Shown here: positions 1-64,000 of the stretch, piece by piece
Layout: each line of letters begins with the position of its first letter
How positions within the stretch are numbered: position 1 is the first letter of the stretch
NCBI RefSeq assembly: GCF_900166635.1
Contig: NZ_LT800497.1
Location: 1,216,303-1,280,302, forward strand
DNA length: 64,000 nucleotides
From: Oceanobacillus timonensis
Lineage (GTDB): Bacteria; Bacillota; Bacilli; Bacillales; Amphibacillaceae
Reading direction: 5' to 3'
Made by a program: the position numbers and the translations under genes
Notes under the pieces: model-generated
What the model was told of the DNA's origin: nothing
Database searches by the model: none
The model's input: only the letters and a program-made list of their open reading frames with translations

Positions 1-2336
1 ACGATTTACTGACTGAAGCATATGCGGTTGTCCGTGAAGCTTCTAAACGTGTACTCGGAATGCGTCCTTTCCGAACACAATTAATTGGCGCAATCGCGCT
101 GCATAACGGTAATATAGCTGAAATGAAAACAGGGGAAGGAAAAACGTTGGCTTCAACCATGCCAGCGTATCTTAATGCATTGTCCGGAGAGGGCGTGCAT
201 ATTATTACGGTTAATGATTACTTAGCAGATCGTGATGCGAAAGTAAATGGGGAACTATTCGGCTTTTTAGGGTTAACAGTCGGTTTAAATCACAACGGTC
301 TTCCTAAGGAAGAAAAACGTTTAGCATATCAGGCTGACATCACTTACGGAACAAACAATGAATTTGGTTTTGATTATTTAAGAGACAACATGGTGCTGTA
401 TAAAGAGCAGATGGTACAGCGTTCATTGAATTATGGCATCATTGATGAGGTTGACTCGATTTTAATTGATGAGGCTCGTACACCGTTGATTATTTCCGGT
501 TCGGCCAAAAAATCTGCATCGCTTTATCAGCAGGCGGATCGATTTGTACGTACGCTGCAAAAAGAATCAGATTATACTTTTGATGAAAAAACAAAGGCAG
601 TACAATTAACGGAACAAGGAATTGATAAAGCAGAGAAATTCTTTCAAATTGAAAACTTGTTTGATTTATCACATGTTTCCTTAACCCACCACGTTAATCA
701 GGCTTTAAAAGCGCATGTATCGATGCATAGTGACACAGATTATATGGTGGAAGAAGGGGAAGTCATTATCATTGATCAGTTTACCGGACGTAAAATGAAG
801 GGACGCCGGTACAGTGACGGGTTGCATCAGGCGATAGAAGCCAAAGAAGGATTGCAGATTCAAAATGAAAGTATGACACTTGCTTCTATCACCTTCCAGA
901 ACTATTTCCGGATGTATAATAAATTATCTGGAATGACAGGTACAGCCAAAACAGAGGAAGAGGAATTCCGGAGCATTTATAATATGGATGTTATTGCTAT
1001 CCCTACGAATGAACCTATTCAAAGAGATGACAAAGCAGATCAGATTTATAAAACAATGGATGGCAAGTTTAAATCTGTTGTAAGTAATATTAAAGAACGT
1101 CATGAAGCCGGTCAGCCAGTTCTTGTCGGTACTGTAGCTGTAGAAACTTCCGAATTGATTTCACAGATGTTAAAACGGGCAGGCGTTAAACATGAAGTGT
1201 TAAACGCGAAAAACCATTTTCGTGAAGCGGAAATTATTGAGAATGCCGGACAAAGAGGTTCTGTAACGATTGCGACCAACATGGCCGGACGCGGTACTGA
1301 CATTAAGCTGGGTGATGGTGTCAAAGAGCTGGGCGGACTTGCAGTAATTGGTACAGAACGGCATGAATCGCGCCGGATTGACAATCAGCTTCGCGGTCGT
1401 TCCGGACGTCAGGGAGATCCTGGTATTTCCCAATTTTTCTTATCCATGGAAGACGAGCTAATGCGGCGTTTTGGGTCAGATAATTTGAGAACAATGATGG
1501 AAAGACTCGGTATGGATGATACCCAGCCAATTGAAAGTAAAATGGTTTCCCGTGCAGTAGAATCTGCCCAGAAACGTGTTGAAGGCAATAACTACGACGC
1601 TCGTAAAACCATCCTGTCTTATGATGATGTACTTCGTGAGCAGCGTGAAATTATTTACAAACAGCGTTTTGAAGTCATCGATTCGGAAACCAACCTGCGT
1701 GAGATTATTACAAATATGCTTCAATCTACGGTAGAGCGGATTGTTCATACGCATACGCAGGATAATGATGAGGACAAATGGAATCTGGATGCCATTATCG
1801 AATATGTGGAAGGTAATTTATTGGAACAGGGCGATATGCCTAAGGACGAATTGAAGGATAAAGAACCTGCTGAAATAACAGAGATTATCATGGAAAAAGT
1901 GAATCGCCGCTACGATGCTAAAGAGGCAGAACTGACACCGGAGCAATTTGTCGAGTTTGAAAAAGTAATCTTACTCCGTACAGTAGATACTAAGTGGATG
2001 GATCATATTGACCAGATGGATCAATTGCGTCAAGGTATTCATTTACGTGCATATGGACAGAATGATCCATTGCGTGAATACCAGATGGAAGGCTTCAATA
2101 TGTTTGAAGAAATGATTGCAAGCATTGAAGAAGAAGTATCCAGATATGTTATGAAGGCACAAATCCAGGATAACCTGCAACGTCAGGAAGTTGTTAAAAA
2201 TACGCAAGCTGTTTCCGGAGGCGGAGAAAGCAAGAAGAAATCAAGAAAACCGGTTGTGAAAAACAATGAAGTAGGGCGAAATGATCCTTGTCCATGCGGC
2301 AGTGGTAAGAAATATAAAAACTGTCACGGGAAATAA
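1..2336 (+). CDS. secA: SecA preprotein translocase ATPase (5' end outside window)
   Basis: Motor ATPase that drives preproteins through the SecYEG channel. The reading frame is open from base 3, so the true start lies upstream and about 60 residues are missing; 777 residues are visible. Seen: Walker A motif MKTGEGKT, Walker B-like [14 protein letters not shown], the second nucleotide-binding domain with [13 protein letters not shown] and [11 protein letters not shown], and a C-terminal zinc tail with [14 protein letters not shown] that in the family binds SecB or ribosomes. No internal break. prfB follows after a 200-nt gap, as in B. subtilis. Confidence 0.98.
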
Positions 2337-2372
2337 TAAAGTATAAGTGATAGAAAGCATTATCGCAGTGCA

Positions 2373-2501
2373 ACTGGCTATAAGACTCCCACTTCAATAA
2401 TGGAGAAAAATCGAAAATTGTAAGTGAGAAATAGGGCAGCCAGTAACGGCCCGATTCGTTCAATGAACCTTCAATGGGAGGAGGAAAGAATTTCCCCCAT
2501 T
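2373..2501 (+). other. Possible folded RNA between secA and prfB
   Basis: ACTGGCT (2373-2379) can pair with AGCCAGT (2438-2444), enclosing CCCACTT, which can pair with AAGTGAG. A second hairpin, AATGGG (2473-2478) with CCCATT (2496-2501), lies just before the prfB ribosome binding site. No T-run follows either, so these are not ordinary terminators. They may be mRNA processing or leader structures; this is inference from pairing alone. Confidence 0.25.
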
Positions 2502-2536
2502 AAAGGAAGTTTCACTTTATCAGGAGGAATTAATTT

Positions 2537-3638
2537 ATGGAATTAAGCGACATTAAGCAAGAGCTAGAAAAAATAACTTCACGAGTTGAAGCGTTCAGGG
2601 GGTCTCTTTGACCTCGATCAGAAGAAAGCACGAATTGCTGAATTAGAATCACTCATGGCTAATCCAAGTTTTTGGGATGATCAGAATCAAGCACAATCGG
2701 TCATTCAAGAATCAAATGGTTTAAAAAGCTATGTTGATAAATTTGAGGATATCACAGAGACATTAGATAACCTGGAAGTCTCCTATGAACTTGTTAAAGA
2801 GGAAAATGATCAAGAGTTATTTGATGACTTGCAAACGGAAATAAAAAGTTTTAAAGAACAGGTAGATCAATTTGAATTACAGCTCTTATTAAATGAACCT
2901 TATGATGCAAATAATGCTATATTAGAGTTGCATCCAGGAGCCGGCGGTACAGAATCGCAGGATTGGGCAAGTATGTTATTGCGGATGTATCAACGCTGGG
3001 CAGAGGGCCATTCTTTTTCAGTAGAAACAATTGACTACCTTCCTGGTGATGAAGCCGGTGTGAAAAGTGTTACATTGTTAATCAAAGGGCATAATGTTTA
3101 TGGCTATTTGAAAGCAGAAAAAGGAGTTCACCGTCTGGTCCGAATCTCTCCTTTTGATTCATCCGGAAGACGGCATACATCCTTTGTATCCTGCGATGTG
3201 ACACCGGAAATGAACGACGATGTCGATATTGATATTAAGACGGAAGATTTAAAAATAGATACCTATCGTGCCAGCGGTGCTGGCGGACAGCATGTCAATA
3301 CGACAGACTCTGCAGTGCGGATTACGCATCTTCCAACGCATATCATTGTGACATGTCAAAATGAACGTTCACAGATTAAAAACCGTGAACAGGCGTTAAA
3401 AATGTTAAAATCAAAACTTTACCAGCTGGAAATCGAGAAACAGCAGCAAGAATTGGCTGATATTCGTGGAGAACAAATGGAAATTGGCTGGGGCAGCCAA
3501 ATCCGTTCGTATGTTTTTCATCCGTATTCGATGGTGAAAGATCACAGGACAGATGTGGAAACAGGAAATACCCAGGCTGTGATGGATGGCAAACTAGATA
3601 TGTTTATTAATGCGTATCTTCGTTCACAAATGAATTAA
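2537..3638 (+). CDS. prfB: Peptide chain release factor 2 (programmed +1 frameshift)
   Basis: RF2 recognises UGA and UAA stop codons and triggers peptide release. Translation starts at ATG 2537, nine bases after AGGAGG, runs 24 codons to an in-frame TGA at 2609-2611, shifts +1 and continues to 3638, giving 366 residues, the usual RF2 length. The catalytic GGQ motif is in [17 protein letters not shown]. An annotation beginning at 2586 would wrongly drop the first exon-like segment. It follows secA and precedes cccB, the conserved Bacillus order. Confidence 0.97.
2597..2611 (+). promoter_or_regulatory. prfB autoregulatory frameshift site
   Basis: AGGGGG (2597-2602), then TCT CTT TGA C. This is the classic arrangement: an internal Shine-Dalgarno-like run three bases before the slippery CTT codon, then the UGA read by RF2 itself. 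When RF2 is scarce the ribosome pauses and slips +1, restoring RF2 synthesis. Confidence 0.97.
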
Positions 3639-3732
3639 AAGCAATTGTTCTTTTTTGTTCAAAATCCTCCATGTAGTAAGAATGAAAAAAAGATATACTG
3701 ATAGCAACAGCATGAATCAAGGAGGATAATAC

Positions 3733-4044
3733 GTGAAAAAAGGAATAGCTGCTTTGTTTTTAGGATTACTTTTTGTTCTTGGTGCCTGTGGTAACGCAGG
3801 CGACACCAGTGACACAGAAGAGAATCTGGAAGCCGGTGAAGAAGTATATCGTAATAATTGTGCCAACTGTCACGGCAACGACCTTTCTGGTAATGGCGGT
3901 CCGGAATTGGCTGATATTGGTTCGAAATATTCACCGGAACAAATTGAGGATATTGTTCATGAAGGAATTGGCAGTATGCCTCCACAGACACAAGTAGAAG
4001 GAGAAGACTTGCAAGAATTGTCTTCCTGGTTATCGGAACAATAA
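3733..4044 (+). CDS. cccB: Cytochrome c551, membrane-anchored lipoprotein
   Basis: Small electron carrier on the outer face of the membrane. The start is GTG 3733 behind AAGGAGG. The N-terminus is a lipoprotein signal with lipobox LGAC (Cys19, lipid anchor). CANCHG at residues 43-47 is the covalent haem site with the axial His, and GSMPPQ near residue 82 supplies the likely Met ligand. At 103 residues it fits the Bacillus cytochrome c551 family, and its place after prfB matches B. subtilis cccB. Ends at its own terminator. Confidence 0.93.
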   Translation: MKKGIAALFLGLLFVLGACGNAGDTSDTEENLEAGEEVYRNNCANCHGNDLSGNGGPELADIGSKYSPEQIEDIVHEGIGSMPPQTQVEGEDLQELSSWLSEQ

Positions 4045-4048
4045 TGAC

Positions 4049-4095
4049 AACAGACGTTTGCTTTATTGCAAGCGTCTGTTATCCTCTCTTCTTTC
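4049..4095 (+). terminator. Terminator after cccB
   Basis: AACAGACG (4049-4056) pairs with CGTCTGTT (4073-4080), extended inward by TTGC/GCAA; a pyrimidine-rich tract follows. Confidence 0.8.
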
Positions 4096-4660
4096 TATTA
4101 TTTTACCTCCCAAGATGTATCGGCAACACTTCTTCAAGAAATCATTATCTCCTCTCTTATCGAATATAGAAATATCCCTTTTTCAAGCAATATATTCCAC
4201 TTCATTCTGCTTTTTAAAATACCTATGAAACATCTCAGCAATGTTTTAATAAAATAAAAGCTCTTTTACCCTTTTCATGGAAAAACGAAACATATGAATT
4301 TACGAAAAAAATAAATATGGCAATTTTAAGAAAAACTGTGAAATACCATCATGAAGGGATTGCAGAATGACCTGATTGAATTATTACAAGTTTTGTCGAA
4401 TTGAAATAAAAATGTAATGTGATTTTTTCATCAAAAAATACGCAGAGATGTTATAATTGCTTTTGTTCGTTTCAATCTATTTAAATGATGTCGATTCATG
4501 CAGAAATATAGAGCTTATATAATAAATAAAAATGATTAATATACTAGTTAAAATGATAATAAATAGAGATGACGAAATATGTATTTTTTAGAATATATAT
4601 AACATATCGTAGAGACGCTTCGTCATAAATGGAAATAATATAGTAATAGGTGGTCATGAA
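4096..4660 (+). other. AT-rich intergenic region before ftsE
   Basis: 565 bases with no convincing gene; a 63-codon open frame at 4066-4257 overlaps the terminator and has no ribosome binding site. A possible promoter has TATAAT at 4452-4457 with a poor -35. More AT-rich sequence follows up to the ftsE ribosome binding site (AGGTGG). Confidence 0.5.
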
Positions 4661-5347
4661 ATGATAACGATGGAGAATGTATCCAAAACGTATAGTAATG
4701 GAGTAACAGCCCTGAACGATATTAATATACATATCGACCGCGGCGAATTTGTTTATCTTGTCGGGCCGAGTGGAGCCGGTAAATCATCATTTATCCGTTT
4801 GATTTACCGCGAAGCAAAGCCGACAAAAGGGAAAATAATCATTAATGGTCGGGATTTAAGTCAAATAAAAGAAAGACATATTCCGTACTTGCGACGTGAT
4901 ATAGGCGTTGTCTTTCAGGATTTTAAACTTCTGCAAAAACTGACAATCTATGAAAATGTAGCGTTTGCTTTAGAGGTAATTGAAACATCGCCAAAAAGTA
5001 TCAAACATAGAGTGGCAGAAGTCCTGCAGCTTGTAGGGTTGGAAGACAAAGCGAAAATGATCCCAAGTGAATTATCAGGGGGAGAGCAACAGCGTGTGGC
5101 AATTGCGCGGGCTATTGTAAATAACCCGAAGGTAGTCATAGCGGACGAGCCGACAGGAAACCTGGATCCGGATACTTCTTGGGGAATTATGCAGGTTTTA
5201 GATGATATTAATTCAAAAGGTACAACTGTCATCATGGCAACTCACAGTAAACATATTGTTAATACAATTAAACGCCGTGTCATTGCAATAGAAGATGGAA
5301 ATGTTGTACGAGATCAACAGCGGGGTGACTACGGCTATGAAGTATAG
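4661..5347 (+). CDS. ftsE: Cell division ATP-binding protein FtsE
   Basis: ATPase subunit of the FtsEX complex, an ABC-type machine that transmits force through FtsX to cell-wall hydrolases instead of moving a solute. The 228 residues hold Walker A GPSGAGKSS, Q-loop VVFQDFKLL, signature LSGGEQQR, Walker B VVIADEPTG and switch His in MATHSKH. The ATG at 4661 follows AGGTGG. The gene overlaps ftsX by 11 bases, so the two are translationally coupled. Confidence 0.97.
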   Translation: MITMENVSKTYSNGVTALNDINIHIDRGEFVYLVGPSGAGKSSFIRLIYREAKPTKGKIIINGRDLSQIKERHIPYLRRDIGVVFQDFKLLQKLTIYENVAFALEVIETSPKSIKHRVAEVLQLVGLEDKAKMIPSELSGGEQQRVAIARAIVNNPKVVIADEPTGNLDPDTSWGIMQVLDDINSKGTTVIMATHSKHIVNTIKRRVIAIEDGNVVRDQQRGDYGYEV

Positions 5348-6230
5348 AACATTATTAAGACATTTACGCGAAGGTATAAAAAACATATTCCGGAATGGCT
5401 GGATGACCTTTGCTTCGATTGCAGCAGTAACCACAACCTTAATTCTCGTTGCAGTATTTTTAGCGTTAGTCTTGAACTTGAATCAGATGGCGAAGAATAT
5501 TGAAGAAGATGTGCAAATCAGCACCATGATTGATGTGACTGCTGATGAGGATCAAATTGTCGAACTCGGTGAAGAAATAGAGCAAATAGATGGGGTTGCA
5601 GAAGTCCAGTTTTCTTCTAATGAAAATGAATTAAATAGTTTAATTGACAGTATGGGTGATGAGGGACAAGCATGGGTAATGCTTGAACAGGATAACCCGC
5701 TGAGCCATGTGTATACGGTCGAAGCTGCTGTTCCTGAAGATACTGAAGTGATTGCAAATCAAATTGATGAATTAGATAACGTAGAAAATGTATTATATGG
5801 GCAAGAAGTAGTCGATCAGCTTTTTGAGTTCACTAACTACGCCAGAGCGATAGGGTTAGTGTTAATTGTAGCGCTGGTTTTCACTGCTATATTCTTAATT
5901 TCCAATACAATCAAGATTACAATCATTGCAAGAAGTACAGAAATTGGAATCCAAAAGTTAGTAGGGGCAACAAATTCGTTTATTCGTTGGCCATTCTTTG
6001 TGGAAGGGGCATTATTAGGAATACTCGGTTCCTTGGTTCCAGTAGCTGTTATTGTAGGTGGTTACTACTATGTATACAACTATTTCCCGGCTGCTACGTC
6101 CTTCCAATTTGTAGATCTCCTGCCGTTTAATCCATTTGCTTGGCAATTATCAGGGATGGTCCTTTGTATAGGAGCAATAATCGGTGTTTGGGGAAGCGTG
6201 ATGAGTGTCCGTAAGTTCTTAAAAGTATAA
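5337..6230 (+). CDS. ftsX: Cell division protein FtsX
   Basis: Membrane partner of FtsE. The start is ATG 5337, inside the end of ftsE; a longer frame from 5295 would duplicate ftsE coding sequence and lacks support. The 297 residues contain one N-terminal membrane segment, a large extracellular loop (about residues 45-160) that in the family contacts peptidoglycan hydrolases or their activators, and three C-terminal membrane segments. A terminator follows, then an M23 peptidase gene that is a plausible client. Confidence 0.95.
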   Translation: MKYRTLLRHLREGIKNIFRNGWMTFASIAAVTTTLILVAVFLALVLNLNQMAKNIEEDVQISTMIDVTADEDQIVELGEEIEQIDGVAEVQFSSNENELNSLIDSMGDEGQAWVMLEQDNPLSHVYTVEAAVPEDTEVIANQIDELDNVENVLYGQEVVDQLFEFTNYARAIGLVLIVALVFTAIFLISNTIKITIIARSTEIGIQKLVGATNSFIRWPFFVEGALLGILGSLVPVAVIVGGYYYVYNYFPAATSFQFVDLLPFNPFAWQLSGMVLCIGAIIGVWGSVMSVRKFLKV

Positions 6231-6271
6231 AAGAAAGATAAAGATTAATTCCATAACCGGAATCATTTAAG

Positions 6272-6313
6272 AAAACTCGCATTCATTGCAAGTGCAGTGA
6301 ATACGGGTTTTTC
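6272..6313 (+). terminator. Terminator after ftsX
   Basis: AAAACTCGCATTCA (6272-6285) pairs with TGAATACGGGTTTT (6298-6311) with one mismatch and one G-T pair, ending in a T-run. Confidence 0.75.
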
Positions 6314-6399
6314 TAAAATAGATTCATATACTGAATATGGTAGCAGAGCCATGTTTTAGTGTGTTTGATGCAGAAACAAAATGGAGAGGGGAACAACAT

Positions 6400-8031
6400 A
6401 TGAGAAGCATGAGAGCATTCACAGTATCTAGTTTGATTACTTTGCTCGCAATAACAGCACCAATACATTCTGTTTCGGCAGAGTCTGTAAAAGATGTGGA
6501 AGATGAAATTAATGATTTGGAAAAAGAAAAATCTGATTTAGAATCCAAAAAAGAGAAAGCAAAGAAAAAGCAAGAGAATTCCGAGGAAAAGCTGGAATCA
6601 AACCAAAAAGAACAGGATGACGTAGAAAGCGAAATTTCATCCATCGATGAAGAATTGAGCCAGACACAATCCGATCTCTCGGAAAAAGAAACGGAAATAG
6701 AAGAAACAAATCAGGAAATTGATAGTTTGACAAATGAAATAGAAGAATTATCTGATCGAATAGAAGAATTAGAAGAAGACATTGTTGATTTAGAAGAGCG
6801 GATTGAGGAAAGAGATGAACTCATTAAAGACCGCCTTCGCAGCATTCAGCAAAATGGTGGAGAAATTCAATACTTAGAAGTTATTTTTGGGGCACAAAAT
6901 TTCAGTGAATTTGTTTCCAGAAGTACAGCGGTTAATAAAGTAATGGATTCAGACAGATCTATTTTAGAAGAGCAAGCGAATGATAAAGCGCAACTGGAAG
7001 ATGACCAGGATGAACTGGAAGCGAGCAAAGTAACGGTGGAAGATAATAAAGTTGCTGTAGAAGAAAATAAAGCAGCACTGGAAGATCAACAAGATGAGTT
7101 GCTCGCATTACAAGATCAGCTGGATGATCAAATTTCTGATAAGGAAACTCTATTGGCTGATCTGGAAATTGAATATGATGATATGGAAGAAGAGAAATTA
7201 TCAGCTGAAGAAGAACAAGCGTTAATGGATGCACAAGCAGAAACGAAACAGGTTGCATTGGAATCGGCTGAAAGTAAGAAAGAAGAAATAGAACAGGAAG
7301 AAGCTGAAGAGGCAGCACGCGCAGAGGCTGAAGCGAAAGCAGAGGAAGAGCGGGAAGAAGAAGCAGCCCGTCAGGCAGAACAAGAAGAAGCAGAGCAGCA
7401 AGAATCAGAACAACAAGAACAGGAAAAAGAAGAAACAGAAGAGAGTAACGAGCCGGAAGAGGATACTTCAGAAGAAGACGAATCATCCGAAAGCAATGAC
7501 ACTTCAAAAGATGATTCATCCGAAAACAGTGACTCTTCAAGTGAAGAAAAAAGTGAAGATGTACAAGTAGCAAGCAGTGCATCAGGAGAAGTGAAATCAC
7601 AAAGTGCTGCTCCAAGCAGCAGTTCTGATTTTATTCGTCCGACATCCGGTCCGCAAACATCACCTTTTGATCCAAACCGGGTGCATCCGATTCATGGCGA
7701 TGTCCGACCACATAATGGAATGGATTTTGGACAAACTGGAGAAGGGGATAAAGTGATTCGCTCTGCAGCAGACGGGGTGGTTGCTTTCGCTGGAACAATG
7801 AGTGGTTATGGCAATACCGTCATGGTTACGCATGATATAAATGGAGAAGAATATACAACGTTATACGCACACTTAAGCAGTTTTAAGGTTTCTAACGGGG
7901 AGACGGTAAGCCAAGGTGATCAAATTGCAGTTATGGGGAATACAGGAGGCTCTACGGGGGTCCATCTCCACTTTGAAGTACACCCGGGCGGTTATAAGAA
8001 CCCGGTTAACCCGGCAGGTTACATTAATTAA
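6400..8031 (+). CDS. Secreted coiled-coil M23 peptidoglycan endopeptidase
   Basis: Murein hydrolase of the EnvC/PcsB-like layout. ATG 6400 follows GGAGAGGGGAAC; an upstream in-frame start at 6337 has no ribosome binding site. The 543 residues are: signal peptide (cleavage near VSA-ES, residues 25-29), long coiled coil (about 30-290), a Glu/Ala then Ser/Glu-rich linker (about 300-410), and a C-terminal LytM domain (about 430-540). Both zinc motifs are present, HNGMD and HLHFE, so the enzyme should be active, unlike E. coli EnvC. Being directly after ftsEX suggests it is activated by FtsX; this is inference. Confidence 0.9.
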   Translation: MRSMRAFTVSSLITLLAITAPIHSVSAESVKDVEDEINDLEKEKSDLESKKEKAKKKQENSEEKLESNQKEQDDVESEISSIDEELSQTQSDLSEKETEIEETNQEIDSLTNEIEELSDRIEELEEDIVDLEERIEERDELIKDRLRSIQQNGGEIQYLEVIFGAQNFSEFVSRSTAVNKVMDSDRSILEEQANDKAQLEDDQDELEASKVTVEDNKVAVEENKAALEDQQDELLALQDQLDDQISDKETLLADLEIEYDDMEEEKLSAEEEQALMDAQAETKQVALESAESKKEEIEQEEAEEAARAEAEAKAEEEREEEAARQAEQEEAEQQESEQQEQEKEETEESNEPEEDTSEEDESSESNDTSKDDSSENSDSSSEEKSEDVQVASSASGEVKSQSAAPSSSSDFIRPTSGPQTSPFDPNRVHPIHGDVRPHNGMDFGQTGEGDKVIRSAADGVVAFAGTMSGYGNTVMVTHDINGEEYTTLYAHLSSFKVSNGETVSQGDQIAVMGNTGGSTGVHLHFEVHPGGYKNPVNPAGYIN

Positions 8032-8080
8032 TTTAACCAATATCGAATAGAATAAAGCAGTTGTTTAGCAAAGCAGGAAT

Positions 8081-8136
8081 CCGAACTATTATTCAAATGG
8101 CCATTTATTTGGAATTTGAAATAGTTCGGTTTTCTT
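8081..8136 (+). terminator. Long terminator hairpin after the M23 gene
   Basis: CCGAACTATT (8081-8090) pairs perfectly with AATAGTTCGG (8120-8129); inside it TCAAAT pairs with ATTTGA. A TTTTCTT tract follows. Confidence 0.85.
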
Positions 8137-8394
8137 GTTATCAGGATAAAGTGATAACATAGACAACAGAGCGGACACGATACAGAAGACGGTTTCTTCA
8201 TGATATTGGTTTAAATCATAGTCATTCCCTTCATAACATGATATGCTTTTCTTATTAGAAAAAATGACGTGTTTTCCATTAAGAAAGCAGGTATAATAGA
8301 AGAATAAGAAAGATAAAGTTCCTGTTGTGATTGCATACATGCATTCAACTTCAGAGGTGGATAAAAACTTTTGAAGAAATAAAGAGGTGTAGAA
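8137..8394 (+). promoter_or_regulatory. Upstream region of ctpB with a possible promoter
   Basis: TATAAT at 8292-8297 is a good -10 box about 100 bases before ctpB. GTGTTT (8269-8274) is 17 bases upstream but is a poor -35. No gene is seen in this stretch. Confidence 0.35.
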
Positions 8395-9873
8395 ATGAAG
8401 CTTAATCAAACTAAAATCATACTGATATTAATTGGTGCATTACTTATCGGTGTGTTAGGAGGTTATGGTGGAGTTAAACTAGCCCAGAACCAGGGCGACA
8501 ACTCTGCTTTAGAAATGTCTGATTCAGACAATGGCACATTGAGTAATAGCGGTGATGAATCAGGTGAGGAATTGCCGGCAGATTTGAATAAAATTTCACA
8601 AACCTTTGAATTGATTCAATCGAATTATATAGAAGATGTTGACGATAATGAACTGGTGGAAGGTGCAATTGAAGGCATGCTTTCTACACTGGACGATCCA
8701 CATACTTCTTACTTAGATAGTGAAATGATGCAACAATTTAATGAGCAGATTGAGTCATCTTTTGAAGGCATCGGGGCAGAAGTCAGTGAGGTGGAAGGAT
8801 ATATTACCATTATGTCTCCAATGAAAGAATCCCCGGCTGAAAAAGCAGGACTGCGTCCAAATGACCAAGTGTTAAGTGTGGACGGAGAAAGCCTGGAAGG
8901 GTTAAATGTGAACGAGGCTGTTGCAAAAATACGCGGCGAAAAAGGAACCGATGTTGTTTTAGAAATACAGCGTTCAGGTACTTCTGATCCATTTGAAGTA
9001 ACGATTGAACGCGATACTATTCCGGTTGAAACGGTATATAGTGAAGTGAATTCAGAAGGCGGAAATGACACCGGGGTTATTCAAATCACAAACTTCTCAG
9101 AACATACAGGAGAAGAATTTGAAGAACAGCTGACGGATTTAGAAAATCAAGGTATTGATGGACTGGTTATTGATGTTCGCGGAAATCCTGGTGGGTTGCT
9201 GGATGTTGCTGAAGAAATCCTGCAGCAATTTGTTCCAAGTGATATGCCTTACCTGCAAATAGAGGATGCAGATGGCAATGCAGAAGAGTATGTATCTGAT
9301 TTAGATGAGAAAAAGGATTACCCTATCAGCGTACTGATTGATGAAGGTAGTGCCTCTGCTTCTGAAATTGTCGCTGTGGCTATGCAAGAGCTTGATTATG
9401 ACATTGTCGGCGAAACCAGCTTTGGAAAGGGCACTGTACAACAGGCTGTTCCATTGGGGGATGACAGCTCCATTAAAATGACAACATTTAGATGGTTATC
9501 ACCTAATGGTAACTCGATTGACGGGGAAGGTGTAGAGCCGACCATCGAACAAAAACAGGACGATTACTATTATTCAACTCCTATTCAAGTAACAGATGAC
9601 GAGGCGCTCACTTTTGACCATACCAGCGAGGCAATCGCGAATATGCAAGAGATGTTATCTGGACTGGAATACGATACGGGAAGAACGGACGGTTACTTTA
9701 GTGAAGAAACAGAAAGTGCTGTAGAAGCGTTCCAGGAAGATAATGATCTGGAAGTAACTGGAGAAGTAGATGAAGAAACAGGCGGTTTAATTGAAACACA
9801 AGTAGTTGAAAAAATTCGTGATGGGGAAGACGACAGACAGTTGGAACGTTCTTTAGAGGAACTTTATCAATAA
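8395..9873 (+). CDS. ctpB: Carboxyl-terminal processing protease CtpB
   Basis: Secreted or membrane-bound S41 serine protease; in B. subtilis CtpB cuts SpoIVFA to trigger sigma-K activation during sporulation. The 492 residues have an N-terminal membrane anchor (about 8-28), a PDZ domain (about 115-200), the S41 core with nucleophile in GSASASEIVA and general-base Lys in SFGKGTVQ, and a C-terminal peptidoglycan-binding domain (about 400-470). ATG 8395 follows AGAGGTG. Neighbours ftsEX and minJ match the B. subtilis order. Confidence 0.93.
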   Translation: MKLNQTKIILILIGALLIGVLGGYGGVKLAQNQGDNSALEMSDSDNGTLSNSGDESGEELPADLNKISQTFELIQSNYIEDVDDNELVEGAIEGMLSTLDDPHTSYLDSEMMQQFNEQIESSFEGIGAEVSEVEGYITIMSPMKESPAEKAGLRPNDQVLSVDGESLEGLNVNEAVAKIRGEKGTDVVLEIQRSGTSDPFEVTIERDTIPVETVYSEVNSEGGNDTGVIQITNFSEHTGEEFEEQLTDLENQGIDGLVIDVRGNPGGLLDVAEEILQQFVPSDMPYLQIEDADGNAEEYVSDLDEKKDYPISVLIDEGSASASEIVAVAMQELDYDIVGETSFGKGTVQQAVPLGDDSSIKMTTFRWLSPNGNSIDGEGVEPTIEQKQDDYYYSTPIQVTDDEALTFDHTSEAIANMQEMLSGLEYDTGRTDGYFSEETESAVEAFQEDNDLEVTGEVDEETGGLIETQVVEKIRDGEDDRQLERSLEELYQ

Positions 9874-9881
9874 AACAGGAG

Positions 9882-9923
9882 ATTTGTTCATTCATCATCC
9901 AGTGATGGATGAACAAATTTTCA
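9882..9923 (+). terminator. Terminator after ctpB
   Basis: ATTTGTTCAT (9882-9891) pairs perfectly with ATGAACAAAT (9909-9918); TTTTC follows. Confidence 0.85.
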
Positions 9924-9958
9924 TTAACAAATAGGATTTGCAAAGCAGGTGAAGCGTA

Positions 9959-11158
9959 TTGGTGGAATCATGGCTTATTGAATTGGCAAAAGGCATAGGC
10001 AAATTTTTTCTGAATCCGGCATTATACTGGTTTTTATTTATATTAACGATGGCAAGTTATTTTCGTATTAAACGCGAGCGGTATGATTTCGGGATAAAAA
10101 TATATCCCAAGTTTATGGAATGGCACCAGACTTGGCTTGTTTCATTAATCAGCGGTATATTAATATCTGCTGTTATGATTGGTGTCGGGATGGTATTCTC
10201 TTATGAGACCCTTCTCGTATTAGCTCTTAGTTTTGTTATTTTAAGTATCAGTACGCGTTTTACATTACTTTCCCCCAGCTATACATTGGGGCTGACGTTT
10301 CTTCTTTTATTTTTTGCACCATATATATTGGACATACAAAATGTTTTGGACTACTCCTTGCTTTATGGGCGGAGCCTTCCAGCGTTAGCAGTGCTGGCAG
10401 GGTTACTTCTTTTTGTAGAGTCATTATTGATTAAACGGATAGAAAAACAGGATGTGTTTCCAAGCATTCAATTGAGTGACCGCGGAGCCTGGGTAGGTGC
10501 ACAGCAGCTGAAGCGATTAACGGTTGTACCGTTGCTGATGCTTGTTCCGGAAGGGGCAATTACTTCTTTTGCGCCCTGGTGGCCTTATTTATCCATTGGT
10601 GAATCTTCTTTGGGATTGGTGCTTATTCCTTTCTTGATTGGCTTTAACTATAAAGCCAAAGGGCATTTTCACCAGGAAGCTATCTATAAACTGGCTAAGG
10701 CAAATACATTTTTAGCAATTGGTATTTTACTAATTGCTGTCAGCGGCGTATTTGTTCCATATCTTTCTCTTGCTGCCATCATACTGGCGATAATTGGAAA
10801 GGAATATTTGAATTATCGTTATCGAGAAGGCGACCGTTTACGCAGACCGTATTACCAGCCGCATGCAAAAGGGTTACGGGTTGTCGGTATTTTACCGGGA
10901 AGTCCTGCAGACAGATTGGAAATAGAAATTGGTGAAGTTATTTACCGGGTTGGCGGAAGAAATGTGCAAACTCCTCAGACTTTTTATGAAGCGTTGCAGG
11001 GAAGCGGAGCTTATATTAAAATGGAAGTATTGAACCGGGACGAAGAAGTCCGCTTTGTACAGTGTTCCCTTTATGAAGGAGAACATCATTCTTTAGGGTT
11101 TCAGTTTGCAGAAGAGCCCTTTAAAGCAAGAAGAGAAAGAAAGAATAACGCATCTTAA
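9959..11158 (+). CDS. minJ: MinJ-like division-site protein (membrane protein with PDZ domain)
   Basis: In B. subtilis MinJ (YvjD) bridges DivIVA and MinD to keep division away from poles. This 399-residue protein has several hydrophobic segments over residues 1-280 and a C-terminal PDZ domain (about 300-390) with GILPGSPADRLEIEIGEVIY. Length, layout and place after ctpB all match. Start is TTG 9959 or GTG 9962; both lie at workable distance from AGGTGA (9947-9952), so the exact start is uncertain by one codon. Confidence 0.8.
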   Translation: MVESWLIELAKGIGKFFLNPALYWFLFILTMASYFRIKRERYDFGIKIYPKFMEWHQTWLVSLISGILISAVMIGVGMVFSYETLLVLALSFVILSISTRFTLLSPSYTLGLTFLLLFFAPYILDIQNVLDYSLLYGRSLPALAVLAGLLLFVESLLIKRIEKQDVFPSIQLSDRGAWVGAQQLKRLTVVPLLMLVPEGAITSFAPWWPYLSIGESSLGLVLIPFLIGFNYKAKGHFHQEAIYKLAKANTFLAIGILLIAVSGVFVPYLSLAAIILAIIGKEYLNYRYREGDRLRRPYYQPHAKGLRVVGILPGSPADRLEIEIGEVIYRVGGRNVQTPQTFYEALQGSGAYIKMEVLNRDEEVRFVQCSLYEGEHHSLGFQFAEEPFKARRERKNNAS

Positions 11159-11163
11159 TAAAA

Positions 11164-11209
11164 GAATGCTTGGAACAGCAGTTATACGCGATCCAAGCAT
11201 TCTTTTCGT
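11164..11209 (+). terminator. Terminator after minJ
   Basis: GAATGCTTGGA (11164-11174) pairs perfectly with TCCAAGCATTC (11192-11202), followed by TTTTCGTT. Confidence 0.9.
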
Positions 11210-11307
11210 TATTGTAAAATATAATCAAGGATTGAAAGATTGACAGAAAGGCTATAATGGAAGTAGAGGATTTTTAAAAAATAGCATCAAAAATATAAAG
11301 AAAATAT

Positions 11308-11343
11308 CGAATGCTTGTTCGTTTTTCGTAAAAAGGGTATAAT
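11308..11343 (+). promoter_or_regulatory. SOS promoter of uvrBA with LexA box
   Basis: CGAATGCTTGTTCG (11308-11321) fits the Gram-positive LexA/DinR box GAACNNNNGTTC with one mismatch. The -35 TTGTTC (11315-11320) lies inside it, 17 bases before a perfect -10 TATAAT (11338-11343). LexA bound here would block RNA polymerase, so uvrBA should rise after DNA damage. Confidence 0.88.
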
Positions 11344-11378
11344 AGAAAATAGTTATTGCAAGGAACGGAGGAAATAGG

Positions 11379-13361
11379 ATGAATGATCATTTTGAATTAG
11401 TTTCTGCTTATGAACCGGCGGGTGATCAACCGGCTGCAATTAATGATATTGTCGAAAAAGTACTTGCCGGCCAGCGTCACCAGACATTGCTCGGTGCTAC
11501 CGGAACGGGGAAAACATTTACCATGTCCAATGTGGTCAAAGAAATTAACCGGCCGACACTTGTGATTGCACATAATAAAACGCTGGCAGGCCAGCTTTAT
11601 AGTGAGTTTAAAGAATTCTTCCCAAATAATGCGGTAGAATATTTTGTGAGTTATTATGATTACTATCAGCCGGAAGCCTATGTACCATCTACAGATACGT
11701 TTATTGAAAAGGATGCAAGTATCAATGATGAAATTGATAAGTTGCGTCACTCGGCTACGTCCGCACTTTTTGAACGAAATGATGTTTTAATTGTATCTAG
11801 TGTTTCCTGTATTTACGGTCTGGGAAATCCGGAAGAATATAAGAGCCAGGTGCTTTCCTTAAGACTTGGCATGGAAAAAGAAAGAGACCAGCTGTTGCGG
11901 GAGCTGGTAGATATTCAATATGCAAGAAATGATATTAATTTTCAGCGCGGGACATTCCGGGTACGCGGAGATTCCGTAGAAATCATTCCTGCATCGCATG
12001 AAGAACACTGTATTCGGGTAGAATTTTTTGGAGATGAGATTGACCGGATTCGCGAAGTAGATGCTTTAACCGGCGAAATTATCGGTGACCGTGAGCATGT
12101 AGCTATTTTTCCGGCATCCCACTTTGTTACCCGTGAAGAAAAGATGAAAATAGCGATTAAAAATATTGAAAAAGAATTGGAAGAACGGCTGAAAGAATTA
12201 AATGATGCCGGGAAGCTGCTGGAAGCACAACGTTTAGAGCAGCGTACAAATTATGATTTGGAAATGATGCGGGAGATGGGCTTTTGTTCCGGAATTGAAA
12301 ACTATTCACGTCCATTAACATTACGTGAGCCGGGAGCAACGCCATATACCTTGCTGGATTTCTTTCCAGATGACTTTTTAGTCATTATTGATGAATCCCA
12401 TGTGACATTGCCGCAAATCCGCGGAATGTACAATGGAGACCAGGCACGGAAGCAAGTTCTGGTTGATCACGGTTTTCGACTGCCTTCTGCGATGGATAAC
12501 CGGCCGTTGCGCTTTGAAGAATTTGAAGGGAAGACAAATCAGCTGGTTTATGTTTCCGCAACACCGGGTCCATATGAATTAGAACATTCTCCGGAAATGA
12601 CAGAGCAAATCATCCGTCCGACAGGTTTACTGGACCCAGAGATAGAGGTTCGTCCGATCGAAGGACAAATTGATGATTTAATTGGAGAAATTAATAAACG
12701 GGCTGAACGTAATGAACGTGTATTGATTACGACGTTAACGAAAAAAATGTCAGAGGACTTAACCGATTATTTAAAAGAAATTGGTATCAAAGTTGCTTAC
12801 CTGCATTCGGAAATTAAAACATTGGAGCGGATTGAAGTAATCCGTGATCTCCGTGTCGGAAAATATGATGTACTTGTCGGAATTAACCTTCTCCGGGAGG
12901 GACTGGATATTCCGGAAGTATCACTGGTTTCCATCTTGGATGCGGATAAAGAAGGCTTCTTGCGCTCAGAACGTTCTTTAATCCAGACAATGGGCCGTGC
13001 TGCACGTAATGAGCAAGGCAGAGTTATTATGTATGCCGATAAAATAACCGATTCGATGCAAAAAGCGATGGATGAAACAGAACGCCGTCGTGCTGTTCAG
13101 CAGGAATATAATGAAAAGCATGGTATTACGCCACAAACGATTCGGAAGGAAGTCCGGGATGTTATTCAGGCAACGGTTGCTGCCGAAGCTTCGGAAACAT
13201 ACGAATCGGAAGCGGAACAAGTGAAGAAGATGACGAAGAAAGACAGACAGCAGGTCATCGAAAATATGGATAAAGAAATGAAACAAGCAGCCAAAAATCT
13301 AGACTTCGAGAAAGCAGCGGAATTAAGAGATGTTCTCTTGGAGCTTAAAGCGGAAGGATGA
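11379..13361 (+). CDS. uvrB: Excinuclease ABC subunit B
   Basis: DNA damage-verifying helicase-like subunit of nucleotide excision repair; loaded by UvrA and recruits UvrC. The 660 residues carry Walker [11 protein letters not shown], the beta-hairpin with [12 protein letters not shown], helicase motifs including DESHVTLPQ and QTMGRAARN, and a C-terminal UVR motif (about 620-655) that binds UvrC. ATG 11379 follows GGAGG. uvrA starts eight bases after the stop. Confidence 0.98.
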
Positions 13362-13368
13362 GGTTTTT

Positions 13369-16242
13369 ATGCCAAGCAAATCTATAAACATTCAAGGTGC
13401 CAGAGCACATAATTTAAAAAATATAGATGTGGATATTCCTAAAAATAAATTAGTGGTTCTGACAGGGCTTTCCGGTTCCGGGAAATCTTCCCTCGCCTTT
13501 GATACCGTTTATGCGGAAGGACAGCGCAGGTATGTTGAATCTTTGTCTGCCTATGCAAGACAATTCCTGGGACAGATGGATAAGCCGGATGTCGATGTGA
13601 TTGAAGGATTATCACCGGCTATTTCGATTGACCAAAAAACAACCAGTAAAAATCCAAGGTCCACCGTGGGAACCGTGACAGAGATTTACGATTATTTGCG
13701 TTTGCTATTTGCACGGGTAGGAAAACCGACTTGTCCGACACATGGGATTGAAATCAGTTCACAGACTGTCCAGCAGATGGTGGACCGGGTGCTGGAATAT
13801 CCGGAAAGAACAAAAATGCAAATTTTATCTCCTGTCGTATCAGGCAGGAAGGGAGAACATGTTAAAGTATTAGAAGACTTGAAAAAACAAGGGTACGTGC
13901 GTGTTCGTGTTGATGGAAATATGATGGAGGTTACGGACGATATTAACTTGGAAAAAAATAAAAAGCACTCTATTGAAGTTGTTATTGACCGTATTGTCGT
14001 GAAAGACGGCATTGAAAGCCGTTTAAGTGATTCTTTGGAAGCAGCATTGAAACTCGGTGATGGCAATGCGATTGTGGATGTGATTGACGATGAAGAGCTG
14101 TTGTTCAGCGAAAATCATGCGTGTCCTATTTGCGGCTTTTCCATCGGAAAGCTGGAACCGCGTTTATTCTCCTTTAACAGCCCGTTTGGTGCTTGTCCAA
14201 GCTGTGATGGATTAGGTTCAAAACTTGAGGTTGATGTGGAATTGGTTATTCCAGATTGGGATAAAACATTAAATGAACATGCGGTTGCGCCATGGGAACC
14301 GATCAGTTCGCAGTATTATCCGCAACTTCTAAAAAGTGTCTGTGATCACTATGCCATTCCAATGGATGTTCCAGTGAAAGATATTCCAGAGGAACAAATG
14401 GATAAAATTTTACATGGAAGCGGAAAAGAAAAAATTCATTTTCATTATGAGAATGATTTTGGCAGCTCCCGTACTAAAGATGTAGCTTTTGAAGGGGTGC
14501 TAAAAAACGTAGAGCGCCGGTACAAAGAAACGTCATCTGATTTTATCCGTGAAACGTTAGAAAAATATATGGCTCAGAAAAATTGTCCAACCTGTAAAGG
14601 GAACCGTTTAAATAAAGAAGCACTTGCGGTGTTAATTGACGGGAAGCATATCAGTCAAGTAACCGATTTTTCAATCCTGGAATCTAAAGACTTCTTCACC
14701 CAGCTTGAACTGAGTGACAAAGACCGTCAGATTGCTCGCTTGATTTTAAGGGAGATTGATAACCGTCTGGCATTTTTAAATAATGTCGGGTTGGATTATT
14801 TAACATTATCCCGTTCAGCAGGGACACTTTCAGGCGGGGAAGCACAGCGGATTCGCCTGGCGACACAAATCGGATCGGCGCTGACAGGTGTGCTTTATGT
14901 GCTTGATGAGCCTTCTATCGGTCTGCATCAGCGTGATAATGACCGTTTGATTGAGACGCTTAAACAAATGCGGGATTTAGATAATACGTTGATTGTGGTA
15001 GAACATGATGAAGATACAATGCTTGCAGCGGACTGGCTGATTGATATTGGTCCTGGCGCCGGCGAGCATGGCGGAGAGATTGTTGCCAGCGATACACCGG
15101 AAAATGTGAAGGCAAATGAGAATTCCTTAACTGGCCGTTATTTATCCGGAAAAGAATTTATTCCTGTACCATCTAAGCGTAAAAAAGCGGATAAACGCAA
15201 AATAAAAATTACCGGCGCATCGGAAAATAATTTAAAAAACGTATCGGCTGAGATTCCAATTGGACTGATGACGGTTGTAACAGGTGTTTCCGGATCCGGA
15301 AAAAGTACACTGGTGAATGAGATTGTGTATAAGTCCCTGGCGAAAGAATTATATAAAGGAAAAGTGAAACCTGGGAAATATCGAACGATAAAAGGAATCG
15401 AGCATATTGAAAAAGTTATCGATATTGACCAGTCTCCAATCGGAAGAACACCGCGTTCCAATCCGGCTACGTATACGGGTGTATTTGATGATATTCGCGA
15501 TGTATTTGCGCAAACGAATGAAGCTAAAGTACGCGGTTATAAAAAAGGACGTTTCAGTTTTAATGTAAAAGGTGGACGCTGTGAAGCCTGTCGTGGAGAC
15601 GGAATTATCAAGATTGAAATGCATTTTCTGCCGGATGTTTATGTCCCATGTGAAGTTTGTGACGGGGCGCGTTACAACCGGGAAACCCTGGAAGTGAAAT
15701 ATAAAGGCAAGAATATATCCGAAGTCCTGGAAATGCGGATTGAAGAAGCATTGGAATTTTTCTCTGCGATTCCAAAGATTAAACGGAAACTGCAAACCAT
15801 GTACGATGTCGGATTAGGTTATATTAAATTAGGTCAGCAGGCCACAACTTTATCCGGCGGGGAAGCACAGCGGGTGAAGTTAGCGAGTGAGTTGCATAAA
15901 CGTTCCAACGGCAAGACCTTTTATATTCTGGACGAGCCGACAACAGGATTGCATTCTGCTGATATTCGCCGTTTGCTGGATGTCCTGCAGCGACTGGTGG
16001 ATAATGGAGATTCTGTCTTGATTATCGAACACAATTTAGATGTGATTAAAAGTGCGGACCATATTATTGATTTAGGTCCGGAAGGCGGAGACCGCGGCGG
16101 ACAGATTATTGCAACGGGATCACCGGAAAAAATTGCCGAACAGGCAGATGTCTCTTATACAGGAAAATACCTTGGTCCAGTGTTGGAAAGAGATAAAGCA
16201 CGTATGAATGATGTTCTGAAAGAGAAAGTCAGCAGTAAATAA
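13369..16242 (+). CDS. uvrA: Excinuclease ABC subunit A
   Basis: Dimeric ABC ATPase that finds bulky DNA lesions. Start is ATG 13369 with GGATGAGG overlapping the uvrB stop; a longer frame from 13330 would overlap uvrB and is not needed. At 957 residues it is full length. Two ABC modules are visible (GLSGSGKSS and GVSGSGKST; two LSGGEAQR signatures; two DEP Walker B motifs), with zinc modules containing [17 protein letters not shown] and [17 protein letters not shown]. Co-transcribed with uvrB. Confidence 0.98.
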
Positions 16243-16252
16243 TGGAAAATGG

Positions 16253-16291
16253 CCAGTCTGCAAAGCGCGATGTTTTTGCAGACTGGTTTTT
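16253..16291 (+). terminator. Terminator after uvrA
   Basis: CCAGTCTGCAAA (16253-16264) pairs perfectly with TTTGCAGACTGG (16275-16286), then TTTTT. Confidence 0.92.
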
Positions 16292-16330
16292 ATGGAGAAG
16301 GACAGTTTTCATTTTTATGAAGCTATTCAT

Positions 16331-16359
16331 TTGACGCTGTGTCTGCATTTCGATAGAGT
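16331..16359 (+). promoter_or_regulatory. Probable promoter of yojF-bshB2
   Basis: TTGACG (16331-16336), a 17-base spacer, and TAGAGT (16354-16359), placed 27 bases before the yojF start. Confidence 0.6.
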
Positions 16360-16385
16360 AAAAGAGTAGAATTGGAGGTTGAAAC

Positions 16386-16739
16386 ATGAAGCCGATAGAA
16401 ATGGAAAAAGTTCAGCAGGCGCTGGACAGTTACTTAAATAAAGATGTATATGTCCATTTAGAGACAACAAATGGTGCTTATGCGAGTCATTTAGATGCCA
16501 ATGCTTATAATGTTGGCGCATATATACGGAATGCAAAAGTGAAATATGAGAATGCAAAAATTATCGGGGACGGAAATTCCTACCGTGTCGGTTTGAAAAT
16601 GGAGCTTGGCTGGATTTATGCGGAAGGATTGACGGATTGGACGATATACCAGGAAGATCAATTGCTTATGGCTGGTCATGACGACGAGGGTCGGTTAATG
16701 GTGTCATTGGAAATCAGCGAGACACCGTTTCAACAATAA
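16386..16739 (+). CDS. yojF: YojF family protein (DUF1806)
   Basis: A 117-residue soluble protein matching the YojF family by its opening PIEMEKVQQALDSYLNKDVYVHLE and central NVGAYIRNAKVKYENA. The B. subtilis homologue lies next to yojG/bshB2 as here, so a link to bacillithiol metabolism is likely, but I know of no established biochemical activity. ATG 16386 follows TTGGAGG. bshB2 starts 49 bases downstream. Confidence 0.82.
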   Translation: MKPIEMEKVQQALDSYLNKDVYVHLETTNGAYASHLDANAYNVGAYIRNAKVKYENAKIIGDGNSYRVGLKMELGWIYAEGLTDWTIYQEDQLLMAGHDDEGRLMVSLEISETPFQQ

Positions 16740-16788
16740 TAACAGACACGAATGATATAGTTTGATTTCAGAAAGACAGGTGAACGAA

Positions 16789-17472
16789 ATGGAGAAACAT
16801 GTTGTTGTGATTTATCCACATCCGGATGATGAAGCATTTGGAGCGTCCGGTTCCATCGCACAGTTTCGAAAAGAAGGTGTGCCGGTTACGTATTTATGTG
16901 GAACGTTAGGACAAATGGGAAGAAATATGGGGAATCCAACATTTGCAAATCGGGAATCCTTGCCTGAAATTCGCAAAAAAGAATTGAAACAGGCTTGTGA
17001 AACCCTGGATATTGAATTGAAAATGCTTGGATACCGTGATAAAACAATTGAATTTGAAGACAAACAAGAGGTAGCTGACCATTTAAGAGGGTATTTGGAA
17101 GCTATCAAACCATCCCTTGTCATCACGCATTATCCCGGCTATGCTGTGCACCCGGATCATAATGCCCTGGGAGCTGCTGCGATTCAAGCAGTCGAAGAAA
17201 TGAATCCGGAGGAAAGGCCAAAAGTATGGGCGCAGGCTTTCTCGAATGGTCATGAAGAAGATTTAGGAAGTCCGGATATCGTTAATGATGTTCATGACAC
17301 TTTTGATACCAAGCTGCAAACAGTTCTGTCTCACGACTCACAGGTGGCAGGTATGTTTGGCTGGTTTAAAAAAATGGATGAAATCGATGAAGAAGTGAAA
17401 AATGAATTGATTGAAGGCCAGGCGATAGAACGTTTTTATACTTGGGATTTTGCTAAAGACAACTCCAAATAA
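16789..17472 (+). CDS. bshB2: Bacillithiol biosynthesis deacetylase BshB2
   Basis: LmbE-type zinc deacetylase that removes acetyl from GlcNAc-malate to give GlcN-malate, the second step of bacillithiol synthesis (also possible bacillithiol-conjugate amidase). The 227 residues show zinc motif YPHPDDEAFG near the N-terminus and HPDHNALGAAA with the third His. ATG 16789 follows ACAGGTGAACGA; an in-frame TTG at 16762 is less likely. Paired with yojF. Confidence 0.9.
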   Translation: MEKHVVVIYPHPDDEAFGASGSIAQFRKEGVPVTYLCGTLGQMGRNMGNPTFANRESLPEIRKKELKQACETLDIELKMLGYRDKTIEFEDKQEVADHLRGYLEAIKPSLVITHYPGYAVHPDHNALGAAAIQAVEEMNPEERPKVWAQAFSNGHEEDLGSPDIVNDVHDTFDTKLQTVLSHDSQVAGMFGWFKKMDEIDEEVKNELIEGQAIERFYTWDFAKDNSK

Positions 17473-17501
17473 TTGTTTTGTTTAAAAAGAATACGATGCG
17501 G

Positions 17502-17536
17502 GAAAATAGAAATGAAACTTTTTCATTTCTATTTTC
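17502..17536 (+). terminator. Hairpin terminator after bshB2
   Basis: A 16-bp perfect inverted repeat, 17502-17517 with 17521-17536, three-base loop. The stem's own T-rich right arm serves in place of a clear T-tail. Confidence 0.65.
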
Positions 17537-17608
17537 GTATATAAGAATAGAAGCACACATATGCTTGAATCAATAAATGGCAAACCAATTACCTGAGGAG
17601 GTACTTTC

Positions 17609-17800
17609 ATGAAAAGATTATATCGTTCCGAAACCAATAAAATTCTTGCCGGCGTTCTTGGCGGATTAGGAGAGTATTTAAATGTGGATCCGACACTGCT
17701 CCGAATTATATTCTTAATCCTGCTTATCCCGAGTTTTTCCACATTAGCGATTGTCTATATCATCGCCGCCTTTATTATGCCTAGAGGAGACGTGTATTAA
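17609..17800 (+). CDS. yvlC: PspC domain protein (YvlC-like)
   Basis: A 63-residue membrane protein consisting of one PspC domain: basic start (KRLYRSETNKILAGVLGGLGEYL) followed by two hydrophobic segments. PspC proteins take part in envelope stress sensing. In B. subtilis YvlC sits just upstream of YvlD and hprK. ATG 17609 follows TGAGGAGG; the stop overlaps the next start by one base. Confidence 0.85.
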   Translation: MKRLYRSETNKILAGVLGGLGEYLNVDPTLLRIIFLILLIPSFSTLAIVYIIAAFIMPRGDVY

Positions 17801-18153
17801 TGTTACTTCGGGGGATTATTTCATTAGTATTAAATGCTGTCGCACTGATCGCCGTTGCCCAGATTTTTGATTCTTTTCAGCTTGAAGGGTTTGGCACGGC
17901 GCTGTTAGCCAGCTTGATTTTAGCTATATTGAATATTTTTGTGAAGCCGATTTTGGTTATTTTGACTTTGCCAATTACGGTGATTACATTTGGTTTATTC
18001 TTAATTGTTATCAATGCGATTACCTTGATGATTACGCAGGCGCTTATCGGTCCTGATTTTATTATTGAAGGTTTTGGCACAGCATTTATTGCTTCCATTG
18101 TGATTTCATTGATTTCGATGATTTTAAACAGTGTTGTTCGAGATATAAGGTAA
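17800..18153 (+). CDS. yvlD: YvlD-like phage-holin-family membrane protein
   Basis: 117 residues with four hydrophobic segments and the family pattern FGTALLASLILAILNIFVKP followed by LPITVITFGLFLIVINA. Function unknown; it is usually encoded with PspC-type proteins, suggesting a role in envelope homeostasis. Starts on the last base of the yvlC stop codon, so translation is coupled. Confidence 0.85.
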   Translation: MLLRGIISLVLNAVALIAVAQIFDSFQLEGFGTALLASLILAILNIFVKPILVILTLPITVITFGLFLIVINAITLMITQALIGPDFIIEGFGTAFIASIVISLISMILNSVVRDIR

Positions 18154-18187
18154 AAGAGAGAGTCAGGTTGTTGCCTGGCTTTTTCTT
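18154..18187 (+). terminator. Terminator after yvlD
   Basis: AGTCAGG (18161-18167) pairs with CCTGGCT (18174-18180) with one G-T pair; TTTTTCTTT follows. Confidence 0.75.
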
Positions 18188-18239
18188 TATGCATTAAAAT
18201 GAATAATATTAAGATACTGCTGGCTTGGAGGAGAGAATT

Positions 18240-19175
18240 ATGAAATTAGAAAGACTACTGTCCATTATCATATTATTGATAAATCATCGGATGCTGCAGG
18301 CAAAAGATTTAGCAGAACGATTTGAAGTATCTGTACGGACGATTTATAGAGATATTGATGCAATTAATGCAGCCGGCATTCCTATCGTGACCTATCAGGG
18401 AGCTCATGGCGGCATCGGACTTGCGGAAGGTTATCGATTGGATCGTAATCTGTTAACCAATGATGAATTGGCTGAAATTGTGACAGCACTACGGAGTTTA
18501 TCTACTTCATATGAAAAAGTGCAGCATCAGCAATTGATGGAAAAAATGAATAGTATCGTACCTCCTAATGATGTCGAAGTTTTTCAAAGTAAAACAAGTC
18601 GTGTTCTCATTGATTATTCACCTTGGGATCATAGTACACGCCTCCAAGAAAAATTGAAGTGTATTGAAAAGGCAATAGATAACTGTCTATTTATCGTATT
18701 TACATACTCGGATGCGGAAGGTAAGTTGACGCAGCGAACAGCAGAACCGCATACATTAATTCTCAAAGGAAGACATTGGTATGTCCAAGCATACTGCTTA
18801 GACAGAGAGCAGTTTCGTTTATTTAAATTACGCAGAATGAAATCTTTGTCCGTTGATGCAGAAGCAAGTTTTACTCGTAGAACTTTACCAAAACAAAAGC
18901 AGATAAGCGGAAAACAATCATCCAGCTCCAATAATAACGAGGTAGTTTTACGTTTTCAGAGAGACGTGCGTCATTTAGCGGAAGATTGGTTTGATGCAGA
19001 AGAGCTTGTCCCAACTGAGGATGGGGCATGGCTGGTGAAGAAAGCTTATCCTGAAGATGAATGGTTATACAGCTTTATTCTAAGCTTTGGATTTCATGTG
19101 GAAGTGCTAGAGCCCGTTCATTTACGAGATGTTATTGCAGAGCGTGCAGCTCAAATTATAAAAATGTATCAATAA
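18240..19175 (+). CDS. WYL-domain transcriptional regulator (YafY type)
   Basis: 311-residue DNA-binding protein: N-terminal helix-turn-helix (about 1-55, with LAERFEVSVRTIYRDIDAI) and a central-to-C-terminal WYL effector domain (about 140-230, with HTLILKGRHWYVQAYC). WYL regulators sense ligands, often nucleic acid-derived or small molecules. ATG 18240 follows TTGGAGGAGAG. The next gene codes for a GyrI-like ligand-binding protein, a pairing common for such regulators, so they may form one sensor-response unit. Start of the accessory block inserted between yvlD and hprK. Confidence 0.88.
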   Translation: MKLERLLSIIILLINHRMLQAKDLAERFEVSVRTIYRDIDAINAAGIPIVTYQGAHGGIGLAEGYRLDRNLLTNDELAEIVTALRSLSTSYEKVQHQQLMEKMNSIVPPNDVEVFQSKTSRVLIDYSPWDHSTRLQEKLKCIEKAIDNCLFIVFTYSDAEGKLTQRTAEPHTLILKGRHWYVQAYCLDREQFRLFKLRRMKSLSVDAEASFTRRTLPKQKQISGKQSSSSNNNEVVLRFQRDVRHLAEDWFDAEELVPTEDGAWLVKKAYPEDEWLYSFILSFGFHVEVLEPVHLRDVIAERAAQIIKMYQ

Positions 19176-19192
19176 GTTGAATAAACTAGACA

Positions 19193-19221
19193 GACAGCTG
19201 TCAGGTTTCCTACTTTATAAT
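19193..19221 (+). promoter_or_regulatory. Possible operator and -10 box before the GyrI-like gene
   Basis: GACAGCTGTC (19193-19202) is a perfect 10-base palindrome lying just upstream of TATAAT (19216-19221), with no good -35. A site inside the core promoter could bind the WYL regulator encoded upstream. Confidence 0.45.
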
Positions 19222-19256
19222 AGCTATTATCACATAGATAAGGAGTTTGATAAGGC

Positions 19257-19772
19257 ATGAAGCAGGATAAATCAGCTGGAAATATAAAACCAGTCCGGAT
19301 CGAGAAAAGGCCAGCTTTTACATTAGCAGGAGTCAGTGCGGTAACTACAAATGAAGCAGAGCAGCTAGGAAATGGAAAGATAGGCGCGCTATTTGAACGC
19401 TTTTTCACAGAAAATATTGGGAAGCAGCTAGGTGTAAACATTCGTGAAGCGGGATATTACGGTTGCTATTTTCATTATCAGCAAGAAGATAAAGGGCCAT
19501 ATGAAATTATGTTGAGTGTAAAGGTAGCGGCTGATTCCGTAGTTCCGAATTTAGAAGGCATTCAAACTTTTACCGTTCCGGAAGCGAATTATGCTGTATT
19601 TGTAACTGAAAAAGGTCCAATCGTGGAAAAGGTTCCACAAGCATGGGCAGCTATTTGGGAATGGCAGAAGCTGCCTGAGAATTGTCGGACATTCACTGGT
19701 GATTTTGAATATTATGCTGGTGATATTGATCCGGCAGATGGGCAGACAGAAATATATATTGCGGTGGAATAA
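19257..19772 (+). CDS. GyrI-like / AraC effector-binding domain protein
   Basis: 171-residue protein with no DNA-binding region; the whole chain fits the GyrI-like small-molecule-binding fold, with conserved endings such as TGDFEYYAGDIDPADGQTEIY. In the family these proteins bind drugs or signals (E. coli SbmC/GyrI) or hydrolyse cyclopropanoid toxins. ATG 19257 has AAGGAG about 12 bases upstream. Its neighbour is a WYL regulator, and a MepB-like gene follows after 27 bases. Confidence 0.8.
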   Translation: MKQDKSAGNIKPVRIEKRPAFTLAGVSAVTTNEAEQLGNGKIGALFERFFTENIGKQLGVNIREAGYYGCYFHYQQEDKGPYEIMLSVKVAADSVVPNLEGIQTFTVPEANYAVFVTEKGPIVEKVPQAWAAIWEWQKLPENCRTFTGDFEYYAGDIDPADGQTEIYIAVE

Positions 19773-19799
19773 GCAGAAATTCAAAGGATGAGAAGAAAA

Positions 19800-20288
19800 A
19801 TGCTAAAATCGATAAACCTAATGAAAGAATTACTTTCTGGCACAGATGATGAAATCACAAACATATTGAACGAGCCGCAAAATATGGAATATGAGGGAAC
19901 TACTTTTCATATAAATGATAATAACTATAGGAGTCGTTTAGCTAAACGAACACTAAAGAAAGATGGCTACTTTGTCGTTTTCTGGGAAAAAGATGTAAAT
20001 CATTGTAACCAGGCTTATGCGTACAGTGAAAGCCCGAATAAAATAGTAATTTCAATTATAGATAAGGACTTGAAAGGTCAGTTTATTTTTCCCAAATCTC
20101 TTCTTTTAGAGAAAGGAATATTAAGAACTGCTGGTAACAAAGGGAAAATGGCAATAAGAGTATATCCTTCTTGGGAAAATTCGTTAAATAACGCTGCTAA
20201 AAAAACACAAGCATGGCAAGCGCCATATTTTATCAATGTTTCAAATGAAATTGATATAAGAAGGTTGACAGAATTATATTTTTCTTAA
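19800..20288 (+). CDS. MepB family protein
   Basis: 162 residues (166 if ATG 19788 is used) with the family pattern SRLAKRTLKKDGYFVVFWEKD, GQFIFPKS, RVYPSW and TQAWQAPYF. MepB was named for the S. aureus mepRAB multidrug locus; its own activity is not established. ATG 19800 is preferred because AAAGG lies too close to 19788. Follows the GyrI-like gene and may share its transcript. The terminator downstream belongs to a duplicated segment. Confidence 0.75.
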   Translation: MLKSINLMKELLSGTDDEITNILNEPQNMEYEGTTFHINDNNYRSRLAKRTLKKDGYFVVFWEKDVNHCNQAYAYSESPNKIVISIIDKDLKGQFIFPKSLLLEKGILRTAGNKGKMAIRVYPSWENSLNNAAKKTQAWQAPYFINVSNEIDIRRLTELYFS

Positions 20289-20309
20289 AAGTACACATAA
20301 GAAAATCGA

Positions 20310-20476
20310 GTGAAAAAGTCTGGACAAGCATATCATTCTATTTTATATAGGTTGAAGCTACGGACTTTTTCATTCCATTATTTTTCCTTGTTCTCTTTAT
20401 AATTCTGTTCCATCGCTTTAGCGATTTCCTCCATATAGGCTTCTTCCTCTAATTCGGGGCTATAAAATCATCTGCT
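20310..20476 (-). pseudogene. Truncated duplicate of the 3' end of the gene at 21277
   Basis: Matches 21206-21387 at roughly 85-90% over the comparable part, including a shared terminator (GAAAAAGTC...GGACTTTTTC) and the last codons of a reverse-strand gene: the reverse translation ends MEEIAKAMEQNYKENKEK here against MEEIAKAMEQQYQEDKEK there. About 13 bases are deleted near 20450 and the frame is lost beyond it. Forms the left flank of the toxin-antitoxin module. Confidence 0.75.
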
Positions 20477-20499
20477 AATCAGGGCAAACAAAAGCAAAC

Positions 20500-20533
20500 T
20501 ACATATAATATAATAATTGTGGTATTATAATAC
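20500..20533 (+). promoter_or_regulatory. Operator/promoter of the toxin-antitoxin operon
   Basis: GTATTATAATAC (20522-20533) is a perfect 12-base palindrome containing a -10-like TATAAT, in very AT-rich DNA 30 bases before the antitoxin start. Phd/YefM antitoxins repress their own operon from such palindromes. Confidence 0.6.
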
Positions 20534-20562
20534 TATAATAAATGGATAGGAGGTTTTTAAAA

Positions 20563-20832
20563 ATGATAATTAAGCCGTCTACCTCTTTAAGAAATGATTA
20601 TAATACTATTTCCCAAATTGCTCATGAAGAAGAAAAACCTGTGTATATCACTAAAAATGGAGAAGGGGACCTTGTTTTAATGAGTATTGATGCTTTTGAA
20701 AAAAGAGAAGCGATAATTGAGTTAAAAGAAAAATTATTAATCGCAGAAGAACAACGATTAAATAAAGAAAAAACAACTTCGCTCGATTCTGCATATAAAA
20801 GAATCAGGAAGAAAATTGATGACAAGTTATAA
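20563..20832 (+). CDS. Type II antitoxin, Phd/YefM family
   Basis: 89 residues starting MIIKPSTSLRNDYNTIS and carrying the family's KPVYITKNGEGDLVLMSIDAFE; the C-terminal charged helix would wrap the toxin. ATG 20563 follows ATAGGAGG at the right distance; a start at 20542 would place the ribosome site inside the gene. Overlaps the toxin gene by 14 bases. It would neutralise the toxin and repress the operon. Confidence 0.9.
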   Translation: MIIKPSTSLRNDYNTISQIAHEEEKPVYITKNGEGDLVLMSIDAFEKREAIIELKEKLLIAEEQRLNKEKTTSLDSAYKRIRKKIDDKL

Positions 20833-21130
20833 AGTTGAATTGCTTACGGAAGCTGATACTGACCTGGATGAAATATTTGATTATATTTTGTTAGATAATC
20901 CACAAGCAGCGGAGGAAGTATTGCAAAGAATTATGTCTTCTCTAAAACAGCTTGAGATATTTCCTTATGCTGGTCTTAAAATTAATCATAAATCTCTAAA
21001 TCATTACGATTTTCGAATGATTATAACGGAGCCTTATATTTCTTTTTATCGGGTAATTGAAAATACTGTACTAATATATAGAATTCTACATGGTGCCAGA
21101 GATTACATCCAGTTATTGAAAAAGTCTTGA
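20819..21130 (+). CDS. RelE/ParE family toxin
   Basis: 103 residues with the ParE/RelE pattern LTEADTDLDEIFDYI, FPYAGLKI, DFRMIITEPYISFYRV and the C-terminal IYRILHGARDY with basic and His residues in the usual place. Family members cut mRNA on ribosomes or poison gyrase; which one is not clear from sequence. ATG 20819 (TTG 20816 just before) overlaps the antitoxin end. Confidence 0.9.
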   Translation: MTSYKVELLTEADTDLDEIFDYILLDNPQAAEEVLQRIMSSLKQLEIFPYAGLKINHKSLNHYDFRMIITEPYISFYRVIENTVLIYRILHGARDYIQLLKKS

Positions 21131-21205
21131 ATATAGATAACCTTAACTAAAAGCTAAATAATTTATTTTGTGAAATTTTAATCATATTCCTTTCAATTAA
21201 TAACA

Positions 21206-21573
21206 AAGAAAAAAGTCCTGACAGCTCTAATATGCTTTAATTAAAATCGACTAAAGCTTCGGACTTTTTCATTCCGTTATTTTTCTTTGTCCTCTTGATA
21301 CTGCTGTTCCATCGCTTTAGCGATTTCCTCCATATAAGCTTCTTCCTCTTTGAACCAGAAAGTCGGAACTACAAAATCATCCGCTACTTTAGTAGATTCT
21401 AATTGCTTCTCCCATTTATCGATATTTTTTGTAATGAGGTCCTCCGGGACGATTTTTATAAATAAATCATTGATATCTAAAAACACTTGTTGCGCTTCTG
21501 GAGCATGTGGTGGAACGTTTTCTCTCATCAACCTTTTTACTTCAGCAAGAATAGACAGCCATTTGGATCTATA
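21206..21573 (-). pseudogene. C-terminal remnant of a reverse-strand gene (possibly TipAS-like)
   Basis: The reverse strand is open from about 21573 to stop codon 21277-21279, reading SKWLSILAEVKRLMRENVPPH into VFLDINDLFIKI and ending EQQYQEDKEK. The stretch around EVKRLMRENVPPHAPEAQ resembles the TipAS/MerR effector region, but that is a weak recognition. There is no start with ribosome site and a stop sits upstream at 21574-21576, where a different gene begins on the other strand, so the 5' part was lost. Its 3' end and terminator (AAAAAGTCC with GGACTTTTT) are duplicated at 20310-20476. Confidence 0.65.
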
Positions 21574-22134
21574 TCAACTTTAGTTGCCTGCAGCAAAACT
21601 GACTCGGACGCGAATACCCTTTCTGTTAGTGAATTAACAGAAAGGGAAGACGCTATACTTTCCACTGCTTCAGATAAATCATTTGTATTTGATTTCAATA
21701 TAGATGATGCGTATAAGGAAGCAGCTGTATGGATTGAAAAATATGAAGCAGGTAAGTTGGTTGATGATCGATTAGCTCATCTGACAACGGAGGTTGAGCA
21801 AAGCGGCTCCATTATTTTTACACTTTCAGAAGGTGTTAATGAAAACAATAATAGCTTTCATATTGGCGTTGGCACTGAGGGGAATTTGACTTCAATCGAT
21901 GTACCGGATACAGAGTTAAACGACTTAGAGAGCATGGCGAGTGTGTGGGGGAGTATTCCGGAGCAAGCTGCTTTAGACAATGGCGAAGTAGTCGTAGCCA
22001 ATATTTCTTATTCTTCTGATGAAAATGGTATCAATTCACTTACAACAGATTTTTATGAAGATGCTGCGGGCCATATGCATGAGTTGGAACAATATGATGT
22101 TGTCTATTTACTTAAGGCTGCATTTAGTAAGTAA
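21571..22134 (+). pseudogene. Lipoprotein gene remnant lacking its start
   Basis: From about 21571 the frame reads STLVACSKTDSDAN, a lipobox (LVAC) with the following linker, but the methionine, positive charges and most of the signal helix are missing; upstream codons belong to the opposite-strand remnant. The rest, about 180 residues to KAAFSK, is intact, with no family recognised. Most likely a deletion fused the two truncated genes head to head. Confidence 0.6.
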
Positions 22135-22268
22135 ACGCTGGTTAAAAAAATAGTGCATATATGCGATTAATAGCCGTAGAAGTTACATATAGGATATGGC
22201 ATTTGCCCATCGCAAAGGGGAAAAGGTCTATCAAAGACATATGATGATTAAAATGTAAGTTTGCCAAA

Positions 22269-22318
22269 AGCCACATTACTTATTCTTTTGAGAATGAATG
22301 TGTCATGTGGCTCTTTAT
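22269..22318. terminator. Terminator between convergent genes
   Basis: AGCCACAT (22269-22276) pairs with ATGTGGCT (22305-22312), with inner ATTCT/AGAAT; T-rich on the + strand and A-rich upstream, so it may serve both directions. From 22135 to 22268 I see no gene. Confidence 0.75.
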
Positions 22319-22362
22319 TTTCAAAGATTACAACAATCATAAATTCATATTTTCCTAAAGTT

Positions 22363-23229
22363 TTATAAAGGAAGGGTATTATTTCTTTTTGCCATCCATT
22401 TTCTTATTGAAAGTAAAAAAAGTAATATAATAATCGCTCCAAATAGCATCACACCAATGATAAAGAATATGTTACTTCCATATGGGAGATTTTCCTCGAA
22501 GCTGACAATGGGCTTCGCTCCATATTCGGTAGGTATGACGAGAAATCGAGTCATTTCCAGGTATCCTAAATGAAAGCCAATGGATGCCCATAAACTTCCG
22601 GTGTATACACGAATCAAAGCTAAAGCAATCCCGAAAATAAAAAAGAGCACCAAATTAGAAATGATTGTAATACTCAAGCTGCCTATTCCAACCAATGTTT
22701 GCAGAACGGAAACACTAAAGGCGACTGCCATAAAGATCAGTGTTTGCATAATAACAGATACCCAAGTAGCAAAACGTCCTCTTAATGTATCAAAAACGAG
22801 CCCTCGTAAAGCTAACTCTTCCGGGAGTGCTTCAAAGAAAAATGCTATCATCATATTTATAACAAAAGGATAGAACCAGCTGCTCGGCGCATGCCATTGT
22901 TTAATTTCTAACCAGCCCAATGTACTTGCTGAGAATAATCCTGCGAACGCTAATCCAGTTACAAAAAAGAAACCAGTGAAAAAGTGATGACTCCTTTTAA
23001 TAGAATAGGCTGGTTTTTGAGTTTGCCCTGTCTGCTTGTGAAGTTTAGCATATAAGCGCAAAATAATTGGAACGACGATAGCACTCATAACAGCTGCTTG
23101 GATAAGTTGACGAGCGTTTCCAGTAATTAAAAACTGTTCTTCAGCAATTGTTCCTGCCACTGTAGCTAAAAATAATCCTACAGTGGCTGTCGCCCATCCT
23201 CCGAGTAAGAATATGTATGTATTTTTCAA
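22363..23229 (-). CDS. CPBP family intramembrane metalloprotease
   Basis: 288-residue membrane protein with about eight hydrophobic segments. The CPBP (Abi/Rce1-like) motif is seen as FFEALPEELALRGLVFDTLR, with the catalytic Glu pair and Arg, and the later His in SIGFHLGYLE. Family members process membrane peptides, act in bacteriocin self-immunity or envelope signalling; no bacteriocin gene is adjacent. The start is TTG 23229 behind AGGAGG. A large inverted repeat lies just upstream. Confidence 0.85.
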   Translation of the reverse strand: MKNTYIFLLGGWATATVGLFLATVAGTIAEEQFLITGNARQLIQAAVMSAIVVPIILRLYAKLHKQTGQTQKPAYSIKRSHHFFTGFFFVTGLAFAGLFSASTLGWLEIKQWHAPSSWFYPFVINMMIAFFFEALPEELALRGLVFDTLRGRFATWVSVIMQTLIFMAVAFSVSVLQTLVGIGSLSITIISNLVLFFIFGIALALIRVYTGSLWASIGFHLGYLEMTRFLVIPTEYGAKPIVSFEENLPYGSNIFFIIGVMLFGAIIILLFLLSIRKWMAKRNNTLPL

Positions 23230-23270
23230 TATACGTTCCTCCTGTCCTATTAGATTACGAAAATTTTATT

Positions 23271-23320
23271 CGTTTGTTATTATATATAATGTATATGCAC
23301 ACTATATATAATAACAAACG
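23271..23320. promoter_or_regulatory. 18-bp perfect inverted repeat upstream of the CPBP gene
   Basis: CGTTTGTTATTATATATA (23271-23288) and its exact complement at 23303-23320, separated by 14 bases, centred about 65 bases upstream of the TTG start. There is no T-tail, and it lies in the promoter area, so an operator for a dimeric or tetrameric repressor is more likely than a terminator. Confidence 0.65.
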
Positions 23321-23541
23321 CTATATATTTTTCAACTATAATGTACAGAAAAATAATCCTTTTACTTGAGTTATTCACAAAACTAAAAAATCGTAATCTT
23401 TTTTGCCAAGTAACTCAACTTTTGCACCTAAGAATAAGCATATAAACCTTCCTGTTTCAGAATGAACATGATCTCTATTATCATGCTTGCTTCTCGTTAA
23501 ATCATCCTTCGCTTTTTGAACAGGATATGGTGTATAGCTTC

Positions 23542-23765
23542 CGCTCCGGCCAAGCCCTCCGCTTTCCATGGGGACGGCTTCAGCTAACTTGAAAAGAAGA
23601 CCGCTTTTCAAGTGGATCTTCAGCTCGCCCTGCGATGCACAAATGTTTTCGATGGGGCGAGTAAGCGCAGCCCCAGGACGTGCAAGTGCAGGCGTTGTGA
23701 CAGGAGTCACGGTTTTAGCCTGCAAACCACTTAGGAGTCTACGTGGTTGGCCTGCGCTCTAATAG
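23542..23765 (+). repeat. Fold-back repeat unit Z
   Basis: Outer arms GGCCAA (23548-23553) and TTGGCC (23747-23752). Conserved box CTTCAGCTAAC, then stem TTGAAAAG (23589-23596), loop AAGACCG, stem CTTTTCAA (23604-23611), then conserved box GTGGATCTTCAG. Units at 23943-24060 and 45868-45983 share the boxes and loop but have different stem and arm sequences that still pair. A REP-like hairpin lies within at 23654-23676. Confidence 0.75.
23654..23676 (+). repeat. REP-like hairpin, copy A
   Basis: TGGGGC, loop GAGTAAGCGCA, GCCCCA. The same loop recurs at 50480-50502 with TGGGAC/GTCCCA arms, a compensated base change. Confidence 0.7.
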
Positions 23766-23942
23766 GATGCTACAGCGTTTGTAAGAAATAACATCCTGAT
23801 GAAGTGAGATAAAATAATAGCATTCATGCAGAGAAAGAAATGCTTGCTGAACATTTTTACCATACACCACGAAAAATGTGTTCTGTCTGATCTACGTTTA
23901 TTTGTTCAGCTATTTCATATATTGAACATCCCACCAAGCGGA

Positions 23943-24060
23943 GGCGGACCGTTTTGACTCCTGAGGGATCAGCACCCTCTGAAGATCCACTTTTGCCAAG
24001 CGCTCTTCTTGGCAAAAGTTAGCTGAAGAGCGTGCCCCTAGGAAAGCAAAACGGTCCGCC
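23943..24060 (-). repeat. Fold-back repeat unit X
   Basis: Outer arms GGCGGACCGTTTTG (23943-23956) and CAAAACGGTCCGCC (24047-24060), 14 perfect pairs. Inner stem TTTTGCCAAG (23991-24000) and CTTGGCAAAA (24008-24017) with loop CGCTCTT. Reverse-strand orientation relative to units Y and Z. Similarity to the copy near clpP extends over about 23830-24163. Confidence 0.85.
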
Positions 24061-24163
24061 GCAGCGATCGCCTTACACTTTACCACTTTACCTTATCATT
24101 TTTGTCAATTCTTATTCTTTTGGAACGGAAGTTACTTTTTAAAGTGCGAAAATTGAGCAAGTA

Positions 24164-24471
24164 ACAAAAAATATATAAAACTCATAAAAAAAGAACCCAT
24201 TTCGGATACGGTTAAAAGTACGACCGAATAACCAGCAGAAAGGGTTCTTATAATAGGTGATTTATTGTAAATGTCGCTTGATGTCAGCGTGAAAAGGGGA
24301 TGGAGTCAATCGAATGGTTTGGAGATACAATATAAAAACTTCCACAACAGGAATACCTACGCTGGGAATGCTTTTTTGCAGGGATATATGATGCAAAAGA
24401 AGCTGTTTACAAGGGGGGGTGGTTCATTCTATATGATTAAGAAAGCTAAATATTTATTTCCTGGAAACTTT
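24164..24471. other. Unassigned stretch with a possible pseudoknotted RNA
   Basis: AAGAACCC (24191-24198) pairs with GGGTTCTT (24242-24249). Inside, TTCGG (24201-24205) can pair with CCGAA (24224-24228) and GGTT (24210-24213) with AACC (24230-24233); the two cross, giving an H-type pseudoknot. Downstream, an open frame from 24271 to 24507 and a broken frame reading SIEWFGDTI, stop, KLPQQEYLRWECFFAG suggest gene decay, but no family is recognised. Confidence 0.3.
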
Positions 24472-25263
24472 TTACCGTACCCCCATAACTTGAACATACA
24501 GAGATAACAATATTTCATTTGGCAGCTTCGATTCAGCTACCTGAATATGGTGCTGCTCGCCTCTTCTATTTGTTTTTTCATCTTTGGCTAAATCAAAGTA
24601 GGTACGTTTTGCAGTAAGGAGTTCATTTTCTTCTGTATCTTGAATCTTGGTTTCCATACTAAAATAATCGCTCTGTATCGTGAATGTCTCCTCCTCGCTT
24701 GTAGTAAATATAAAATGCAAGTACTTTTTACTTCCGCCTTCTTTAAAAAATCCTTTCGACCGCAGCCTGCCGTAAAAAGTTTCATTCCAATACACATCAT
24801 AATAAAATTTGGGGCGAAATATTTTATCTGGAACTACTTTCACTGTATTCTGATCGGAATTGACTGTAGTTCCTGATGATGCCGGAAGAACTTGAAAAAG
24901 AGTAAGAAATTTATACCACAGATTTTTAAAATACAATTGAAATGTAAAATCATGATCGCCCTTTATCATACTAGGCATTTTATCAAAAAGCCTAGTAAAC
25001 GGCATTTGATAAAAATAATCGCTTTCTGTTGTATCAAGCTCTCTGTCCATATCAAATGATTCTTGTGAGATTTTCCAAAACCTCTCTTGTTGTTTCTTTC
25101 TCAAAAAATAAAAGGCAATTAAAGAAATGGTAGCAACTCCCCACAATAACCAAATAACGCCTAACCGATTACCAAAAAAAGTTTCCCCATTTTGGACATA
25201 GTGTACGGTTTCAATGATGTTTAAAATGCCAATAACTACAAATATAAATAAGGATTGAAACAT
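24472..25263 (-). CDS. Membrane protein of unknown function
   Basis: 263 residues: two N-terminal membrane segments (about 1-18 and 33-55) then a soluble domain of about 200 residues rich in beta-type sequence (KFYYDVYWNETFYGRL, KKYLHFIFTTSEEETFTIQSDYF). The C-terminal part loosely resembles LURP-one/tubby-like domains; this is a weak guess. ATG 25263 follows GGGAGGATCGT on the reverse strand. It lies alone between the repeat cluster and hprK. Confidence 0.7.
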   Translation of the reverse strand: MFQSLFIFVVIGILNIIETVHYVQNGETFFGNRLGVIWLLWGVATISLIAFYFLRKKQQERFWKISQESFDMDRELDTTESDYFYQMPFTRLFDKMPSMIKGDHDFTFQLYFKNLWYKFLTLFQVLPASSGTTVNSDQNTVKVVPDKIFRPKFYYDVYWNETFYGRLRSKGFFKEGGSKKYLHFIFTTSEEETFTIQSDYFSMETKIQDTEENELLTAKRTYFDLAKDEKTNRRGEQHHIQVAESKLPNEILLSLYVQVMGVR

Positions 25264-25692
25264 ACATACGATCCTCCCTTAGTTCGTGTTCTTTATTTTC
25301 TGTTCCTTTCAGATTCATTCATACCATTCTCATAGATACGTTTATTTACCCATTTCCCTTGATGTATACAAATGTAAACTAGAAGAGAGGCTTATTTATT
25401 AACCGAAGTATTATTAATCTTCCGGTCAACTGTCCTTTATTCATGAAATACGGTGCAGCGTTCCTCAAAATAACAAATGCTTTTCCGTATGAAAGTCCAA
25501 CAAATTTGAAAGAATGTATGATTATGATACTCAAAAAAGGAAAATCCCAAAATCATTATAAGGAAATGATTGCGTGTATGATAAAAAGGAACCACATTTT
25601 ATGAAGTTGTAAAAAACTTCAACCCTACGCTTTTTAAAAGGATTATGCTAAAATGTATAACAGTTAGCTTTGATAAAGAAAGGAGCTTCATC
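25264..25692 (+). promoter_or_regulatory. Intergenic region with probable hprK promoter
   Basis: An extended -10, TGCTAAAAT (25646-25654), lies 39 bases before hprK. A small hairpin GAAGTT/AACTTC (25603-25620) precedes it. No gene is seen in 25264-25600. Confidence 0.5.
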
Positions 25693-26634
25693 ATGGTTTC
25701 AACCGTCTGTACACAAGATTTATTGGACAGGTTTCATTTACAACTGGTAGCAGGGGAAGAAGGCGTTCACCGCGAGATTATAACCAGTGATATTTCACGT
25801 CCAGGATTAGAAATGACGGGCTTTTTTGATTATTATCCAAGAGAACGTCTGCAATTGATCGGAAAGACAGAATTAGCATACTTTCTGGGTTTGAATGCAG
25901 CAGAAAGACAGCAGCGTGCTGAAAATCTATGTACGGATGTAACGCCGGGAATTATTATTTCCCGCGGGATGGATGTACCGGAAGAATTCATTGAAGCCTC
26001 TAAGAATTCCGGCGTGCCGATTATCCAATCGCCACGGACAACAACACGGGTTTTAAGCCGTTTAACCAATTACTTAGAATCTAAATTTGCACCATTTACA
26101 GCGATACATGGTGTTTTAGTCGATATTTATGGTGTCGGTGTCTTAATTATCGGGCAGAGCGGTGTTGGTAAAAGTGAGACAGCGCTTGAATTAGTCAAAC
26201 GCGGGCACCGCCTGGTTGCGGATGATAATGTAGAGATCCGTCAAGAGGATTATGAGAATCTGATTGGCAATGCGCCAGCACTTATTGAACATTTACTGGA
26301 AATACGGGGATTGGGAATCATCAATGTGATGACATTATTTGGTGCGAGCTCTATCCGCAGTAAAAAAAAGATTTCCATGGTGATTCAATTGGAAAATTGG
26401 GACGAGGAGAAACAGTATGACCGTTTAGGTTTAGATGAAGAAACCATGAAGATTATGGATGTTCATTTGCCGCAAGCGACTATCCCGGTCAGACCAGGGA
26501 GAAACCTTGCTGTTATTATTGAAGTGGCAGCTATGAATTTCCGTTTGAAACGCATGGGTGTGAATACAGCTGAAGAATTCTCGGATCGTTTAACAAAAAT
26601 GATTGAACAAGGTGATTTGGAATCGCCACAATAG
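25693..26634 (+). CDS. hprK: HPr kinase/phosphorylase
   Basis: Bifunctional enzyme that phosphorylates HPr and Crh on Ser46 when fructose-1,6-bisphosphate is high and removes the phosphate when Pi is high; central sensor of carbon catabolite repression. 313 residues: N-terminal domain (about 1-130) and a C-terminal P-loop domain with [10 protein letters not shown] (about 153-162), preceded by the catalytic His in [13 protein letters not shown], and the K3-signature region [14 protein letters not shown] 25693 follows AAAGGAGC; the frame is open back to 25645 but that start overlaps the -10 box. First gene of a six-gene operon. Confidence 0.97.
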
Positions 26635-26649
26635 GAGGTAGGGATATTG

Positions 26650-27528
26650 ATGACTGGGACAGGAGCTCCTATTGATCGGGTATTTTTAGAACTTGGACCG
26701 TTAACAATCTACTGGTACGGTATTATCATTGCAGTCGGTGCTGTATTGGCTGTTTATTTAGCGACGAGAGAAGCAGAAAGAGTCGGACTTGGTAAAGAAA
26801 CCGTTATGGATTTCATTATATTTGCTGTGCCGATTGCGATTATTTCAGCAAGAATTTATTATGTGATTTTTGAATTTGATCAATATGCGAATGGCCCTCT
26901 TTGGAAAATGATAGCCGTCTGGGAAGGCGGAATTGCTATCCATGGAGCAGTTATCGGCGGGGTCATTACCGCCATTGTTTTTACAAAAGTCAAGAAAATT
27001 TCTTTTTGGCGGCTGGCCGATGTGATTGCGCCGAGTTTAATATTAGGGCAGGCGATTGGACGCTGGGGGAATTTTGTAAATCAGGAAGCGCATGGCGGCC
27101 CGATTTCGGAAGCGGCCTATGAAAGCTTTCATCAGTATTTGCCGGATTTTATTATGAACCAGATGGTGATTGACGGCGTCATGTATCACCCAACGTTTTT
27201 ATATGAATCTGCCTGGAATTTTCTTATCTTTTTCGGACTGTTATTGTTCCGCAGAACGAATCCGAAACGTGGCATGGTATTTTTAACATATGCAATCACG
27301 TATTCGATTGGCCGGTTCTTTATAGAAGGTCTGCGGACAGATAGTTTATATATTATTGGAGAACTTAGAACGGCACAGGTTGTGTCTATCTTAACGATTA
27401 TAGCAGGAGTTATCATCATGCTGTACTTGATAAAGACATCGAATGTCCGTTACTTGGATAGACCTGGGAAAAAGAAATCGTCCAAGCAGGGAACTACAAA
27501 TAAGCGTAAAAAGAAGAAAAAGAAATAA
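26650..27528 (+). CDS. lgt: Prolipoprotein diacylglyceryl transferase
   Basis: Membrane enzyme that attaches diacylglycerol to the lipobox Cys of prolipoproteins; it would act on CccB, the YtkA-like lipoprotein and the sugar-binding lipoprotein in this window. 292 residues, seven membrane segments, the Lgt signature GRWGNFVNQEAHGGP and a Lys-rich C-terminal tail. Start is ATG 26650 or TTG 26647; AGGAGG at 26633-26638 suits TTG slightly better. Follows hprK by 15 bases, the usual Firmicute order. Confidence 0.95.
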   Translation: MTGTGAPIDRVFLELGPLTIYWYGIIIAVGAVLAVYLATREAERVGLGKETVMDFIIFAVPIAIISARIYYVIFEFDQYANGPLWKMIAVWEGGIAIHGAVIGGVITAIVFTKVKKISFWRLADVIAPSLILGQAIGRWGNFVNQEAHGGPISEAAYESFHQYLPDFIMNQMVIDGVMYHPTFLYESAWNFLIFFGLLLFRRTNPKRGMVFLTYAITYSIGRFFIEGLRTDSLYIIGELRTAQVVSILTIIAGVIIMLYLIKTSNVRYLDRPGKKKSSKQGTTNKRKKKKKK

Positions 27529-27561
27529 AAGGATTGTATGAAGTGGAAATGAGGGAAGAAG

Positions 27562-28509
27562 ATGCGAGGCATGCTTTACAGGGGATTGATGCAGGGTTTA
27601 AAGACCACCCTGTCCCTGGGGAAAGTTATTTTTCCGATTACATTAATAATAACCATATTGCAATTCACGCCGGTTTTCCCCTGGTTTATGAATATCATAT
27701 CACCGCTTATGGGATTATTCGGTTTGTCAGCTGAAGCTGCTGTTCCACTTGTTTTAGGGAATAGTTTAAATTTATATGCCGGTATCGCAGCGATTATTTC
27801 TTTTGATTTTACCGTCAAAGAAGTATTTATTATGGCTGTTATGCTGTCCTTTTCCCATAACCTTTTTATCGAATCTGCTGTAGCGACAAGGGTAGGTGTC
27901 AAATGGTGGATTATTGTCGGAATACGCGTTGGACTTGCTGCGCTGTCCGGACTGGTTATCAATCTATTCTGGAATGGCGGAGGAGAGCTCGCTCAATACG
28001 GGTTTATTTCCGGTGATGACGTGGTTTTAAATAACTGGTGGGAAATTGGGCTTCACGGTGCACAGTCCGCTGTGATAGCGATTGTGCAGTTAGCTTGTAT
28101 TGTTATTCCATTGATGATGATTATGCAGTTGATGCGGGAGCTGGGCTGGATGCATGCGATATCCGAAAAAATGGCTCCTTTGATGAAGTTGCTTGGCATG
28201 GATAAGCGCGCTTCGATGACAATGGTTGCAGGGCTTACAATTGGTCTTGCTTATGGAGCCGGCTTAATGATGCAGGCAGTGAAAGAAGATAATGTGCCGA
28301 AGAAGGATATGTACTTGGCATTAATTTTTCTAGTATCCTGTCACGCGGTCGTCGAAGATACGCTTGTCTTTATTCCGCTGGGAATTCCGGTCTGGCCTTT
28401 ATTGATCATACGGTTAACAGTAGCGATTATTTTAACGATAACCATTGCTTATTTTTGGAAGAAAGAAGAAAGGAAAATGCATCATGAACATTCGTACCAT
28501 TCTGTTTGA
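27562..28509 (+). CDS. yvoD: YvoD-like membrane protein (nucleoside recognition / Gate domain)
   Basis: 315-residue integral membrane protein with the Gate (SpmA/SpmB/NupC-like) pattern, e.g. PLVLGNSLNLYAGIAAI and FSHNLFIESAVATRVG. Transport substrate unknown. In B. subtilis yvoD occupies the same slot between lgt and ppaX. ATG 27562 follows GGGAAGAAG. Its 3' end overlaps ppaX by 26 bases. Confidence 0.88.
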   Translation: MRGMLYRGLMQGLKTTLSLGKVIFPITLIITILQFTPVFPWFMNIISPLMGLFGLSAEAAVPLVLGNSLNLYAGIAAIISFDFTVKEVFIMAVMLSFSHNLFIESAVATRVGVKWWIIVGIRVGLAALSGLVINLFWNGGGELAQYGFISGDDVVLNNWWEIGLHGAQSAVIAIVQLACIVIPLMMIMQLMRELGWMHAISEKMAPLMKLLGMDKRASMTMVAGLTIGLAYGAGLMMQAVKEDNVPKKDMYLALIFLVSCHAVVEDTLVFIPLGIPVWPLLIIRLTVAIILTITIAYFWKKEERKMHHEHSYHSV

Positions 28510-29143
28510 TTTAGACGGCACATTAATCAATACGAACGAGCTGATTCGAGCTTCGTTTGAGCATACATTTGATACTTTTGACATGCATTTCACTCCGGAA
28601 GAAATCAAAAATTTGAATGGTCCGCCGCTTCAGGAGACATTTTATGATATTAATCCGGAACTGTCAGAACAAATGGTATCCGTATACCGGGAATTTAATA
28701 TGGGAGAGCATGATCGGTATGTCGAAGCTTTCCCGGATGTTTACGAGACGATAAACAAGCTGTATGATAAGGGAATCACACTGGGTATTGTAAGTACCAA
28801 AATCAAGAAAACAGTCATGATGGGGTTGGAATTGACTGGATTGACGGATTTCTTTTCAGTCATTATTACGTACGATGATGTGGTTCATAAAAAGCCGGAC
28901 CCGGAACCAGTGGAAAAAGCAATACGATTGCTTGATGCAACTCCGGAGACAACGCTGATGGTGGGTGACAATTTCCATGATATTGTTTCCGGGCAGCGGG
29001 CAGGAACACAAACGGCTGCGGTCAGCTGGTCTGAAAAAACAGAGGACTTTTTAAAAAACTATCATCCAACCTATTATTTGGATACGATGCAGGATCTATT
29101 AACAGTGGCAGGTGAACGTCATGCGGAGAACAGAGAGGTATAA
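28484..29143 (+). CDS. ppaX: Pyrophosphatase PpaX
   Basis: HAD-family phosphatase that hydrolyses pyrophosphate released when HPrK dephosphorylates HPr, pulling that reaction forward. 219 residues with motif I FDLDGTLINTNE, motif II IVSTK and the late VGDNFHDI with the acidic Mg-binding pair. ATG 28484 lies inside yvoD behind AGGAAAATGC; the frame is open further upstream but those codons are shared with yvoD. Overlaps yvoF by 23 bases. Confidence 0.92.
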   Translation: MNIRTILFDLDGTLINTNELIRASFEHTFDTFDMHFTPEEIKNLNGPPLQETFYDINPELSEQMVSVYREFNMGEHDRYVEAFPDVYETINKLYDKGITLGIVSTKIKKTVMMGLELTGLTDFFSVIITYDDVVHKKPDPEPVEKAIRLLDATPETTLMVGDNFHDIVSGQRAGTQTAAVSWSEKTEDFLKNYHPTYYLDTMQDLLTVAGERHAENREV

Positions 29144-29642
29144 AGTAGATTCGAAAGCAAACTCTCTATGGCAAATGTACAGTACGGTGTCCTTTTTGAA
29201 AATCGTGAAAAATTTTGCGGTGATTCAGATAGCGCGTTACACACCTTTTTTACAGATGAAAAATTGGATGTATCGGCATCTTCTGCATATGAAGGTAGGG
29301 GACCGTACGTCATTTGCTTTAATGGCGATGCCTGATTCGATGTTCCCGGAGAAAATAAAAGTTGGGAATAATAGCATTATCGGTTATAATACCACGATTT
29401 TAGCGCATGAATATTTAATAACAGAATATCGTCTCGGAGAAGTGCATATCGGCGATGAGGTGATGATCGGTGCCAACTCCACGATATTACCGGGTGTGCA
29501 TATCGGGGACGGGGCCATTGTGTCTGCTGCGACACTGGTTCATAAAGATGTTCCTGCCGGAGCTTTTGCCGGTGGAAATCCGATGCAAATTATTTATACA
29601 AAAGAAGAAATGGAATCAAGAAAATGGCCGGATGCGGATTAA
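29121..29642 (+). CDS. yvoF: YvoF-like hexapeptide-repeat acetyltransferase
   Basis: 173-residue left-handed beta-helix protein; hexapeptide repeats are visible from IKVGNNSIIGYNTTI through VHIGDEVMIGANSTILPGVHIG to DGAIVSAATLVHKDV. Probable O-acetyltransferase, substrate unknown. ATG 29121 follows GCAGGTGA inside ppaX. Same position as B. subtilis yvoF. Confidence 0.88.
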   Translation: MRRTERYKVDSKANSLWQMYSTVSFLKIVKNFAVIQIARYTPFLQMKNWMYRHLLHMKVGDRTSFALMAMPDSMFPEKIKVGNNSIIGYNTTILAHEYLITEYRLGEVHIGDEVMIGANSTILPGVHIGDGAIVSAATLVHKDVPAGAFAGGNPMQIIYTKEEMESRKWPDAD

Positions 29643-29656
29643 GGGAGGAAATGCTT

Positions 29657-30205
29657 ATGCAATTATTTACCGGCGTGTTGCCTGCTGTGCGGCGCATGAA
29701 GGATTTTGAAAAGGCGTTAACAAGCCACCATGAATATATTATTATTTTAGAGTCAAGATTAGTTCAGCTGAAGAGCATGATTGATTATAGCCATCGTGCC
29801 AATAAGAAAGTATTGGTCCATTTTGATTTGATTCAAGGATTAAAAGCGGATGAGTATGGAGTAGAATTTCTGTACCGGGAAATGAAGCCGGATGGCATCT
29901 TAACGACGCGCGGGAATGTGATTGCTGCTGCTAAAAAGCATCAGCTGCTTGCCATCCAGCGTGTATTTGTATTGGACAGCGCTGCTTTGGAGCAAAGTGT
30001 GAAACTGATCCAAAGGTTCGAGCCGGATTACGTTGAAATCTTACCCGGGCTGTTGCCGGAAGTGGTCAAAGAGATTGCAGATGGAATAGAAATTCCTGTG
30101 ATTGCCGGGGGATTAATCAAAGAAGTTGATGATGTCACTAAAGCGCTTGATGCAGGAGCTGTGGCTGTCTCTACTTCCAGCCGGAAGCTTTGGAATAAAG
30201 AATAA
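29657..30205 (+). CDS. glpP: Glycerol uptake operon antiterminator GlpP
   Basis: RNA-binding antiterminator which, with glycerol-3-phosphate, lets RNA polymerase pass terminators in glp leaders. 182 residues with a TIM-barrel-like pattern: VLVHFDLIQGLKADEYG, EILPGLLPEV, PVIAGGLIKEVDDV. Start is ATG 29657, eight bases after AGGGAGG; ATG 29651 is too close. Placement at the end of the hprK operon instead of with glpFK is unusual. Likely target: the glpD leader at 35612-35690. Confidence 0.92.
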   Translation: MQLFTGVLPAVRRMKDFEKALTSHHEYIIILESRLVQLKSMIDYSHRANKKVLVHFDLIQGLKADEYGVEFLYREMKPDGILTTRGNVIAAAKKHQLLAIQRVFVLDSAALEQSVKLIQRFEPDYVEILPGLLPEVVKEIADGIEIPVIAGGLIKEVDDVTKALDAGAVAVSTSSRKLWNKE

Positions 30206-30243
30206 TGGATAACAATCACGCAGGCTTACTATTTAACCTATTG

Positions 30244-30297
30244 AAACACAAGCAAATCCTTTACATTGGGTAGAGGGTGTTGTCTGTGTTTTTTTAA
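30244..30297 (+). terminator. Probable terminator after glpP
   Basis: AAACACA (30244-30250) pairs with TGTGTTT (30285-30291) and a run of T follows; the loop is long (34 bases), so this is moderately supported. Confidence 0.45.
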
Positions 30298-30438
30298 TGC
30301 ATTCATTCTTCTGAACAGGTGTCTAATGGTGACGCCTCTTTACTGTCTCTTCAATTATAATCTTCCATCTGTTCATTAACAGGTATCTTCGTATCTCAAA
30401 TAGTATGGAACATCCACAAGAAAAATTCCTGAACCACA

Positions 30439-30566
30439 TGTTATAATAAATCCATAAATAAGAAATAGCAGAGTTGGGACAAAGAGCCTGTCTCCATATT
30501 CGGATAATGTCGGATACGGAGAAATAGAGGACTCGGGGATAAACATGTCCTAAAAGAGGTGATTAA
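30439..30566 (+). promoter_or_regulatory. Promoter and structured leader of the beta-CASP gene
   Basis: Extended -10 TGTTATAAT (30439-30447). The predicted leader of about 110 bases includes GACAAAGAGCCTG (30478-30490), identical to a site in the dhaK leader, and complementary segments GTCTCC and GGAGA. No terminator T-run is present. The stretch 30298-30438 shows only a weak hairpin AGGTGTC/GACGCCT. Confidence 0.5.
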
Positions 30567-33290
30567 ATGAAAGTAACAGTTTTAGGAGGCGGAAGTGAAA
30601 TTGGCGCTTCCTGTTTACATATTCAATTTGAACGGACGTGTATTTTGATTGACGCAGGGATGCGAATGCGCGGCGATGATGTACTTCCGATGTTCGGTAT
30701 GCTGGAAGAGTTGGGGAAACCGGATGCAATTCTGGTAACACATGCGCATGCGGATCATATTGGTGCGCTTCCGGTTGTTCATGCAATGTATCCGGACATT
30801 CCTGTGTTTCAGACCCCGCCGACCGCTGATTTAATGCAAATTATGATGAAAGATGCTTATAAAATTTTGACGGAGCAAAGCCGGTTAAATGAAAAATTAC
30901 TGCCTTACACCGAAGAACAAATGGAGACACTGCTTCAGGAACTGCGAATGTTTCCGGCTAACGGGGTACTGCATATAGGTGATATCAAAATTACGGCATA
31001 TCGGGCAGGCCATATTATTGGAGCAGTAATGTTTGCACTGGAGGCGAATGGCGAAAGGATACTTGTAACAGGCGATCTGTCTTTCAGCGGAGGTCGGACA
31101 ATTCCTGGTGCAAAGGTTGCAAACCAGTTGAATCCAGATGTAATGGTGATGGAATCAACCTATGGCAACCGGCTGCATACGGATCGTAATACAGAAGAAA
31201 AACGCCTTGCCGAACATGTAGCAGCAACGATTCAAAATGGCGGATTTGCGCTTATCCCTGCTTTTGCGTTAGGGCGCGGTCAGGAGGTACTGCTCGTCCT
31301 GCAGGATTATATGGATAAAGGATTGATTCCGGCATTTCCGATTTATGTGGATGGGTTGGTTACACCGGTATGCCGGATTTACCGTAAATATCCACATTAT
31401 TTGAAGGGTCCGGTTTCTCATCGCATAAGAACTGCCGGTGATGCTTTTTTGACAGAGGGACGTTGTATCGCCGTGAAAGCGGACGATCGGAAATCCATTG
31501 TAAATGGAAAGCCTGCCTGTATAGTTGCTTCATCCGGAATGCTGACCGGCGGTGCCAGTGCATGGTATGCCAAGCATTTGGTGGAGGATAAAAAGAATGC
31601 CATTTATCTGACCGGGTACCAGGACGAAGAGAGTCCGGGCAAAAAACTGCTTGCGCTGGCAGAGGGAACAGAAGATATGCTCGATATTGACGGAACAAGC
31701 TATCAAGTCCATTGCAATGTCGCTAAATTTGGGTTGTCTGCGCATGCGGATGCCAGTGAAATGACGCGTTTTGTGGAAGCGATGAATCCGACGTATACCC
31801 TGTTGGTGCACGGGGATGAAGAAGCGCGGCATTCATTAGCTGATAAAATACACCCCAGATTCCATCCCATGCTGTCCGAGAACGGAGAGACCTATCCGTT
31901 TACAAAACGAAAGGATGGGAAAGGGGTTGTTGGTAAACGGTATAAGCGGAACAACGAGCAGGAGCGGCTCCGGAATTATATCGGCTCTGCTTTGCTTTAT
32001 CAAAAAGAAGCTGGTAAGCCGTTTAAATTTGGCCTCTGCCAAAATGTACACCCTAAGATTGCCACACTGCACTGTGAGACACCTAAAGGCAAAATGGATA
32101 AAGTAGGAGCCGGTCAGGTAGCGGAAACACTTGGACCCTGGAGTGAATCCATAGATACATTTGCGGAGGCAGCAGTCGATGTGCTGACATATAGCCGCCC
32201 GTATTTAGAAGAGATCAATTGGGATTTGCTTCCAGATTATACGCTATCATTACAAGAAATTTTTGAGCACTTGCAAATCAAGGAACCTCGTAAGCAATTT
32301 GCTGTTGCGCTTGCTTTACAAAGTATTCCTTTAGAGCATCGGTATGTGGATATCGAAGGACGGATCGGTTATCAATTAAATAAAACGTTACGCTTTCAAT
32401 TAAGCAATTTCGATTTACCGATACAAGCAATCAAAATGGATGCGAATCACAGTATGGACTATATTCGCTCGTATTTTGACGGACATCCGCGTTTTCTTCG
32501 GTGTGGTGTGCAGGAAATGGGGACGGAAAACGAACATATTCTTTTGTCTTTTGACTTTCCGGACAGCATTTCCGAAGCGGAACAGAAACAAATACGTCAA
32601 GATATAAAAAATGGAACAGGCTGGAATGTTGTATTTTCGGCAGCCGTCCGGCATGAAGCTTTTCAACCGTTGATTGCTTCTTTACTGGAGAAACCGGTGG
32701 AGATGCCATCTGTTCATTTGCATAATCGGATTGTTGTAACGAAAGAGAGTAAGCCGGAAAACAGCCGGGCAATGACAGACCAATTTCAAAAAATAACTGG
32801 ATTTTCGCTGCAATTCGGGGATGAAGATGTGTCACCTCATACGCAAACGGGCGAATCGGATCCGTTTACAGCAGCATCCGGGGTGGAACCAATGGAAAAT
32901 AATCAAGCCATTGCAGTCGCAAAACAATATGCGAAGACACATGGCGTGCATATTTATAAGACCAGTATGAAAACATGGCATGGACAGCCGGTGATGGAGG
33001 TCCATTTTATAACCCCGCAAGTGGCATCACGCTACAGTAATATGCTGCAAGAATTGAGCAATGAAATTGGCATGGCGGTTCAATACGCCAAGCAGCCGAA
33101 GCAGAATGAAGTCTTGCGGGTTACGAAAGAGAATATCCCGCACGAATGGGAAATGAAAGGCAATCCATCTATTCATATGGACACAGGTTTTGTATCTGTG
33201 AAAGTCAGGAATGAACCAGCAGCAGAAGCGGCAGCGGAGATAAATGAAAAGATTATGAAAGAGACAGGTTACCGGTTGGAAGTGAAATAG
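30567..33290 (+). CDS. Beta-CASP metallo-beta-lactamase-fold protein with long C-terminal extension
   Basis: 907 residues. About 1-430 is an MBL/beta-CASP nuclease-like module: THAHADHIG (motif 2), AYRAGHIIGA (motif 3), TGDLSF (motif 4), ESTYGNR and the beta-CASP motifs IVASSGMLTGG, LTGYQ and FGLSAHADASE. All metal ligands are present, suggesting an RNase of the CPSF/YSH1 type. Such modules usually end near 450 residues; here about 470 more follow with no domain I can name, though a segment with IKNGTGWNVVF is KH-like in look. ATG 30567 follows AGAGGTG. Sits between glpP and dhaKL. Confidence 0.8.
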   Translation: MKVTVLGGGSEIGASCLHIQFERTCILIDAGMRMRGDDVLPMFGMLEELGKPDAILVTHAHADHIGALPVVHAMYPDIPVFQTPPTADLMQIMMKDAYKILTEQSRLNEKLLPYTEEQMETLLQELRMFPANGVLHIGDIKITAYRAGHIIGAVMFALEANGERILVTGDLSFSGGRTIPGAKVANQLNPDVMVMESTYGNRLHTDRNTEEKRLAEHVAATIQNGGFALIPAFALGRGQEVLLVLQDYMDKGLIPAFPIYVDGLVTPVCRIYRKYPHYLKGPVSHRIRTAGDAFLTEGRCIAVKADDRKSIVNGKPACIVASSGMLTGGASAWYAKHLVEDKKNAIYLTGYQDEESPGKKLLALAEGTEDMLDIDGTSYQVHCNVAKFGLSAHADASEMTRFVEAMNPTYTLLVHGDEEARHSLADKIHPRFHPMLSENGETYPFTKRKDGKGVVGKRYKRNNEQERLRNYIGSALLYQKEAGKPFKFGLCQNVHPKIATLHCETPKGKMDKVGAGQVAETLGPWSESIDTFAEAAVDVLTYSRPYLEEINWDLLPDYTLSLQEIFEHLQIKEPRKQFAVALALQSIPLEHRYVDIEGRIGYQLNKTLRFQLSNFDLPIQAIKMDANHSMDYIRSYFDGHPRFLRCGVQEMGTENEHILLSFDFPDSISEAEQKQIRQDIKNGTGWNVVFSAAVRHEAFQPLIASLLEKPVEMPSVHLHNRIVVTKESKPENSRAMTDQFQKITGFSLQFGDEDVSPHTQTGESDPFTAASGVEPMENNQAIAVAKQYAKTHGVHIYKTSMKTWHGQPVMEVHFITPQVASRYSNMLQELSNEIGMAVQYAKQPKQNEVLRVTKENIPHEWEMKGNPSIHMDTGFVSVKVRNEPAAEAAAEINEKIMKETGYRLEVK

Positions 33291-33368
33291 AAAATCGGGA
33301 AGTATCTTGGCTGCAGTTGTCAGAAGTCGCGTGGAGTTATCTTGGATAGGTGAACAGAAGTATAGAGT

Positions 33369-33399
33369 CACAAACCGCCTATGAAACAGGTGGTTTGTG
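33369..33399 (+). terminator. Hairpin after the beta-CASP gene
   Basis: CACAAACCGCCT (33369-33380) pairs with AGGTGGTTTGTG (33388-33399) with one G-T pair. No T-run follows, so it may be a stabilising 3' hairpin. Confidence 0.5.
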
Positions 33400-33465
33400 G
33401 TCTAAACGAAGAAAGTCCGCATGAAAATGTTTATAAAGCGTATCAATGCAAAATGAAGCACAAGA

Positions 33466-33494
33466 TTGACAACGCTTGCGTATTACTTTAACCT
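33466..33494 (+). promoter_or_regulatory. Promoter of dhaKL with possible cre site
   Basis: Perfect -35 TTGACA (33466-33471) and a weak -10 TAACCT (33489-33494) at 17 bases. TTGACAACGCTTGCG overlaps it and fits a CcpA cre consensus with about two mismatches. Confidence 0.45.
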
Positions 33495-33517
33495 GTATGT
33501 AAATGAATCGTGGTGGA

Positions 33518-33845
33518 GACAAAGAGCCTGCGCAAACATGTACCAGAATGACATTGGTGCTATTTGTAGCTGGCTTTTTTTATAATCTGTGTCTTTTTTC
33601 TGTCTGCTGCGTCGCAGGTTTTATTTTTATCTAATATGTCAATAACATAATAGGGCCTGATTGCAGGAATAAAGAATAAGCTGCGTGACATATCGTTAAA
33701 CTATTTCATTATGTATTTTCAAAAAAAGGTTGGGAATCCGTATAAGCTTAAGTGAAGCAGTCGGCATGAACGCAAGGAATCAATTTGCATTTTTTACGAT
33801 AGATACCGGAATTGATTCAATTCATTAACATCTGGAGGGGTAGAA
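33518..33845 (+). promoter_or_regulatory. dhaK leader with attenuator-like terminator
   Basis: GACAAAGAGCCTG (33518-33530) runs into a hairpin closed by AGCC (33525-33528) and GGCT (33572-33575), followed by TTTTTTT to about 33581: a terminator lying between promoter and gene. Further down GAATCAATT (33777-33785) pairs with AATTGATTC (33810-33818). The layout suggests regulated readthrough, possibly by GlpP. Confidence 0.55.
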
Positions 33846-34838
33846 ATGAAGAAAGTAATTAATCAGCCAAGCAATGTAATAGAAGACATGGTAAAAGGAA
33901 TGGCGCTGGCAAACGAAGAACAGTGGATGCAGGTCGAAGGTACAAATGTCATCCGCCGTAAAGAGCTGTCCCCTGGTAAAGTTGGTATTGTCAGCGGTGG
34001 CGGCAGCGGTCATGAACCAGCTCATGCCGGCTATGTCGGAAAAGGAATGCTGGATGCAGCAGTTGTTGGGGAAGTTTTCACCTCTCCGACACCAGACCAG
34101 ATTTTTGAGGCCATTAAAGCAGTCGACCAAGGAAATGGCGTTTTACTGGTTGTTAAAAATTACACGGGCGATGTATTAAATTTTGAAATGGCCGGTGAAT
34201 TAGCGGAAGCAGAAGATATTCGTGTAGAGCAAGTGATTGTGAATGATGATATTGCCGTGAAAGACAGTGAAAATACCATTGGGCGCCGCGGGGTTGCCGG
34301 TACGGTATTTGTGCATAAAGCAGCTGGGGCAAAAGCAGAACAGGGCGCCTCCTTAGATGAGGTAAAAGCAGCTGCGGAAAAGACGATTGAACAGGTTCGT
34401 TCCATGGGAATGGCGCTTACACCTTGTACGGTACCGGATGCAGGTAAACCAAGCTTCGAGTTAGATGAAGATGAAATGGAAATAGGAATTGGTATCCATG
34501 GCGAAGCGGGAACGGAGCGGAAACAGATTGCTTCAGCGAAAGAAATTGCGAATGAATTAACCAATCATATTATCGAGGATGCCGATTTATCAGCAGGCGA
34601 TGAAGTTGTCGTTATGATTAATGGAATGGGTTCTACGCCGGAAATGGAATTATTTATTGTGAATGGGCATGTGAATGATTTGCTTAAAGAAAAACAAATT
34701 TCCATTCATGATACGTATGTCGGTGAATTTATGACATCCCTTGAGATGGCCGGTTTCTCCATTACATTATTAAAAGTGGATACAGAAATGAAACAGCTGT
34801 TAGCAGAAGCAAGTGAAGCTGTTGCATTCCGGGTATAA
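33846..34838 (+). CDS. dhaK: Dihydroxyacetone kinase subunit DhaK
   Basis: Binds dihydroxyacetone covalently and, with DhaL, makes dihydroxyacetone phosphate. 330 residues with GGGSGHEPAHAGYVGKGML and the hemiaminal-forming His in GIGIHGEAGTE near residue 218. ATG 33846 follows TGGAGGGG. dhaL follows by 27 bases. In PEP-dependent systems DhaM passes phosphate from HPr; no dhaM lies nearby. Confidence 0.95.
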   Translation: MKKVINQPSNVIEDMVKGMALANEEQWMQVEGTNVIRRKELSPGKVGIVSGGGSGHEPAHAGYVGKGMLDAAVVGEVFTSPTPDQIFEAIKAVDQGNGVLLVVKNYTGDVLNFEMAGELAEAEDIRVEQVIVNDDIAVKDSENTIGRRGVAGTVFVHKAAGAKAEQGASLDEVKAAAEKTIEQVRSMGMALTPCTVPDAGKPSFELDEDEMEIGIGIHGEAGTERKQIASAKEIANELTNHIIEDADLSAGDEVVVMINGMGSTPEMELFIVNGHVNDLLKEKQISIHDTYVGEFMTSLEMAGFSITLLKVDTEMKQLLAEASEAVAFRV

Positions 34839-34865
34839 AAGGACGTTCAAAAAGGAGATGTGATC

Positions 34866-35474
34866 ATGTTAACAATACAAAAAGCCCAGGATTGGATGAA
34901 AAAAACAAACGAATATATGCAAGATAATAAAACCTATCTAACGGAGCTCGACCAGGCCATTGGAGACAGCGACCATGGGATTAATATGTCCAGAGGTTTT
35001 CAGGAAGTGGACAAAAAGCTGGAGGAATCTACGTATGATGACGTGTCCGCTTTATTAAAAGACGTTGCTATGACCTTGATGTCTAAAGTAGGCGGCGCAT
35101 CCGGTCCGCTTTATGGCACGGCATTCTTAAAAATGTCGATGGCCGTAAAAGGAAAAGACACAATAGATCAAGACGCTATAGCAGCAGGTTTGGAGGCGGC
35201 TGCACAAGGTATTCAGCAGCGGGGGAAATCGACTACCGGCGAAAAAACAATGGTGGATGTATGGGAACCGCTTGCTTCCTGGTGGAAAGAACAGGATGAA
35301 ATCAGTGCAGAAAAATTAGAAACAACTGCAAAAGAAGCAATGGAATCTACTGAGCAGATGGAGGCCACAAAAGGCAGAGCATCTTATTTCAAGGAAAAAT
35401 CGGTTGGACATATCGATCCGGGATCTGTTTCCAGCTACTATATATTTAAAGCATTGGCAGAAGTTTTGTCATAG
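34866..35474 (+). CDS. dhaL: Dihydroxyacetone kinase subunit DhaL
   Basis: ADP-binding subunit that relays phosphate from DhaM to dihydroxyacetone held in DhaK. 202 residues with the family marks LDQAIGDSDHGINMSRGF (Mg-coordinating Asp residues), GGASGPLYGTAF and RGKSTTGEKTMVDVW, and PGSVSSYYIF near the end. ATG 34866 follows AAAGGAG; an upstream GTG at 34860 is too close. The expected third gene dhaM is absent; the next gene is glpD. Confidence 0.95.
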   Translation: MLTIQKAQDWMKKTNEYMQDNKTYLTELDQAIGDSDHGINMSRGFQEVDKKLEESTYDDVSALLKDVAMTLMSKVGGASGPLYGTAFLKMSMAVKGKDTIDQDAIAAGLEAAAQGIQQRGKSTTGEKTMVDVWEPLASWWKEQDEISAEKLETTAKEAMESTEQMEATKGRASYFKEKSVGHIDPGSVSSYYIFKALAEVLS

Positions 35475-35611
35475 TCCTGCTGTATGTGGGTTTTTGGCAG
35501 TTTTTACGCCAGCACACCCAGCATACCGAACGATACGAATAAAAATCCGTTCATCAATCAAAAAGCTATACAACATATATAAGATATGTTAGGATATAAA
35601 ATGAAGTTAAT
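35475..35611 (+). other. dhaL-glpD intergenic, promoter area
   Basis: AACATAT (35572-35578) and ATATGTT (35584-35590) form an inverted repeat just before TATAAA (35595-35600), a candidate -10 without a good -35. No gene is seen here. Confidence 0.3.
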
Positions 35612-35690
35612 AGAAACGGACGGAGAAATGATGGAGAGGCCGCGGGACTACCGGTATTTTTTAATACTGGTGATCTTGTGGTCTTTTTTT
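35612..35690 (+). promoter_or_regulatory. glpD leader: GlpP-type antitermination region with terminator
   Basis: The sequence ACGGACGGAGAAATGATGG precedes a long hairpin: GGCCGCGGGACT (35638-35649) with GATCTTGTGGTC (35672-35683) including G-T pairs, stacked on ACCGGTATT (35650-35658) with AATACTGGT (35663-35671), then seven T. This terminator lies 136 bases before glpD, which fits control by GlpP and glycerol-3-phosphate as known for B. subtilis glpD. Confidence 0.8.
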
Positions 35691-35825
35691 ATTTATCTGA
35701 GGTAGATAACAGATGCAAAATAAAACAAAGGCTGTTCAGGTAATCAACTTTTCTTATGCTTTCAGATGCATAACCGTCTTTAAATAGGGAATAAGAAACT
35801 ATAGATAATTATAGGAGTGGAGTTT

Positions 35826-37487
35826 ATGAGTGAATTTTCAGGTAAGCAACGCAAAGAAGTACTGGAAACGCTGGAAAGTGAAGAACTTGATTTATTAGTG
35901 ATTGGTGGAGGTATTACCGGTGCCGGTATTTCATTAGATGCTGCTACAAGAGGTTTGCGCACAGGTCTTATTGAAATGCAGGATTTCGCAGCTGGTACGT
36001 CCAGCCGTTCTACTAAATTAGTACATGGCGGTTTGCGCTATTTACAGCAGTTTGAGGTGAAAATGGTTGCTGAAGTAGGGAAAGAACGTGCAGTTGTTTA
36101 TGAAAATGGACCGCATGTTACCACGCCGGAGTGGATGCTGTTACCGTTTCATAAAGGCAGCAATTTAGGACCATTGACATCCAATATTGGTTTACGTGTC
36201 TATGACTTTTTGGCAGGTGTTAAAAAATCAGAACGCCGTAAAATGTTAAAACCGGCTGAAGTATTAAAACGCGAACCACTTGTCAAAAAAGATGAGCTTC
36301 GAGGCGGCGGTTTTTATGTTGAATATAAAACAGATGACGCGCGTTTAACGGTTGAAGTGTTGAAAAAAGCAGTTGAACACGATGTAAAAGCAGTAAACTA
36401 TACCAAAGCAGTTGAATTCATTTATGAAGATGGAAAAGTGATTGGTGTAGTTGCAGAAAATCAAATCACAAAAGAACAGCATAAAATCTATGCGAAAAAA
36501 ATCATTAACGCCGGCGGTCCATGGGTAGATGATGTCCGTGAACTGGATGGTTCGAAAAAAGGAAAAACACTTCATTTAACAAAAGGTGTCCATCTCGTAT
36601 TTGATGAATCCGTATTTCCGCTTAAACAGGCTGTCTATTTCGATACGCCGGATGGCCGGATGGTATTTGCTATTCCGCGCGGTGGTAAAACGTATGTTGG
36701 TACAACGGATACTGACTATCAAGGAAATATTGCACATCCAACCATGACAGAAAAAGATCGGGATTATATCTTAAATGCGATTAATTATATGTTCCCTTCT
36801 GTCGGCATTGATGCAAGTAAAGTTGAATCTAGCTGGGCTGGGTTGCGACCTTTAATTGCAGAAGAAGGTACAGACAATCCGAGCGAAATTTCCCGTAAAG
36901 ATGAAGTTTTCCAATCGGATTCCGGATTGCTTTCCATGGCAGGCGGAAAATTAACTGGATACCGTAAAATGGGTGAGCAAGTTGTGAATACGGTAGCCAA
37001 ACAGTTAAAAGAAGAAGAAGGCATTTTATATACCGAAAGCCAGACGAAACATCTGCCTATTTCCGGTGGTGAAGTCGGCGGATCAAAAGGCTTTAAGAAA
37101 TTTAAAGAAGAAAAAGTGAAAGAAGGCGTCAGCCTTGGCTTAACAGAAGACGAAGCTGCAGAGCTTACCCAGCGTTATGGTTCCAATGTAGAAAAAGTCT
37201 TCACACTTTATAAAGACAATAAAGAAGCTGCGAAAAAAGAAAATATTGAACCGGCTGTTTTTGCACAAGTATTATACGCAATCAATGATGAAATGGCGTA
37301 TAAAGCAGTTGACTTCTTTATCCGTCGTTCCGGTGCATTGTTCTTTAATCGTCCATGGGTAGAGACACATATGGACACCGTGCTTCCATTTATGGAAAAA
37401 GAACTTGGCTGGACAAAAGACGAAGCAGCAGCATACCGAAAAGAACTGGAACAATTATTATACGAAACCACTCATCCAGATAAATAA
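35826..37487 (+). CDS. glpD: Aerobic glycerol-3-phosphate dehydrogenase
   Basis: FAD enzyme at the membrane that oxidises glycerol-3-phosphate to dihydroxyacetone phosphate and passes electrons to menaquinone. 553 residues with the FAD motif VIGGGITGAGISLDAATRG, SSRSTKLVHGGLRYLQQ, and YVGTTDTDYQG. ATG 35826 lies eight bases after AGGAG. Together with dhaKL it feeds C3 compounds into glycolysis; glpF and glpK are not in the window. Confidence 0.97.
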   Translation: MSEFSGKQRKEVLETLESEELDLLVIGGGITGAGISLDAATRGLRTGLIEMQDFAAGTSSRSTKLVHGGLRYLQQFEVKMVAEVGKERAVVYENGPHVTTPEWMLLPFHKGSNLGPLTSNIGLRVYDFLAGVKKSERRKMLKPAEVLKREPLVKKDELRGGGFYVEYKTDDARLTVEVLKKAVEHDVKAVNYTKAVEFIYEDGKVIGVVAENQITKEQHKIYAKKIINAGGPWVDDVRELDGSKKGKTLHLTKGVHLVFDESVFPLKQAVYFDTPDGRMVFAIPRGGKTYVGTTDTDYQGNIAHPTMTEKDRDYILNAINYMFPSVGIDASKVESSWAGLRPLIAEEGTDNPSEISRKDEVFQSDSGLLSMAGGKLTGYRKMGEQVVNTVAKQLKEEEGILYTESQTKHLPISGGEVGGSKGFKKFKEEKVKEGVSLGLTEDEAAELTQRYGSNVEKVFTLYKDNKEAAKKENIEPAVFAQVLYAINDEMAYKAVDFFIRRSGALFFNRPWVETHMDTVLPFMEKELGWTKDEAAAYRKELEQLLYETTHPDK

Positions 37488-37506
37488 AAAAGAGTGAAAA
37501 TCAAAC

Positions 37507-37553
37507 ATAAGATGCATGTGCAAATCCCTTTTTGCCATGCGTCTTATTTTTTG
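37507..37553 (+). terminator. Terminator after glpD
   Basis: ATAAGATGCATG (37507-37518) pairs with CATGCGTCTTAT (37536-37547) with one G-T pair, then TTTTTT. Confidence 0.88.
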
Positions 37554-37663
37554 ATATCTATATGTGTTCAAGGTTTCACTATATAAATAAACAACAAACG
37601 TAGGAATATGCTATATTTTATGATATACTTTTTTCGACTTGTCTTTAAGAACGGGGGAGATGC

Positions 37664-38665
37664 ATGTTAAAAGGGAAAAGAAATAAAGCAAAAACGAATA
37701 ATAACGTAACCCCATTCATTCCAGAAGGCGACTTTTATTATACAAAAGGTGTCGAAGCATTTAAGAAAAGAAAGTTTGACATTGCGATTAAATGGATTCA
37801 AAAAGCAATTGAAGCCAAACCTTATTTTCCTTTATATAAATGTCAACTGTCCGTCATTTATACAGAAATTGGTGCTTACCACCAAGCCAATCAGCTGCTG
37901 ACAGATGTTTTGCAGACAGGGGAGTATGTGGATTGTTATTATTTAGCTGCGAATAACTATGCGCATCTTGGATTGCTTCAAGATGCTAAAAAGTATGCAC
38001 AATTGTATCTGGATAAGAAGCCGGAAGGGGATTTCAGCAACGATGCTGCACAGTTGCTCGACTTTATCAAAATGGAAGATGAAGAAGAAGAAAACTTGGC
38101 TCTGGAGGATGAGGATGAACTGATTATTTTGCAGGAAACGGCCTTTTACCATATTGAAAATGAGGAGTGGGAAACAGCCATTCCTGTTATTGAAGAGATT
38201 ATGGAACATTTTCCAGAACAAAAGCTGGCAGTCCACGATTATGCACAGGCTCTGTTTTATACCGGTAAAAAAGAAGAAGCGATGCATATTGAAGAGGATT
38301 TGCTGGAAGAAGAACCAAATAATTTACACAGCCATTTAAATTTAGCGTTGTTTTATTATGAAACAGAAGACCCCGCCTATCAGAAACATATTCAAATCAT
38401 AAACAATATCTATCCAATGCATGAGGAACAAAAGCTGCGGATTGCTGAAGTGTTTGCGAAAACAGCTAATTATACATTAGCGTATGAGCGGTATCAAAAT
38501 GTTTCTTTAGAGCAGGCTAAAAGGAGAATATCCTATTATAAATGGTTTAGCGTAACAGCTTATAAAACAGGGAACCCGAGCAAAGCGTTGCGTTTATGGG
38601 AAGAAGGCTTAAAGCGGCACCCGAAGTTATCAGAAGAAGAAGGGCCTTGGGCGTTAAAGAAGTGA
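37664..38665 (+). CDS. yvcD: Tetratricopeptide repeat protein (YvcD-like)
   Basis: 333 residues, soluble, with TPR pairs: residues about 25-130 (YYTKGVEAFKKRKFDIAIKW and following) and about 160-330, separated by an acidic stretch. TPR proteins bind partners; no enzyme activity is expected. In B. subtilis yvcD also precedes trxB. ATG 37664 follows GGGGGAG. Confidence 0.8.
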   Translation: MLKGKRNKAKTNNNVTPFIPEGDFYYTKGVEAFKKRKFDIAIKWIQKAIEAKPYFPLYKCQLSVIYTEIGAYHQANQLLTDVLQTGEYVDCYYLAANNYAHLGLLQDAKKYAQLYLDKKPEGDFSNDAAQLLDFIKMEDEEEENLALEDEDELIILQETAFYHIENEEWETAIPVIEEIMEHFPEQKLAVHDYAQALFYTGKKEEAMHIEEDLLEEEPNNLHSHLNLALFYYETEDPAYQKHIQIINNIYPMHEEQKLRIAEVFAKTANYTLAYERYQNVSLEQAKRRISYYKWFSVTAYKTGNPSKALRLWEEGLKRHPKLSEEEGPWALKK

Positions 38666-38718
38666 GCAAAAAGATAGACGTTATATCTTAATTTCATTAC
38701 ACTATACGATGGAATTAG

Positions 38719-39681
<963 letters not shown>

Positions 39682-39893
39682 TTCATATAATTGTCGTTTT
39701 TTAGGTGGTAACTGATTCGAAAGTTATTGAATTTTGTCGAATCAGCCGGGTGCTTCCGTCTATGGATGTGATTTGTATAAAAAAATTAATCTCCGGTAAT
39801 TGCATCTTAACCTTGTTGTAACACGCATGAAACACAAAAAGGGTATTATAGAATTAACTAATTGACCCCCTTTTAATAGATAGATTAGTTTTG
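39682..39893 (+). other. Structured intergenic region after trxB
   Basis: CTGATTCGA (39712-39720) pairs with TCGAATCAG (39737-39745). Further on AACTAAT (39856-39862) can pair with ATTAGTT (39884-39890), and CCCCC (39866-39870) between them could instead reach the GGG at 39893-39895. These may be alternative folds just before the terminator at 39894. Confidence 0.35.
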
Positions 39894-39922
39894 GGACAGG
39901 TGACTCACCTGTCCATTTTTTT
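39894..39922 (+). terminator. Terminator upstream of the rapZ promoter
   Basis: GGACAGGT (39894-39901) with ACCTGTCC (39907-39914), five-base loop, then ATTTTTTT. Confidence 0.85.
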
Positions 39923-40033
39923 ATATAAAAATAGATCAACGAAAAGAAGAATAATCTTCTCTGTATGCTCCGGGAATATACGATGTTTTCTTTGCATCTG
40001 TATAAGGAAGGGAAAGGGAACTGGCCCAATAGC

Positions 40034-40062
40034 TTGGCGAATGTGATATTTTCTAATATAAT
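40034..40062 (+). promoter_or_regulatory. Promoter of rapZ-yvcK-whiA-crh
   Basis: TTGGCG (40034-40039), 17-base spacer, perfect TATAAT (40057-40062), 62 bases before the rapZ start. Confidence 0.75.
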
Positions 40063-40123
40063 ATAAAGCAGATATATATAAGTACAGTTGTTTGTTGGAA
40101 GAGGTTGGAAAGGGGAGAGTTTA

Positions 40124-41011
40124 GTGAAACAGGAAAAAGAAACAAAACTCGTTATTATTACGGGGATGTCAGGAGCTGGGAAAACAGTTGCGGTACAAAG
40201 TTTTGAAGATCTAGGTTATTATTGTGTAGATAACCTGCCTCCTGCACTTCTTCCCAAATTTTTAGAATTAATGAAAGATGCTTCCAATACCATTCAAAAA
40301 GTGGCACTTGTCATGGATCTCAGAGGAAGAGAATTTTTTGATTCCTTGTATAAGGCTTTAGACGCGATTAGCCATAAACCATGGATTCAGAGCCATATTT
40401 TATTTTTAGATGCTACGGATGAAACATTGGTGTCCAGATATAAAGAAACAAGACGTTCCCATCCTTTAGCGGTTGGCGGACTCCCCTTAAATGGAATCCA
40501 CCAGGAGCGAGTTATTATAGATGAATTACGCGGCCGTTCCCAACGGATTATTGATACATCCGATTTGAAGCCGAGAGATTTACGTGAGAGAATTCTCCAA
40601 TTATACAAGGAAGAAATACAGGAAGTGTTTTCTGTCCACTTCGTATCGTTTGGATTTAAATATGGTATTCCGATTGATGCCGATTTGGTTTTTGATGTCC
40701 GTTTTTTACCGAATCCACATTATGTATCTGCGCTCAAGCCTTTAACAGGTTTAAATCAGGAAGTAGATTCCTATGTGTTTAAATGGTCGGATACACAGTT
40801 GTTTACGGAGAAATTAAATGACTTATTCCGTTTCATGTTTCCGCAGTATAAAAAAGAAGGGAAATCGCAATTAGTCATTGCAATTGGCTGTACAGGAGGA
40901 CAACACCGTTCCGTTGCTCTAGCGGAGTATTTTTCCAAGCAATTCAGTGATGATTATATTACCCATGTCTCCCACAGGGATATTGAAAAGAGAAAGGTTC
41001 CATCATCATGA
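40124..41011 (+). CDS. rapZ: RNase adapter RapZ / YvcJ nucleotide-binding protein
   Basis: P-loop protein that hydrolyses nucleotides; E. coli RapZ guides RNase E to the glmZ sRNA, while B. subtilis YvcJ has a less defined role affecting competence. 295 residues, exactly the B. subtilis length, with Walker A GMSGAGKT (14-21) and the C-terminal signature [15 protein letters not shown]. Start is GTG 40124 behind AAAGGGGAG; the frame extends upstream to 40088 without a ribosome site. Overlaps yvcK by four bases (ATGA). Confidence 0.93.
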
Positions 41012-41958
41012 GTGATGTTCCCAAAATAACAGCTATTGGCGGAGGAACAGGAATGCCGGTTTTGCTTCGGGGATTAAAAGATTTGCCGGTGGATTTAACA
41101 GCCATCGTCACCGTTGCAGATGATGGCGGCAGTACAGGAAGAATTCGTTCCGAGATGGAAATGCCTGCACCTGGAGATATCCGAAATGTGATTGCAGCGC
41201 TATCGGATGCAGAACCGATGCTGTTAGAGCTATTCCAGCACCGGTTTCAACAGGGAAACGGACTGACAGGTCATTCATTGGGGAATTTATTACTGGCGGC
41301 CATGACATCGATGACCGGTAACTTTAACCAAGGCATCAAAGAAATTTCACGGGTTTTGAATGTGAAAGGGAACATCTATCCGATATCGAATGAAAATATG
41401 TCTTTACATGCGATTATGGAAGATGGAGAGATTGTCCATGGTGAATCGAATATTCCACTGTCCGGAAAAAGGATTAAGCGTGTCTTTTTAGAGCCGCAGC
41501 CTCTGCAGCCGTTGCCTAACGCTGTAGAATCGATTCAAAAGGCAGACTTGATTGTTATTTCCCCAGGAAGCCTCTATACTTCCATCATGCCAAATTTAAT
41601 TGTGCCGGAAGTGAAGGAAGCATTATTAAATACAGAAGCAAAGATTGTATATGTTTGTAATATCATGACCCAGGACGGAGAAACAACCAATTATTCTGCA
41701 GCAGACCATGTACAGGCGATCCATGATCATGTAGGTGATAATTGTATTGATTATGTGATCGTCCACAATCAGCCGATAGACGCGGAAACACAGGAAATTT
41801 ATAAAGAAGAGAAAGCAGTACCCGTAGAAGCGGATATTGCCCGTTTAAAAACGATGGATGTAGAAGTCTTTCCCGGAAATATTGTCGTGAAGCATAAAGA
41901 TGGAACACTCCGTCATAATAATGATAAAATAGCTGAGATGCTTTATCGGTTTTTATAG
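41008..41958 (+). CDS. yvcK: YvcK family gluconeogenesis factor
   Basis: CofD-like protein that binds UDP-sugars and is needed for growth on gluconeogenic carbon sources and for correct PBP1 placement in B. subtilis. 316 residues with [16 protein letters not shown] at the start and [14 protein letters not shown], then GNLLLAAMT. Translationally coupled to rapZ. A T-less hairpin AGAGTGGGG/CCCCGCTCT (41964-41992) follows, perhaps protecting the mRNA. Confidence 0.95.
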
Positions 41959-42034
41959 TATTTAGAGTGGGGCAGCATACATACCCCGCTCTTTGAAGTT
42001 TTAAAGTGCTCAAAAGGGGAAGGAGTGTGATACG

Positions 42035-42985
42035 ATGTCCTTCGCATCAGATATCAAGAAAGAGCTAACCGCTATTCAATCGGATTCTTGCTGTCAGTTT
42101 GCTGAGCTGGCTGCACTTGTCCGAATGAATGGCGTTATTTCTATATCAAAGCAAGGTTACGGATTGGATGTCCAGACGGAAAACGCAGCAATTGCAAGGC
42201 GTATCTACACATTAATCAAACAAAATTATACGTTGCCGGTAGAACTTCTGGTACGGAAAAAAATGAAATTAAAAAAGAATAATGTTTATATCGTCCGTAT
42301 GAAAGACGGCGTACAATCCTTATTAGAGGATTTAGATTTAATCAAAAATCAGTATCAAATCACCCGGTCTATTTCCAAAAAATATGTCGATAAAGATTGT
42401 TGTCGAAAAGCCTATCTTCGTGGAGCTTTTCTGGCTGGCGGGTCGATGAATAACCCGGAGACATCCTCCTATCATTTGGAGATTTTCAATTATTACGAGG
42501 AACATGCAGAAGCATTGAAATCCATACTCAATGAATATGATTTACATGCCAGAACGTTAGAGCGAAAAAACGGACATATTGTATATATGAAAGAAGCGGA
42601 GAAAATTACTGCTTTTTTAGGCGTTATTGGAGCCCATCAGGCGTTATTAAAATTTGAGGATGTACGTATTGTCCGTGATATGAGAAACTCTGTCAACAGG
42701 CTGGTCAATTGTGAAACGGCGAATTTAAATAAAACGATTGGTGCCGCTTTCCGCCAAGTTGAAAACATTAAATTGATTGAACGGACAGTTGGATTGGAAC
42801 AACTGCCGGAGAAATTACAAGAGATAGCTAAGCTGCGGGTGCAGTATGAAGAGGTTTCGTTAAAGGAATTAGGTGAATTTGTCAGCAGTGGAAAAATTTC
42901 GAAATCAGGTGTGAACCATCGCTTGAAAAAAATTGATGAATTTGCAGAAAAGATCAGGCAAGGAGATTTCCAGCTTGGTAATTAA
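42035..42985 (+). CDS. whiA: Sporulation/division regulator WhiA
   Basis: 316-residue protein with an N-terminal LAGLIDADG homing-endonuclease-like fold lacking nuclease function ([16 protein letters not shown]) and a C-terminal helix-turn-helix ([24 protein letters not shown]). In B. subtilis it affects cell division and chromosome segregation; in streptomycetes it is a sporulation activator. ATG 42035 follows AAGGAGTG. Third gene of the rapZ operon. Confidence 0.96.
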
Positions 42986-43113
42986 TGCTAGTATCCGCAG
43001 AATATGATATAATGCAAAGAACAACACAATAACCATCGCACATAGTCAATGCAGATATTTATCTGCATTCAAAAAAATGGATGCGTTTACTTACAGACAG
43101 GAGAGTGAATTTG

Positions 43114-43371
43114 TTGGTTGAGAAAACAGTGAAGATTGAATTGGATTCAGGACTGCAAGCAAGGCCAGCTGCCTATTTTGTACAAGAGGCCAATCGATTT
43201 GATTCACATATATTTTTAGAAAAGGATCAGAAAAAAGTAAATGCGAAAAGCATTATGGGATTAATGAGCTTAGCCCTGACAAAAGGGGTAGAAATAACGC
43301 TTATTATTGAAGGGGAAGATGAAGAAGAGGCAATGAAACATCTAACCAGCCTTGTCCGTGAAAAAGTGTGA
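43114..43371 (+). CDS. crh: Catabolite repression HPr-like protein Crh
   Basis: HPr paralogue that, when phosphorylated by HPrK on Ser46, acts as CcpA co-repressor. From TTG 43114 it has 85 residues, the B. subtilis length. Gln replaces the PTS His at position 15 (SGLQARPA), which separates Crh from HPr, and Ser46 is in KSIMGLMSL. AGGAG at 43099-43103 supports TTG 43111 or 43114 over the distant ATG 43081. The rest of its circuit, hprK and ppaX, lies 15 kb upstream. Confidence 0.95.
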   Translation: MVEKTVKIELDSGLQARPAAYFVQEANRFDSHIFLEKDQKKVNAKSIMGLMSLALTKGVEITLIIEGEDEEEAMKHLTSLVREKV

Positions 43372-43508
43372 TGAAATGAATAGAAATGAAGTAAACCGGT
43401 TTTAAATCCTTCTTTAAGAGAAGAACTTCTTTTTGCATCTTCTTGTGAGAAAGTGCACGAGTTTTTAGAGAGACATGCTTTATTCAAATGTAAGAGACTG
43501 TACGTGTG

Positions 43509-43586
43509 TGACGTTGGTGAAAGAAATCTCAAACCTTTATTAATACGGGAATGGGATGAGCATTCGCCAACGTCATTTCTTTTTTG
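43509..43586 (+). terminator. Terminator of the rapZ operon region
   Basis: TGACGTTGGTGAA (43509-43521) pairs with TTCGCCAACGTCA (43563-43575) with one G-T pair; TTTCTTTTTT follows. No gene is seen from 43372 to 43508. Confidence 0.8.
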
Positions 43587-43635
43587 TGATGTAAACAAAT
43601 TATAATGATGATAAATGGATTTGAAAATCAAATCT

Positions 43636-43932
43636 TTAAAATCTCATCACTAATACAAAAATCACCATACAAAAGAAAAACAGTATATCATTTTTAATCG
43701 TTGGTTTATTTTCAGAAAAAAATAAACGAATAATAGTAATAGAGACAAACGGTACAACAATAATTCCTAAATAAAACAAAAATCCTTCTAGTTTTATACT
43801 GACAATGAACAAGCTGACAACCGAAGAAATTCTAAAAACTGAAAAAACCCAACTTGTTTTTACTTTTTCATCAAAAACAGAGTATACCACTTCAAGAGCA
43901 GTAACATATATGATAATTATGATATAAGACAT
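43636..43932 (-). CDS. Small membrane protein of unknown function
   Basis: 98 residues with three hydrophobic stretches (about 2-16, 30-65 and 83-97). ATG 43932 follows AAGGAAGCG on the reverse strand; the frame is open further to 44025 without a ribosome site. No family recognised. It lies alone, opposite to crh. Confidence 0.55.
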   Translation of the reverse strand: MSYIIIIIYVTALEVVYSVFDEKVKTSWVFSVFRISSVVSLFIVSIKLEGFLFYLGIIVVPFVSITIIRLFFSENKPTIKNDILFFFCMVIFVLVMRF

Positions 43933-44196
43933 GATACGCTTCCTTACTTTAAAATAATAACTGTTAATACATTTGTGCCGAACCTTTGGCATCAAGGTTC
44001 TGTTTGTAATAATCATTTGTTTCATAAAGGTATTATTCGCTATACTTGAGACACGACAGGTTGCTTCAATCTTCGTTTTTCTGTCTAATTCGGGGAACTT
44101 TTTTCTCGAAGATGCTGCATCAATGATTTTACCTTACTTAATGAATCTGTTTTGAAGAGCTCTCTGATTCAATTTAATAGGAGTAAGTTATAATAA
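43933..44196. other. Intergenic, nothing recognised
   Basis: 264 bases upstream of the small membrane protein; AT-rich, no clear gene or hairpin. Confidence 0.5.
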
Positions 44197-44247
44197 CTCT
44201 TCATCTATAATAATAAAAGGATTATTTTTATTATTATAGATGAAGAG
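44197..44247. terminator. 22-bp perfect hairpin, terminator of the small basic gene
   Basis: A 22-base arm (44197-44218, starting CTCTTCATC) and its exact complement (44226-44247), seven-base loop. It lies four bases beyond the stop of the reverse-strand gene at 44251; read in that direction the second arm begins TTTTATTATTATAG. Confidence 0.75.
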
Positions 44248-44250
44248 AAT

Positions 44251-44394
44251 TTATTTAAATAGTTTTCTAATCGATTTTCCAGCAGCGCGTCCAGTTACAC
44301 GTCTGCCGATTCGTTTCCCTACTCTCCCCTTTTTGACGGCATCAACATCATTCCATATACGTAATATCTTATAGATGCTTGACTTCAGGCTCAT
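44251..44394 (-). CDS. Small highly basic protein, 47 residues
   Basis: Reverse strand: AAGGAGG, six bases, ATG 44394, then 47 codons to TAA at 44251. The protein opens MSLKSSIYKILRIWNDVDAV and has a strongly basic second half with KRIGRRVTGRAAGK and SIRKLFK. A -10 TATAAT (44431-44436 reverse) lies upstream and a 22-bp hairpin downstream, so the unit has promoter, ribosome site, frame and terminator. It resembles small basic Firmicute proteins with a 'NDV-A' start; function unknown, nucleic acid or membrane binding possible. Confidence 0.8.
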   Translation of the reverse strand: MSLKSSIYKILRIWNDVDAVKKGRVGKRIGRRVTGRAAGKSIRKLFK

Positions 44395-44696
44395 ATTTTT
44401 CCTCCTTGCTTGATATCCTTTAATAAGTTAATTATAGTATGACATTTGCGTTGCTGCAGGACAACTGTTCTTGGAGAAATGATAATGGTTTTAAAAAAGA
44501 ATAAGTATGTATGAGCATGGGATATGCTATTTTTGCAAATAAAAAAAGAGCTTTTTGGGGGATAATGAAAATATGGAAGCATCGAATTTAGGACAATGAA
44601 AAGAGAGGAAAAGACTTTTCTTTTGGAAGTTTAGACTGAATTAATTTATTTCGAAACACGGAGGTTTGCAATTCGTTAGAACAGAATATATTTTCA
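44395..44696. other. Intergenic, -10 box only
   Basis: Apart from the reverse TATAAT at 44431-44436 serving the small basic gene, I see no gene or hairpin. Confidence 0.5.
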
Positions 44697-44736
44697 TTAA
44701 AAAAGACAAGGGATAAGAATGTCTCTAACCCTTGTC
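44697..44736 (-). terminator. Terminator of tRNA-Arg
   Basis: Reverse strand: GACAAGGG (44736-44729) pairs with CCCTTGTC (44712-44705), then TTTTTT. Confidence 0.88.
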
Positions 44737-44754
44737 ATTATGGATTTTATATAG

Positions 44755-44830
44755 TGCGCCCAGAGGGATTCGAACCCCCGGCAAACCTGGTACCGGAAAC
44801 CAGTGCTCTATCCAGCTGAGCTATGGGCGC
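44755..44830 (-). tRNA. tRNA-Arg (anticodon CCG)
   Basis: Reverse strand: acceptor GCGCCCA pairs with TGGGCGC; D arm GCTC/GAGC; anticodon stem CTGGT/ACCAG with loop TTCCGGT, anticodon CCG reading CGG; T loop TTCGAAT. Discriminator A; CCA is not encoded. Confidence 0.97.
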
Positions 44831-44857
44831 ATGTTATTTATCAAAAACACAATCTTT

Positions 44858-44886
44858 ATTATACATATGAATAACCTTTGAGACAA
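44858..44886 (-). promoter_or_regulatory. Promoter of tRNA-Arg
   Basis: Reverse strand: TTGTCT (44886-44881), 17 bases, TATAAT (44863-44858), about 28 bases before the tRNA. Confidence 0.65.
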
Positions 44887-45009
44887 GCCCTTTTCTATAA
44901 TTTGATGAAAAGTTCTTCTGTATCCATCGCCAAGTGTTTCATATTTTCATGTTTAACAAACATAAAATCGGGAATGATGGTTAAAGTATAAATTTGGTGA
45001 AACTTTTTG

Positions 45010-45039
45010 TTTGACCTTTATTGACCAATGAGCTATCAT
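45010..45039 (+). promoter_or_regulatory. clpP promoter with CtsR operator
   Basis: TTTGACCTTTATTGACC (45010-45026) is the reverse complement of the CtsR direct repeat (GGTCAAA, three bases, GGTCAAA) with one mismatch. -35 TTGACC (45011-45016) lies in it, 17 bases before -10 TATCAT (45034-45039). CtsR should repress clpP until heat or protein stress. Confidence 0.9.
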
Positions 45040-45097
45040 ATAAAGTATAGAAAAAATCATCAGCCATTAAAGTTGGCAACTTAAGGAGGATTTTTAA

Positions 45098-45682
45098 ATG
45101 AATTTAGTACCTACAGTTATTGAACAAACAAATCGTGGTGAACGTGCATATGATATTTACTCCCGTTTATTAAAAGACCGGATTATTCTGCTTGGAAGCG
45201 GCATTGATGACAATGTGGCCAATTCCATTGTAGCACAGCTTTTATTCTTAGAAGCAGAAGATCCAGGAAAAGATATTTCTTTATATATTAATTCTCCTGG
45301 TGGTTCTATCACAGCCGGTATGGCCATCTTTGATACAATGAACTTCATTAAATCAGATGTATCTACCATCTGCATTGGTATGGCAGCTTCTATGGGAGCA
45401 TTCTTGCTTAACGCTGGTGAAAAAGGCAAACGTTTTGCATTGCCAAACAGTGAGATTATGATTCACCAGCCTCTAGGTGGTACGCAAGGTCAAGCAACAG
45501 ACATCGAAATTCATGCTAATAGAATTATTGAAATTAAAAGACGTATGAATCGCATCATGTCTGAAAATACTGGTCAGCCTTTAGAAGTTATTGAGCATGA
45601 TACAGAGCGCGATAAATTCATGAGTGCAGAACAGTCTAAAGAATATGGCTTGATTGATGACATTTTTGAACGTAAAGAATAA
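45098..45682 (+). CDS. clpP: ATP-dependent Clp protease proteolytic subunit
   Basis: Tetradecameric serine peptidase working with ClpX, ClpC or ClpE. 194 residues with catalytic triad Ser98 (GMAASMGAF), His123 (MIHQPLGG) and Asp172 (ERDKFM). ATG 45098 follows AAGGAGG. Monocistronic between a CtsR-controlled promoter and a strong terminator. Confidence 0.98.
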
Positions 45683-45710
45683 TAAAAATGAATTGTAATA
45701 CAATCAAAAA

Positions 45711-45747
45711 AACAAGTCAGGGTTGAACACCCTGGCTTGTTTTTTCT
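45711..45747 (+). terminator. Terminator after clpP
   Basis: AACAAGTCAGGGT (45711-45723) pairs with ACCCTGGCTTGTT (45729-45741) with one G-T pair, then TTTTCTT. Confidence 0.92.
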
Positions 45748-45750
45748 TAA

Positions 45751-46118
45751 TAACTCAATTTTCGCCCTTAAAAAAGTAAGTTCCTTTCCATCGGAACAGG
45801 GGTTGATCATTACTTACATACATCAGTTGACAAAGATGAGAAGGTAAGGTGTAAGGCAACCGCTACAGCGGACCGTTTTGCTTTCCTAGGGGCACGCTCT
45901 TCAGCTAACTTTTGCCAAGAAGAGCACTTGGCAAAAGTGGATCTTCAGATGGTGCTGATCCCTCAGGAGTCAAAACGGTCCGCCTCCGCTAGCAGGATGT
46001 TCTATACGGTTGCAATAGCTAAACAAATAAAAGTTCGATCAGACAGAACAAATTTTACGTGGTGCATGGTAAAAATGTTCAGCAAACATTCCTTTCTTAG
46101 GTGCGAAAGCTGAATTAA
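45751..46118. mobile_element. MITE-like non-coding repeat element near clpP
   Basis: Imperfect terminal inverted repeats: TAACTCAATTTTCGCCCTTA at 45751-45770 and its complement at 46098-46118, 15 of 20 positions matching. It contains fold-back unit Y and is similar over most of its length to 23830-24163. It sits between the clpP terminator and aroK; its right end supplies the aroK stop codon. No transposase gene inside. Confidence 0.6.
45868..45983 (+). repeat. Fold-back repeat unit Y
   Basis: Outer arms GCGGACCGTTTTG (45868-45880) and CAAAACGGTCCGC (45971-45983); box CTTCAGCTAAC; stem TTTTGCCAAG (45910-45919), loop AAGAGCA, stem CTTGGCAAAA (45927-45936); box GTGGATCTTCAG. Same design as units X and Z. 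Confidence 0.85.
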
Positions 46119-46660
46119 TAACTATAAAGCTCCCAAGCTAATTTTAAAGAATCTACAATATAATCAGCAACCTCTTCAATGTCCTGATTATCTGTGATGA
46201 CTCGGGAATGATGCCTTTCATAAATTGGCTGGCGGTCATCAAAAAGTTTTCTGATTTCCTCCATATTTTTACCTTGTAAAACAGGGCGGCTGTCTATTAA
46301 TAAGCTAATCCGTTCTTTCCAATTTTCCCAAGATAAATCGAGGAATAAAACAGTAGAAGTGGCAAAGCAAACATCTTGAACTTCTTTTTGAAGAAAAGCA
46401 CCACCACCTAACGAAATAACTTTTAACCGTTTATGGCATAACTCAGAAATGATGTCTTTTTCGTACTGACGAAAGGTTGCTTCTCCATGTTTTGCAAAAA
46501 TTTCTTTTGGAGTCATCTGAAATCTGCGTTCAATTTCTTCGTCAATATCAATAAAATCTCGATATATTTTTCGGGCAACGGTTTGACCAATCGTTGTTTT
46601 TCCAACACCCATAAAACCAATTAGTACAATGCTTTGTTCCTTCAGTGGTATGTTTCTCAT
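46115..46660 (-). CDS. aroK: Shikimate kinase
   Basis: Phosphorylates shikimate in the aromatic amino acid pathway. 181 residues with Walker A GFMGVGKTTIG, shikimate-binding DIDEEIERR, and ISLGGGAF; RPVLQG lies in the lid region. ATG 46660 follows GGGAGG on the reverse strand. The last codons and stop overlap the inverted end of the repeat element at 45751-46118, so the C-terminus may have been altered by insertion. Confidence 0.9.
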   Translation of the reverse strand: MRNIPLKEQSIVLIGFMGVGKTTIGQTVARKIYRDFIDIDEEIERRFQMTPKEIFAKHGEATFRQYEKDIISELCHKRLKVISLGGGAFLQKEVQDVCFATSTVLFLDLSWENWKERISLLIDSRPVLQGKNMEEIRKLFDDRQPIYERHHSRVITDNQDIEEVADYIVDSLKLAWELYSY

Positions 46661-46693
46661 TTTATATTCCTCCCTCTCACGTCATCCTGCGCA

Positions 46694-47089
46694 TCATGAT
46701 GATTGTTGATGGATTGCTTTTCTAGCTAATTGATCTGCTTTGTGGTTCTCTTTCTCAGGTATCCACTTAATAAATAAAAATGGAAAATCTGTTGTTTGCG
46801 CCTGGATGGTTTCCAGTAAAGGAAGAAAGTGTTTATTTTTTGTCTTCCCTTTATCGACCACTTCTGCTGCTACTTTGGAATCTGTCCGAAAAGACAGGAT
46901 TTCGCCCTTAAAGTTTGTTTGACAAATTTTTAATGCTTCTATGATGGCGTGAAATTCAGCTTCATGATTTGACATATATGGCAGGGGAACAGCATATTCC
47001 AGCTTCTTTTCCCCGGACTTTATATAGATGCCGGCACCGCTTTTTTCTATTTTCATGTTTGTGGCTCCGTCCGTGTATACCTGGATCAA
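46694..47089 (-). CDS. RNase H-like protein
   Basis: 131-residue RNase HI-fold protein. Acidic residues in the expected places: YTDGAT (first Asp), HEAEFHAIIEAL (Glu), RTDSK (second Asp) and NHKADQLARKA (last Asp). It could cut RNA in RNA-DNA hybrids; related Bacillus proteins such as YpeP have not been shown strongly active. Start is TTG 47089 behind GGAGGG. Same direction as aroK, 33 bases upstream of it. Confidence 0.82.
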   Translation of the reverse strand: MIQVYTDGATNMKIEKSGAGIYIKSGEKKLEYAVPLPYMSNHEAEFHAIIEALKICQTNFKGEILSFRTDSKVAAEVVDKGKTKNKHFLPLLETIQAQTTDFPFLFIKWIPEKENHKADQLARKAIHQQSS

Positions 47090-47182
47090 CGTATATCCCT
47101 CCGCTTGCCTTTCTCGTTAATAGTATAACGAAATGTAGACCGAAAAGAAATATGAATCATCCCCTATGTTTAAAAGAGCCTC

Positions 47183-47692
47183 TTATTCATCTTCATGCTC
47201 GTGTCCGTGTTCGTCCTCATCTGCGCCATGCTCATGATGCTCATGGTCCATTTCGTCATGGGCATCTTCTTCAGATGGTTCCGCATCTCCCGCGATAACG
47301 GTTTCTAAAGGCATGTTATGTTGTCCTTCTGCTGTTGTATGTGCATACATTTCATAAACAGCTTCTTCTTCAAATGTAAAACTTGCTGTATATGTGCCAT
47401 TCTCCTGATGAGTACCTTCTATGTCCACACTGTCATCTGCATTTCCTTGCGTCCAGACTTCAAATAAAACTTCATTGGCATCCTCAACGGGCTCGTCCTC
47501 AAAACTGACATGAGCAGTTAAATCAATCGTCTCTCCAACTTCAACATGTTCAGGAACATCAAAATCTACTTCTAAAGCAGGTAATTCTGGTAACTCTGCG
47601 TCATCATCTTCTGCTGTATCTGCTTCATTACTTGAACAAGCGGCTAGCAGAGCCGTAAGAATAATCACCAAAAAAAATAATTGCTTCTTCAT
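47183..47692 (-). CDS. YtkA-like lipoprotein with His-rich tail
   Basis: 169-residue exported lipoprotein: signal helix with lipobox LLAAC (Cys19), an acidic linker, an immunoglobulin-like YtkA/FixH-type domain (about 35-130, with GTYTASFTFEEEAVYEMYAH), and a C-terminal tail from about 140 dense in His, Asp and Glu (MDHEHHEHGADEDEHGHEHE) likely to bind metal ions. ATG 47692 follows AAAGGGG; upstream residues to 47740 lack a ribosome site. First gene of the reverse-strand group. Confidence 0.85.
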   Translation of the reverse strand: MKKQLFFLVIILTALLAACSSNEADTAEDDDAELPELPALEVDFDVPEHVEVGETIDLTAHVSFEDEPVEDANEVLFEVWTQGNADDSVDIEGTHQENGTYTASFTFEEEAVYEMYAHTTAEGQHNMPLETVIAGDAEPSEEDAHDEMDHEHHEHGADEDEHGHEHEDE

Positions 47693-47805
47693 TGGTTGTA
47701 TCCCCTTTCTATTACATTCTCCCGGTACCCAGTATAGCATGAATACACTCGAAAAAGGTTGAAAAAATTATGACATATCTATTTCTTTCCCGGGGATATC
47801 TCGAC

Positions 47806-47831
47806 TATAATAAAAGGAGGGAGGGAAAAAG
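47806..47831 (+). promoter_or_regulatory. Possible promoter of the FAH-family gene
   Basis: TATAAT (47806-47811) directly before AAAAGGAGGGAGGG; the leader would be only about 14 bases. No good -35. Confidence 0.35.
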
Positions 47832-48716
47832 ATGAAATTAGTAGCTTACCAGAAAGAGAAAGATGAAAATTACCGTGTTGGGGTCGTAACCGATTCTGAT
47901 ACCGTTGCAGACGTGGAAACATTATCCAAACAATTTGGTGAAAAAACGCTTCCTGCGGATCCGACTGCTTTTTATACACAGGGAGAAGAACATATTGAAG
48001 CATTGCGGAAGATTTTTTCAAAAGCAGAAGGGTATGAAACATTGTCACTTCAGGATGTTCATTTGGGGATGCCGCTTGGAAAAGCTAAAAAAGTGATTTG
48101 TATTGGGAAAAATTATCAAGAGCATGTTCATGAAATGAAATCAGATATTCCGGATTATCCTGTTTTATTTGCTAAATTTGATAATGCGATTATTGGACCG
48201 GAAGATGCTATTTTTTATCCATCCATTACTGAAAAATTAGACTATGAAGTGGAACTAACCGTGGTTATCGGGAAAACGGCTTCAAAAGTTAAAAAAGAAG
48301 ATGCTTTTGATTATATTGCCGGATACACACTTGCCAATGATACGTCGGCGCGTGATATGCAAAAACGCACACCACAGTGGCTGCAAGGGAAATCATTAGA
48401 TCATACGACACCTGTAGGACCTTGGGTTGTTACAAAGGAAGAAGTGGATAATCCGCATGCATTAAATATCCGTTCTTATGTAAATGGCGAAGTGCGTCAG
48501 TCTTCTAATACAGAGCATCTTATTTTTGATATTCCTTTCTTAATGAACTTTATTTCCGAAATCATGACGTTGGAGCCTGGAGATATCATTTTAACAGGGA
48601 CCCCACATGGTGTCGGTATGGCGATGGAGCCGTCCGGACTGCTTCAGGCAGGGGATAATGTAACATTAGAAGTCGAAGGGATTGGAACGATGGAAAATCA
48701 GGTGAAGAAAGTATAG
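47832..48716 (+). CDS. Fumarylacetoacetate hydrolase family protein (YisK-like)
   Basis: 294 residues; the C-terminal FAH domain (about 85-290) has IGKNYQEHV, the metal-binding LDYEVELTVVIG (two Glu) with a later Asp in NDTSARDMQ, and GDIILTGTPHGVG. B. subtilis YisK is an oxaloacetate decarboxylase affecting cell width; whether this one acts likewise is not shown by sequence. ATG 47832 follows a strong AAAGGAGGGAGGG. Confidence 0.85.
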   Translation: MKLVAYQKEKDENYRVGVVTDSDTVADVETLSKQFGEKTLPADPTAFYTQGEEHIEALRKIFSKAEGYETLSLQDVHLGMPLGKAKKVICIGKNYQEHVHEMKSDIPDYPVLFAKFDNAIIGPEDAIFYPSITEKLDYEVELTVVIGKTASKVKKEDAFDYIAGYTLANDTSARDMQKRTPQWLQGKSLDHTTPVGPWVVTKEEVDNPHALNIRSYVNGEVRQSSNTEHLIFDIPFLMNFISEIMTLEPGDIILTGTPHGVGMAMEPSGLLQAGDNVTLEVEGIGTMENQVKKV

Positions 48717-48790
48717 TGTCTGTAGATATTGGAACTTGATGTGATAGCAATGCGAAAGAACAATCTAATGAAAAAATGGGAGGGGGAAGC

Positions 48791-50080
48791 ATGCAGCAAA
48801 GTCTCGTATTACAGCAAGCATTAACTTGGAAAATGAATCAATCGCTTCATCAATCTATCGAAATTCTTCAGCTATCCGGCATTGAATTATACGATTACGT
48901 ACAGAAAATCGCGGAAGAAAACCCTTTGATTGAAGATGTCCAGCCTATTGACCAACAGGTATTGACGCAATTTCATGGAGAAACGGATGCACTTGAAAGT
49001 ATGAATGCTTCGAAAAAAAACATGTACGAGCAACTAAAAGAGAGTCTGTATATGCTTTCTATTCCAGAGGAAAGGATAAAACAAGCTGTTCTTTTCGGGA
49101 TTGATTCTTTGGATGAAAATGGCTATTTGGATATATCGATGGAAGATTGGGCAGAAAACTGCCAATTATCTATAGAAGAAACAAAGCAGGCGCTGTCCTA
49201 TTTGCAAGCTCTGGATCCACCGGGAATTGGAGCCAGAAGTTTACAAGAATGCATTCACCTGCAGTTGAAAGAAATGGGTTGTGATTATTCTTTTCTGGAT
49301 GATTTGTTTGAGAATCACTTATTTCTGATTGCGGAAGAAGATATCGGCACTTTAGCAGAAACGTATGCGGTTACAGAAGATGAGGCTGGCAGGTTGATTA
49401 CAAATATGAAACTATGTCACCCGAACCCTGGTAAATTATTGGAGCAGGAAGAAGCGGCGTATATTATTCCAGAAGCAGCTGTTTTTAAAGAAGACGGAGA
49501 GTGGCGTTTATCTTTTTTTAATTGGTCAAGCCCGACCATTCAAATTCGGGACGATATGTTACAGATGAACATGCCAAAAGATGGAGCAGCTTTTTTAAAA
49601 GAAAAGAAGAAAGAAGTAGAAATGCTGAAGCAGGCGATTCAATATCGGGGCAAGACATTGGAACAGGTTTTGCGTATCATTGTAAATAAACAGTTATCTT
49701 ATTTTGAGGAAGGGATAGCGGCATTAAAACCTTTCACGCTCCAGGAAATTGCGGATGCTTTGAACCTTCATGTTTCTACTATTAGCCGGACAATCAGCCA
49801 TAAATATTTGCAGACGGATGCTGGTATCCTCCGGGTGAAGTACCTATTGCAGCGTGAAGCAAGGAAAGGAGAGGGGATTGCCCGGGTTGTGGTGAAACAG
49901 TATGTCCATCAGATTATAGCTGAGGAAGACAAGACATCCCCGCTTTCCGATGAAAAAATCCGTAAACAGCTGGAGGAAACGTATCAGGTTTATGTAGCAA
50001 GGAGAACGGTAATGAAATACCGGGAAGAACTGGATATTCCGTCTTCCTCAAAGCGTAAAAGGAGAATGAAAGAAAAGTAA
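48791..50080 (+). CDS. rpoN: RNA polymerase sigma-54 factor (SigL)
   Basis: Directs transcription from -24/-12 promoters with AAA+ activators; in B. subtilis SigL controls levanase, arginine/ornithine and acetoin genes. 429 residues: glutamine-rich region I (QQSLVLQQALTWKMNQSLHQS), core-binding region, helix-turn-helix (TLQEIADALNLHVSTISRTI) and the RpoN box ARRTVMKYRE near residue 403. ATG 48791 follows GGAGGGGGAAGC. The stop overlaps the next start. Confidence 0.96.
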   Translation: MQQSLVLQQALTWKMNQSLHQSIEILQLSGIELYDYVQKIAEENPLIEDVQPIDQQVLTQFHGETDALESMNASKKNMYEQLKESLYMLSIPEERIKQAVLFGIDSLDENGYLDISMEDWAENCQLSIEETKQALSYLQALDPPGIGARSLQECIHLQLKEMGCDYSFLDDLFENHLFLIAEEDIGTLAETYAVTEDEAGRLITNMKLCHPNPGKLLEQEEAAYIIPEAAVFKEDGEWRLSFFNWSSPTIQIRDDMLQMNMPKDGAAFLKEKKKEVEMLKQAIQYRGKTLEQVLRIIVNKQLSYFEEGIAALKPFTLQEIADALNLHVSTISRTISHKYLQTDAGILRVKYLLQREARKGEGIARVVVKQYVHQIIAEEDKTSPLSDEKIRKQLEETYQVYVARRTVMKYREELDIPSSSKRKRRMKEK

Positions 50081-50307
50081 TGATTCGATTTTATACAAAA
50101 ATGCATTGTCCACTATGTGTAGAAGCACGTGAATTATTGGATTTATTGAATACAGCTGCCATCCCCGTAGAAGAAATAGATATTTACCAATCAGATGCTT
50201 TATTGGAAAAATATCAATTGCTGATTCCGGTCATTGCTTATAAAGACAGTGCAGTGTATGGGAATGAAATAAACATAGAAAATATCAGCAGCCTGTTAGC
50301 GGAGTAA
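50080..50307 (+). CDS. Glutaredoxin-like protein
   Basis: 75 residues with redox motif CPLC (residues 10-13: MHCPLC) and the thioredoxin-fold cis-Pro in LLIPVIAY. Likely a small thiol-disulphide protein (DUF836/glutaredoxin family). ATG 50080 sits on the rpoN stop codon, so it is coupled to rpoN; a functional link is not known to me. Confidence 0.82.
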   Translation: MIRFYTKMHCPLCVEARELLDLLNTAAIPVEEIDIYQSDALLEKYQLLIPVIAYKDSAVYGNEINIENISSLLAE

Positions 50308-50310
50308 TAG

Positions 50311-50362
50311 AAAGACATTTTCTTTGAACGAATAGAGTCGTTCTAAAGAAAATGTCTTTTTT
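50311..50362 (+). terminator. Terminator after the glutaredoxin-like gene
   Basis: A 15-bp perfect stem, AAAGACATTTTCTTT (50311-50325) with AAAGAAAATGTCTTT (50345-50359), and further T. Confidence 0.92.
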
Positions 50363-50446
50363 ACACGTTAGGAAAGTATAAAATTTTAACGCAGAAGAAT
50401 TTCGACGTAGTAAAAATTTTTAGGTACCAAGTATAAGTGCAGTGGT

Positions 50447-50502
50447 TTTGATGGGGCGAGTAACCGCAAATGTCTTCGGTGGGACGAGTAAGCGCAGTCC
50501 CA
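50447..50502 (+). repeat. REP-like hairpins, copies B and B'
   Basis: Copy B: TGGGAC, loop GAGTAAGCGCA, GTCCCA (50480-50502). Just upstream GATGGGGCGAGTAACCGCA (about 50449-50467) is a half copy missing its right arm. Flanking AAATGTCTTCGG matches AAATGTTTTCGA before copy A at 23641. The rest of 50363-50700 holds no credible gene. Confidence 0.65.
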
Positions 50503-50717
50503 GCCCCAACTAAGGCATTCGCCGAAAGGCTTGCACTCAAGAGCATAAGGGATTCTAAGAAAGCAAAACACGCTTTCAAGGCTCCCTTTAACGAATGCCA
50601 AGTTTTCTTTATTGCGGGTCAATATATGGCCAGCTGACTCATAGAAGGGAGGTTTTTTGTTTAAGTTCATAGTCAATGGGAATAAATAAAATGTGAGTAC
50701 TTCTATCAGGCCTTTTC

Positions 50718-50793
50718 TTTGCTTTCTATAGAAGGTATGTTATAATGAAAATTGAATCGGGACATAAAACAACCACATGGGACGTTTTCGAAC
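50718..50793 (+). promoter_or_regulatory. cggR-gapA promoter and CggR operator
   Basis: -35 TTTGCT (50718-50723), 17 bases, extended -10 TGTTATAAT (50738-50746). Downstream, CGGGAC (50758-50763), six bases, CAAC, four bases, TGGGAC (50778-50783), six bases, GAAC (50790-50793): the exact spacing of the B. subtilis CggR operator. CggR bound here blocks elongation until fructose-1,6-bisphosphate accumulates. Confidence 0.88.
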
Positions 50794-50815
50794 CCGTTGG
50801 AGGAGACTGGTTTAA

Positions 50816-51835
50816 ATGGAATCCATCATGGCCCTACAGAGAAAAATCGTACCTGAATTGGTCAGTTTGATGCAGGAAAGGTACACTTTATTACAGCATG
50901 TACACGTGCATCAGCCAATTGGCAGGAGGGCTTTAGCAGAGAGTGCAAATTTAACAGAGCGGCATGTTCGTGGAGAAATTGATTTTTTACATGGACAAGG
51001 TTTGGTTGAAGTTACCTCGAAAGGTATGTTTATAACCAATGAGGGAAAAGTAGTCTTGGATCAGCTGGCTGCTTTGATTGGAGATTTGTCCCGGTTGGAG
51101 AACTTGGAAGACCAGTTAAAAAGCACTTTATCTATTGATAATGTCATTGTAGTACCTGGTGACAGTGACCATAATCCTCAAATGAAAGCAGAGATGGGAA
51201 AGGCTTGCGTGACTTATTTGCAGTCTATGCTGCAAAACGACAACACGGTTGCTGTAACAGGCGGAAGTACCATCGCAGCGGTAGCAGAAGCAATGAAACC
51301 ATTGCCTGAAGGAACCGATATATTATTTGTTCCGGCAAGAGGCGGCATTGGGGAAAAAGTGGAGAATCAAGCATCCCGTATTGTTTCGGAAATGGCTAGA
51401 AGATCAAATAGCCAGTACAGAATGTTATACGTACCGGATCCGATTAGTGATTCCACTTATGAGTTAATCATGCAGGAACCTCATGTGATTGATGCGTTAA
51501 CAGTTATAAAAAACGCTGACATTGTTATACATGGTGTCGGAGATGCGCTGCGTATGGCGGAAAGAAGGAGATCCCCCCAAGAGGTTATTGATTTATTGAA
51601 ATCAGAACAAGCTGTTTCAGAAGCTTTCGGTTATTACTTTGATGTCGATGGCCGTATTGTTTACAAGGTGAAAACGGTCGGATTGCAACTGGAAGATATC
51701 GATGCATCAAAGCAAGTTATCACCGTTGCCGGGGGCACTTCGAAAGGTCATGCAATTACGTCTTACTTTAAACAGGGAAAGAGCAATATGTTAATCACCG
51801 ATCAAGGTGCTGCAGAAAAGATATTAAGAGGATAA
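50816..51835 (+). CDS. cggR: Central glycolytic genes regulator CggR
   Basis: SorC/DeoR-family repressor of glycolytic genes. 339 residues: N-terminal winged helix (about 20-75, RALAESANLTERHVRGEIDFL) and a sugar-binding domain with VTGGSTIAAVAEAM and ITVAGGTSKGHAI that binds fructose-1,6-bisphosphate. ATG 50816 has GGAGGAG about 12 bases upstream. gapA follows by 48 bases; in B. subtilis the joint mRNA is cut near the end of cggR. Confidence 0.96.
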   Translation: MESIMALQRKIVPELVSLMQERYTLLQHVHVHQPIGRRALAESANLTERHVRGEIDFLHGQGLVEVTSKGMFITNEGKVVLDQLAALIGDLSRLENLEDQLKSTLSIDNVIVVPGDSDHNPQMKAEMGKACVTYLQSMLQNDNTVAVTGGSTIAAVAEAMKPLPEGTDILFVPARGGIGEKVENQASRIVSEMARRSNSQYRMLYVPDPISDSTYELIMQEPHVIDALTVIKNADIVIHGVGDALRMAERRRSPQEVIDLLKSEQAVSEAFGYYFDVDGRIVYKVKTVGLQLEDIDASKQVITVAGGTSKGHAITSYFKQGKSNMLITDQGAAEKILRG

Positions 51836-51871
51836 CCTCTTTATATAAATAAAAAAACAAGAAATTCTTAG

Positions 51872-52891
<1,020 letters not shown>

Positions 52892-52940
52892 GTTTATAAA
52901 TGACGTTCGTTGTAAGGTAAGCCTCTCCGAACGGTGTTAG

Positions 52941-52977
52941 ATAGAGGAGGGAGTGATTCCTCCTCTATTTTCATTTT
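52941..52977 (+). terminator. Terminator after gapA
   Basis: TAGAGGAGG (52942-52950) pairs with CCTCCTCTA (52959-52967), then TTTTCATTTT. Partial readthrough to pgk is possible, as in B. subtilis. Confidence 0.85.
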
Positions 52978-53086
52978 AGAGGAAGTTTCAAAAGTCCACT
53001 AAATGATAAGCTGCTAACACAAAAGTTGATATATTTTCCCGGAAGCGGTCGCTATAAGGGAAATCTTTATTTCAACTTATGTAGAA

Positions 53087-53117
53087 TTAGTAGTAAAGCA
53101 AGATAAAATGGTATAAT
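53087..53117 (+). promoter_or_regulatory. Possible promoter of the pgk operon
   Basis: Perfect -10 TATAAT (53112-53117), 38 bases before pgk; the -35 is poor (TTAGTA, 53087-53092, 19-base spacer). Confidence 0.5.
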
Positions 53118-53154
53118 AACAAGAGTTGTCTATACCAAATTAGGAGGGATTCCG

Positions 53155-54336
53155 TTGAACAAGAAAACCATTGCTGATTTACAAGTGGAAGGAAAACGTG
53201 TATTTTGCCGTGTTGATTTTAACGTACCTTTAAAAGATGGTGAAATCACAGATGATACGCGTATTCGTGCGGCATTGCCAACAATCCGTGAGTTAACGGA
53301 TAAAGGTGCAAAACTCATTTTGGCCAGTCATTTAGGGCGCCCTAAAGGAACAGCTGTCGATGAACTTCGCCTGGATCCGGTAGCAAAAAGATTGAGTGAA
53401 TTACTGAATAAAGATGTCCTTAAAACGGATGAAGTCTACGGAGAAGAAGTCGATAAAGCGATTGGCCAATTAGACAATGGCGATATTTTATTAATTGAAA
53501 ATGTGCGTTTTGAAGCTGGCGAAGAGAAAAATGATCCGGAACTCGTGAATGCATTTGCTGATATGGCCGATGTTTATGTCAATGATGCATTCGGAGCAGC
53601 GCATCGTGCACATGCTTCTACAACCGGTGTTGCTACAAAACTTCCAGCTGCAGCTGGTCAATTAATGGAAAAAGAAATAGAAGTTCTCGGTCAAGCGTTG
53701 GAAGATCCGGAACGTCCGTTCACAGCAATTATCGGCGGAGCAAAAGTAAAAGATAAAATTAACGTGATTGACAATCTGATTGATAAGGTGGATAACCTGA
53801 TTATCGGTGGTGGATTGGCATATACGTTTGTTAAAGCACAAGGGCACGAAATTGGAAAATCTCTATTGGAAGAAGACAAAATTGATTTAGCAAAAGAATT
53901 TATGCAAAAAGCACAAGACAAAGGCGTGAATTTCGTTTTACCAGTTGATGCCGTTGTAGCTGATGATTTTTCAGAAGACGCAAATACGAAAATTGTAGCT
54001 ATCGACCAAATTCCTGCTGATTGGGAAGCATTGGATATCGGTACAAAAACACGCGAAAAATTCGCTTCGATTATCAAAGACTCCAAATTAGTGATTTGGA
54101 ATGGACCAATGGGTGTATTCGAATTAAATGCGTTTGCCGGCGGGACCAAAGCAGTTGCTGATGCTGTCGCGGAAACAGAAGGATTTTCGATTATCGGAGG
54201 CGGAGATTCTGCAGCCGCAGTGGAAAAATTCGACTTGGCAAGTGAAATGAATCATGTATCAACCGGCGGCGGAGCTTCCTTGGAATTTATGGAAGGGAAA
54301 GTTCTCCCAGGTGTCGATGCATTAAACGATAAATAA
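53155..54336 (+). CDS. pgk: Phosphoglycerate kinase
   Basis: Makes ATP from 1,3-bisphosphoglycerate. 393 residues with the N-terminal signature [11 protein letters not shown] and the nucleotide-site [12 protein letters not shown]. Start codon is TTG 53155, seven bases after AGGAGG; no ATG fits. First gene of pgk-tpiA-gpmI-eno. Confidence 0.97.
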
Positions 54337-54357
54337 TAAAATAGATGAGGTGGACAT

Positions 54358-55113
54358 ATGCGTAAAGTAATTATTGCAGGAAACTGGAAAATGAATAAAT
54401 CATTGGCAGAGGCTACTGATTTTATGGACGCTGTCATTCCTAAGACGCCAAGCGGCAACACGGAAGCTATTGTTTGTGCTCCTTTCGTCCATTTACCTGC
54501 GCTTGTAGAAAAAGCAAAAGGTTCCAATGTGAAAGTTGCAGCACAAAATATGCACTTTGAAGAATCAGGTGCTTATACCGGAGAGGTAAGCCCTTCAATG
54601 TTAACAGATATTGGTGTTACTCATGTTGTCATTGGACATTCGGAGCGCCGTGAGTATTTTGCAGAAACCGATGAGTCTGTTAATCAGAAAACAAAAGCGG
54701 CCTTTGCACATGGCTTAACACCAATTGTTTGTGTAGGAGAAACGTTAGAACAGCGTGAAGCAGACGAAACAATGGATGTTGTCGGTGGCCAAGTGAAAAA
54801 AGCATTAGCCGGATTATCAGATGAGCAAGTAGCACAAACCGTTATTGCGTATGAACCTATTTGGGCAATCGGAACTGGAAAAACAGCTACCAGTGAAGAA
54901 GCGAATGAAGTTTGTACGAAAACACGTGAAGTCATTGCAGACATTACTTCCAAAGATATCGCAGATCAAGTTGTTATCCAATATGGCGGAAGTGTCAAAC
55001 CGGCAAACATTGATGAACTGCTTTTCCAATCAGATATTGATGGAGCACTTGTCGGCGGCGCCAGCTTAGAACCTGAATCTTTTGTTCAATTAGTGGAGGC
55101 AGGTACAAAATGA
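54358..55113 (+). CDS. tpiA: Triosephosphate isomerase
   Basis: Interconverts dihydroxyacetone phosphate and glyceraldehyde-3-phosphate; the point where DhaKL and GlpD products enter glycolysis. 251 residues with Lys in AGNWKMNKS, His in VIGHSERR and catalytic Glu in [11 protein letters not shown]. Overlaps gpmI by four bases. Confidence 0.98.
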
Positions 55114-56648
55114 GTCAAGATAAATTAGCTGCATTAATTATTCTGGATGGTTTTGCTATCCGTAGTGAAGAAAAAGGAAATGCAGTCAAGCAAGCGAAAA
55201 CACCAAACTTTGACCGTTATTGGAATGCTTATGCGCATAATCAGTTGACAGCATCAGGAAAGTCTGTCGGCTTACCAGATGGTCAAATGGGAAATTCCGA
55301 AGTCGGTCATTTGAATATAGGCGCAGGTCGTATTGTTTATCAAAGTTTAACACGTGTGAACCTGGCGATTGAAGAAGGCGGCTTTTTTGAAGTAGAAGAA
55401 CTTGTAAATGCGGTAAAACATGCGAAAGAAAATGACAAAGCATTACACTTGTTCGGTCTGTTATCCGATGGCGGTGTACACAGCCATATCAACCATCTGT
55501 TTGCTTTATTGGAACTGGCAAAAAGTTATGATTTGGAAGAGGTATATGTCCATGCCTTCTTGGATGGCCGCGATGTCGGTCCGCAAACTGCCAGTGAATA
55601 CTTGCAGCAGACAGAGGACAAAATGAAAGAACTTGGTGTCGGTAAAATTGCAACGGTATCTGGACGTTACTATTCCATGGACCGCGATAAACGCTGGGAC
55701 CGTGTGAAAAAAGCATATGATGCAATGGTTTATGGTGAAGGGCCTTCTTATCATAGCGCTGCAGAAGTTGTGGAAGACAGCTATAAGAACGACATCTATG
55801 ATGAGTTTGTGATTCCGTCTGTCATCATTGATGAAAATGATAAACCTGTTGCAACCATCGATGACGAAGATGCGATTGTATTCTATAATTTCCGGCCTGA
55901 CCGTGCCATTCAGATTTCCAGAACATTTGCGAATGATGATTTCAGAGATTTTGACCGCGGCGAAAATGCACCGAAGAATCTGGAGTTTGTTATGATGACC
56001 AATTTCAGTGAAACGGTAGATGGACAGGTTGCATACAAACCGGTCAATCTCGACAATACGATTGGAGAAGTTCTGGCACAGAATGATTTAAATCAGCTGC
56101 GTATTGCAGAAACAGAAAAATATCCACATGTTACCTTCTTTATGAGCGGTGGACGTGAAAAAGAATTTGACGGTGAAAAACGTGTACTTATCGATTCGCC
56201 GAAAGTAGCAACCTATGACCTGCAACCGGAAATGAGTGCTTATGAAGTAACGGACGCGTTATTATCAGAGCTTGATGGCGGAGAGCAGAATGCCATTCTT
56301 TTAAACTTTGCTAATCCGGATATGGTTGGTCACTCAGGTATGCTCCAGCCGACGATTGATGCAATTGAAGCAGTGGATGAATGTTTGGGTAAAATTGTAG
56401 ACAAAATTACCGAGTTAGGCGGGCATGCGATTATTACCGCTGACCATGGTAACTCAGATGAAGTAATCACATTGGAAGATAAACCAATGACGGCTCATAC
56501 AACCAACCCGGTTCCTGTTATTGTTACCAAAGATGATATCACACTACGGGACGGCGGTATTCTTGCTGACTTAGCACCAACTTTATTAGATTTACTCAAT
56601 GTAGAAAAACCGGAAGAAATGACCGGTTCATCTTTAATAAAAAAATAA
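55110..56648 (+). CDS. gpmI: 2,3-bisphosphoglycerate-independent phosphoglycerate mutase
   Basis: Mn-dependent alkaline-phosphatase-fold enzyme interconverting 3- and 2-phosphoglycerate. 512 residues; Asp13 in ILDGFAIR, phosphoserine in GNSEVGHLN (Ser63), and metal-binding [11 protein letters not shown] with a later HTTNPVP. In spore formers its Mn dependence makes it pH-sensitive during sporulation. ATG 55110 overlaps the tpiA stop. Confidence 0.98.
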
Positions 56649-56670
56649 AAAACTTACATCCTACATGTAA

Positions 56671-57975
<1,305 letters not shown>

Positions 57976-57994
57976 TAGATCAAATAAAATGCAG

Positions 57995-58042
57995 AACCCT
58001 CTGTTTACGATGATGCATTCATTGTAGGCAGGGGGTTTTTAA
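57995..58042 (+). terminator. Terminator after eno
   Basis: AACCCTCTG (57995-58003) pairs with CAGGGGGTT (58029-58037) with one G-T pair, then T-run. No gene is seen from 58043 to 58341. Confidence 0.85.
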
Positions 58043-58341
58043 TTAGACATTCTTTTATTAGTTTTTTTATATCAGGAAAGGATAAAATTTTATTTTAGAG
58101 AATGTGATACAGTAAAATTTTTGATGGAGAGAAAAAGTAAATTGTGAAAAAGTGTATATTATGAGGGTGAAAATATATTGAAAAAACGAAAAATTTGGAC
58201 TACCAAAAGATGGTTAAATATGATATGTTTGTTATATGGAACCTATAAGTTATAAAAAATATTATTTGATAAATACGAATATTTTGACGTATTGGAGGAT
58301 TTATTTGTAAGGATACGACAATATTAAATGGGAGTGTAAAT

Positions 58342-58962
58342 ATGTCAGCATTAAACGGCTTTATTAAGGTTTTTTATGATTTTGGAAATTGGCTCTCTAA
58401 AATGATCTACTTGCAGATACTCTGGCTTATATTTACTATATTGGGACTTGGGCTGTTTGGGGTTATTCCGGCAACTGTTGCGGTGACTACAGTTATAAGT
58501 AAATGGTTTCAGGAAGGATATGATGCGCCTGTTTTTCAGATATTTCTTCATACATATAAGAAACAATTTCTACGATCAAATGGACTCGGAATTGTTCTTA
58601 TAGTTATAGGTATCTTTCTCTATATAGATTTGAACATCTCTAAACAAGTAATCCAATCTGCGTTTCTTCATTCTTTATTATTATTTATCGTTTTACTATA
58701 TACCGTAGTTCTATTATATTTCTTTCCTGTATTTGCACGTTATCAGTTAAAATACTTTCAATATTTCAAACAATCTTTTTTCATAGCATTTTCCCGGCCT
58801 TTTGAGACTGTTGCCATGATGCTATGTATTTTACTGCTGTATTATTTATTTGTATATCTTCCGGTGCTGACTTTCTTTCTTGGAGTGTCATTGACTATTT
58901 TTCCTATTACATGGTTTGCTCATAGAGCTTTTATTCAATTGGAAGAAAAAAAGATGAATTGA
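58342..58962 (+). CDS. YesL family membrane protein (DUF624)
   Basis: 206 residues with five or six hydrophobic segments and the family pattern GLGLFGVIPATVA. In B. subtilis YesL is encoded with YesM/YesN sensor genes and Yes/Lpl-type sugar transporters; its exact role is unknown. ATG 58342 has GGGAGTG upstream. The next gene, a membrane AraC regulator, begins 20 bases downstream. Confidence 0.88.
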   Translation: MSALNGFIKVFYDFGNWLSKMIYLQILWLIFTILGLGLFGVIPATVAVTTVISKWFQEGYDAPVFQIFLHTYKKQFLRSNGLGIVLIVIGIFLYIDLNISKQVIQSAFLHSLLLFIVLLYTVVLLYFFPVFARYQLKYFQYFKQSFFIAFSRPFETVAMMLCILLLYYLFVYLPVLTFFLGVSLTIFPITWFAHRAFIQLEEKKMN

Positions 58963-58982
58963 AAATAAAGGGGGCCAGGGAG

Positions 58983-61232
58983 GTGTCAAAATTTAAATGG
59001 ATAAAATCCCGCTTATTATTTAAATATATTGTCTCCTACCTATTAATATTTCTGATTCCATTTTCTATTTTGAGTTTTATCGTATACAAAAATTCAGTTT
59101 CCAGTTTACGTGAAGAAATTGAACAAGCCAATATTAGTAAACTGGAACAAGTTAAACAATTGACAGATGGAAGAATGAATGAATTGAAAACGCTTGCGGC
59201 AAGGATATCCTATGATCCTCGTTTAACTCCCTATATGGTGAGTGATGATTATTACGGTGGTGAGGCCATCGATGAGTTGAAAAAATATAAAGCAAACAGT
59301 TCTATTATAGAAGAATTATTTGTTTATTATCATTCGAAAGATATTTTATATTCTACCAATGGTTCTTATCCGCTTAATGTACTCTTAGAAAGAAAATACC
59401 AGTTTGAGGATTGGGAAAAAGAGCAATTCATAGAAGAATTGCATACGAATTTACCAATAATCAAATCTGCTGAGAATATCATTACAAACGAAGGAAATAA
59501 GGAACGTGTTGTCGCTTATTTGTACCCAATTGCACCAAATAATCCAACACCGTATGGAACGGTGATGTTTTTTATTAAGGAATCCATGATGAATGACCAG
59601 ATGGAAACAATTCTGGGCGATTTTGAAGGAAATGCGTATATTTTAAATGAAAATAATGAAGAAGTTGCAGCTGCAATACATGATGAAGAAATTGCACAAT
59701 CAAATTTAGGGAGAGTTATTGGAAATAAGGAGGGGATTGATAATTTAAAAATTAACGGGAATGAGTATTCACGTTCAACAGTTAAATCAGAAGACAGTGA
59801 TTGGACGTTTGTAACGATTATGGATACAGATCAGTTTTTTGGAAAATTGCAGCATACAAAACAATTAATCATTTTGATCATGACAGGTATTTTTGTGCTG
59901 GGCATCGTACTTGCTGTTTGTTTGGGCAGAAATCAATACAAACCGATAAAAAGATTGTTTGAACTGACAAATGATGGCCATAATAATGAAAATAAAAATG
60001 AATTGGAAACCATTCAGCACCGTATTTCACATATTTATCACGACTATCAGTTGATTAATGAAACGGTCGATTTACAACAGCCTTTTGCAAGAGAGCAACT
60101 GTTGGTCCGTTTGTTAAGAGGAGATATAAATGACGAGAAAGAAATAGAAAAAATGCTGGATACATTGCATATTCCGATAAAAGCGGAAGCCTACTTTGTT
60201 GCCATAATCTTTTTTGAGGAAAAAAACGTTAAAGCAAATGTGGTAGAAGCAAGAGAGAAAATATTAAAGGATTTTTCGGAACTTGCACTGATGAATGCCG
60301 TTGGCCAGGCTGTCAATTTACTTTACAATGATACCTTTGCATTGATTATCGGCTTGGAGAAAAGACAAGGAAATGTTTGGAAAGAAAGAGGACAGGTAAT
60401 TGGAGAAATACAATATTATATGAGAAAGATGCTTTCTTCAGATCCTACCATTAGTGTGGGAGGAATTTGTAATGAAAAAAAATCAATCAATCGTTCTTAC
60501 ATTGAAGCCCTCGCAGCTATGGATTATAAATTTATGTATCCAGTGGGGAGTATCATTAACTTTGAAGACATCAGTTTAGAACAGGAGCAGGTCTTTGGTT
60601 ATCCCAGAGAAGAACAAATAAAATTGGTACAAAGTTTAAAACAGGGTAATGTGGCAGTAGCAAAGGAAACATTAACTGATATTTTTTCACTGCATACAAA
60701 GAAAGGACTTCCACTGCACGCTGTGAAGCTGATATACTATGACATTATTAATACGGTTATTAAAACAATATCGGATCTTGGACTCAGGAACCACATACAA
60801 AATATTGATAAACTTGCAGAATTTAGTTCGTCTGAACAGCTGCATAAAGACCTGTTGACAATGATTCAGGAAGTGTGTAGAGAAGTTGCAAAAGATAAAG
60901 AGAGTCATAATGATCAGTTAAGAAAAGATATCCTAAACTATATACAAATCCATTTTGAACAGTACGATCTGTCGCTGGGAAAAATTGCAGTTGAATTCCA
61001 ACTATCAGCATCATATGTCAGTCGTTTTATTAAAGATCAAACTGGTGTTAATTTCTCTGAATATGTACAAGAGCTAAGAATGAATTATGTTAAACAGCAG
61101 TTGGTAAAAAGCAATGATTCAATCAAACAGATTGTTTTGAATGTCGGGTATAAGGATGTTGCTAATTTTACCAGGAAATTCAAAAAGAATGTTGGGATTA
61201 CACCTGGACAATATCGCAGGTTTAATAGATAA
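58983..61232 (+). CDS. Membrane-bound AraC family regulator (YesS-like)
   Basis: 749 residues: N-terminal membrane segment (about 13-35), extracellular sensor region (about 36-295), second membrane segment (about 300-320, ILIMTGIFVLGIVLAV), cytoplasmic linker, and a C-terminal AraC DNA-binding domain with two helix-turn-helix units (about 640-745, IAVEFQLSASYVSRFIKDQTGVNF and IVLNVGYKDVANFTRKFKK). It would sense an outside carbohydrate and activate transport genes. GTG 58983 is nine bases after AAGGGGG; TTG 58959 would overlap yesL. The downstream binding lipoprotein is a likely target. Confidence 0.9.
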   Translation: MSKFKWIKSRLLFKYIVSYLLIFLIPFSILSFIVYKNSVSSLREEIEQANISKLEQVKQLTDGRMNELKTLAARISYDPRLTPYMVSDDYYGGEAIDELKKYKANSSIIEELFVYYHSKDILYSTNGSYPLNVLLERKYQFEDWEKEQFIEELHTNLPIIKSAENIITNEGNKERVVAYLYPIAPNNPTPYGTVMFFIKESMMNDQMETILGDFEGNAYILNENNEEVAAAIHDEEIAQSNLGRVIGNKEGIDNLKINGNEYSRSTVKSEDSDWTFVTIMDTDQFFGKLQHTKQLIILIMTGIFVLGIVLAVCLGRNQYKPIKRLFELTNDGHNNENKNELETIQHRISHIYHDYQLINETVDLQQPFAREQLLVRLLRGDINDEKEIEKMLDTLHIPIKAEAYFVAIIFFEEKNVKANVVEAREKILKDFSELALMNAVGQAVNLLYNDTFALIIGLEKRQGNVWKERGQVIGEIQYYMRKMLSSDPTISVGGICNEKKSINRSYIEALAAMDYKFMYPVGSIINFEDISLEQEQVFGYPREEQIKLVQSLKQGNVAVAKETLTDIFSLHTKKGLPLHAVKLIYYDIINTVIKTISDLGLRNHIQNIDKLAEFSSSEQLHKDLLTMIQEVCREVAKDKESHNDQLRKDILNYIQIHFEQYDLSLGKIAVEFQLSASYVSRFIKDQTGVNFSEYVQELRMNYVKQQLVKSNDSIKQIVLNVGYKDVANFTRKFKKNVGITPGQYRRFNR

Positions 61233-61240
61233 CACAATGA

Positions 61241-61266
61241 GGGGAACCAAGGGTTCCTTTTTTGTT
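61241..61266 (+). terminator. Terminator after the AraC regulator
   Basis: GGAACC (61243-61248), loop AAG, GGTTCC (61252-61257), then TTTTTTG. Confidence 0.75.
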
Positions 61267-61365
61267 TTTGTAATAATCGGCATATTGTAACAAGTTTTAC
61301 ATATCACATAAAGCATAAAACCTTTGTAAGCAAGGTTTAGTTAATAACAATGACAATTTATATAT

Positions 61366-61405
61366 AAATATACATATTGTGAACGTTTTCAATACGTACT
61401 AATAT
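61366..61405 (+). promoter_or_regulatory. Promoter of the sugar-binding lipoprotein with cre and shared motif
   Basis: AAATATACATATTG (61366-61379) also occurs at 63806-63819. -35 TTGTGA (61377-61382), 17 bases, -10 TAATAT (61400-61405). TGTGAACGTTTTCA (61378-61391) fits a CcpA cre with one mismatch and overlaps the -35, so glucose should repress and the AraC regulator may activate. Confidence 0.7.
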
Positions 61406-61490
61406 GTAAACAATTACAAAATAGAGGGGGCTTATAAGTATTGCGTAAATCAATCTAGTCAATATGGAACAATAAGAAAGGAGTTTGTGG

Positions 61491-63083
61491 ATGGGGAACA
61501 AAGTGATGATGATACTTGTAACAATTGTTGCAATAGGTTTAATATCAGCTTGTTCATCGGATATAGAGGAGAATGGGCAACATGCCGACAATATAGAGGT
61601 AAGGGAAGAAGGTTTTCCAATTGTAGATGAAGAAATTACGATGACGATGATGGGGCCTAATGCACAAGGTACAGAATGGGAGGATATGCCCTTTTTTCAA
61701 GATTATGCAGAAGAAACCAATATTCAATTTGAATTTAATACTCCTCCAGCCAGTGACTTTGGCACAAACTTAAATCTTGCTCTATCCAGTGGTGATTTAG
61801 ATGATATTATTTATGGGCCAATTGATTTGACTTCAGGTATGGAAGGAGAATATGGAGAACAGGGTCAATTTTTACCTTTAGAGGATCTAATTGAAGAGTA
61901 TGGACCAAACATCAAAAAAGTACTAGAAGAAAGACCAGATATCAAAAAATCGATTACTTCAGCAGACGGTCATATTTATGCTTTGCCACACATTAATACG
62001 GATCACAGAGGAAAATGGGTGAATCCTGTGTGGTATAACGGAAAATGGCTGAATTCTTTGGGGATAGAGAAGTTGCCTGAATCAACAGATGACCTTTATG
62101 ATTTATTAATTCAATTCAGGGATGAAGATCCAAATGAAAATGGAAAAGCGGATGAAATTCCAATCAGCAGTGAAGGAATAGAACCTATTAGAATGCTATT
62201 TCTTAACGCTTTTGGTTTAAAAAGCCAAGGTATAGAAGAAATTGATGGAGAAGTTCGCTATGCGCCAATAACGGAAAATTATAAAGAATATCTAATATAT
62301 ATGAGCAAATTATATGAGGAGAACTTGTTGGATCCCGAGATATTCTCTCAATCTGAAGACCAGGTAACCGCAAAAGGACAGGAAAATAAAATTGGTCTGC
62401 TTGGTGGCTACTATTCTTACTTTTTAACTGGGGAGGCAAATGATGAAGCCATAAATAATCCAATGACTGTTCCATTAACGAGTCCGGTATCGGATGAGTT
62501 AATCGTAACTGCATCGCAAGGTTTTAGCCGCGGCGCTTTTATTTTAACGAAAGAAAACCTTTATCCTGAGGCATCTATCAGATGGGTAGATTATTTTTAT
62601 ACCGAGGATGGAGGAGTTTACCTCGATCAGGGACCTGAGGGATATAGATGGGAATGGGCTGATGAAGAAAAAAATAAAAGAAATCAGCTTCCTCTACCTG
62701 AAGAGTATGACAATACAGAAGATTACCGTAAAACGTTAACACCGTCGTATGGAATTGCAGCACCATTTTTGAATCCTCCTCTAGATGTAAAAGAAGAGCC
62801 TGATAATTTTGCTCTTTTTACAATTGATGAAACAGAAGAAAAAAGAGAACCATATTACCAGGTTGCTATTCCTGAAGTAAGTATAAAAAGAGAAGAGCAA
62901 AAAGAAATAAATGCGATTGAAGTAGATTTGGAGTCATATGTGGAACAGATGGAAGCAAAATTTATCACCGGTGTGGAACCAATTTCAAATTGGGATAATT
63001 ATGTAGAAACAATAAAAGGAATGGGTATTGAGAGATATGTTGAAATTCATCAGGAAGCCTATGATAGCTGGAAGAGTAACTAG
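61491..63083 (+). CDS. Carbohydrate ABC transporter substrate-binding lipoprotein (LplA-like)
   Basis: 530-residue extracellular binding protein with lipobox LISAC (Cys21). Family 1 solute-binding patterns: long mature domain with NLNLALSSGDLDDIIYG and the calcium-site-like RDEDPNENGKADEIPIS typical of LplA/YtcQ-type proteins for oligosaccharides. Sugar unknown. ATG 61491 lies seven bases after AAAGGAG. Encoded after the YesS-like regulator and before a probable permease. Confidence 0.9.
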   Translation: MGNKVMMILVTIVAIGLISACSSDIEENGQHADNIEVREEGFPIVDEEITMTMMGPNAQGTEWEDMPFFQDYAEETNIQFEFNTPPASDFGTNLNLALSSGDLDDIIYGPIDLTSGMEGEYGEQGQFLPLEDLIEEYGPNIKKVLEERPDIKKSITSADGHIYALPHINTDHRGKWVNPVWYNGKWLNSLGIEKLPESTDDLYDLLIQFRDEDPNENGKADEIPISSEGIEPIRMLFLNAFGLKSQGIEEIDGEVRYAPITENYKEYLIYMSKLYEENLLDPEIFSQSEDQVTAKGQENKIGLLGGYYSYFLTGEANDEAINNPMTVPLTSPVSDELIVTASQGFSRGAFILTKENLYPEASIRWVDYFYTEDGGVYLDQGPEGYRWEWADEEKNKRNQLPLPEEYDNTEDYRKTLTPSYGIAAPFLNPPLDVKEEPDNFALFTIDETEEKREPYYQVAIPEVSIKREEQKEINAIEVDLESYVEQMEAKFITGVEPISNWDNYVETIKGMGIERYVEIHQEAYDSWKSN

Positions 63084-63805
63084 ATTTCCTAGTTATTGGT
63101 AGAATTTTTTCGTTAATATATAAATACTAAAAGTTCGTCGTCTTGTGCAGTATTTCAAAAAAGCCTTTGTCGAGTTATTGTTCTATATACAGAGAAGCAA
63201 GGAAAAGCTCTATTGTAATACTATCGCAATGATTGCTGGACTTGTTGCGCGACTTCAAATATAGAAGGTTTTCCTATCGTATATAAAGAGATAGAGTTAA
63301 ACTGATGGCGCTAGGTGGCGATATGGAGGGGTGGAGCAATATGAAATCATTAATTCCCTATTCAAATATGATAAATATCAAATTTAAATACACCATCCCT
63401 CTAATAAATGAAGTTTAATTTGGTTTTTGCAAGTAAAGACGATGGAGACATTTTCACAAGCAGATGAACAAACGAAGGCAAAAGAACAGAATAATTGAAT
63501 AGGGGAGTTTCTCAGATTACTTTTCATTTGTCTTCTTCTCACAAAAGTCTAAATATATTTCTTATGCATTGTTCTTTTTTGGAGTAAACGCATTCTTTTT
63601 GTTTCAGTTTTATAATTTCTAAAAGTGTCAAACGGGTTTTGCTTCTAATACATAGAGAGAAAAGAAAATAGCATCATTACAGTGTTTATCATAATTGTGT
63701 CATATTTAACATAGGTGAACAAATTCAACATATCTTAAATATTTAAGTTTATTGGTGTGCGGGTGGTAAAGTGATTTTTGCAGGATAGAGAGACAATTTT
63801 TAACC
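63084..63805 (+). other. Long intergenic region between binding protein and permease
   Basis: About 720 bases. A weak hairpin AACTAG/CTAGTT (63078-63094) follows the binding protein. A 25-codon frame at 63341 with a good ribosome site (GGAGGGGTGGAG) is seen, but it may be chance or a gene remnant. Nothing else recognised. Confidence 0.4.
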
Positions 63806-63845
63806 AAATATACATATTGAACCTCTATTCTGAAAAATTTAGAAT
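63806..63845 (+). promoter_or_regulatory. Promoter of the permease gene with shared motif
   Basis: AAATATACATATTG (63806-63819), -35 TTGAAC (63817-63822), 17 bases, -10 TAGAAT (63840-63845). Same motif-to--35 arrangement as at 61366. Confidence 0.72.
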
Positions 63846-63874
63846 GAAAGCAGTTACATGAAGGGGGAGAAGAT

Positions 63875-64000
63875 ATGGATTCAAATACAGCAACGGTCTT
63901 AACCGAGGAGGAAAAACGACAAACACCAAAAAACAGGAAAGCCTCGACAAAATTGCCGAAGCCAAAAAAGAAGAAGAAAAAAATACTACAGAATTGGCAA
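63875..64000 (+). CDS. Probable sugar ABC transporter permease (3' end outside window)
   Basis: 42 codons from ATG 63875 (behind AAGGGGGAG) to the window edge. The visible part is a Lys-rich cytoplasmic start ending KKKKKKILQNWQ, as seen just before the first membrane segment of LplB/YtcP-type permeases. Identity rests mainly on the neighbouring binding protein. Confidence 0.6.
   Translation, partial: MDSNTATVLTEEEKRQTPKNRKASTKLPKPKKKKKKILQNWQ

Follow-up and report, generated by a model that had tools for sequence, protein, structure and literature searches.

Fold-back modules with constant loops and rebuilt helices are carried by several kinds of transposable elements in Bacillales and are probably conserved for their shape

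Helix covariation is the customary proof that an RNA is functional. Structured or interspersed repeats include the double-hairpin elements of Allomyces mitochondria and the bcr repeats of the Bacillus cereus group. IS1272 is a member of the IS1182 family of insertion sequences (ISs). In Staphylococcus aureus, IS1272 has been reported to replace stem-loop or inverted-repeat targets (PMC5678879). In the RHEs of sponges, stems are described as conserved and loops as variable (PMC2800124), and the reverse complement of Bacillaceae-1 was proposed as a match to the CsrA motif (Gardner et al. 2014; PMC4333381). Within a 64,000-nucleotide stretch of the Oceanobacillus timonensis genome (the window), the initial annotation had described three fold-back units, Z, X and Y, which share two boxes and a loop; their boxes, loop and helices were recovered as first described. 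No paper naming this fold-back family was found in the literature searched, which covers subscription journals thinly.

None of the three units is free-standing. X and Z, initially taken for separate scattered members of the family, are instead two different inward-facing, subterminal fold-backs within one 744-bp insertion that ends in terminal inverted repeats and is flanked by a perfect 7-bp target duplication. Y is the sole fold-back of a 361-bp derivative with a target duplication of its own (Table 1). Compared with CTCAACTTTCGC, the termini have 1 and 1 mismatches in 12 positions in the 744-bp element and 1 and 2 in the element of Y. Alignment of X copies together with their flanks revealed that homology runs far past the hairpin, up to a repeat whose inverted copy lies on the opposite side. 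This terminal repeat has 34 matches in the genome that holds the window (the own genome), versus 0 for a reversed control. Among 22 distinct own-genome elements, perfect 7-bp duplications were present in 6 (shuffled mean 0.59, maximum 4 in 2000 shuffles) and duplications with at most one mismatch in 13 (shuffled mean 2.83, maximum 7). The exact-box fold-back is absent from 9 of these 22 elements, one of which (L010) has a one-base box variant, and it is therefore dispensable for movement. An orthologous empty site was sought in 28 genomes of the genus; a conserved flank was found only in G404, with no synteny past the flank. X had no match among 72,556 plasmid records.

Table 1. Positions, within the window, of the two elements and of the features that they carry
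Feature	Position	Strand	Remark
Target-site duplication CAAGTAA, left copy	23407..23413	.	same letters as 24158-24164
744-bp non-autonomous IS4-type element (MITE)	23414..24157	.	terminal repeats and 7-bp duplication
Terminal inverted repeat core, left	23414..23425	+	
Fold-back module Z, right arm interrupted	23548..23752	+	outer arms GGCCAA/TTGGCC; uninterrupted form is L070
Left box of Z, CTTCAGCTAAC	23578..23588	+	
Right box of Z, GTGGATCTTCAG	23612..23623	+	
Segment nested in right strand of Z at loop A	23633..23732	-	replaces TTCCCAT of L070
34-nt unit between GCAC and AGGACGTGC of Bacillaceae-1 hairpin	23641..23674	.	
Bacillaceae-1 match inside Z	23672-23734	-	RF01690, 42.6 bits, gathering 35
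Conserved internal loop A, right half, AGGAGTC	23733..23739	+	
Fold-back module X	23943..24060	-	
Right box of X, GTGGATCTTCAG	23979..23990	-	
Left box of X, CTTCAGCTAAC	24018..24028	-	
Terminal inverted repeat core, right	24146..24157	-	
Target-site duplication CAAGTAA, right copy	24158..24164	.	
361-bp MITE derivative with Y only	45754..46114	.	TTAATAA at 45747-45753 and 46115-46121
Fold-back module Y (X-type)	45868..45983	+	

A search of 397 genomes of the order recovered the 16-nt end of the MITE in 12. Eight full-length ISs of 1528-1530 bp, bounded by the ends of the window elements, were found in G171, G216 and G329; four of them had perfect duplications (L338, L340, L344, L346), two had duplications with one mismatch and two had four or five mismatches. 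The two IS proteins tested were assigned to the IS4_4 family (NF049925; 605.6 and 604.4 bits, cut-off 250) and contained the domains PF13546 and PF01609. These 1528-1530-bp ISs showed no box pair, and hairpin motifs were located inside elements of G037 that have such an end. Since the ends of the window elements are common to IS4-family ISs elsewhere, X, Y and Z are cargo of a non-autonomous IS4-type element. The ends were found at none of the 11 PF01609 loci of the own genome, and the window elements are therefore MITEs whose source was not found there; a missing same-genome transposase is compatible with MITE status, because the source can be lost. The initial suggestion that the units are substrates of an unlinked transposase thus held for the carrier, by its terminal repeats, its 7-bp duplications and the IS4-family ISs elsewhere that share its ends. 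On balance, we favor the view that X, Y and Z are IS4-type MITE cargo and that the family is a shape-conserved subterminal fold-back module of several transposable elements.

When folded as RNA, X and Y gave z scores of -7.9 to -8.9 on either strand, and 0 of 200 shuffles folded as well. Folding of Z (23542-23765) was weaker (z of -4.1 on the plus strand, and -2.6 on the minus strand, where 4 of 200 shuffles were equal), because in the window copy a 100-nt segment takes the place of the TTCCCAT found in the uninterrupted Z-type copy L070; L070 reached z scores of -5.6 and -4.7 when folded as DNA. The own genome contains 26 exact matches to TTCAGCTAN{10,40}GATCTTCAG (reversed control 0), 17 of X/Y type and 9 of Z type, so that the variation is not that of one mutated copy. 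A further fold-back subtype, with the boxes CTCAGCCTCCTCGG / CTGCGGGGTCTT, is nested in this same MITE family of the own genome (L269, L285, L287), and the module of an IS in G396 is similar to it at the tip. As candidate identities of X, tsr24 (RF02577; 22.1 bits, below the gathering threshold of 50) and Rfam microRNAs (below gathering) were rejected.

Two claims at the core of the initial annotation, that two helices change in sequence without losing their pairing and that selection acts on a folded nucleic acid and not on protein, were strongly supported across genera by two-sided changes and by pairing above that of shuffles. In 31 aligned units (window Y added, and a non-pairing chance match, L231 from a Burkholderiales MAG, left out), the boxes were constant and the helices rebuilt, with two-sided changes at 24 of the 33 pairs of a structure predicted from the very alignment on which pairing was scored. 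In total, 93.6% of cells were paired (74.0% in shuffles) and 190 were two-sided (58.9 in shuffles, 0 of 500 reaching the observed number), and sliding the structure by 1-3 columns left just 37-54% paired. The helices of X and Z are nearly invariant within the genus, and independent changes are therefore fewer than cells. When loop A, irrespective of pairing, was the criterion of selection (51 of 86 units, the 35 set aside having no recognisable loop A, though many are well paired), helix positions 5-8 were paired in 49/50, 48/50, 42/50 and 47/49 units, versus shuffle maxima of 37, 36, 31 and 31. Frames of at least 150 aa contain only 1 of 142 units. Instead of selection, mutation might maintain the pairing, by template switching between palindrome arms or by conversion between copies, as would fit the mere two helix types among own-genome copies and the small number of mismatched cells (44 of 772). 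However, such correction would also erase the mismatches of loops A and B, yet these hardly change between genera, and single-mismatch forms occur; we therefore regard this explanation as unlikely.

An RNA helix that changes stepwise is expected to show G.U above A.C on the working strand. In the variable central helix of 97 distinct cores, 772 cells comprised 728 Watson-Crick pairs, 8 G.T, 13 A.C and 23 others; the comparison of G.T with A.C, made on 21 cells from cores with a loop-like neighbourhood, was compatible with equality (binomial p 0.38). This lack of a wobble excess in the variable helix favors DNA over RNA structure. Over the whole alignment, G.U outnumbered A.C by 64 to 23, and by 34 to 23 after removal of a single conserved U.G column pair, present in 30 of 31 sequences. 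The genes next to 118 scored units were co-directional in 37 and 34 cases, convergent in 32 and divergent in 15, counts that are partly symmetric by design because many elements contain an inverted pair. Structured non-coding RNAs, also proposed at the outset, were thus unsupported, given 8 G.T versus 13 A.C in the variable helix and no preferred gene strand (37 versus 34). Such RNAs might, for example, act as CsrA decoys, whose unpaired conserved GGA (the CsrA core) would be effective when copies are transcribed. This idea would accommodate the strong covariation, the U.G pair and the whole-alignment excess of G.U, and CsrA was found in 21 of 22 genomes; the proposed CsrA-motif match of the Bacillaceae-1 reverse complement (PMC4333381) points the same way. 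It is nevertheless improbable: the excess shrinks without the one column pair and is lacking in the variable helix, flanking genes show no strand preference, G317, a single-contig assembly, has 30 pattern matches but no CsrA match, and the copies are located in transposable elements. The gene arrangement, with more copies between convergent than between divergent genes (32 versus 15 of 118 scored), would also suit a role of the carried copies as bidirectional terminators of transcription or as insulators. We consider this role very unlikely, since the fixed internal mismatches would be needless for termination and a T-tract is absent on either side of X; moreover, intergenic MITEs show a convergent-gene bias anyway.

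As part of the segment nested in its right strand, Z contains the sole RF01690 match of the window; neither X nor Y had one above gathering. Forms without the nested segment are L070 and L460, whereas L457 has the GCAC/AGGACGTGC junction without the 34-nt unit, and in L065 a unit similar to the 34-nt one lies ahead of AGGAC in another hairpin. Of 17 interrupted module loci, 11 had an RF01690 match, in every case at most 19 bases from a module core, as compared with 0 of 3 uninterrupted loci. Across 135 distinct units, loop A was found on both sides in 103, with the right side missing in 14, the left in 9 and both in 9, the altered units including degenerate or chance ones (L135). Another unit, with GGGCACAAGTGC, occurred 21 times (14 distinct) in the loci examined, which are not a random sample, whereas its reversed control gave no match. 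For 10 of the 14 distinct units, the left half of loop A, as CTTTC or CTTGC, lies directly ahead, at most a few bases away. Each nested case is either an insertion of its own or a copy spread by the carrier. Bacillaceae-1 itself was found in 20 of 34 genomes, also where the module is absent; G150, G312 and G353, of the same genus, contain 29, 32 and 12 copies without any box match. The Bacillaceae-1 match nested within Z suggests that this "sRNA" family of Rfam includes mobile hairpin units. Recurrence of the GGGCACAAGTGC unit after CTTTC/CTTGC was seen in several genera (L088, L139, L158, L349, L363, L366, L439; a variant in L392), and Bacillaceae-1 copies were also seen between rRNA genes (LSU/SSU in L413 of the own genome, 5S/LSU in L422).

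Order-wide, pattern matches were found in 81 of 397 genomes (3 matches in total for the reversed control), many of which had single non-pairing matches resembling chance. Fifteen of the 397 genomes, from 8 genera and 5 families, contained between 10 and 127 matches (26 in the own genome, the maximum of 127 in G271); 7 of these rich genomes, all of family f25, are known by match counts only. Among the matches listed, paired units occurred in Gracilibacillus, Sediminibacillus, Amphibacillus, Paraliobacillus, Oceanobacillus, Alkalibacillus, Alkalicoccus, Salipaludibacillus, Salsuginibacillus and Aquibacillus. All 13 distinct inverted module pairs within 700 bp (7 in Oceanobacillus and 6 in Gracilibacillus, by inferred genus) were inward-facing, and in none did both partners have a common helix, the smallest difference being 2 of 9 positions. 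Two ends with one helix could pair together, and avoidance of such pairing is a possible reason for the differing helices. Direct tandem pairs numbered 4, all identical and all in G087. In contrast to the inverted pairs, the module is present four times in direct tandem with identical helices at L358 (G087:C1:534700-537300). Further module copies lie within ∼530 bases of contig starts (G107:C1, G271:C1, G094:C4 and C5, G361:C15 and C64), as expected if such repeats break assemblies.

A module-like box pair was also detected at 11 of 30 PF13751 loci (7 in G396, 2 in G069, 1 each in G338 and G037); the corresponding numbers were 0 of 11 for own-genome PF01609 loci and 1 of 30 for PF01797 (Y1_Tnp) loci. 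All 11 modules face the transposase frame at a distance of 23-276 bp, located 5' of the gene in G338 and G069 and 3' of it in G396 and G037. The IS of G396 is 1744-1746 bp long, and each of its 7 copies contains the module and is flanked by perfect 4-bp duplications; its 491-aa protein scored 261.7 bits against NF033551 (IS1182), just below the cut-off of 270. While this module represents a different apical subtype, the canonical boxes recur in the modules of G338 and G069, whose paired helices are their own. The ends of the G396 IS (GAATCAATTTCAT, which the window elements lack, having CTCAACTTTCGC instead) also bound small module MITEs of 258-269 bp, plus one of 199 bp, in G087 and G212. Perfect 4-bp duplications were present in 4 of these 6 elements (7 rows, one being an alternative end), which is weak alone given a shuffled mean of 1.0 and maximum of 4. 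In G308, the module occupies almost the whole of a 207-208-bp element with the ends GGCTCTGTTAAAGT; 8-bp duplications were found at 4 of 10 loci, in two of which an inserted unit extends the element to 264-265 bp. For carriers in G271, G094 and G361, ends flanked by exact duplications of at least 5 were not found, and for G107, with merely three isolated, differing matches, no carrier is claimed. At L258 (G069:C12), a right-arm-truncated module adjoins part of an IS1182-type transposase frame, as would result if an IS lost an internal portion. A search of 17 module genomes for PF13751 gave matches in 8, including the own genome (9 matches), and none in the other 9, among them G271, the richest in pattern matches; in the own genome, the module was absent from all 8 PF13751 loci examined. 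An IS1182-type enzyme is therefore not required today.

These results show that the carriers of the module are transposable elements. The reported action of IS1272 on stem-loops, together with the inward placement of the module in IS1182-type ISs, makes reading of its shape by a transposase the likeliest role, as we infer, although 9 of 17 module genomes gave no PF13751 match. The module might, conversely, be a landing target of IS1182/IS1272-type stem-loop-seeking transposition and not part of the ends of the elements. Such a target role would agree with the replacement of inverted-repeat targets reported in S. aureus (PMC5678879), with modules adjoining IS1182-type genes at 11 of 30 loci and with the weak similarity of X to tsr24 of S. 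aureus. It appears quite unlikely, as the G396 module is inside 7/7 copies, within ends that bear 4-bp duplications, and as an external target would have no need to face inward at all 11 loci. A REP/BIME-like or IS200/IS605-like hairpin moved by a Y1 (HUH) transposase is an even poorer candidate, which we hardly credit: hairpins do form in both DNA strands, and Y1_Tnp matches were present in 9 of 15 module genomes (one below the cut-off), but none was found in the other 6 (own genome, G271, G208, G361, G212, G338), and only a single Y1 locus had a module-like pair.

Returning to shape reading by a transposase, a broader form of this idea is possible, and we put it forward tentatively, as one that may well prove wrong: unrelated Bacillales element families would share a shape-recognised module, its loops would host smaller hairpins, and Bacillaceae-1 would be mobile DNA. 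A transposase, probably of IS1182 type, would read the fixed loops in a DNA fold-back, and the helices would be free to take any sequence for that reason. The same loops would serve as landing places for Bacillaceae-1, the GGGCACAAGTGC unit and the 34-nt unit, giving a self-nesting, structure-coded mobile system, and the covariation of Bacillaceae-1 would then reflect DNA structure. Bacillaceae-1 may be mobile DNA already listed in Rfam. Since strong covariation occurs here near the ends of transposable elements, in a module whose variable helix lacks the wobble signature of RNA, covariation screens can pick up mobile DNA, and counting G.T versus A.C offers a simple test for other repeat-associated "RNA" families. 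If an IS1182-type DDE transposase does read shape, the module would offer a way to test how IS1272 achieves its reported stem-loop-directed transposition.

Among known systems, bcr repeats are likewise interspersed Bacillus repeats. REP/BIME elements are likewise many-copy, intergenic, imperfect palindromes, but the module is longer, and the own genome had 0 Y1 transposase matches. The hairpin elements of mitochondria (Allomyces double-hairpin elements, yeast GC clusters and sponge RHEs) are also short, gene-less, repeated and structured, whereas the window family is bacterial and tied to DDE-type elements. Compared with the sponge RHEs, as described in PMC2800124, the pattern is opposite, with loops kept and stems varied in the window family. 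Bacillaceae-1 RNA (RF01690) is likewise a Bacillales hairpin unit with AGGA/UCCU loops, and one copy lies inside Z; X and Y, however, are not members, and Bacillaceae-1 is here an insert within another fold-back. Several IS1182-type ISs have the same module near an end, and IS1272 reportedly acts on stem-loops, but the ends of the window elements are IS4-type, and a conserved subterminal rebuilt-helix fold-back is absent from the accessible part of the IS1272 description (PMC5678879). IS4-family MITEs resemble the window elements in having terminal inverted repeats, 7-bp duplications, no genes, deletion derivatives and IS4_4 ends. Unlike these MITEs, the window elements bear inward-facing modules with rebuilt helices, which are also present in other element families.
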